Below are positions 1-32,838 of a stretch of DNA of 32,838 bases, in pieces. Each line of letters opens with the position of its first letter. Within the stretch, counting starts at the first letter, position 1. The notes below the pieces were generated by a model. That model was not told the origin of the DNA and made no database searches. It saw only the letters and a program-made list of their open reading frames with translations. The position numbers and the translations under genes are program-made. Source of the stretch: Thioploca sp. (GTDB lineage: Bacteria; Pseudomonadota; Gammaproteobacteria; Beggiatoales; Beggiatoaceae); assembly GCA_012032555.1 (NCBI GenBank), contig JAAUSR010000059.1, positions 1 to 32,838 on the forward strand, read 5' to 3'.

Positions 1-33
1 CTCAGTTGTGAGTTCTGTCAATTGCATTTTCAT
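1..33 (-). CDS. possible 5' end of a gene leaving the window
   Basis: An ATG on the minus strand at 33 is preceded by AGGAA seven bases upstream (45-41) and opens a frame reading MKMQLTELTTE to the window edge. Only eleven codons are visible, so no function can be given. It would be divergent from the WD40 gene that follows. The support is just a well-spaced Shine-Dalgarno sequence and an open frame, so this may be chance. Confidence 0.3.
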   Translation of the reverse strand, partial: MKMQLTELTTE

Positions 34-110
34 ACCCGGTTTCCTAAGTTTTCAAAACTTGTTCTTTCTTATATTCTCCTTTTAGCAAAATAGCATTTTA
101 AATTTCGTGA

Positions 111-2417
111 TACAACTCTAATGAAATTATTATCTGGGATATCACTCAAAGAAAGATATTAAATCAGTTAAAGAAACACTTAGGAGGAATTACTAGCTTA
201 ACTTTTAGCACAGATGGTAAATGGTTAGCTTCGGCTTCGTGGGATAGCAAAATATATTTGTGGGATTGGCAAACTGGTCAAGTTGTTAAAACGTTATCGC
301 AACCAGATTCCATTTTCGATATTGCTTTTAACCGAGATAACCGCTGGTTAGCTTCTGGTGCTGATGATAGAACAGTACGTTTATGGAATATTGAAGCAGA
401 ACAGGTTGAACAATCACAGCATTATAATGCCTGGATTTCTCATGTGGCATTTAGTCCTGATGATGAACTGTTGGCTTCGAGTGCTGGTGATAATAACATC
501 CCGTTATGGAATATTAAGCAAAATAAGTTAGTAACTTCGCTGAAGGTATACGGAGACTTAGTCTCAAAACTCATCTTTAGTCAAAATAGTCATTCATTAA
601 TTGTGTCTTCTACTGACGGTAGTATAAGAATTTATACGGTACCTACGGGGCAATTACAATCTTTTCTGGTCACCGGCAAACCAGGTAATTGGTTAAGTTG
701 TGAGGTAAAAACTTACCAATGTTTACGCAGTCGCTCAGTTACTGATTGGTTTATCAGCATGACGATTGTTATCTTAATCTTACTGTTAGGGAATTTATTC
801 CTCTATTTCCGCTTTTACCGCCATCCCCTAGTCGTTGCCTTATCCGCACAGAACAGTGACTTATTGACTTTACCTTTACCACAATTAGTTGCTGCTAACC
901 AATTATTGCGACGTACTCATCAGTTAAAAACGATTCTAGCTCGTTGTCAAATTTCACCAACAACTTTTGCTGAAGCCATCGCCTTTACCAAAAGTACACC
1001 ACTTGAACAGGTAGAAATATTGGTAACACGATTGAATGCCAGTTATCAGCAACAGCATCGTGATCTCTTTGTTATTCACTTACCAGATGATTTTCCACTT
1101 AACCTAGCAAGCTGTTTATTTTATTTTCCTTATTTTGACAAACACCCTACTACCATTTTGCAGGAATTAGAATGGCAAGAAAAACTACGGTGGCAAAAAG
1201 TTGTTATCATCACGCTTAATCTTGAACAGCAGCAAAAATTACGTCCTTATGGAGAAGATGTAACAACGCTATGGGTGGTACCTAATGCGAGTGAACTGAC
1301 TCGTTGGTTACTCTCACCGAACCCTATCCACGAATTCGCTAAAATAGTAGCCACTCAACTTAAGGTCACTCACATTTCACCTTATCAGACTCAAGGTGGA
1401 ATCAATAAGAAGGATTTATTTTTTGGGCGTACTTCAATTTTAACATTTATTTTACATCGTAATCTTAGCAATTATTTAGTTGTAGGCGGACGACAAATTG
1501 GTAAATCGAGCTTGTTAAAATATTTAGACCGCTATTATCATGATCAACCTGATATAACTTGTTATTATTTATCTTTGCATAGCGAAAATATCGTTGAAAA
1601 ATTAGCCCACCTTTTAAAATTACCTAGTCGTCTCGATGAAATCGTCACTTATTTAGTGAGTACTAAGCAACACCATCTGTTTCTCATAGATGAAGCTGAC
1701 CAATTCATTCAGACCGAAATCCAACAAAATTATCCGACGCTAACTTGTTTTCATAATTTGAGTGAGGAAGGACATTGTTATTTTGTCTTAGCCGGTTTTT
1801 GGCAACTTTACCAAGCTGCGGTGTTAGATTATCATTCACCATTAAGAAACTTTGGTGAAATCATTACATTAGCTGAATTAGAACTAGAGGCTTGTCACGA
1901 TTTAATTGTAAAACCATTATAATTTTTAAATATCCGTATTGCCTCGGAAATACTGATAAAAGCAATTATTGACCTCAGCGGACAACGAGCTAATTTAATT
2001 GCTATTATCTGTAATGAAATGCTCAAAGATTTGGATATCACTACCCGGGTACTAGATGAAGCAGCATTGTCTCAGGTTTTGAATAGCAATAAAATTGCTG
2101 AATCCTTATCTGGATGGGAAAATTTAACCAATGATGAGCAAAATAATCACTTAGATCGTTTTATTATTTACACCACGGTTGAACCAGGAAAATTTACTTT
2201 AACTACCTTACTCAATGAGTTGAACAACCATGATCAGGGGAGTTACTCCCTAGAACAGGTTAAACAATCCCTAGCTCGTCTCACGCTCAGTTTCATTATT
2301 AAAAAACAACAGCAGCATTATACCTATTGCGTGCCCTTGTTGCGTAATCAACTGTTACAAGCAGATTTAAAAGAATTATTAAAATATGAGAATTTGACAA
2401 ACTCTGCGGGTTTTTAA
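111..2417 (+). pseudogene. WD40 repeat / transmembrane / AAA-like ATPase, interrupted by an in-frame stop
   Basis: The frame opens after a TGA at 108-110 and is WD40-like from its first codons (IIIWD, then LASASWD...YLWD, LASGADDRTVRLWN, LASSAGD...LWN), so about five propeller blades are visible. One membrane helix follows near nt 750-815, then a linker. An ATPase domain has a Walker A GRQIGKSSLL near nt 1490 and a Walker B HLFLIDEAD near nt 1680. The frame stops at TAA 1920-1922 but continues open in the same frame (FLNIRIASEILI...) into the usual C-terminal winged-helix-like part ending at 2417. One codon change, for example from AAA, explains the break. No good ATG precedes the first blade and the propeller is short of seven blades, so the 5' end is also probably lost. 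Relatives are membrane-associated STAND/AAA-type proteins of unknown signalling role. Translation could also restart at ATG 2019, but that piece has no catalytic part. Confidence 0.75.
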
Positions 2418-3563
2418 TTTTTTAAGTTTCTAATTAGACCAGTTGCATCAGGAAAAATCAAATAAATAGAAATTCCACTAACCTGCACAGATACCCATTA
2501 TCTGATTATATAAACTGAGGGTATGTAGGCGAAGCATCACTGTCATATTGTTAAGGCTATGTGGATTAGCCGGCTGGTAATGAAAATAGGTAAAAGCACC
2601 AATTGCATTTTAAATTACCCCCTTCCCCAGCAATTTTTATACCTCCTAACTGATGTTACGCAGCCTTAAAAATTTGCCGTTCATGACAAACCGTTTTAAT
2701 AGCCTGAAGATATAATTTAGACCGCTAAGCCAAATAATACCAATTCTTAATTGAATAAACCCGTATATAAATTTGTATTTTTAATAAAAGCTCACTCGGT
2801 GAGAAGTCGGCTTTTACCGATGATAGAAGACCAGAACGAGTGAGAAAGAGTCTTTAAAATCAAAGCACCCTTAGCTTTGAGCGATTCAAGATTGCTAAAC
2901 AAATGCTAAGCGATAAGCGTTCTCTGAATTTTCTAGGGGAATTTATTTCCCGGCATCGACTCTCTTATTAGCTTAGTTTTTAGGTGAATATAGCATCATG
3001 GGACGAATATCTATATTTGTTATCTATTTTAATTCAATACTTCGGACAGTTTTCAGAAATATATCGATTTATCAATGAGTTGATATTGAAGACATCATCA
3101 TATAAAATCAAATACTTATAAAAAAGTGTCCGAACCATTGTTAATTGATGACACACCTTATTATATTTCGTCATCATTTTATATGGCTACGGCTATAAAT
3201 TGAGGAGTAGGTAGTTGCGAAATTAGGTAGTCCTTGCAAACTAATAGAGGTTTGTTAGACTATCAATAGTTATGGTTTCAATACCCAATATTTATATTTC
3301 ACTAAATGAAGCTAATTGTTAATACTGAATTACCTTCATTTTGTCCTTACTAAAAGTGCTATTTCTATCAAAAAATAGATAACAAAATGGTAGTCCTCTA
3401 CAAGTAGTACTAATTTTGCTTCTAATGCGTGAGAAAAGCACTACATGTTTAGCACTACCAGTAGGTATAAGATCTCATTCTTCAATTCCAACTTATTGTT
3501 GATGCCAATAATAGCTTATTTTATAGAGTTAGAATTAACGGATTGAGACTGGTATATTGTTGA
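2418..3563. other. AT-rich non-coding region with small inverted repeats
   Basis: No convincing gene lies in these 1.15 kb. The minus strand has a 20-codon gene-tail-like scrap (KLYLQAIKTVCHERQIFKAA then stop, about 2656-2721), possibly a remnant of a lost gene. A compact hairpin occurs at 2786-2815 (AAAAGC...GCTTTT with an inner CTCAC/GTGAG). Inverted pairs lie at 3041-3048/3127-3134 (TTCGGACA/TGTCCGAA) and 3098-3107/3176-3185. The region looks like decayed intergenic or mobile-element DNA. Confidence 0.5.
3016..3386. repeat. 15-bp perfect inverted repeat flanking about 340 bp
   Basis: TTTGTTATCTATTTT at 3016-3030 is the exact reverse complement of 3372-3386. The enclosed DNA has no gene and holds two smaller inverted pairs. 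The arrangement resembles a MITE-like element or relic. No target-site duplication is evident, and AT-richness makes chance matches more likely. Confidence 0.35.
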
Positions 3564-4256
3564 TTAATCAGCCCCTGATGAACGAGCTAGTGATGAAGTA
3601 TTAGGTAATGCTGAGTTGTTATCAGTAGCGTTGGGTTTTTCTTCTGATTCCGGTTTGGGGGGTGATAAAGATTCACCGGTTGCTCCAACTGAATTGTTAT
3701 CAGTAGGATTAGGTTTCTCTCCTGATTCCGGTTTTTTAGGGGGTGAAGATTCACCTGTTACTTCGGAAGAAGAGGTTGTTTCCGTATTGGAGTTAGAATT
3801 AGCACTAACTGCCGCTAACATATACTGTACAGTTGCTTTTATCTCCTCGTCACTCAAAGTAGGTTGACCACCGCGTGCTGGCATCTGATTAAATCCATTC
3901 AGTGCACTTTGGATAAGAATGGTCTCACCTTTAGCAATTCGAGGCTCCCAACTGGGTTTATCGCCATATTTAGGTGCTCCTAATACCCCGGTAGAGTGAC
4001 AGGCTGTACATACGGTTTCAAAAATTTCTTTACCCGACTTAGGGGCAGCGGCTGCTTGGGCAACTACTGCTATTGTGCCCACATTAACTTGTCCAACTGG
4101 CTTTATTCGCTCGTAACGAAATTCTGAGGCCTCATAAACTTCCGGCCATAAATAATTCTTTAAAAGACTTAAAATAATAAATAATACTACCAACGCTATT
4201 CCTATCGTAATAGCAATGGCCCAATTTCTAACGGTGATAGTATCTTGTTGGTTCAC
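3564..4256 (-). CDS. membrane-anchored class I cytochrome c (c5-like)
   Basis: A 230-aa electron-transfer protein. An N-terminal membrane helix (about residues 11-32) tethers it to the inner membrane with the haem domain in the periplasm. The haem site is C83-T-A-C86-H87, and M125 in NQMPARGG is the likely sixth ligand, as in cytochrome c5. The end of the fold is the usual LSDEEIKATVQYML helix. After residue 150 comes an unusual acidic, Ser/Pro/Asn-rich tail with two copies of a roughly 24-residue unit (TGES..PPK.PES.EKPN.TDNNS, residues about 167-190 and 193-215). The start is GTG, with AGAGGAA six bases upstream. It stands alone, so its redox partner is not shown by context. Confidence 0.9.
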   Translation of the reverse strand: MNQQDTITVRNWAIAITIGIALVVLFIILSLLKNYLWPEVYEASEFRYERIKPVGQVNVGTIAVVAQAAAAPKSGKEIFETVCTACHSTGVLGAPKYGDKPSWEPRIAKGETILIQSALNGFNQMPARGGQPTLSDEEIKATVQYMLAAVSANSNSNTETTSSSEVTGESSPPKKPESGEKPNPTDNNSVGATGESLSPPKPESEEKPNATDNNSALPNTSSLARSSGAD

Positions 4257-4338
4257 GCTAAATTCCTCTTCTGGTCGATTTTAAACATAAAAACTCTAAG
4301 TTTTTTAGTATATCACACAATAGCTATCAGCAAATGTA

Positions 4339-4367
4339 TAGACTAACCTTTTTCAAGGAGGTATAAT
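4339..4367 (+). promoter_or_regulatory. promoter of the tRNA-Arg gene
   Basis: A perfect -10 TATAAT lies at 4362-4367, 12 bases before the mature tRNA. A -35-like TAGACT lies at 4339-4344 with a 17-bp spacer. The position fits a sigma-70 promoter for a stand-alone tRNA. Confidence 0.55.
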
Positions 4368-4379
4368 GATGTGACATGT

Positions 4380-4454
<75 letters not shown>

Positions 4455-4517
4455 TTTTATCATGAGGTATAATATTCTTCTACCCATCCCCGAGCATTTT
4501 CCCCTGCTTAACTATAT

Positions 4518-4661
4518 TTATGGCCAAAAGTCTTTGAAGAAATTGATAATAACGTGAAGCGTTATAGTTAAAATAATAATAATAGTTACACAACCAATCG
4601 CTAAACCATTAATTGATTTTTTGTTGACGATTTTGCTGGTGGGAAGTTTTTTCTTCTCCAT
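4518..4661 (-). CDS. possible 47-aa single-pass membrane protein
   Basis: ATG at 4661 opens a 47-codon frame with a lysine-rich N-terminus (MEKKKLPTSKIVNKK), one long hydrophobic stretch (about residues 20-41, rich in Ile) and the end FFKDFWP. The Lys-then-hydrophobic layout gives a plausible cytoplasmic-N membrane peptide. The ribosome site is weak (GAG about 11 bases upstream), and AT-rich DNA yields Ile-rich frames by chance. I do not recognise a family. It lies on the same strand as the cytochrome gene, with the tRNA on the opposite strand between them. Confidence 0.3.
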   Translation of the reverse strand: MEKKKLPTSKIVNKKSINGLAIGCVTIIIILTITLHVIINFFKDFWP

Positions 4662-5091
4662 GTGAATATACTCAATGAATTTATCAATACCATTTCAACT
4701 GCACTGGCAGCAGCAATAATTTATATCGTCTTTCCTCTTCTTCAAAAGTCGACGTGAGTTGCTATGATCAAAATAGCTTATGATAAGGTTATTTTGCCAC
4801 TACCCTTTATTATCACATCGGTTTATTTTTTCTAAAATACCGGTTCTATCAAAGAATACCTTGTTAACCGATAGAAATAATTCATTTTTTCTTTAACCAG
4901 AGTCAATAGTTCAGACTATTGATTTTACATCAGTTATCTGAGAAAAGTGTAGTGTGACGTATTTTTCCTTTTAAACTCGGTGCGTGACCGCTATGCCCTA
5001 ACGTACACGACTGAAAACGGTACGAAGTATTGAAGAATAAAAATGACAATAATACCCCCAAAAAATTTCTTTAAAGAAGTAGGTCCTTAAT
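4662..5091. other. non-coding stretch
   Basis: About 430 bp without a supported gene. All frames are short and broken, and no repeat family of the window is present. Confidence 0.5.
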
Positions 5092-5126
5092 GAAAGGAAA
5101 CACGATAAATTAAAGTGTTTCCCTTC
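5092..5126 (-). terminator. hairpin downstream of the secreted beta-propeller gene
   Basis: The 12-bp arms GAAAGGAAACAC (5092-5103) and GTGTTTCCCTTC (5115-5126) pair with one mismatch around an 11-base AT loop. The hairpin lies 48 bp past the stop of the minus-strand gene at 5174. The T-run after it is poor, so it may stabilise the mRNA end or be a weak terminator. Confidence 0.45.
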
Positions 5127-5173
5127 ACTGATAGACCCAGTGTATATAGATTTACTCTATAAAATAGATTTAT

Positions 5174-6694
5174 CTATTTATAGGGTTGGTAAGAAATAGG
5201 AAAGATCGGTTTGGGTAATAGTGGTGGTAACTCGTTAGTTATACAAGTTCTTGGTTCAAAAGCTAGTCCTTCTACATCATTATAAGGAACTGGGGTTTCT
5301 ATAACCGTATCACAGGTATTCAAATCAATTCCGACTAAATTATGCATCGTATTGTTATGAATACCTATTAATAGGAAGGGACTTCCCCAATTTAGATCTT
5401 GATGTTGTATCATTTCTAATGCTTCGACTTGACCAGGAAGAACACAATTGTGTTTATTAGTGGAGAGATTACTTTTATCATAGACCCAAAGTGTGGTTCC
5501 TTGTGCGCCATAAAGTAAATTACCGTTGATATCCCAAGTTAAACCTTCAATTTGGATTAGCGAAGGAAATTCTAGAGTAGCTTGAGCAGTAAGCGGGTTA
5601 ATTTTAATTAAACCATAACCTTTAGCCCAACCCCACAGGGTATTATCAGTGTGATTAAATGACAGGCTATCTACTTCGTCAAAATCTATAGTTTCATTTT
5701 TAACGTCACCTACCGGATATAATTCTCCGTTCATGGCATCAATTCGATAGAGATAACCTTTTTCTAGGCCAGCATCGACATCACCACTTGAAATACCGTA
5801 TAGCCAATGTTCGATAGGATGGATAGCTAAGGATTCAATATCGTAACCCGGTTGACTAGCAAAAGTATTGGTTTCTCCGTTTGTCTGGAGAGTAAAGAAT
5901 TCTGAATTATTCAGTCCATTATCTTGTACACCATAAAGTTGACAACCCGCTGGCGAGGGGTTATCTACTACCGGTTCCTCTTCAGGCGTTTCCACGATGG
6001 TTGCTTTGATGCTAACATTATCGATCCCCATATTAAAGAAATTTTGATTATCCACTTCTGCAAAACGGATAATATATTCACCCGGCGTAAGAACGGTATC
6101 GGTAATATCGAAGGAATAAGAAGTATAGTTATGAGGATTTAAGCCGTAATCAGCACCAATATATAAATTTCTTAATACCACGGTACTTGATGTATCGAAA
6201 GGTGTTGCATCTGCTCTCAAAATGTCTACACGGGCATGTTGGTTAGCAAACGTCAGATCCAAACCAAATGGACTGATAATTTTGTGGTAGGGGTAACTAT
6301 AACTATTAACAAACATCTGAAATTCTAAAGTAACGGTAGTCGTATTCGCGGGTACAGTGAATTTTTGAGTCAGGGAATTCCTACCAGCGCCATCTTGGTC
6401 AGTGACCATATAATAGTTTCCACCAGTTGGATTATTAGCCGTTGAATAGATAGAAACCGGTAAGTTTATTCCGGGTTTAGAAAGAAAAAAACCACTGGTT
6501 TTATACCCTATTTCAGTTGTGATTGTCCAACCATTCCAGTTACCGAGTTCAAAATTGCCATTAGTAATCAGCTCGGTGATAACGGGTTCTCCCGCTGAGG
6601 CGTTAATCATTGACAATGTTAAACAAGCCATTATATAACCCCTATAAGCATGTTGCTTTTGAGGTGGTCTTTTAACTATATTTCTGAATAACAT
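5174..6694 (-). CDS. secreted protein with N-terminal jelly-roll-like domain and C-terminal beta-propeller-like domain
   Basis: A 506-aa exported protein. The N-terminus is basic (residues 1-20), then comes a hydrophobic stretch and a likely signal-peptidase site ASA|GE near residue 35. Residues about 38-235 begin with ITNGNFELGNWNGWT, the opening typical of carbohydrate-binding-like beta-sandwiches in extracellular proteins, and continue with beta-rich sequence (VTLEFQMF, GEYIIRFAEVDN). A short PEEEPVVDNPSP linker leads to residues about 250-490, with repeated strands such as LYGIQ/LYGIS, SLAIHP, SLSFNH, LTWDINGNLLYG and VEGLAFEP, like a six- or seven-bladed propeller of DUF4394-like proteins. 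No catalytic motif is visible. It probably acts outside the cell or in the envelope. It lies upstream of a hairpin and next to, but separated by repeats from, the giant secreted protease-like gene on the same strand. Confidence 0.75.
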   Translation of the reverse strand: MLFRNIVKRPPQKQHAYRGYIMACLTLSMINASAGEPVITELITNGNFELGNWNGWTITTEIGYKTSGFFLSKPGINLPVSIYSTANNPTGGNYYMVTDQDGAGRNSLTQKFTVPANTTTVTLEFQMFVNSYSYPYHKIISPFGLDLTFANQHARVDILRADATPFDTSSTVVLRNLYIGADYGLNPHNYTSYSFDITDTVLTPGEYIIRFAEVDNQNFFNMGIDNVSIKATIVETPEEEPVVDNPSPAGCQLYGVQDNGLNNSEFFTLQTNGETNTFASQPGYDIESLAIHPIEHWLYGISSGDVDAGLEKGYLYRIDAMNGELYPVGDVKNETIDFDEVDSLSFNHTDNTLWGWAKGYGLIKINPLTAQATLEFPSLIQIEGLTWDINGNLLYGAQGTTLWVYDKSNLSTNKHNCVLPGQVEALEMIQHQDLNWGSPFLLIGIHNNTMHNLVGIDLNTCDTVIETPVPYNDVEGLAFEPRTCITNELPPLLPKPIFPISYQPYK

Positions 6695-6889
6695 AAGTAT
6701 TTACCTACCTTTTCCAGTGAGACAATAAATTTCCTCTAAAACCCTTCTCCATAAAGCTAGGATAGTCTATTCAATGAAAAAATGTCAACTTAAACAAATT
6801 AAATTATAAATAAAAATATATTGCTCTTTCTAAAACCGACTTTCTTTAATCAGGACTTACTAAGAAGAATAATTTCATTAAGCCAGGTA

Positions 6890-6953
6890 GGATGGGCACT
6901 GCCCACCCAGAAGAGTGTGAATTCTAGTGATGAGGGGTGTGCGGTGCACACCC
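6890..6953. repeat. pair of short palindromes, unit 1
   Basis: The first is GGATGGGCA-C-TGCCCACCC (6890-6908). The second is GGGTGTGC-GGT-GCACACCC (6935-6953). They resemble the dispersed GTAGGGTGGGC...CCTAC palindromes common in filamentous sulfur bacteria and cyanobacteria. The family name is not certain. Confidence 0.7.
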
Positions 6954-7058
6954 TACATTGGCTATTCACTAATCTCCACGGTAATTGTATCGCGATTCAA
7001 AATCAACAATCCTGAGGTTGGTAACCGATAACCAAAGTAAATATTTAACAGCCAGGTA

Positions 7059-7126
7059 GGGTGGGCACTGCCCACCCAGAGGAGTGTAAATTCTAGTTAG
7101 TGATGAGGGGTGTGCGGTGCACACCC
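7059..7126. repeat. pair of short palindromes, unit 2
   Basis: GGGTGGGCA-C-TGCCCACCC (7059-7077) has perfect 9-bp arms. GGGTGTGC-GGT-GCACACCC (7108-7126) has perfect 8-bp arms and is followed by CTAC. They start 8 bp past the giant gene's stop and may form its transcript 3' end. Confidence 0.75.
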
Positions 7127-7134
7127 TACGTTGG

Positions 7135-10100
7135 CTATTCATTAATTTCCACGGTAATCGCATCGCGATTCAAAATCAACAATCCTGAGGTTGGTAACCG
7201 GTAACCAAAGTAAATATTTAACCGTCCTGCCGCGGGGAATTGACCTTGATACATCGACACTACTTGAGTGGCTTTCAATACTACCTTGCGGAAAGTCACT
7301 AAGTTAGCTAAATCATTATCCCAAGGTAAAATTTTATCTTGATCATCTAGCATGTAGTAATGTGGTTTACTTTCTGGCGAGTTCAATGGTTGGTATTCAG
7401 CATAAACAATGAGTTCAGCGGTTTGCCCAATCTGTTCTGGATCTGGACACAGTTGACCTTTCACTATCACAGAATCAGTGAGTTTTTGAGTGATTTGCTG
7501 CTGAAAAGCACCCTGGTTAACAGCAATACCACCGCTGACTTGTGTGAGTGTGTCTAGCGGCTTACCTTGTAAATTGAAAGCGGTTATCCCTAATAACGGT
7601 AACTCAGTGTTACAAGTCGGTGTTGGTGGTGGAATAACTTCCTCCAACTTTAGGTTTCTTGGATCGTCACTGGCATTGATGAATTTAACTCCCTCGCCCA
7701 AAATCACCCCTTCTACCAATACGACATTTTCACCAAGAGTGACATAAGCGAGTTGACTATTGGCTTGAATTGTCAAATTCTCTAATAACGCAGGGGCGTT
7801 GGTATCGCCACTGAGGTTACCTTGTAAGTATCCACCCGTGAGATGAGTATTGGGAGCAAAGTGAACATCTTTAAAAGTACCGCCAATTAGGCTACGATTG
7901 TCAACCGTACCGGCTAAAGTACCACCTTGAATTTCAGCCCCGACAAAGTCAAAGTCTGTCATTTGACCTTGATTGTTAATCGAACCACTCACGGTTCCAC
8001 CGATTAATAAACCACTGGGCGCAATCGTTAGGTTGGAAACTAAACCGTTATTGTTTAAAGTTCCGATTAAAGTTCCATGAGCGAGACTGGTATTCTGATC
8101 AGTGACGAGATCAGTCAGAATTTGTCCCTGAGCATCACAAACACCATTAACGATACCCTGAGTTGGACACGAATTCATTGCTGCTAGATCAATCGTTATC
8201 ATCGCTTCTAATTCTTCGGGTTCTGGCGGTAATTCGGCTTCAGAGACCACCAGCAGCGTTGTTTCGGTTGTTGCTGTGGCGTTAGAATCACTTTGGGAAG
8301 TCGCAGTGATGGTAATCGTATCTTCCGCCCCGATAGTCGCGGGTAAAATGACATGGAGTGATAATTCCACTCTTTCTAACCCATTAACGGTTACCGTTGC
8401 CGGTAACGTATTGATTAACCAACCTTGAGATTCAATAACAGTTAGGGTATAGGTATCGGCGGTCGGACCGGCATTGAGAATTTCAACATCAATGGTTTGA
8501 TTGGTCACCGGGGTACCGATAATAATTCCACTACTTGATAGTGCGACTTCATGGAGAATTTTAGCGGAATAAGTTTCAATGCGGGATCTGGTGGTGGTTA
8601 AATTTTGCAAACTTTTTTCTGGTTCCAATAACACGGTATTAGAGAAAATACGGACAACTGGCGCGTTGAAAATGGAGGCGTTATTGTTCATCAAATCGAC
8701 TGTGCCACCTTGACCAGTAGCAAGGGTAATCGTTTCTGTGGCATTAATAGCATCAGTACTAAGTTGACGTAAATTGAGTTGTTGGTTATCACCACCAAAA
8801 ATAAGGACTGCTTGGCTGTCTTCATAACGCATATGACTACCGGATAACATCATTTCGGGTTCAGAAATAGCCTTACCATCGCCACCCGCTCTGACCACAC
8901 CAGAATTTTCTAAATTCGGTGCTGTCATCACATTGTTTCCTCCCTTACCTTTAGTCGCTAAATAGACGCAGCTTTTACTATCATTCAACGCCACTCTCGC
9001 ATCACCGCCATAACCGGAACTAATCATACCGTGGTTAACCAGTTGATTAGTTGCATTGATCGTCGTGTTGCCGCCATTACCACCTCCCGTGTTGCCATAA
9101 TTCCAACCATCGATACCCAGAAAGTATTGATCGCTATTAACTGAATCTCCAGGTTTTTTTCTACCATTACATTCAAAGTTCATTTGGTAGGCATTACTTC
9201 CTACCCCACCATTACCACCATCAGATAGCCATTGTTTATTACTATAAGCCGGCGCGATTTCTGGACCAATAATCCCTTCATTAGTAATAAATTTAGCATT
9301 GATAGAGATACTACCTCCTTTACCAGCTTTAGCTTTAACTGAATCACCTGTAAAGAAGTTGTGAGTAATATCGTCACCACCACGACCCGCTTTGATTGTC
9401 CCGATATTAGTAATCGATTCACTGGCATTGATCACCACGTTACTGCCAGGAGTAGCATGTATGTAATTAGCCGCAGAAGGTTCCAATTCATGAGGAACAT
9501 ATCCATCGATACCATCTGCACCGAGGATGTCACCGGCGTTATAAATATGTTCAGCCCGAACGACTAGTGAGCCTCGGTTCTGCCTGGTTAAGACACCACC
9601 CATTTCAATGCAAAGGGCCTTAACCCGGATTGAATTAGCTTCAATCATGTGGTTAGCTTGAATAAGTACGTTATCTTTTAGCTTAGGTTTAGTGCCGATT
9701 ATCCATTCATCTCCTACTTGTCTTGCCCAAGTATTTACACTACCACCATCACCACTCTCATTCGATCGGACGGTTATTGCTAAACAGGGATCGGTGACAA
9801 TAGTTCCTTCATAAGGTCGATAATTTTGTTTAGTGATAGTGACATGAATAGTATCGGTTGCTAATACCGGCTGTGATAATGGGACGGTTGTTATTCCACC
9901 GGTAGAAAGTTTTCTACCTAGGATTTCTCCATTGGCATTATTCTCTCTGGTAATGCTGATCAGGGCACCGGCAACATTGACACCGACATCAATAAGCTGT
10001 GTTCCTACGGAAAGTAGAGCAGCATGTGAAACATTGTTAAATGGTTGTGGTTCGCTAGTCCAGATTGACATGGTAGGATCGCCAAACCAGTGAAATATCT

Positions 10101-13100
10101 CGAAAGTCGTTTTGCGAGTATCACTTTCTCCATACTGCCCGGCATAATAATATTTGCCATAATTGAGCACTGACCCCATTTCCCACATCGGTTTATCAAA
10201 GGGCGTGCCGGTTGCCGTATATGACTTAACAAAATCAGGCCAAATGGCATCCATTAATCCCCAAATAAGGCGATCATTGTGACCGCTATAAGAAACCCGA
10301 GTGGCGGCAATCACTCCAACTGCTCCACCATTAGGATTTCGTTCCCACGCTTCCGAGAAATAGATAGGGAGAGCACTATCATTGGTTCCACTATTATCGG
10401 TTTCATTATCAAACCAACCGGTTCGACAATTGATACTCCAAACAACCGGTAGTTTATTGCCGTTAGTTAAGGCTTGGACATCATTGGTGGTATATTGGGG
10501 ATTAACCCAGCCCCAGTTGTCCCCATGGTCTCGATGGATTACCAAAAATCTGCCTTCATTAATTTTCTCTGTTATCTGCTGTGCATTACCATTCCATGGA
10601 AAGCCAGAGTCGCGGCGCAGATAATTCGGTATAGAATCGCCTTGGTCACCGGCTGGACCACCACTAAAACTCCACAATGCATTACTCCAATGGGTTGGAG
10701 TGATAGCCGGTTCGGTAACATAAATACGATCGACTTGATATTGATTCAGATAATTGGGATCAGAAAGATAAATAGCAATATCTTCTATGGTTTGGGTAAA
10801 TCTGCGGTTAGCCTGTCCATCTCCAGCTTGACAAGGTTGGTAGTCACAATCTTGAAAGTAAGCCGCTAGAGCTACTTTTTGGTAAAAGTCGCTGCCAGCA
10901 ATGGGATTTTTTTCATATTCAATGATATTATTAACTCTGGTTCTCGCTTCAGTAAGTGTGTCAACTGAAAGCCTTCCGAGACTAATATCAGGAAAATAAT
11001 CATTACCATCGACGGTGGCATAATACAGATCGGTACCAATATAGCCTTCACATCCGCCGCAATAGTCATTATAGGGATGCCAAGTCTCATAGTAAGGAGA
11101 AATAAATTCAGCATCACCAATAAGCAAAACATAAGTCGGTGGCGGATTCCAATTATTATAAGCCGTTTGGATAAAATTCTGAATCTGAACCGCTGTATTA
11201 CCCGTTTCAATGGTGGTTTTAACAATAGTTTCAATTCCCTTTTTCATTTTCCATTTAGCTAATGTATTAGCCGCTTCAAAAAATTCTGGATGGGTGATAA
11301 TAAGTAAAGAATTACCTTGTTCATAAGCTACTTCAGCCAGTGGAACTGCAGAAGCAGATGACGCTACTGCTGGGATATTCAATAATAATTTATTAAAAAT
11401 TGGTTCAAAAGCTGGGCTACGAAGCCGTTGATTTTTAATAAAGTAATTCTTACCACCTTGAAAAGAAACCCGAAGATGAATTTTAGAATAAACGCGTAAG
11501 GTTTGTGTAGCAGGATTAAATTGGACTGGAAATAATCGTAAAATGACAACCGATTGACCCCGAATTACCGCTGGACCTTCTAATTTAACCACTTCTGCGG
11601 GATAAAATTCATCACGGGCATAGAGATCTTTATTGAGGGTAAAAGGTGGTGGTGATGCATCCTCTAGATCAGCGGCGGGTGGTTGTGCCGGATAGACCCA
11701 ATATCCGGTTAATTCATCATAATGAGGTTCGAGCATTTCAACCTGGGCTTGAGCACCCACCGGGATTGCAATAAAATGACTCAGCATCGGCACTTGCGGC
11801 TTGCCTTCTTCCGTCGTCATCCCACCTTTAGGGATGTTCAATTGCTGATAGAGGTTGCCATCGTCGGCTACTTTATCAATCACATCCATCCCGGGCACAT
11901 CAATATTAATAGTCATTCCTTGTAAATTAGAGAAAGGTGTAGCTGTTCTTGGTGGCATTCCACTACTGGTAGCTAGATTAGTCATATCAAGTGGTACCCA
12001 CTGACCATCAAAATTTATCTTCACAAAAACCGCGTCACATTGCTTATCTTTGTCGATTATCACTTGACCATTTGGATCACAATCACCTTGCCATTGTTCA
12101 AATTGCCAATTCGTTTCTGGCATGGCCGTGAGAGTAACTGAGGTATTTGTAGCAAAAACAGCTTGACATTGATTACTACAATCAATCCCCGCTGGTGTAC
12201 TGATAATTTTACCTTGACCCATTGTGGTTACATTTAAAGAAAATGATGTTGCCAAGGGTGGCGTTACCGGCGTTGGTATTACTGGGGGTGGTGTTACCGG
12301 CGGTGGAGTTACTGATGGTGGTGTTACCGGCGGTGGAGGTGCCGTGCTATCGGTAGTCGTTGCAGATACTTCTGTACTGAAGTCACTGGTTAAATTATTT
12401 TGCTGAAAATTATGTGTAGGGGTATAAGTTTGCACCACGAAATAGTAAGTGGTATTCGGTGATAAATTCGTTACTACATAGCTAGTTGCACTCTTGTTAG
12501 GCGTAGCTGATATAGCTGGTGTATAAGGTCCACCGGGAGTGGTAGCATATTGTACCCAATAATAACCGCCATCGTTGGTATACAATATAGGTGTCCAATT
12601 GAGTTGAATACTATCTGCTGATAAAGTGATAGCAGTGATGTTGGTAGGTGGCACAGTTTGCGTTTGTACCCAAGCCTGATTCTTACTATTGAGGAAAGTG
12701 AGCAAAACCGGATCTTGAGTGGTTAATCGATTAAAACTTAATTCTAAATAGTTAAGATTCGTTAAGTTAACCAGTGAAGTTGGAATCAATCCAGTGAATT
12801 GATTACTATGTAAAGAAAAATGTTGTAACTGAGTTAAATTGCCTATCTCATTGGGAATCAAACCCGTAAGCTGATTACCATCTAAATTAAGCTCTTGCAG
12901 CTGGGTCAGAGAACTTAAATTGGGAATCGAACCAGTAAGATGATTGCTGTGTAGATAAAGCATTTGCAAATTGGTTAAAGTACTTAAATTCGGAATCGAA
13001 CCGGTAAGTTGATTATTATAGAAAGAAAGCTCTTGCAAATGAGTTAAAGCCGATAAGTCTGGTATAGAATCAATGAGTTGGTTATCGTCTAGGTAGATCT

Positions 13101-13755
13101 TTTCTAAATGAATCAAATCCATTATACAATTGGGAATCGAACCCGTTCGTTGGTTGTTGCTCAGATTGAGACTTATCAACGAACTCAATTGACATATCCA
13201 TTCTGGAATTGGGCCACTCGTGAATTGGTTATCGCTCAACCAGAGGAGTTGCAAGTTAGTCAAATTGCTTAAACTAGGGATATTACCAGTTAATTGGGTT
13301 TGGTTCAGATCGAGGAATTGCAAAGCAGTTAAACTATTTAGCCAAGTTGGCAGCGGACCGCTTAATTGACTAGAACTCAAATCTAAAAGTCGTAAAGTGG
13401 TTAACAAGCTCAAATCAGGAAACGAACCACTCAGATTTTTTTCTCCTCTATCAATGCCAATGATATGCACACCAATTGGATTCGCTGGGTCACTACAAGA
13501 AATGCCAGCCCAAGTACAAGGTGTATTGGTAATATTCCAATTATTCGTAGCGCTATCAGCCCAACTGGGACCATTAGTGTTGTTATAAAATTCAATTAAA
13601 ACTTCGCATTCAGTTTGGGGAATGTCGGTTACTGCTGTACAATCCGTTGCCGCTAGTACGCTCGGTAGCCAGAATAAATTGAAGATGACAATTGAAAAGA
13701 CAGGCAGTGAGAAGCAAGAAAGAGAGGGTCTTTTCTTACTCCAGTAAGTTATCAT
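7135..13755 (-). CDS. giant secreted LRR - fibronectin III - gingipain-like (C25) cysteine protease
   Basis: 2206 aa. ATG 13755 has AAGGAG nine bases upstream. Signal peptide: residues about 1-35, ending VLA|ATD. Residues about 45-110 are a plant-type LRR cap (EFYNNTNGPSWADS...CTWAGISC). About ten LRRs follow to about 355, with the L.G.IP signature of plant receptors. Next are a fibronectin III domain (about 366-465), a PPVTP linker (about 472-502), a Cys-containing bacterial beta-repeat (about 502-576), a propeptide-like region (to about 810) and a peptidase C25 domain (about 815-1235). The catalytic pair is visible: H1077 in HRDHGD and C1110 in SINCRTG. Their 33-residue gap equals that of RgpB His211/Cys244. 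After an Ig-like domain (about 1240-1320) come Gly/Asn-rich beta-helix-like stretches (about 1330-1720), an NPCBM/NEW3-like domain (about 1750-1840), a second beta-helix-like part (about 1890-2010) and a C-terminal beta domain. I see no type IX sorting domain. Proteolysis of external or surface proteins is inferred. Confidence 0.88.
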   Translation of the reverse strand: MITYWSKKRPSLSCFSLPVFSIVIFNLFWLPSVLAATDCTAVTDIPQTECEVLIEFYNNTNGPSWADSATNNWNITNTPCTWAGISCSDPANPIGVHIIGIDRGEKNLSGSFPDLSLLTTLRLLDLSSSQLSGPLPTWLNSLTALQFLDLNQTQLTGNIPSLSNLTNLQLLWLSDNQFTSGPIPEWICQLSSLISLNLSNNQRTGSIPNCIMDLIHLEKIYLDDNQLIDSIPDLSALTHLQELSFYNNQLTGSIPNLSTLTNLQMLYLHSNHLTGSIPNLSSLTQLQELNLDGNQLTGLIPNEIGNLTQLQHFSLHSNQFTGLIPTSLVNLTNLNYLELSFNRLTTQDPVLLTFLNSKNQAWVQTQTVPPTNITAITLSADSIQLNWTPILYTNDGGYYWVQYATTPGGPYTPAISATPNKSATSYVVTNLSPNTTYYFVVQTYTPTHNFQQNNLTSDFSTEVSATTTDSTAPPPPVTPPSVTPPPVTPPPVIPTPVTPPLATSFSLNVTTMGQGKIISTPAGIDCSNQCQAVFATNTSVTLTAMPETNWQFEQWQGDCDPNGQVIIDKDKQCDAVFVKINFDGQWVPLDMTNLATSSGMPPRTATPFSNLQGMTINIDVPGMDVIDKVADDGNLYQQLNIPKGGMTTEEGKPQVPMLSHFIAIPVGAQAQVEMLEPHYDELTGYWVYPAQPPAADLEDASPPPFTLNKDLYARDEFYPAEVVKLEGPAVIRGQSVVILRLFPVQFNPATQTLRVYSKIHLRVSFQGGKNYFIKNQRLRSPAFEPIFNKLLLNIPAVASSASAVPLAEVAYEQGNSLLIITHPEFFEAANTLAKWKMKKGIETIVKTTIETGNTAVQIQNFIQTAYNNWNPPPTYVLLIGDAEFISPYYETWHPYNDYCGGCEGYIGTDLYYATVDGNDYFPDISLGRLSVDTLTEARTRVNNIIEYEKNPIAGSDFYQKVALAAYFQDCDYQPCQAGDGQANRRFTQTIEDIAIYLSDPNYLNQYQVDRIYVTEPAITPTHWSNALWSFSGGPAGDQGDSIPNYLRRDSGFPWNGNAQQITEKINEGRFLVIHRDHGDNWGWVNPQYTTNDVQALTNGNKLPVVWSINCRTGWFDNETDNSGTNDSALPIYFSEAWERNPNGGAVGVIAATRVSYSGHNDRLIWGLMDAIWPDFVKSYTATGTPFDKPMWEMGSVLNYGKYYYAGQYGESDTRKTTFEIFHWFGDPTMSIWTSEPQPFNNVSHAALLSVGTQLIDVGVNVAGALISITRENNANGEILGRKLSTGGITTVPLSQPVLATDTIHVTITKQNYRPYEGTIVTDPCLAITVRSNESGDGGSVNTWARQVGDEWIIGTKPKLKDNVLIQANHMIEANSIRVKALCIEMGGVLTRQNRGSLVVRAEHIYNAGDILGADGIDGYVPHELEPSAANYIHATPGSNVVINASESITNIGTIKAGRGGDDITHNFFTGDSVKAKAGKGGSISINAKFITNEGIIGPEIAPAYSNKQWLSDGGNGGVGSNAYQMNFECNGRKKPGDSVNSDQYFLGIDGWNYGNTGGGNGGNTTINATNQLVNHGMISSGYGGDARVALNDSKSCVYLATKGKGGNNVMTAPNLENSGVVRAGGDGKAISEPEMMLSGSHMRYEDSQAVLIFGGDNQQLNLRQLSTDAINATETITLATGQGGTVDLMNNNASIFNAPVVRIFSNTVLLEPEKSLQNLTTTRSRIETYSAKILHEVALSSSGIIIGTPVTNQTIDVEILNAGPTADTYTLTVIESQGWLINTLPATVTVNGLERVELSLHVILPATIGAEDTITITATSQSDSNATATTETTLLVVSEAELPPEPEELEAMITIDLAAMNSCPTQGIVNGVCDAQGQILTDLVTDQNTSLAHGTLIGTLNNNGLVSNLTIAPSGLLIGGTVSGSINNQGQMTDFDFVGAEIQGGTLAGTVDNRSLIGGTFKDVHFAPNTHLTGGYLQGNLSGDTNAPALLENLTIQANSQLAYVTLGENVVLVEGVILGEGVKFINASDDPRNLKLEEVIPPPTPTCNTELPLLGITAFNLQGKPLDTLTQVSGGIAVNQGAFQQQITQKLTDSVIVKGQLCPDPEQIGQTAELIVYAEYQPLNSPESKPHYYMLDDQDKILPWDNDLANLVTFRKVVLKATQVVSMYQGQFPAAGRLNIYFGYRLPTSGLLILNRDAITVEINE
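12257..12340 (-). repeat. 15-bp minisatellite coding for a Pro/Thr/Val linker
   Basis: About five imperfect copies of a 15-bp unit (GGTGTTACCGGCGGTGGAG-like on the plus strand) encode PPPVT pentapeptides between the fibronectin and beta-repeat domains. The period is a multiple of three, so copy-number change would alter linker length without frameshift. Confidence 0.75.
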
Positions 13756-14154
13756 AATTAGTTTCTCCTTAAACGTTTTATTTTGAGGTTGTTTTTTAAT
13801 AACCTAGAACCAGGGATTTTAACGGTTACTATACTCTTATTTCCAAGATAACAATTAATAAGTTAGTCTTCCTTTAAAAGAAAAGCAAATCGAGTTAACG
13901 AACATTAGTCTTTAACAAAGATATTATACTGAATTAAACTAGTTATCCGGTATGCAGCCCGTGTAGGGGACATCCTCGGCACCGTAATCAGAACTCAATT
14001 CAATGGTGCGTAAAATACCCCCCAAAGTGCTAAGTATCCATTTATAGGATACTAAGAAATAAACTGAATAAGAACAATATCTTTCGTAGTAAAAATACTG
14101 AAAGACTTCCAGATGTATACTTACATCAAATAGTTAGAAAATAGGAATCTTGAT
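13756..14154. other. divergent promoter region
   Basis: About 400 bp between the giant gene and the coiled-coil gene, which point away from each other, so both promoters should lie here. A hairpin AGTATCC/GGATACT (14033-14039/14047-14053) is the only clear structure. I see no confident -10/-35 pair or operator. Confidence 0.45.
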
Positions 14155-14868
14155 ATGTCAGAACAACAGTTAGACTCGTTAGAAAATGAGTCTATGAGAC
14201 AAATATTACAGACTTGGTTAGAAACATTACCTACCGATTTGAACCAGCGTCATTGTCGTTATCAACTATTAGAAAAATTACTTTATGTCGTTACCTTAAT
14301 AACAATTATTGTAGCCGCTTATGTATTTTACTTAATTTATAAAGTCACTACCGATATGCACTTGATAACGCATTATACCGCAACAGTTGCTCAACAGATT
14401 ACCCCGTTAGTCCAAAATATCCAGGAAATTCAGGTGGAGATAGTTAGTATAAATCACACGATGAGAGCGACTAATGACAATTTACAAAATGTTCACCAAT
14501 CGACTTTACAAATGAATCAATCCTTGGAAAAAATGCGTCTGGCTATGGAACATGTTAAAGATTCAACGTTACAAGTGTCTAAAGATATGAGTAATACCCA
14601 GAAATCTATTTTAAAAGTGTCTCAGGATGTGACTGATATGCAACAATCGATGTTACACGTTTCCAAAAATATCACGAATATCCATCAAGATTTCGAACAA
14701 GTCGTGAAAAATTTAGATAATATGGTACTATCTGTTGATGAAATGAGAGGCAATACCGCTTTGATGAGTCAAGAATTAGGAGTTATGTCAAATGATATGG
14801 GGTTATTATCTCATCAAGTGTCACGTTCATTTCGTACTTTTAATCAAGTAATGCCGATGCCTTGGTAA
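14155..14868 (+). CDS. membrane-anchored coiled-coil protein of unknown function
   Basis: 237 aa with AGGAA seven bases before ATG. About 42 cytoplasm-type residues precede one membrane helix (about residues 43-62). The remaining 170 residues are almost free of Pro and Gly and full of spaced hydrophobic positions, with a loose recurring unit (STLQVSKDMSN.QKS, ILKVSQDVTDMQQS, MLHVSKNITNIHQ). This indicates a long parallel coiled coil extending from the membrane, probably in the periplasm. The tail RSFRTFNQVMPMPW is distinctive and non-coiled. No enzyme motif is visible. A structural or spacer role in the envelope, or a chemoreceptor-like stalk without signalling domain, is possible. I do not recognise a named family. 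Confidence 0.7.
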   Translation: MSEQQLDSLENESMRQILQTWLETLPTDLNQRHCRYQLLEKLLYVVTLITIIVAAYVFYLIYKVTTDMHLITHYTATVAQQITPLVQNIQEIQVEIVSINHTMRATNDNLQNVHQSTLQMNQSLEKMRLAMEHVKDSTLQVSKDMSNTQKSILKVSQDVTDMQQSMLHVSKNITNIHQDFEQVVKNLDNMVLSVDEMRGNTALMSQELGVMSNDMGLLSHQVSRSFRTFNQVMPMPW

Positions 14869-15096
14869 TTAACTAATTAGTAGTTTGTGAATAGATATAT
14901 AGCGCAATGACAACAAGAGGAGGGCGTGTCGTTAACGCACCATTAACCAGAAAATAGCTTATTTTTGTATGTTATGGCCGACGTCTAACGTCGTACCCTA
15001 CCTTTCTAATTCAGAATCAGAATTTGCAAAATTTTAAAATTTTCAGAATAACCTGAGAGGAGTATTCTTATAGTTAAATGACTACCCGCTTGGCGA
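14869..15096. repeat. non-coding stretch with degenerate palindromes
   Basis: This gap has two weak palindromic units: GGCGTGTCGTTAACGCACC near 14935-14953, and GACGTCTAACGTCGTACCCTAC near 14979-15000. Their CCCTAC-type end matches the repeats near 6.9-7.1 kb, so they look like eroded copies of the same class. Confidence 0.4.
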
Positions 15097-15273
15097 GTGG
15101 TCAAAGAACAATTGGCGAAGAGTTTAACTCAAACCTCGACGACATTTTTAGCTTCTATCACCGGTAAACCGCTTTTAAGTGGAGCTTTAAATTATTTAGG
15201 TTCTAATTATTTATATTTAAGGTTTAATTCAATTGATAATTGGTATGACTTACTTAATGGATTAGTTAATTAA
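15097..15273 (+). CDS. possible 58-aa protein or gene remnant
   Basis: GTG at 15097 opens a 58-codon frame (VVKEQLAKSLTQTSTTFLAS, later GSNYLYLRFNSIDNWYDLL) with protein-like composition, including Trp, Tyr and Gly spacing unlike random AT-rich DNA. There is no good ribosome site, so it may be the 3' part of a decayed gene. It ends at the left arm of a hairpin. I do not recognise a family. It could belong with the coiled-coil gene upstream. Confidence 0.3.
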   Translation: MVKEQLAKSLTQTSTTFLASITGKPLLSGALNYLGSNYLYLRFNSIDNWYDLLNGLVN

Positions 15274-15322
15274 ATCCGGTTACTGTCATGAAAAGTTCAT
15301 AAACATTTATTATCACCGGATT
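15273..15322 (+). terminator. nested hairpin before surE
   Basis: The outer arms AATCCGGT (15273-15280) and ACCGGATT (15315-15322) enclose a small inner hairpin ATGAA/TTCAT. There is no clear T-run, so it is either a weak terminator for the small upstream frame or an mRNA structure. Confidence 0.3.
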
Positions 15323-15430
15323 GGTTAAGTCCGGTAAAATGGAAAAAGTAATAACTCAAGGTTACTCATAATTTAACGAGAACTAACCCATTTAACTCTG
15401 ACGCATTTATAGTTTAAATAATTGAATTAA

Positions 15431-16186
15431 ATGAAAATTTTAGTAAGCAATGATGATGGCTATCAAGCACCGGGTATTATTTGCTTAGCAGAAACGTTAC
15501 AACAATTTGCTCAAGTTACGGTAGTTGCACCCGATCGCAATCGGAGTGGTGCTAGTAATTCTCTGACGCTTGAATATCCACTTCGACCACGAAAAGCCGA
15601 CAATGGTTTTATTTATGTCGATGGTACCCCAACTGACTGTGTTCATATTGCCATTACTAGTTTACTGGATGAACAACCTGATATTGTCGTTTCTGGTATT
15701 AATGCTGGCCCCAATTTGGGGGATGATGTCATTTATTCAGGTACTGTCGCCGCAGCGATGGAAGGACGTTTTTTAGGGTTACCGGCTTTAGCGGTTTCTC
15801 TAGCTGGTTCTAAGCCAAGCCATTATCAAACTGCTGCTCAAGTCGTCAAATTTTTATTAGCCCGTTTGCAAACGGATAATTTACCTTTACCAATTGATAC
15901 CATTTTGAATATTAATGTACCCGACTGTTCTTGGGAATCTTTGAAAGGAATGCAAATAACCCGCTTAGGTAGTCGTCACCGCTCGGCAGCGGCAATTAAA
16001 AGTGAAGATCCACAAGGTAATCCAATTTATTGGGTGGGTCCCTCTGGTCCAGAACAAGATGCGGGCCCTGGCACGGATTTTTATGCAATTAATCAATCTA
16101 TTGTTTCTATAACTCCACTTCATGTGGATTTAACGCTTTACTCTATTTTACCCCAATTGCGAGAATGGTTAGAAAAAACGCCATAA
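15431..16186 (+). CDS. surE: 5'/3'-nucleotidase SurE
   Basis: 251 aa, the normal SurE length. SurE is a metal-dependent phosphatase that removes phosphate from nucleoside 5'- and 3'-monophosphates and acts in stationary-phase and stress survival. The N-terminal metal site is [10 protein letters not shown] (N7, D8, D9). [12 protein letters not shown] and [25 protein letters not shown] are the other family signatures, with the metal-binding Asn in the latter. In many proteobacteria surE sits with pcm and nlpD-rpoS; none of these is here. There is no clear Shine-Dalgarno, but the ATG is fixed because the family starts at MKIL. Confidence 0.95.
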
Positions 16187-16373
16187 GCGCTTACTTTGAT
16201 TTTATATTATCTTCTACCGACTTTACGAGAATAGTCGATTATTCTAAATTCTCTTCATTGAATAGCTTGCTAATATTATGATAAAGTTTTATTAAATTGA
16301 ATTTAAACCCAACCAACTACTTATTTTTTATCAGTAAGTTTAAAAGTAATCTGTTAACAACCATTTAATCGTT

Positions 16374-17636
16374 ATGAAAACCGCTCTTACCGAAGTCGTT
16401 CAACAAGCCACTTGGGGTAAAGAAGTTAATCAAATTTTACGTGCTTGTGTGCATTGTGGTTTTTGCACAGCCGTTTGTCCCACTTACCAATTACTGGGTA
16501 ATGAATTAGATAGTCCCCGTGGGCGCATTTATCTGATTAAATCCTTTTTAGAAGGTAACCCAGTGGGTTTAGAAACCCAGTGTCATCTCGATAGGTGTTT
16601 AACTTGTCGCGCCTGCGAAACAGCTTGTCCCTCTGGTGTTCAGTACGGACGCTTATTGGATATTGGGCGTAATTTAATAGAAGAGCAGCTATCACGACCC
16701 TTAAAACCACGGTTATGGCGTTGGCTATTGCGGACGGTATTGCCCTATCCCCGGCGTGTTAATACGCTGTTGGATCTGGGACGGTTATTTCATCTCATTT
16801 TACCCAAAATCTTACGCGAAAAAATTCCACCTTTTATTAAAACGGCTAATTGGCCCGTGCCTAATCATATTCGCCATATGATGGTATTAGAAGGTTGTGT
16901 CCAACCCAGTTTGGCACCGACTATCAATGTGGCAACCGCTCGCATTTTAGATAGGTTAGGGATTAGTTTACTTCAAACCTCTGCGGGATGTTGTGGAGCA
17001 CTCCATTACCATTTGGGCGCTCAAGCAGAAGCCTTAAATCAAATGCGACGAATGATTGACGAATGGTGGCCTTTTTTAGAAACTGGTACTGAAGCTATTG
17101 TCATCACCGCAAGTGGTTGTGGTACTTTAGTTAAAGATTATGGTTATTTATTACGTGATGATCCTGAATATGCGGATAAAGCAGCTCGAGTGTCAGAATT
17201 AACTTTTGATATCAGTGAAATTCTTATTAAAGAAAATATTTCTGCGTTACTACCATCAACACCACCCCCCCCCTCAATTAAAAAAGTCGCCCTACACATT
17301 CCTTGTAGTTTACAACATGCACAAAAACAAAATGGTTTAATTGAATCTTTACTGACTCAGTTTGGTTTTGAATTAACTGAAGTAGCCGACAATTCTACCT
17401 GTTGTGGCTCAGCGGGTGCTTATTCAATCCTTTACCCAATGATTTCTCAACCACTACGAGAAAAGAAATTAGCGGTTTTACAGGCCGGTAACCCGCAAAT
17501 CATAGCGACAGCTAATATTGGTTGTCAACTTCATTTACAAGGTCAGTCTCTCATCCCGGTGCGACATTGGATTGAATTAATTGCCGATCGCTTAGACAAT
17601 CGGCTCTTAGTGTGGCAAAAAACAACATATCATTGA
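16374..17636 (+). CDS. glcF: glycolate oxidase iron-sulfur subunit GlcF-like
   Basis: 420 aa. Two ferredoxin-type 4Fe-4S clusters are bound by C25/C28/C31/C35 and C76/C79/C82/C86. Two CCG domains follow (LEGCVQPSL...AGCCGALHYH and IPCSLQHAQ...STCCGSAGAYS). This is the GlcF layout: the subunit passes electrons from the flavin subunits GlcD/GlcE during oxidation of glycolate to glyoxylate toward quinone at the membrane. glcD and glcE are not in the window, so partners must be encoded elsewhere; a lactate-oxidase-like or other CCG role cannot be excluded. A run of nine C at 17265-17273 codes for a Pro stretch in the interdomain linker. Confidence 0.88.
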   Translation: MKTALTEVVQQATWGKEVNQILRACVHCGFCTAVCPTYQLLGNELDSPRGRIYLIKSFLEGNPVGLETQCHLDRCLTCRACETACPSGVQYGRLLDIGRNLIEEQLSRPLKPRLWRWLLRTVLPYPRRVNTLLDLGRLFHLILPKILREKIPPFIKTANWPVPNHIRHMMVLEGCVQPSLAPTINVATARILDRLGISLLQTSAGCCGALHYHLGAQAEALNQMRRMIDEWWPFLETGTEAIVITASGCGTLVKDYGYLLRDDPEYADKAARVSELTFDISEILIKENISALLPSTPPPPSIKKVALHIPCSLQHAQKQNGLIESLLTQFGFELTEVADNSTCCGSAGAYSILYPMISQPLREKKLAVLQAGNPQIIATANIGCQLHLQGQSLIPVRHWIELIADRLDNRLLVWQKTTYH

Positions 17637-17640
17637 AAAA

Positions 17641-17820
17641 ATGAACAACCAAGTACTGGTGCATCCACCTTGGGCGCAACAACGAATCGGTACCTCACCC
17701 AACTTTAAAAAACTGATTAACAGACCGATTTTAGCCATTAGACGTACCGGAAACTTCATTGCGGGCAGCGATTCCTGGGGCGATGCCTCCAACAGATATA
17801 CCTTTGCCTCCGGTTCGTGA
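17641..17820 (+). CDS. doubtful 59-aa ORF after glcF
   Basis: The frame starts 4 bp after the glcF stop and reads MNNQVLVHPPWAQQRIGTSP... to a TGA at 17818-17820. It has no ribosome site and contains no known domain. The opposite strand is also open across most of it. Its VHPPWAQQR.GTSPNF wording is like conceptual translations of dispersed repeats in related genomes as I remember them, so I lean to non-coding repeat DNA. It separates glcF from moaA. Confidence 0.2.
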   Translation: MNNQVLVHPPWAQQRIGTSPNFKKLINRPILAIRRTGNFIAGSDSWGDASNRYTFASGS

Positions 17821-17924
17821 AGTGATGAGAAAGTGATAGGTGGTAAGCTCATTTTGATATATTATGATTAAATCCTCTAAATGAGTTATCATTTATTAAT
17901 AGGTCCAAATGAAGGTTACTTACT

Positions 17925-18923
17925 GTGAACGAAACGACTCAATTAATCGATAAATTTAATAGAAAAATTAATTATATACGGCTATCAGTGACCGATCGCT
18001 GTGATTTTCGTTGCGTTTACTGTATGGATGAACGAATGCATTTTATGCCACGGGCACAATTATTGACTCTAGAAGAATTAGCCTTAGTCGGACAAGCCTT
18101 TGTTGAATTGGGTGTCACTAAAATTCGTCTGACTGGCGGTGAACCACTCGTTCGTAAAAATATATTACAATTAATCCAAACACTAGGTCACTTAGCCGGT
18201 TTAAAAGAACTAGTCCTGACAACGAATGGTTCGCAATTGCCAAAAATGGCACAATCACTTCAGGTAGCTGGTATTAAACGAATTAATATTAGCTTAGACA
18301 GTTTAAAACCCCATCGTTTTCAAGAACTATCTCGAATAGGTAAATTGGATGTCGTGTTACGCGGCATTGAATCGGCTATTCAAGCTGGTTTTCAACGAAT
18401 TAAGATCAACACCGTGATTTTAAAAAACCGTAACCATGATGAAATACTTGATCTAACGCAATTTGCCATCCAACAAGGAATTGATATTAGCTTTATTGAA
18501 GCAATGCCAATTGGAATGATCAATGATCATGATCGGGCAGAAACCTTTTATTCCAATGAGCAGATTCGACAAGATCTTAAACAAGTTTTTACTTTAATTC
18601 CCACTACCGAGACGACTGGTGGACCAGCCAGATACTACCAAATTATTGATACTCATACTCGGGTTGGTTTTATTTCGCCACACAGTCATAATTTCTGTGA
18701 GACCTGTAATCGAGTACGAGTGACTACCGACGGTCGATTATTGCTTTGCTTAGGACAAGAAAATGCGGTAGATTTGCGACGGATTATTCGTGCACATCCT
18801 GGTGAAATTGAGCCCTTAAAACAAGCTATTGTGAAAGCAATTGACATAAAACCTAAAGGTCATGATTTTAATTTAGAAAGAACCACTCAGATTTTACGAC
18901 ATATGAATGTAACCGGTGGTTAA
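17925..18923 (+). CDS. moaA: GTP 3',8-cyclase MoaA
   Basis: 332 aa radical-SAM enzyme that starts molybdenum cofactor synthesis by turning GTP into 3',8-cyclo-7,8-dihydro-GTP. The radical-SAM cluster motif is C26-DFR-C30-VY-C33. The second cluster is carried by FCETCNRVRVTTDGRLLLCLG near the C-terminus. The protein ends in the double glycine (VTGG) needed for activity in the family. Length is normal. The GTG start has GAAGG nine bases upstream and fixes the N-terminus. fdhD follows after 21 bp, an operon that links cofactor supply to a molybdo/tungsto-enzyme such as formate dehydrogenase; other moa genes are not in the window. Confidence 0.96.
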   Translation: MNETTQLIDKFNRKINYIRLSVTDRCDFRCVYCMDERMHFMPRAQLLTLEELALVGQAFVELGVTKIRLTGGEPLVRKNILQLIQTLGHLAGLKELVLTTNGSQLPKMAQSLQVAGIKRINISLDSLKPHRFQELSRIGKLDVVLRGIESAIQAGFQRIKINTVILKNRNHDEILDLTQFAIQQGIDISFIEAMPIGMINDHDRAETFYSNEQIRQDLKQVFTLIPTTETTGGPARYYQIIDTHTRVGFISPHSHNFCETCNRVRVTTDGRLLLCLGQENAVDLRRIIRAHPGEIEPLKQAIVKAIDIKPKGHDFNLERTTQILRHMNVTGG

Positions 18924-18944
18924 AACTGATTTACTGAAGTAACC

Positions 18945-19754
18945 GTGTCTTACCAGCCGCAAGTAACTCATGCCGGATTAAGCCCAATTCATTCAGTCAT
19001 GGTGTGGGATGAACAGGGGTGTTCACAAACCATCCCGGTAGCGGGTGAAAAGCCGTTGATTTTACATGTTAACCAACGTGAAATAATAACCTTAATGACA
19101 TTTGGAGCTTATCCGGAAGCCTTAGCGATAGGTTATCTCAGAAATCAAGGTTTAATTAAGCAACTCGAAGAAATAGCCACAGTTCAGGTTGATTGGCAAA
19201 CTGAAACAGTTAAAATACAAACAGTTGCTCAGTGGCAATTGGCAACCCCCACGAGATATTCAGCGATGACGACTTGTGGTCAAGGTGTGGTATTAAGCAC
19301 TCAACCATTGATTCCCCGTCAATTATTACCAAAAATTCAAATAAAACAGTCACTCATTTACAACTTGTTAGCGGCTTTAACTCAGTACAATAAAGAGCAT
19401 CATCAAGTCGGTGGTGTGCATAGCTGCGCTCTCTATCAAACCAATCACCAAATTCTTGCTGTTATTGAAGATGTTGGACGACATAATGCAGTTGATACGA
19501 TTGCCGGTTTGATGTGGTTACAACATTGGGATGGTAAAGATAAAATTTTCTACACCACTGGACGTTTAAATGCTGAAATTGTTATGAAAATAGTTCATAT
19601 GGGCATTCCCATTCTCTTATCGCGTTCTGGTGTTACTTATCGTGGAATTAAACTCGCTCAACAATATGGAGTTACCTTAATTGCTCATGCTAAAAATCAA
19701 CACTTTCTAATTTTTAATGGTAAAACCAATGTGATTTTTGATGCTTGTCCCTAA
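18945..19754 (+). CDS. fdhD: formate dehydrogenase accessory sulfurtransferase FdhD
   Basis: 269 aa, about the usual length. FdhD passes sulfur from the IscS cysteine desulfurase to the bis-MGD cofactor of formate dehydrogenase. Family signatures are GGVHSCAL, EDVGRHNAVDTIAG, YTTGRLNAEIVMK and GIPILLSRSGVTYRGI. The expected CxxC loop reads C111-G-Q-G114, so the first Cys (C121 in E. coli) is present but the second is Gly. If the second Cys is needed in this lineage, activity would be altered; natural variation at this site is possible. The start is GTG, and it lies 21 bp after moaA and is likely co-transcribed with it. No formate dehydrogenase gene is in the window. Confidence 0.92.
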   Translation: MSYQPQVTHAGLSPIHSVMVWDEQGCSQTIPVAGEKPLILHVNQREIITLMTFGAYPEALAIGYLRNQGLIKQLEEIATVQVDWQTETVKIQTVAQWQLATPTRYSAMTTCGQGVVLSTQPLIPRQLLPKIQIKQSLIYNLLAALTQYNKEHHQVGGVHSCALYQTNHQILAVIEDVGRHNAVDTIAGLMWLQHWDGKDKIFYTTGRLNAEIVMKIVHMGIPILLSRSGVTYRGIKLAQQYGVTLIAHAKNQHFLIFNGKTNVIFDACP

Positions 19755-19854
19755 ATAATAAGTAAATCTAACACGCTAATGCTTGTCCAACTTATGATTT
19801 ATTACCAACTATTCCCATCAATAGTTCAGTTTCAAGTTTACTGATTTGGAAATG

Positions 19855-19956
19855 TTAGGCTACATCTAAATCAGCTAAATAAATTGAAGTACCAATGGCT
19901 CGAGCAATATAACCACCATCAGCGGCTGCTTCTACGACAAAAACCACTTCGTTCAT
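19855..19956 (-). pseudogene. truncated HicB-like gene copy
   Basis: ATG 19956 starts MNEVVFVVEAAADGGYIARA, closely matching the N-terminal half of the HicB-like protein encoded at 20760-20993. Relative to that copy it lacks 15 bp (TEVDS) and stops after 33 codons (LADLDVA). The rest of the domain is absent. At DNA level the shared part is close to 90% identical. It lies between fdhD and the Uma2 gene. A 10-bp tandem repeat (AATACCAGGT, 19961-19980) sits just upstream of it. Confidence 0.7.
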
Positions 19957-20085
19957 AGGTAATACCAGGTAATACCAGGTTTAAAAGCTAAAATAACTAA
20001 ACCGGAAGCTAGCTACGTTGTCAGTTTGCCAAGTAAAGCTTGGTAACAAGCTAAAAACGAAATCCCGCTTTCATATCTTGAACAA

Positions 20086-20105
20086 GCTGGGTTTTTCAAC
20101 CCAGC
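20086..20105. repeat. palindrome upstream of the Uma2 gene
   Basis: GCTGGGTT-TTTC-AACCCAGC is a perfect 8-bp-arm hairpin followed by CTAC, ending 26 bp before the Uma2 ATG. A half-site of the same type (GTAGGCTGGGTTGA) recurs near 29743-29756. Confidence 0.7.
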
Positions 20106-20131
20106 CTACTTGTGCTAAAATTAAGGTTCCC

Positions 20132-20695
20132 ATGCAATTAGCTACCGAACAACATTATAGCCGGGCAGAATACCTAGCGATGGAAGAAACAACCCAGGTG
20201 CGGCATGAATTTCTTCAGGGAAAAATTTTTGCTATGTCTGGTGGGACTTTTAATCATGCGGTATTATCGGGTAATGTTTATTTTGCCTTGAAAACGAAGC
20301 TGCGTGAAAAACCTTGTCAACCGCTGAATAGCGATATGCGAATTCATACCCCAGCCGGTTTAGATACTTACCCAGATGTATCGGTTTATTGTGGTCAACC
20401 GGAACTGACGGATAACAATAAAACTTTATTAAATCCCGTAGTGATTATTGAAGTGCTATCACCAACTACCCGCAATTATGATCAAGGAGAGAAATTTAGA
20501 TTGTATCGTTCTATACCCAGTTTGCAAGACTATTTATTGATCGATTCGGAAAGAATAGCAGCAAGTCACTTCCACAAATTAGCAAATGCTGATTGGTTAT
20601 TGCATGAACATACTGTAAGCAGTGATATTATCTTGTTACCAGCCATTGAACAGCCACTAAGTTTGGCAGAAATTTATGAGAATGTCCCGCTTTAA
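20132..20695 (+). CDS. Uma2-family (DUF820) putative restriction endonuclease
   Basis: 187 aa, the usual length for Uma2 proteins, which have a PD-(D/E)xK nuclease fold. Recognisable blocks are YSRAEYLAMEE, RHEFLQGKIFAMSGGT, NHAVLSGN, PLNSDMRI, TYPDVSVYCG (catalytic Asp) and VIIEVLSPTT (catalytic Glu), then FRLYRSIPSLQDYLLID. ATG 20132 is chosen because AAGG lies about six bases upstream and family members begin just before QHYSRAEY; an upstream TTG at 20018 would add 38 residues spanning a palindrome. Uma2 genes are often multicopy in sulfur bacteria and cyanobacteria, and their biological role is largely unproven. It is bracketed by two copies of a HicB-like gene on the other strand. Confidence 0.9.
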   Translation: MQLATEQHYSRAEYLAMEETTQVRHEFLQGKIFAMSGGTFNHAVLSGNVYFALKTKLREKPCQPLNSDMRIHTPAGLDTYPDVSVYCGQPELTDNNKTLLNPVVIIEVLSPTTRNYDQGEKFRLYRSIPSLQDYLLIDSERIAASHFHKLANADWLLHEHTVSSDIILLPAIEQPLSLAEIYENVPL

Positions 20696-20759
20696 GGATA
20701 GGTTTGATTTGATGAGGCTAAAGTGACTAATCTTTACCCAGAAATATGACGTGGTAATC

Positions 20760-20993
20760 TCATGCGGCAATGATTTCTTCGCGAACAAAATGTAATCGAA
20801 TGATTTTAGGTCGATCTGATTCTTCAAAGTGGCAATGTACCGCATCACGTACTTGAACATGTAAATCAGCTAAACTATCAACTTCCGTATAAATTGAAGT
20901 ACCAATGGCTCGAGCAATATAACCACCTTCAGCGACTTCTTCTACGACAAAAATTACTTCGTTTGAGCTGGGTAGCGAGCTACGCGCTACCAT
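20760..20993 (-). CDS. HicB-like small protein (antitoxin-type fold)
   Basis: 77 aa. The core NEVIFVVEEVAEGGYIARAI, then a ADLHVQVRDAVHCHFEE block and IRLHFVREEIIAA, matches short HicB-like proteins often mislabelled 2-oxoisovalerate dehydrogenase subunits. In HicAB systems HicB neutralises the HicA mRNA-interferase; no HicA gene is adjacent here. The first ten residues (MVARSSLPSS) come from an inserted palindrome: the truncated copy at 19855-19956 begins MNEVVF where this one has SSNEVIF. The ATG follows the kdpE stop (TAG, 20997-20999) by 3 bp, with no clear ribosome site, so it may be expressed by coupling to the kdp operon. Confidence 0.8.
   Translation of the reverse strand: MVARSSLPSSNEVIFVVEEVAEGGYIARAIGTSIYTEVDSLADLHVQVRDAVHCHFEESDRPKIIRLHFVREEIIAA
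20971..20991. repeat. palindrome inside the start of the HicB-like gene
   Basis: GGTAGCG-AGCTACG-CGCTACC forms a hairpin with 7-bp arms. It occupies the first codons of the HicB-like frame and ends 6 bp from the kdpE stop. Confidence 0.75.
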
Positions 20994-20996
20994 TTT

Positions 20997-21698
20997 CTAT
21001 TCGAGAATTAACCGATATCCTACCCCAGTTTCAGTTAGCAAATGACAAGGTTGCGCTGGATTCTGCTCTAGTTTCTGGCGCAGGTGTCCCATATAAATTC
21101 TTAGGTAGTGACTACGGTCAGAATAGTTTGGTCCCCAAACTGCTGTTAATAATTGACGGTGGGTCAAGACTTTACCCGCATAACGGATCAATACTAACAA
21201 TAGACGATACTCGATGGGTGTGAGATGTACCACCTGACCATGACGGGTAACGCTCCTTAAAGCCAAATCCACTTTAATTTCACCAAAATGGATCTCGGGT
21301 TCAGTGAGTGTAACCGCAGCTTGCTGGCGACGCAGATGGGCACGAATTCGAGCCAGTAATTCAGCTACGCCAAATGGTTTGGTTAAATAATCATCTGCAC
21401 CGGCATTCAAGGCTTGTACCTTTTCTTGTTCCTGGGTGCGTGCTGAGAGGACTAAGATAGGAATATTACTCCAGGCGCGGATTTCACGGATAACGTCAAT
21501 GCCTTCACAATCTGGTAAGCCTAAGTCAATAATGAGTAAATCCGGCTGGCGCGTACTTGCTTCAATAAGACCTTGCCGGCCGGTTTCAGCCGTAAATACC
21601 CGCAAATGCTCGGCTTGTAAGGCGGTGGTAAGAAAACGACCAATCGGTTTCTCATCTTCAATGATCAGAATATGCGGGCAATCTTCAGGAAGAGTCAT
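20997..21698 (-). CDS. kdpE: KDP operon response regulator KdpE
   Basis: 233 aa OmpR-type regulator. The receiver domain has the acidic pocket E14/D15, phospho-acceptor D58 (LLIIDLGLPD), LSART and DDYLTKPFG. The C-terminal winged helix includes HLTPIEYRLLLVL, VLTHRQLL and DRSHYLRIYMGHLRQKLE. When phosphorylated by KdpD under K+ limitation it activates the kdp promoter. The start overlaps the kdpD end by 14 bp, so translation is probably coupled. It is the last gene of the operon before the palindrome-altered HicB-like frame. Confidence 0.96.
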   Translation of the reverse strand: MTLPEDCPHILIIEDEKPIGRFLTTALQAEHLRVFTAETGRQGLIEASTRQPDLLIIDLGLPDCEGIDVIREIRAWSNIPILVLSARTQEQEKVQALNAGADDYLTKPFGVAELLARIRAHLRRQQAAVTLTEPEIHFGEIKVDLALRSVTRHGQVVHLTPIEYRLLLVLIRYAGKVLTHRQLLTAVWGPNYSDRSHYLRIYMGHLRQKLEQNPAQPCHLLTETGVGYRLILE

Positions 21699-24408
21699 CG
21701 CTTGATTCCATTGCCGGCAAAGGGGGTGATTCTCGCAGCGGGAGGGTGAAGGTCAATTTGGCACCGGCGGGTTGATTATTTTTAGCCGTTATTTTTCCAC
21801 CATGCGCTTCAATAATGGCTCGGCAAATCGCTAAACCTAATCCAACCCCAGCTTGAGAAGGTTGCTTTTCGCCGCGAGTAAACTTGTCAAAAACTTTCTC
21901 TTCCATCCCGAGCGGAAATCCAGGCCCATTGTCGCTAACACTGCATTGAAATTCCGTGTCCTTAACTTGCGCTGCTAAGGTAATACGTGAGCCGGGCGGA
22001 GTATATTTAGCGGCGTTTTCCAGTAAGTTACCTAAAACGCGTTCAATCAAAATGGCATCAAATAGCAGCAGAGGTAGGTCTGATGGCAACTGAGTCACTA
22101 TCTCGTGCTTGGCCAGTAATCTGGCTGAAGATCGTAACGTGCTGCCCACCACTTCTTCAAAAAATTGCCATTGCAAATTTAGTTTTAAACCCCCAGACTG
22201 TAAGCGCGCCATATCCAGTAAATTAATCACCAAACTATTAATGCGTAAGGCTTCTTCATAGAGTGTCTCGGTCAGTTCTTGGCGTGTGGCAATGGGTAAT
22301 TCTGGATGACTATTTAAAGTACTCGATAAGCCAACGATAGCGGTCAACGGGGTACGTAAATCATGGGAAATAGCCGCAAGTACCGAGTTACGCAAGCGTT
22401 CTGCTTCCATACTCACGAGCACATCTTGCGCGATATCGACGTAATGTACCCGCTCGAGTGCCAGTGCAATTTGTGCTGCAAAAGTATCGAGGAGACGTTG
22501 TTGTTCCGGTTGAAAAACCTGGTGCAGATTCGTTGGCACCATCGCTAATACGCCCCGGGTACGCATGGGGGCACGTAACGGTAAATAGAGTCCAGGATTG
22601 GCGGGTAAAGTATGCGTTCCTAAGCCAGCCGGTTGCTGATTATCATATACCCATTGTGCAATACCGATATCCACCCAGGAATCAAGGGATTGAGTTGGCG
22701 GATCCGTCAGCGGTTGACGGACTTTCTCGTGACTATCTGGCAACAGTAGTGCAATTTGAGCTTGAAATACGCCTTGCAAGTGTTCACAACTGATTTCGAT
22801 GATTTGTACGACCGTGAGTGCCGACGAAAGTTCTTTACTGAGTGCATATAAAGCGCTGGTGCGTCGCTCCCGGTAACTAGCCACCCGGGCTTGGTAACGT
22901 AAGCTAGCAGTGAGATGGCTGATAATCAAGGAGACCGCGAGCATGACTGCAAAAGTGAATAAATATTGGGTATCAGCGATGGTGAGTGATAACTGCGGGG
23001 GAACAAAAAAGAAATCGAAGAGAATAACACTGAGAATAGAAGCGAGAATACCCGCACTACGCCCAAATTGCACCGTGACACCCACTACCACCAACAGATA
23101 CAGCATAATCACATTGATAGCATCCAAAAACCGATTCAAACTCGCAGCGATAAAAGTAATGCCAATACCGGCAACGATAGCCAAAATGTAGCCTTGCAAC
23201 GGTGGTGCTGAATTTTCTGCAAACTCGAAACTACGTGGCTGCACCGGTGGCGAGAGCGTTGCCGGGGTCTGGGTGTGAATAACAATATATACATCAATGT
23301 CTTGGGAACGATTTGCTAATTCATCCATGAGACTGGGGCGCAGCAATTTAGCGAACCAAGAACGACGGGATTTGCCAACGACCCATTTGGTCACATTGCG
23401 GCTGCGGGCGTAACTCAATAAGGTATCGGCTAATTCGGTTCCAGATAGGCTGACGGTCTCAGCGCCCAGTTCTTGAGCGAGTTTTAGTGTGGTTAGAATT
23501 TGGTCACGTTGCTGAGTAGGCAACCGTTGCAAAGCGGGCGTTTCCACATAGACTACCAGCCAATCAGCGCGCAGCCCAGCAGCTAGCCTAGCAGCACTGC
23601 GCACCAGTTGCTCACCTTCTGCGCCCGGACCCAGGCAAACCATTAACCGTTCTTTCGCTTGCCAGATCGGTTGAATAGCTTGATCGGCCCGGTAATCGCG
23701 CATTTGGGCATCGACTCGATCAGCAGTTCGTCGTAGCGCCAGTTCTCGTAAAGCAATCAAATTCCCTTTGCGGAAAAAATTTTGGATGGCTTGTTGAGCC
23801 TGTTGCGGTAAATAAACTTTCCCTTCTTTCAACCGCTGTAACAGTTCATCTGGGGTGATATCGACTAACGTCACTTCATCAGCTTTTTCAAAGACATGAT
23901 CGGGTAGCGTTTCCCATACTCGAACCCCAGTGATTTGGCCAACAATATCGTTAAGACTTTCGAGATGTTGGACGTTAACCGTGGTGTAAACATGAATGCC
24001 GGCGGTTAGTAATTCTTCTACATCCTGCCAGCGTTTCAGATGACGCGAACCCGTTACGTTAGAATGCGCCAGTTCATCTATTAAAATCAAGCTGGGTTTC
24101 CGGGCCAAGGCGCCATCTAAATCAAATTCTGGCAATTGTTTGCCACGATAATTCATCAGCTTGGGGGGTAGCACTTCTAACGCTGCCAATAACTGAGCTG
24201 TTTCACTACGTCCATGCGTTTCTACCACGCCAACCACCACCTCTATTCCTTGGCTTCGCTGGGCATTCGCTGCCAATAACATGGCAAATGTTTTACCAAC
24301 CCCAGCACAGCTCCCAAAGAAAATTTTTAGGCAACCACGCTGTTGTTTCGCTTCTTCTTGCTGGATTTTATTCAGCAGTTCATCGGGATCCGGGCGTTTA
24401 GGCGTCAT
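21685..24408 (-). CDS. kdpD: sensor histidine kinase KdpD
   Basis: 907 aa, close to the usual length of about 895. Order: cytoplasmic KdpD domain with Walker A GSCAGVGKT (residues 32-40), a Usp-like domain (about 250-370), four clustered membrane helices (DUF4118, about 405-505), a GAF-like region (about 525-660), HisKA with H682 in AAISHDLRTPLTAI, and an HATPase with NLLENAAKYTPPG, DNGPGFP and GVGLGLAICR. It senses K+ limitation or salt stress and phosphorylates KdpE. It lies 17 bp after kdpC and overlaps kdpE. Confidence 0.97.
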   Translation of the reverse strand: MTPKRPDPDELLNKIQQEEAKQQRGCLKIFFGSCAGVGKTFAMLLAANAQRSQGIEVVVGVVETHGRSETAQLLAALEVLPPKLMNYRGKQLPEFDLDGALARKPSLILIDELAHSNVTGSRHLKRWQDVEELLTAGIHVYTTVNVQHLESLNDIVGQITGVRVWETLPDHVFEKADEVTLVDITPDELLQRLKEGKVYLPQQAQQAIQNFFRKGNLIALRELALRRTADRVDAQMRDYRADQAIQPIWQAKERLMVCLGPGAEGEQLVRSAARLAAGLRADWLVVYVETPALQRLPTQQRDQILTTLKLAQELGAETVSLSGTELADTLLSYARSRNVTKWVVGKSRRSWFAKLLRPSLMDELANRSQDIDVYIVIHTQTPATLSPPVQPRSFEFAENSAPPLQGYILAIVAGIGITFIAASLNRFLDAINVIMLYLLVVVGVTVQFGRSAGILASILSVILFDFFFVPPQLSLTIADTQYLFTFAVMLAVSLIISHLTASLRYQARVASYRERRTSALYALSKELSSALTVVQIIEISCEHLQGVFQAQIALLLPDSHEKVRQPLTDPPTQSLDSWVDIGIAQWVYDNQQPAGLGTHTLPANPGLYLPLRAPMRTRGVLAMVPTNLHQVFQPEQQRLLDTFAAQIALALERVHYVDIAQDVLVSMEAERLRNSVLAAISHDLRTPLTAIVGLSSTLNSHPELPIATRQELTETLYEEALRINSLVINLLDMARLQSGGLKLNLQWQFFEEVVGSTLRSSARLLAKHEIVTQLPSDLPLLLFDAILIERVLGNLLENAAKYTPPGSRITLAAQVKDTEFQCSVSDNGPGFPLGMEEKVFDKFTRGEKQPSQAGVGLGLAICRAIIEAHGGKITAKNNQPAGAKLTFTLPLRESPPLPAMESSDDSS

Positions 24409-24425
24409 CGGTCTAGCCCATCAAA

Positions 24426-25019
24426 TTAGCGTTTATCGGTAGCAGAAGCCACTAACGAGTCTAGCGCCAGATTTAATTCCAACACATTGACTCTGGCTTC
24501 ACCCAATATTCCCCACTGCGGCGCTTGAAGATGCGCTTGAACCAAGGATTGTAATTGTGTGGGTGCTAGGTGGCGTAATTTGGCAATGCGGTTAATTTGA
24601 TAATAAGCAGCGGCGGGGCTGATATGCGGATCTAAACCACTGGCCGAAGCGGTAACGAGATCAACCGGGATCGGTAACGGGTTATCGGGGTCTGCGGCTC
24701 GTAAGGCGGTTATCCGTTCCGTCACGGCTGCCAGTAAAGCCGGATTCGATGGCCCCAGATTAGAACCCCCAGAAGCGGTGGCATTGTCAGGATAAGACGC
24801 CGTGGCTGAAGGACGACCCCAGAAATAGCGGGGATCAGTCACCGCTTGCCCAATTAAGCGCGAACCGAGCCACTGACCTTGAGATCCCATCAAACTCCCA
24901 GCAACCTGCTGTGGAAAAAATAATTGCCCGATAGCGGTCACCACCAAAGGATACAGCACCCCGGTGATTAAGCTCAATAGTAAGAATAAACTTAGCGCTG
25001 GACGCAGTAACGCTTTCAC
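24426..25019 (-). CDS. kdpC: K+-transporting ATPase subunit KdpC
   Basis: 197 aa, normal length. One N-terminal membrane helix (about residues 5-30) is followed by a periplasmic domain with family blocks [46 protein letters not shown] and [13 protein letters not shown]. KdpC is an essential subunit of the KdpFABC complex, thought to stabilise it and increase ATP affinity. Its ATG overlaps the end of kdpB by 4 bp (ATGA), a mark of coupling. Confidence 0.97.
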
Positions 25020-27091
25020 AAGGATAGACCTCCTAATAAAGTCAGCAGACTGTCAATCAACTTGATACCGATAAAAGGAACGATGAGGCCACCTAAACCA
25101 TAACTTAACAAATTACGCCGCAATAAGATGGCTGCACTGAAGGGCTGATAGTTCACGCCTTTGAGTGCGAGCGGAATCAACAGCACAATAATCAAAGCAT
25201 TAAAAATAACGGCTGATAAAATGGCGCTAGACGGACTATGCAGTCTCATCAGATTGAGTGCATTCAGTTGTGGATAAGTACTCGCAAAAGCCGCCGGAAT
25301 AATGGCGAAATATTTGGCAACATCATTAGCGAGACTAAAAGTGGTGAGCGCACCGCGCGTCATCAACATTTGCTTACCAATCTCAACAATTTCAAGTAAT
25401 TTTGTCGGGTTGGAATCCAGATCAACCATATTACCGGCTTCTTTGGCGGCTTGCGTCCCGGTGTTCATTACCACGGCAACATCGGCCTGCGCTAACGCCG
25501 GTGCGTCATTAGTCCCATCACCGGTCATCGCTACCAACTTACCTTCCGCTTGGTAACGGCGGATTAATTTTAACTTAGTCTCCGGGGTGGCTTCCGCCAG
25601 AAAATCGTCAACCCCCACTTCAGCGGCAATCGCAGCGGCCGTTAACCCATTATCACCGGTAATCATGACTGTTTTAATGCCAATGCAGCGCAGCTTAGCG
25701 AAGCGTTCTTTAATGCCACCTTTGACAATATCTTTCAGTTCAATCACACCTAATTCTCGCACGCCATCAACCACCACCATGGGCGTACTCCCGTGGCGTG
25801 CGATTTGTTCGACCAGTTCGGTGATCACCGGTAGGCTCGTTTGCCCTTGAGTTTCCAGATACTTGCGAATTGCACTGGCTGCGCCTTTACGAATTTGGCG
25901 TTCGCCCAGATCGACGCCACTCATCCGAGTTTGTGCAGTAAAGGGAACAAAATGGGCATTTAAGGCTTGAATAGACCGTCCCCGCAAATTGAATTTTTGT
26001 TTAGCGAGCACCACAATACTGCGACCTTCCGGCGTTTCATCAGCGAGCGATGCCAATTGAGCCGCATCCGCTAGTTGTGGTTCGGTGACGCCAGGCACGG
26101 GTAGAAAAGCCGCTGCTTGACGATTTCCTAGCGTAATGGTACCCGTTTTATCCAACAGCAGGACATCCACATCACCCGCCGCTTCGATAGCACGACCAGA
26201 AGCCGCAATGACATTGGCCTGCATCATCCGACTCATGCCAGCGACACCAATAGCAGAGAGTAACCCGCCGATGGTGGTGGGAATCAAACAGACCAATAAT
26301 GCGACTAAGACAGTAATGGTGATGGGTTGACCACTGCCGGCGACGCTCACACTGAATAACGAGAGTGGTAACAGCGTGGCTATCACGAGTAAAAAGATGA
26401 TAGTCAGAGCGACAAGTAGGATAGTCAAAGCGATTTCATTGGGAGTCTTTTGCCGCCTAGCCCCTTCGACCATCGCGATCATTTTATCAAGAAACGCTTC
26501 CCCCGGATTAACCGTGACCTGCACCACTAGCCAATCGGACAACACGCGCGTACCGCCGGTAACCGCGCTAAAGTCGCCACCAGCTTCACGAATCACCGGT
26601 GCCGATTCCCCCGTAATTGCTGATTCATCGACTGAGGCCACGCCTTCAATAATTTCACCATCGGCGGGAATAATATCGCCGGTTTCGACCAAGACCACAT
26701 CACCACGACGTAGCATTATTCCACTCACGATGGTCCAAGCAGCGCCATATTGAGGCTTAGCTAACTTTTTAGCGGCAACTTCCTGTTTGGCACCGCGTAA
26801 TGCAGCCGCTTGGGCTTTACTGCGACCTTCCGCCAGGGCTTGAGCAAAATTAGCGAATAATACGGTGAACCATAACCACAGGGCGATAGCAAAAATAAAA
26901 TGGGCGGGGGCTTCGCCAGTGCCGAATAACGCTTGCAAACCAAGCCCTGTCGTCAGGAGACTACCGAGGTAAACCACGAACATTACCGGATTACGAATTT
27001 GCCATTGCGGTGCTAACCAACGTACTGCCTCAATCAGTGCCGGTTTCAGCAACGCGAGATCGAGCAAGGAAAAATGAATTTTATGTGCCAT
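25016..27091 (-). CDS. kdpB: K+-transporting P-type ATPase subunit KdpB
   Basis: 691 aa P-type ATPase that hydrolyses ATP and drives K+ uptake with KdpA. Phosphorylation site D314 lies in [10 protein letters not shown]. The A-domain TGESAPV, the hinge [16 protein letters not shown], and [11 protein letters not shown] complete the signature. Membrane helices are in the expected order. Length is near the usual 680-690. It begins 10 bp after the kdpA stop and overlaps kdpC. Confidence 0.98.
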
Positions 27092-27101
27092 CGATTAATC
27101 C

Positions 27102-28817
27102 TCATGAATGCCCTAACATCAGCAACTGCTCTATCACTGGGCCTAACACCAGGGTAGGGAGATAAGTGAGCGCACCCACAATAATAATCACCCCAATCAG
27201 TAAGACCACAAATAACAGGCCATGCGTTGGCAACGAACCAACGGTCACCGCCAAGCGCTGTTTGCGCGCCAATGAACCCGCCATAGCGAGCACCAAGATA
27301 ATCACACCAAAGCGTCCTATCCCCATCACCACCGCCAGGAGGATATTGTAAAAGGGCGTATCTGCCGCTAATCCGGCAAAGGCGCTGCCATTATTGTTAG
27401 CGGCGGAACTAAGCGCGTACAACACTTCACTCAGCCCATGAGGGCCAGGATTAAAAATACTGGCTTTACCCACGAGTAAGGCGAGTGCTGTCCCCACTAA
27501 AATTAACAGCGGGGTGATGAGAATGCTGAGCGAAATCATTTTCATCTCAAAAGCTTCGATTTTTTTCCCCAGATATTCTGGCGTGCGACCAATCATTAAC
27601 CCAGCAATAAATACGGCTAGCAGCACCATGATTAACATGCCATACAACCCAGCCCCTACGCCACCAAAAATGACTTCTCCGAGTTGGATCAAGCCCAGTG
27701 GCACTAACCCACCTAACGGGGTAAATGAATCGTGCATGGCATTCACCGCGCCACAAGAAGCCGCCGTCGTAATGGTGGCAAATAAAGCCGAAGCAATAAT
27801 CCCAAACCGGGTTTCTTTCCCTTCCATGTTACCGCCGGCTTGCAGCGCGCTATAGCTTTGATCGACGCCGCTAAAGGCAGGATTTCCCTGTTGCTCAGCC
27901 CCGATTGCCGCCCAAGCCATCACGACAAATACGAGACTCATCGCGGCTAAAATCGCCCATCCCTGGCGCGTATCACCCACCATTTGTCCAAAGGTATAAC
28001 AGAGGGCGGCGGGGATTAAAAAAATCGTTATCATTTGGATAAAATTAGTGAGCGGTGTCGGATTCTCATAAGGATGCGCTGAGTTCGCATTAAAAAAGCC
28101 GCCCCCATTAGTGCCCAGCATCTTAATCGCTTCCTGCGAAGCCACAGGGCCCATCGCCAACACTTGACTGTGCTGAGGGGTTGGTAGAGGATGAAGGGGC
28201 TGATAAGCCGAAAAATTCTGAATAACGCCCTGACTCATGAATAATAGGGCCAAAAGTAAAGCGAGCGGCAACAACAGATAAAGAATACTTCGCGTCACAT
28301 CTACCCAGAAATTACCGAGCGTGGATTGATGATGACGAGTAAAGCCGCGAATCAGAGCAATGGCGACGGCAAGACCCGTAGCGGCTGATAGAAAATTTTG
28401 CACAGTTAATCCCAGCATTTGGGTAAGATAACTCATCGTGCTTTCGCCGGCATAACTTTGCCAATTGGTATTCGTCACGAAGCTAACGGCCGTATTCAAC
28501 GCGGTATCCGACTTGACCGCCCCGAACGCTTGCGGATTCAGCGGTAATAAGCCTTGAAGACGCTGTAAGGCATAAACGGCGATCATGCCCAGCAAATTAA
28601 ATAGCAGCATTGCGCCAGCATATTGTTGCCAGTTCATTTCAGTGGTCGCCTCAATGCCGCACCCGCGATACATGGCTTTTTCTAGCGGATAAAGCAGGCG
28701 GCTGAACTTCGGCAACCGACCGTCCATGATCTGCGTCATATAGCTGCCGAGTGGTTTGACAGTCAGCAGCAAGATACCCATAAAAAGACCTATTTGCAGA
28801 TAAGCATTCGGATTCAT
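27102..28817 (-). CDS. kdpA: K+-transporting ATPase channel-like subunit KdpA
   Basis: 571 aa, slightly longer than the E. coli protein (557). It has four repeated K+-channel-like units, with selectivity-filter blocks [46 protein letters not shown] and [14 protein letters not shown]. It binds and admits K+ selectively in the KdpFABC complex. Its ATG overlaps the kdpF stop by one base (TAATG). The first 87 or so codons exist a second time near 32 kb. Confidence 0.98.
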
Positions 28818-28936
28818 TAGAAGGCCTCTGGATAAATTAAGGCATAAATGAGGTAAATGAGCAGTAACAGCGTGAGTCCGCCGGCGATGATATAAATCAT
28901 ATCACATCCTTTCTTAACTAAGGGGTTGTCATCCGG
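28547..28936. repeat. 390-bp direct repeat, proximal copy (kdpF and start of kdpA)
   Basis: This segment runs from kdpA codons around position 90 to 36 bp upstream of kdpF. It matches 31875-32264 over the full 390 bp without gaps and with about ten substitutions. It is the copy within the intact operon. Confidence 0.95.
28817..28900 (-). CDS. kdpF: KdpF small membrane subunit
   Basis: 27 aa ([20 protein letters not shown], then LIYPEAF), a single membrane helix that stabilises the KdpFABC complex. AAGGA lies about six bases before the ATG at 28900. It is the first gene of the operon, and its TAA overlaps the kdpA ATG. Confidence 0.93.
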
Positions 28937-28980
28937 GAGTTACTTTATCGCAAGAACTATAAAAAAGTTATATTATTTTG

Positions 28981-29011
28981 GACGGGGAGTGTAAAATTTT
29001 TGTAAAAATGT
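28981..29011 (-). promoter_or_regulatory. probable KdpE operator upstream of kdpF
   Basis: Read on the minus strand, the site has ACATTTTTA, an A/T middle, then TTTTACAC and a C-rich end (CCCCG). This is the order of the E. coli kdpFABC KdpE-binding site as I remember it (ACATTTTTA...TTTTACAC CCCG). It ends 81 bp before the kdpF ATG, a suitable distance for activation. The distal kdpF copy lacks it. Confidence 0.65.
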
Positions 29012-29041
29012 TTAGGGTTAGGCGTTGTGTAGCTCGCGTAG

Positions 29042-29066
29042 GCTGTGCTGAGGAACGAAGCACAGC
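29042..29066. repeat. palindrome upstream of the kdp operator
   Basis: GCTGTGCT-GAGGAACGA-AGCACAGC has perfect 8-bp arms and is preceded by GTAG, as in the other palindromes of the window. It lies about 30 bp from the KdpE operator. Confidence 0.7.
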
Positions 29067-29155
29067 AGAGGTCACTGTTCGGGTAAAATCACAACCGCCT
29101 TAATAGAGTTTGTCATGGCTTTTCTCGATGGATGCGCTTTTTGTCGTCAGCGCAC

Positions 29156-29521
29156 TTAAGTTTTAGGTGTTTTCGCGCGCGTGGGCGATTTACGCTCAGA
29201 TTTTTTCTTAAGGCCTAATGCTTGAATTTCATTTGCATCCGAACCAAATTGGGCTATAACCTGTTGTTTGACGCCCAATATCGCATTATGAAATGCCCAT
29301 TCCGCCGCAATCATACGATCTCTGGCTGCATTTAAGGATGCGGAGGCTTGGGCCTCGATAGCCCGCGCAGCTTCCATTTCATTAAGTTGTACAGCAATTT
29401 TATCAATGGTATATTCCGGATTGATGGGTTTATAATTTGGTATTGCTTGTAAAGTAGAAAAAGCGCGTTTATCTTCATCGGTGATTGAGGGTTTTAAGCG
29501 CCGAGTTTCGTCTTTGGCCAT
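29156..29521 (-). CDS. conserved-looking hypothetical protein, 121 aa
   Basis: A soluble, mostly helical protein. The first part is NYKPINPEYTIDKIAVQLNEM; the middle is alanine-rich helix (AARAIEAQASASLNAARDRM, then AEWAFHNAILGVKQQVIAQF). The end is FGSDANEIQALGLKKKSE followed by a very basic RKSPTRAKTPK tail. The layout (helical body, GLKKKSE.K box, basic tail) resembles small hypothetical proteins seen in cyanobacteria and sulfur bacteria; I cannot name the family. AAGGA lies nine bases before the ATG. The basic tail could bind nucleic acid, which is only inference. It is a separate unit upstream of kdp and lies between the two kdpF/kdpA' copies. Confidence 0.7.
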   Translation of the reverse strand: MAKDETRRLKPSITDEDKRAFSTLQAIPNYKPINPEYTIDKIAVQLNEMEAARAIEAQASASLNAARDRMIAAEWAFHNAILGVKQQVIAQFGSDANEIQALGLKKKSERKSPTRAKTPKT

Positions 29522-29843
29522 CTAAGGTATTCCTTTTTGTCGTGAAGGTAAGCTGGGATTGAGTATCCTAAAATAATCGATCAGTATAGTTTATTTTTTA
29601 GGATGATCCTAGACTCACTAAAGCGTAGAGTAAGTTTTATTGAGAGTACTTAATGTTTGATAAATTTTATGATAGATTGTTGATGAGTGAGGTAAGCTGT
29701 GGAGAGAGAATCGTCTATTTTGTTGTGGGGGTTAATAGCAAGAGTAGGCTGGGTTGAGGCACGAAATTATGCTGGAACAGATTATGCTGGAACAGATTAT
29801 GCTGGAACAGCAGATTATGCTGGAACAGGTTTGTAACCTGTTC
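29522..29843. other. intergenic region ending in repeats
   Basis: No gene is supported before the tandem repeat at 29766. A frame here that reads repeated CSSII units is only a translation of that repeat. A GTAGGCTGGGTTGA palindrome half-site lies near 29743-29756. Confidence 0.5.
29766..29828. repeat. 15-bp tandem repeat, four copies
   Basis: ATTATGCTGGAACAG occurs at 29766-29780, 29781-29795 and 29796-29810, then after a CAG insert at 29814-29828. The last copy runs into the left arm of the adjacent palindrome (GGAACAGG), so the array appears to have grown from the palindrome's edge. Confidence 0.95.
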
Positions 29844-29902
29844 CTAAACGTTTTTTGATTCACAAAACAAAACGCTTGGGACGGGGTTACAAACCCCGTC
29901 CC
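29822..29902. repeat. two perfect palindromes of related design
   Basis: GGAACAGGTT-TGT-AACCTGTTCC (29822-29844; 10-bp arms) and GGGACGGGGTT-ACA-AACCCCGTCCC (29878-29902; 11-bp arms) share the GG.AC.GGTT plan with reversed loops and are 33 bp apart. This is the pattern of a mobile palindromic repeat family. Confidence 0.9.
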
Positions 29903-30056
29903 GCGTGCGAAAAGCGCGAATCTCAATAGGTAACGTATGATTTACAAACGGCTTATGCGCAAAATGTTGTTGATAAAGTGCTTTAAAAACAGCGATCACG
30001 TCACCGATGATCGCTTCGTCGTCTTGCGTCTCTGGATGATAAAGTTGCCAATTCAT
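29844..30056 (-). pseudogene. small ORF whose 3' end is replaced by a palindromic repeat
   Basis: From ATG 30056 the frame reads MNWQLYHPETQDDEAIIGDV and continues for about 50 protein-like residues (FKALYQQHFAHKPFVNHTLPIEIRAFR). It then enters the palindrome (TRDGVCNPVPSVLF), the usual translation of such a repeat, and ends soon after. The native C-terminus is probably lost. A further ATG at 30077 would add seven residues and is less likely. No family recognised. Confidence 0.5.
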
Positions 30057-30096
30057 ACCTAGCCTGCTCGCCTCCATCCCGACCGCCTGCCAACAT

Positions 30097-31761
30097 TCAG
30101 TCTATCTCGTGCTTCATACGGTGCTCCATCAGTCTATCTCGTGCTCCATACGGTGCTCCATACGCGATATACAGCGGCTTCACTGCGTGGCCGTCCCAGA
30201 GCAGCGCCGACAGTGTCTTCATTGATACCCCCAGGTGCTCCGGTGTACCGGTGATTAAGAGCAGCCGGCTGTCGGAGCGAAAATCGACACCCCAGTTCAG
30301 TCCCTCTGGATGCCCGCCGACGTAATTAAACTCATTAAACGGCGGATAACTGGTGATACCATAAATGAACGGGTTGGAATAGACCTTGCCGGTCTTGGCG
30401 TCGATAATCCACGAATCTCGACAGCTAGAGCCGCAGCCCCAGGAGGCCAAAATATACCTTCCAGCGAAATTTACACCGTCTGCCGCCGCTTCCCGCAACC
30501 TAGTGCGGTACTCCCACGCCTTCGGGTGGGATTTCAGTTTCGGCGCGGCGATAGGGCCTGTATAACGCTCCACTGCCGGAAAATCCTCGAAGCGCGGCAG
30601 CATGATGGACGGTTCGATGGTTTCGCTGGGGCATTGCTCAGCGCAAGTCATCCCCTCCGGGGCAGGTATAAAGTCCCTCTGCGCGCAAGCAATTATCGCT
30701 GATTCGCCCAGATTCTTCCGCCAGCGCCGCCATTGTTCCGGGGTTGTAGGCCAATACCCGGCGGTGGTATGAAGGTGATCATCGGAATCGGTCCACTGCG
30801 GTATGGAGATGACCAGCTCGCTGTCAGGATAAGCGTCGCGGTATTCGTAATGCAGGCTATCGGCATCCACGCACACGGGTTTGGCCATGAGCGGTAGCAG
30901 ATAGGCGGACGTCACATCGGGCGGGCGTCTAACTTCAATGGTGATTCGCGTCGGCGGATGCGCGCCCCAGGTGCGCAGCGGGCTGAGGTAGTAGCGCAGA
31001 GAGACTGCTTGGTGCGAGACGACTTCTTTCGGCTCTGGCGAGGTGAGGAACCAGGGCAAATCCTCACCTTCGCGGTATTCCCGCCCCGGATAAAAATCCG
31101 AGCCGTCGCGCGCGCCGAAGTCATATTCGGCACGCAGGGTGTATTTTCGCCCTTGCTTAAACGAGGCGCGCCAAGTGAACCCCAGGGTTTTGCTGGGGGC
31201 AATGTCCTTTAGTCTCGGCGTTTCCAGCCAGGCTAGGCGCGGATTGTCCACCAGTTTGCCGTCGATAAAAATACGGAAGTTAGCGGCTGCGGGCGTCGGC
31301 AGGGTAGCCCGTTCCTTGGCGGGATTCAGGTAATAGATAGCCTCCCATGTGGGCAGGGGAAATCCCATCAACACCGCGTCCTGGTCGGCCAGCGCCTCTA
31401 CTTGATATTCGACCTGCGCCTGCCACAAGCTAAGCAAGCGGTCACGCCGCAGCGCCACGCCTAGTGAACAGGGCGTAGGAACATCGGCCACGACGGCGAA
31501 TTCTTCGGCTTTGAGCGGCAGCGCTGCGTCAGTTGGCGCGAGATTCCGGGCATGGAGCGTCTGTCCCCGAAAGTTCAGGTGATAGCACATTGGCGTTGGC
31601 ATCGGGTGAATCAGCAGTTTTTCTTCGATGACTTGCATCTGAAGGTTTACCAACGGGCGCAGACTGGAGCCGCCGTCCTGGTAAAAACCACCGTTGGCGA
31701 GGACGGCTTGTCCGCAGTATAGGGCAGTCAGGAGCAAGGTTTTGGGAAGGAATGTTGACAT
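30097..31761 (-). CDS. secreted protein of unknown function, two-domain
   Basis: 554 aa from ATG 31761, which has AGG seven bases upstream; the GTG at 31785 would add eight residues ahead of the signal peptide. The signal peptide is MSTFLPKTLLLTALYCGQAV with likely cleavage LA|NGG. Residues about 25-300 (GGFYQDGGSSLRPLVNLQMQ, GFPLPTWEAIYYLNP, NFRIFIDGKLVD, YDFGARDGSDFYPGREYREG) resemble DUF4424-type envelope proteins with immunoglobulin-like strands. The C-terminal part (about 395-540) has AADGVNFAGRYILASWGCGS, CRDSWIIDAKTGKVY and LLLITGTPE, a module found in hypothetical exported proteins of Acinetobacter- and Pseudomonas-like bacteria as I remember. No catalytic site is proven. GC content is well above that of the left two thirds of the window. 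The last residues come from a 32-bp tandem repeat. Confidence 0.75.
   Translation of the reverse strand: MSTFLPKTLLLTALYCGQAVLANGGFYQDGGSSLRPLVNLQMQVIEEKLLIHPMPTPMCYHLNFRGQTLHARNLAPTDAALPLKAEEFAVVADVPTPCSLGVALRRDRLLSLWQAQVEYQVEALADQDAVLMGFPLPTWEAIYYLNPAKERATLPTPAAANFRIFIDGKLVDNPRLAWLETPRLKDIAPSKTLGFTWRASFKQGRKYTLRAEYDFGARDGSDFYPGREYREGEDLPWFLTSPEPKEVVSHQAVSLRYYLSPLRTWGAHPPTRITIEVRRPPDVTSAYLLPLMAKPVCVDADSLHYEYRDAYPDSELVISIPQWTDSDDHLHTTAGYWPTTPEQWRRWRKNLGESAIIACAQRDFIPAPEGMTCAEQCPSETIEPSIMLPRFEDFPAVERYTGPIAAPKLKSHPKAWEYRTRLREAAADGVNFAGRYILASWGCGSSCRDSWIIDAKTGKVYSNPFIYGITSYPPFNEFNYVGGHPEGLNWGVDFRSDSRLLLITGTPEHLGVSMKTLSALLWDGHAVKPLYIAYGAPYGARDRLMEHRMKHEID
30098..30161. repeat. 32-bp tandem repeat at the 3' end of the secreted-protein gene
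   Basis: Two copies (30098-30129 and 30130-30161), differing by one base, start CAGTCTATCTCGTGCT. The unit is not a multiple of three, so the second copy is read in another frame (YGARDRL, then MEHRMKHEID, stop). The duplication set a new C-terminus. Confidence 0.9.
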
Positions 31762-31781
31762 AAGAATACCTAAATCAGGCC

Positions 31782-31874
31782 TCACTTGGTGAGTGTATCG
31801 ATCAAGAGATCGAGCAACAATTCGATGTCGGTGTCCGGTTCTGTTCCCGGCGTGTCGATCCCGTATAGTGATTC
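31782..31874 (-). pseudogene. 3' stump of an unknown gene cut at the kdp duplication junction
   Basis: Thirty codons (ESLYGIDTPGTEPDTDIELL, LDLLIDTLTK) and a TGA at 31784-31782 are open right up to the edge of the 390-bp kdp repeat at 31875. The acidic/amphipathic sequence looks coding, and its stop overlaps the alternative GTG of the secreted-protein gene, as in an operon. The 5' part is missing. The frame runs on for a few codons into the kdp copy (FKAYESLYG), so short homology at the junction is possible. Confidence 0.6.
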
Positions 31875-32145
31875 ATAAGCCTTGAAGACGCTGTAAGGCA
31901 TAAACGGCGATCATGCCCAGCAAATTAAATAGCAGCATTGCGCCAGCATATTGTTGCCAGTTCATTTCGGTGGTCGCCTCAATGCCGCACCCGCGATACA
32001 TGGCTTTTTCTAGCGGGTAAAGCAGGCGGCTGAACTGTGGCAACCGACCGTCCATGATCTGCGTTATATAGCTGCCGAGTGGTTTGACAGTCAGCAGCAA
32101 GATACCCATAAAAAGACCTATTTGCAGATAAGCATTCGGATTCAT
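31873..32145 (-). pseudogene. truncated kdpA copy (90 codons)
   Basis: This repeats the first 87 or so residues of KdpA ([20 protein letters not shown] ... [11 protein letters not shown]) with M27I and K37Q, then meets a TGA at the junction. Only two or so membrane helices and no selectivity filter remain, so transport function is excluded. It is preceded by a kdpF copy with the same TAATG overlap. Confidence 0.92.
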
Positions 32146-32264
32146 TAGAAAGCCTCTGGATAAATTAAGGCAGAAATGAGGTAAATGAGCAGTAACAGCG
32201 TGAGTCCGCCGGCGATAATATAAATCATATCACTTCCTTTCTTAACTAAGGGGTTGTCATCTGG
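31875..32264. repeat. 390-bp direct repeat, distal copy (kdpF and start of kdpA)
   Basis: Matches 28547-28936 in the same orientation with no gaps and about ten substitutions (about 97% identity). It ends four bases before the left end of the ISAs1-type element on one side and at the stump of an unknown gene on the other. Confidence 0.95.
32145..32228 (-). CDS. kdpF: second kdpF copy
   Basis: 27 aa, identical to the first KdpF except Tyr19Ser ([13 protein letters not shown]). The ribosome site is conserved. Upstream homology ends 36 bp before its ATG, so the KdpE operator and core promoter are missing and IS DNA stands in their place. It is an intact frame but probably not normally expressed. 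Confidence 0.75.
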   Translation of the reverse strand: MIYIIAGGLTLLLLIYLISALIYPEAF

Positions 32265-32268
32265 ACAG

Positions 32269-32838
32269 CAGGGCCACCGCATTAAAATTCGTGTCAACGT
32301 GATAATTTAGGAGTACTATGATTGAAATTTTGCCATCAGAGGACGGGTTATGACGGCTAGTATTATAGAACACTTTTCTACCTTAAAGGAGCCTCGAATA
32401 GAACGAAAGAAACTTCATGCCCTGACGGACATTATGGTGTTAGTCATTGGTGGAATCATTAGCGGTGCAGCCGGTTGGGAAGCAATAGAAGAATTTGGTC
32501 CCGAAAAGTTAGACTGGTTGCGTCAATTTATACCTTGACACAAGGGAATTCCCTCTCATGATTGTATTGCTTAGGTGATATCTAGGCTCTCAATCAAAGG
32601 ATTTCAAGAATGTTTCATGGCTTGGGCACAAACGGTTACGGCGCAAACGGGCGGTCAGCTTATTCATGTGGAGGGCAAAACCGCCTGTAGTTCTAGAGAC
32701 CAAAACCAGAATCGTAATCCGTTGCCTAGGGTCAGTGCATGGGCAGGGCAAAATCGCTTAGTTTTGGGACAGGAAGCGATTGAGGAAAAATCTAATGAAA
32801 TTACTGCGATTCCCAAGCGGTTAGCCTTACTGGAGTTG
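32269..32838 (+). mobile_element. ISAs1-family insertion sequence, left part (decayed)
   Basis: The left end appears to be CAGGGCCACCGCATTAAA at 32269-32286, similar to ISAs1-type terminal repeats (CAGGGC...GCATTAA) as I remember them. The transposase frame starts 64 bp inside. The element continues beyond the window, so its right end and target duplication cannot be seen. Confidence 0.7.
32350..32838 (+). pseudogene. ISAs1-family (H-repeat) transposase with in-frame stops
   Basis: ATG 32350 has GAGGA upstream. The N-terminus IIEHFSTLKEPRIERKKLHA and LTDIMVLVIGGIISGAAGWE is typical of ISAs1/H-repeat transposases. The frame hits TGA at 32536-32538 and a TAG in IA*VISRL near 32573, but continues in the same frame with GIPSHDC, FQECFMAWAQ, VEGKT, VSAWAGQNRLVLGQ and EKSNEITAIPK to the window end. 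The family's IDGKT (catalytic Asp) reads VEGKT here. Two stops plus that change mark it as inactive. Confidence 0.88.

What the first reader, a model, noticed from the sequence alone, without database searches (positions are those of the whole stretch)
7135..13755. Plant-type LRR receptor-like N-terminus fused to a gingipain-type protease
One secreted chain carries a plant-style LRR cap and repeats, FN3, and a peptidase C25 domain whose His1077/Cys1110 spacing (33) equals that of RgpB, followed by beta-helix-like arms. C25 proteases are best known from Bacteroidetes with type IX export; here no such sorting domain is visible. LRRs may choose the target that the protease cuts, making a self-contained recognition-and-cleavage device.
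Basis: partly seen in the sequence, partly recalled or inferred. Interest (0 to 1): 0.6.

Follow-up and report, generated by a model that had tools for sequence, protein, structure and literature searches.

The report
LRR-armed gingipain-like protease precursor
A bacterium probably related to Beggiatoa makes a giant exported protein in which a self-inhibited gingipain-type protease sits inside a leucine-rich-repeat scaffold that its genus uses many times over, a new combination of known parts that may act as a ligand-triggered protease.

Summary
On the minus strand (7135-13755) one 2206-aa protein carries a plant-like LRR cap and LRRs, FN3, an InlB-B-like domain, then a complete C25 zymogen: propeptide, Peptidase_C25 (3.9e-71) and the C25 Ig domain. 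H1077/C1110 fall on RgpB H211/C244. Two things were missed. (1) The LRR chassis is re-used without protease: paralogues have the LRR, InlB-B and C-terminal blocks but no C25, and C25 zymogens elsewhere lack LRRs. (2) The protein ends in a beta-solenoid plus Ig-like module with at least 40 matches in each of the two genomes of the genus, found in 32 of 36 family genomes and 0 of 21 others. Two T9SS marker families were not found in this genome. The LRRs lie upstream of the propeptide, so gingipain-style activation would cut them off the enzyme; I favour an LRR-gated latch over an LRR that steers the mature protease. Arg/Lys specificity is not supported: the propeptide plug residue (RgpB Arg126) is Asp696 here, and the pro/catalytic junction lacks basic residues. 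New variant of a known kind; mechanism inferred.

The parts
7135..13755 (-). whole gene, 2206-aa LRR-C25 protein (ATG at 13755, stop at 7135-7137)
   Evidence: orthologue L023:5628-12212:-
13648..13755 (-). aa 1-36, Sec-type signal peptide, likely cut after ...SVLA
   Evidence: sequence inspection; no signal-peptide predictor was run
12700..13647 (-). aa 37-352, LRRNT_2-type cap and plant-type LRRs
   Evidence: Pfam LRRNT_2 48-88, LRR families; PDB matches GSO1, FLS2; cap region in 20 of 23 family genomes searched
12406..12660 (-). aa 366-450, fibronectin type III domain
   Evidence: Pfam fn3 1.3e-7
12247..12354 (-). aa 468-503, Pro/Thr/Val-rich linker
   Evidence: sequence
12016..12246 (-). 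aa 504-580, InlB-B-repeat-like domain
   Evidence: Flg_new_2 2.1e-4, below cut-off; blocks of 51-57% identity in L066, L086 and L088
11431..11958 (-). aa 600-775, C25 propeptide (inhibitory prodomain); Asp696 at the plug position
   Evidence: Pfam Propeptide_C25 3e-27; Kgp and RgpB prodomain structures 3e-16 and 1.2e-13
11326..11430 (-). aa 776-810, pro/catalytic linker; no Arg or Lys from 790 to 833
10051..11325 (-). aa 811-1235, gingipain-type C25 catalytic domain
   Evidence: Pfam 3.9e-71; RgpB 7.8e-44 by profile
10525..10527 (-). codon of catalytic His1077 (RgpB His211)
   Evidence: invariant in 8 of 8 aligned C25 rows
10426..10428 (-). codon of catalytic Cys1110 (RgpB Cys244)
   Evidence: invariant in 8 of 8 aligned C25 rows
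9790..10050 (-). aa 1236-1322, C25 C-terminal Ig-like domain
   Evidence: Pfam Peptidase_C25_C 2.5e-8
8596..9789 (-). aa 1323-1720, Gly-rich beta-helix-like region, shared by chassis paralogues without C25
   Evidence: blastp blocks starting at aa 1314-1397 in a number of paralogues; fold itself not predicted
8221..8553 (-). aa 1735-1845, Ig-like domain
   Evidence: FixG_C 0.0033 and Ig_VWA7 0.13, both below cut-off; over cut-off in paralogues L076 and L059
7657..8190 (-). aa 1856-2033, C-terminal module part A: beta-solenoid
   Evidence: AlphaFold2 ten-residue mean pLDDT 74-96 for module residues 11-170; solenoids 4yc5 and 4kh3, Z 10.6 and 10.2; family-wide
7138..7623 (-). aa 2045-2206, C-terminal module part B: probable Ig-like beta-sandwich ending in an FGYRL-containing motif
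   Evidence: model of low to moderate confidence; 4ni6 Z 6.8, not above background; conservation

Best explanation
It is an exported, probably cell-surface, gingipain-type (C25) cysteine protease precursor in which a complete C25 zymogen cassette (propeptide, catalytic domain, C25 Ig domain, about aa 583-1326) lies inside an LRR chassis that this genus uses many times. Most likely working: Sec export by the signal peptide; passage of the outer membrane by a route that is not T9SS (perhaps T2SS); display through the beta-helix arm and the family-wide C-terminal module; protease held inactive by the propeptide. Because the LRR-FN3-InlB-B arm is covalently attached to the N-terminal side of the inhibitory propeptide, binding of the LRR to its ligand (a surface polymer or protein of a neighbour) would reposition the propeptide, release the protease and let it cut nearby proteins or itself free. 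Shown: domain order, conserved dyad, full zymogen set, chassis re-use, orthologue under purifying selection, no match to two T9SS marker families. Inferred: activity, display, insertion as the direction of change, the latch, the ligand, and a non-basic (perhaps Asp) cleavage preference.
For: Complete pro-C25-Ig set; dyad and overall alignment to RgpB and Kgp; dyad invariant in 8 of 8 family C25 rows. Chassis: paralogue L086 of G001 is collinear (aa 22-363, 505-580 at 51%, 1376-2033) but has 45 residues where this protein has 795 with the protease; L059, L067, L068, L076, L079 and L084 also share LRR and C-terminal blocks, and Pfam finds no C25 in the five LRR paralogues scanned (L059, L070, L076, L079, L084). 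Modularity: G035 has the same protease plus beta-helix (42% identity over aa 573-1920) with SdrD_B and two PKD domains in the LRR place. Kept as one chain in two species with dN/dS 0.13 (LRR) and 0.14 (catalytic). No SprA_N or Por_Secre_tail match in this genome; the SprA_N search rang at 6.8e-171 in G030, so it works. T2SSK-family match in this genome, 4.3e-15. Gingipain propeptides block S1 and must be removed for full activity (PMC4357240, section 13 read).
Against: No direct evidence for activity, localisation, a ligand or gating. The protease core could not be modelled (pLDDT 35.8). LRR caps are so common in this family that they may be plain adhesive spacers. The latch is argued from domain order alone; if the propeptide is never cut, the LRR would stay with the enzyme. 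A T2SSK match is also strong in G012 and G029 (weak in G023, G034), which lack the C-terminal module, so T2SS is not tied to it.
Confidence: 0.45

Rival explanations
1. One reading: the LRR arm binds the substrate or its cell and stays with the active protease (uncut, or held by the propeptide after cutting), so it steers cleavage.
For: Single polypeptide conserved in two species, LRR as constrained as the protease. No Arg/Lys at the pro/catalytic junction, so gingipain-style removal of the arm may not occur. A doubly uncleavable RgpB keeps some, 80-fold lower, activity (PMC4357240).
Against: The LRR is fused to the inhibitory propeptide, not to the catalytic domain; gingipains need propeptide removal for full activity. 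The same LRR chassis exists without protease.
Confidence: 0.25
2. LRR, FN3, beta-helix and C-terminal parts are generic adhesion and spacer modules; the protease is a constitutively matured surface or shed nutrient protease, as in adhesin-bearing gingipains RgpA/Kgp, and the LRR has no special role in its control.
For: The LRR cap region has 21 and 19 matches in the two genomes of the genus; in G035 the N-terminal arm is SdrD_B and PKD instead; C25 proteins of three other families carry no LRR (5 of 5 scanned).
Against: In RgpA/Kgp the adhesin domains follow the protease (recalled); here the extra arm precedes the propeptide.
Confidence: 0.27
3. It acts as a sortase for the C-terminal module, as the C25 protein PorU does for T9SS cargo.
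For: C25 matches occur in 25 of 36 family genomes (18 of them at E under 1e-30, 7 with weak matches only) and the C-terminal module in 32 of 36. NCBIfam's PorU model matches this protein at 79.6 bits, far below its cut-off of 420.
Against: G020, G025 and G026 have 25, 23 and 34 module matches and no C25 match; no SprA or sorting-domain match in G000.
Confidence: 0.03

Closest known systems
Gingipains RgpB / RgpA / Kgp (peptidase family C25, Porphyromonas gingivalis)
   Same: Propeptide, C25 catalytic domain and Ig domain in the same order; His-Cys dyad with spacing 33.
   Different: LRR-FN3-InlB-B arm in front of the propeptide; no T9SS tail or SprA match in the genome; Asp696 at the plug position of RgpB Arg126; no Arg/Lys at the junction; RgpB Trp284 position is Gly1158.
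PorU, the T9SS sortase (C25), and the PorU-like (my label) C25 proteins of this bacterial family, mostly about 700-1100 aa
   Same: C25 fold family and dyad; PorU structure 6za2 matches the family profile at 2.7e-32.
   Different: The window protein falls in the other of two C25 groups, with G035 and proteins of other families (midpoint-rooted tree, root forks only 86/79).
Plant LRR receptor-like kinases / receptor-like proteins (FLS2, GSO1)
   Same: LRRNT_2-type cap and LxGxIP-type repeats.
   Different: No kinase match in Pfam; the cap region is used across a bacterial family.
LRR chassis paralogues of the genus (for example L086, L079, L076, L059)
   Same: Same LRR, C-terminal beta-helix and terminal module; L086 also the InlB-B block.
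   Different: No C25 cassette (Pfam scan of five; L086 by blastp only).
Internalin-like LRR cargo of P. gingivalis T9SS (PG0350, PG1374)
   Same: LRR proteins listed as T9SS effectors of a gingipain-bearing bacterium (table passages of PMC5445135).
   Different: There LRR and C25 are separate proteins in the listed passages.

Membership tests
Peptidase family C25 | Significant match to the catalytic domain family | tested here: met
   3.9e-71, 240.7 bits against cut-off 23
Peptidase family C25 | His-Cys catalytic dyad in the family positions | tested here: met
   H1077 on RgpB H211, C1110 on C244; invariant in 8 of 8 rows
Peptidase family C25 | Inhibitory N-terminal propeptide and C-terminal Ig domain as in gingipains | tested here: met
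   Propeptide_C25 3e-27, Peptidase_C25_C 2.5e-8; inhibition itself not testable here
Peptidase family C25 | Catalytic residues adjacent in three dimensions | tested here: inconclusive
   Single-sequence model failed, pLDDT 35.8
Gingipain (Arg/Lys-specific) | P1-binding residues of RgpB: Asp163, Trp284 | tested here: inconclusive
   Trp284 aligns with Gly1158; the Asp163 column falls near Thr987 with no acidic residue from 980 to 990, but this stretch aligns poorly
Gingipain (Arg/Lys-specific) | Arg or Lys at the S1-plugging position of the propeptide, and an Arg/Lys processing site next to the catalytic domain | tested here: not met
   RgpB prodomain chain residue 107 (Arg126 if the chain ends at 229, my inference) aligns with Asp696; aa 685-706 and 790-811 without Arg/Lys in all 3 long proteins; nearest upstream Lys789. 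Role of Arg126/Arg229 from PMC4357240. By sequence only
T9SS cargo | T9SS C-terminal sorting domain and a T9SS in the genome | tested here: not met
   No Por_Secre_tail or SprA_N match in G000; 1 of 57 genomes (G030) has both. Only these two marker families were tested
Plant-type LRR receptor kinase | LRRNT_2 cap plus LRR ectodomain | tested here: met
   LRRNT_2 1.4e-4 over cut-off; FLS2/GSO1 matches
Plant-type LRR receptor kinase | Kinase domain | tested here: not met
   No kinase family among the 15 Pfam matches up to E 1
Known anti-phage defence protein | Match to a PADLOC model | tested here: not met
   0 families at E 0.01

The most novel reading that the evidence does not exclude
A ligand-gated protease: the LRR arm, welded to the inhibitory propeptide, is a sensor that unlocks a gingipain-fold enzyme which cuts after Asp rather than Arg/Lys (its propeptide presents Asp696 where gingipains present Arg or Lys), exported and displayed without T9SS by an undescribed family-wide C-terminal solenoid/Ig module.
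Probability: 0.2. Interest if true: 0.75.

Novelty: new variant of a known kind. Interest (0 to 1): 0.45.

Why it matters
C25 proteases are best known as T9SS-exported virulence factors of oral Bacteroidetes (recalled). A complete zymogen in a gammaproteobacterium without detectable T9SS markers, with a recognition-type arm on the propeptide, offers a natural test of how the propeptide comes off, which the review read here calls unknown in vivo (PMC4357240), and of whether C25 specificity extends beyond Arg/Lys. Paralogues that lack the protease are ready-made controls. The C-terminal module, not in Pfam and found only in one family in this sample, sits at the end of 16 of 17 and 19 of 20 fetched ORFs of the two genomes of the genus, and is a lead to an unknown display or secretion route.

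Tried and rejected
Structure of the protease core: the one job, single sequence, failed. Foldseek on the C-terminal module gave nothing at E 0.001; the second look gave beta-solenoids for part A (4yc5 Z 10.6, 4kh3 Z 10.2, antigen 43 7ko9 Z 8.5) and a Clostridium repeat domain (4ni6, Z 6.8) for part B, not above background. Plasmid and phage collections: no C25 relative. PADLOC: nothing.

Sortase idea rejected because genomes rich in the C-terminal module lack C25. Plant-to-bacterium transfer of this gene as a special event not favoured: the LRR cap region occurs in 20 of 23 family genomes searched; no tree with plant sequences was made. T2SS as a module-specific partner not supported; PF03934 also rang in 8 of 14 control genomes, some of which have no T2SS as far as I recall, so weak hits to it are unspecific. 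Frame or assembly artefact rejected: the same ORF, 83% identical end to end, is in a second genome that is one contig.

Literature (open-licence library only): no LRR-C25 fusion seen in the listings for 'Peptidase C25 + leucine-rich repeat + gingipain' (one review; passages read), 'Beggiatoa + C25' (one paper, abstract start), 'Beggiatoaceae + leucine-rich repeat' (none), 'C25 family + Gammaproteobacteria + type IX secretion' (none), 'leucine-rich repeat + cysteine protease + gingipain + fusion' (8 of 16 listed). One search (10 of 465 listed) gave nothing to the point. Kgp Lys129 as plug residue is recalled; the paper was not held.

Counts with limits: only 36 of 68 candidates were scored in G000 and in G001, so 40 matches each is a lower bound, and matches are not proteins (one ORF can give two). 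The tally that the module is C-terminal (16 of 17, 19 of 20, 13 of 29) is over fetched loci with a closed 3' end, chosen from the best listed matches; in the 29 from other genera it is not the rule. Of the 25 genomes with a C25 match, 7 have weak matches only, perhaps other caspase-like peptidases. NCBIfam hits to LRR effectors (XopAC, XopAE, XopL) are all far below their cut-offs and reflect the LRRs.


Full report
OBSERVATION. The ORF at 7135-13755 reads on the minus strand as 2206 aa without a stop. It begins with a Sec-type signal peptide (by eye). Pfam gives, in order, LRRNT_2 (48-88), LRRs (about 110-345), fn3 (369-445), a weak InlB-B repeat (526-577), Propeptide_C25 (608-770, 3e-27), Peptidase_C25 (818-1230, 3.9e-71) and the C25 Ig domain (1240-1318, 2.5e-8). 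His1077 and Cys1110 are 33 apart. A profile of 8 C25 domains matches RgpB at 7.8e-44 (4ief) and 9.9e-44 (1cvr); counting along the 1cvr row, His1077 falls on His211 and Cys1110 on Cys244. The dyad is invariant in all 8 rows.

CONSERVATION. Genome G001 of the same genus, a single contig, has the same protein end to end (2194 aa, 83% identity), in a different gene neighbourhood. Nei-Gojobori dN/dS is 0.13 for the LRR region, 0.14 for the catalytic domain, 0.12-0.26 for the other domains and 0.44 for the signal peptide. G035, another genus, has a 2147-aa protein with the same propeptide, protease, Ig and beta-helix (42% identity over aa 573-1920), but with SdrD_B and two PKD domains in place of the LRRs and carboxypeptidase-regulatory-like, DUF11 and VWA domains at its end. 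These are the 3 C25 matches with open frames over 2000 aa among 57 genomes searched. Peptidase_C25 matches occur in 25 of the 36 family genomes (18 at E under 1e-30, 7 weak only) and 0 of the 21 other genomes of that call; most of the strong ones lie in frames of roughly 700-1100 aa that I call PorU-like. In 369 genomes drawn over the class, Propeptide_C25 is found in 6 including this one; five C25 proteins from three other families (genomes G138, G239, G254, G382) have no LRR match at E 0.001. In a 27-row tree (midpoint root; root forks 86/79) the window protein pairs with G001; a long-branched protein of G138, another family, joins these two (94/90) inside a group with G035 (98/95), apart from the PorU-like proteins. 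This suggests that the protease moves as a unit without LRRs.

CHASSIS. Blast of the whole protein against the fetched ORFs shows paralogues with a related LRR region and related C-terminal 850 residues but no protease. The clearest is L086 in G001: aa 22-363, 505-580 (51%) and 1376-2033 of the window protein align in order, and 45 residues lie between the last two blocks where the window protein has 795. Pfam scans of five LRR paralogues find no C25; L086 was not in that scan. The LRR cap region has 21 matches in this genome, 19 in G001, and occurs in 20 of 23 family genomes and 0 of 13 others searched. So the LRR looks like the common part and the protease the newcomer. Insertion is inferred from this comparison; loss of the protease from the paralogues is possible in principle.

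C-TERMINAL MODULE. The last 351 residues have at least 40 matches in this genome and in G001 (lower bounds; matches, not proteins), and matches in 32 of 36 family genomes and 0 of 21 others. In this genome 16 of 17 and in G001 19 of 20 fetched ORFs carry it within 25 residues of their end; in other genera 13 of 29, the other 16 having 120-439 further residues. Pfam has no family for it; 8 of 28 members give weak hexapeptide hits and the PDB profile search gives nothing below 0.05. The model shows a confident beta-solenoid (part A) and a low-to-moderate-confidence sandwich (part B). By name it was found in a Thiotrichaceae MAG; the host is therefore probably a Beggiatoa-like gammaproteobacterium (inference).

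EXPORT. There is no SprA_N or Por_Secre_tail match in this genome; both ring in 1 of 57 (G030, estimated contamination 5%). In the controls SprA_N rang in none and Por_Secre_tail, below cut-off, in one Bacteroides. Other T9SS parts were not searched for. A T2SSK match (4.3e-15) suggests T2SS, but this family also rings strongly in G012 and G029, which lack the module. The route is unknown.

SPECIFICITY. In RgpB, Arg126 of a propeptide loop plugs S1, Asp163 binds the Arg side chain, Trp284 lids it, and cleavage at Arg126 and Arg229 activates (PMC4357240, section 13 read; it prints His221 where PMC12385285, passages, and one search give His211). In the alignment with the RgpB prodomain chain (1.2e-13) the residue opposite Asp696 is the Arg at chain position 107, which is Arg126 if the 210-residue chain ends at 229; in the Kgp prodomain (3e-16) it is the Lys of QPSMSK, which I recall as the Kgp plug Lys129 (counted by hand). 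Position 696 is Asp in G001 and Leu in G035, which has a 3-residue insertion there. Aa 685-706 and 790-811 have no Arg or Lys in any of the three long proteins. Trp284 aligns with Gly1158, and no acidic residue lies at 980-990 around the Asp163 column, where Arg984 and Arg985 stand; that region aligns poorly. Against this: Kgp aligns well in its SYWGED loop, where Asn1160/Asp1161 stand near the residue I recall as its specificity Asp, so a Lys preference is not excluded. I put non-basic P1 at about 0.7 (0.6) and Asp at about 0.3.

MECHANISM. Domain order is the main clue. A gingipain propeptide blocks the active site and has to leave. Everything N-terminal to it, including the LRRs, leaves with it or stays only by non-covalent hold. 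Thus the LRR is better placed to govern activation than to guide the mature enzyme. In G035 PKD domains occupy the same place, which suits exchangeable sensor or anchor arms. This is inference; the rival views, that the LRR stays and steers or that it is a mere adhesive spacer, are not excluded.

VERDICT. Real, conserved in two species of one genus, a new arrangement of known families. C25 membership is met on the sequence features tested, with the structural one inconclusive; membership among Arg/Lys gingipains and T9SS cargo is not supported.

Noticed in passing
window 7138-8190 and loci L029-L095: Family-restricted C-terminal beta-solenoid + sandwich module, at least 40 matches in each of two genomes, usually at the C-terminus of the fetched ORFs there; no Pfam family. 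Possibly a display or secretion tag of this bacterial family.
   Followed up: partly
L025:4461-7345 (G000 contig C39): The second C25 gene of this genome (PorU-like) is split over two frames, while the G001 counterpart (L027:2676-5564) is one 962-aa frame.
   Followed up: no
window 6881-7222: Tandem direct duplication of about 170 bp (94-95% identical) at the 3' end of the LRR-C25 gene; the second copy overlaps its last 29 codons or so.
   Followed up: partly
window 31873-32145 and 27102-28817: A 90-aa copy, 98% identical, of the N-terminus of a KdpA-like gene of the same window lies near the contig end beside a transposase-like ORF (32350-32538; names by eye); this end of the window has higher G+C (0.44-0.57) than the rest (0.36-0.43).
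   Followed up: partly
G030:C34 and G030:C167: The only relative with SprA_N and a T9SS sorting tail; the genome has an estimated 5% contamination, so these may be foreign contigs.
   Followed up: no
G017 contig C400 15799-24144: Three C25 domains in separate frames lie within 8.4 kb in a family genome.
   Followed up: no
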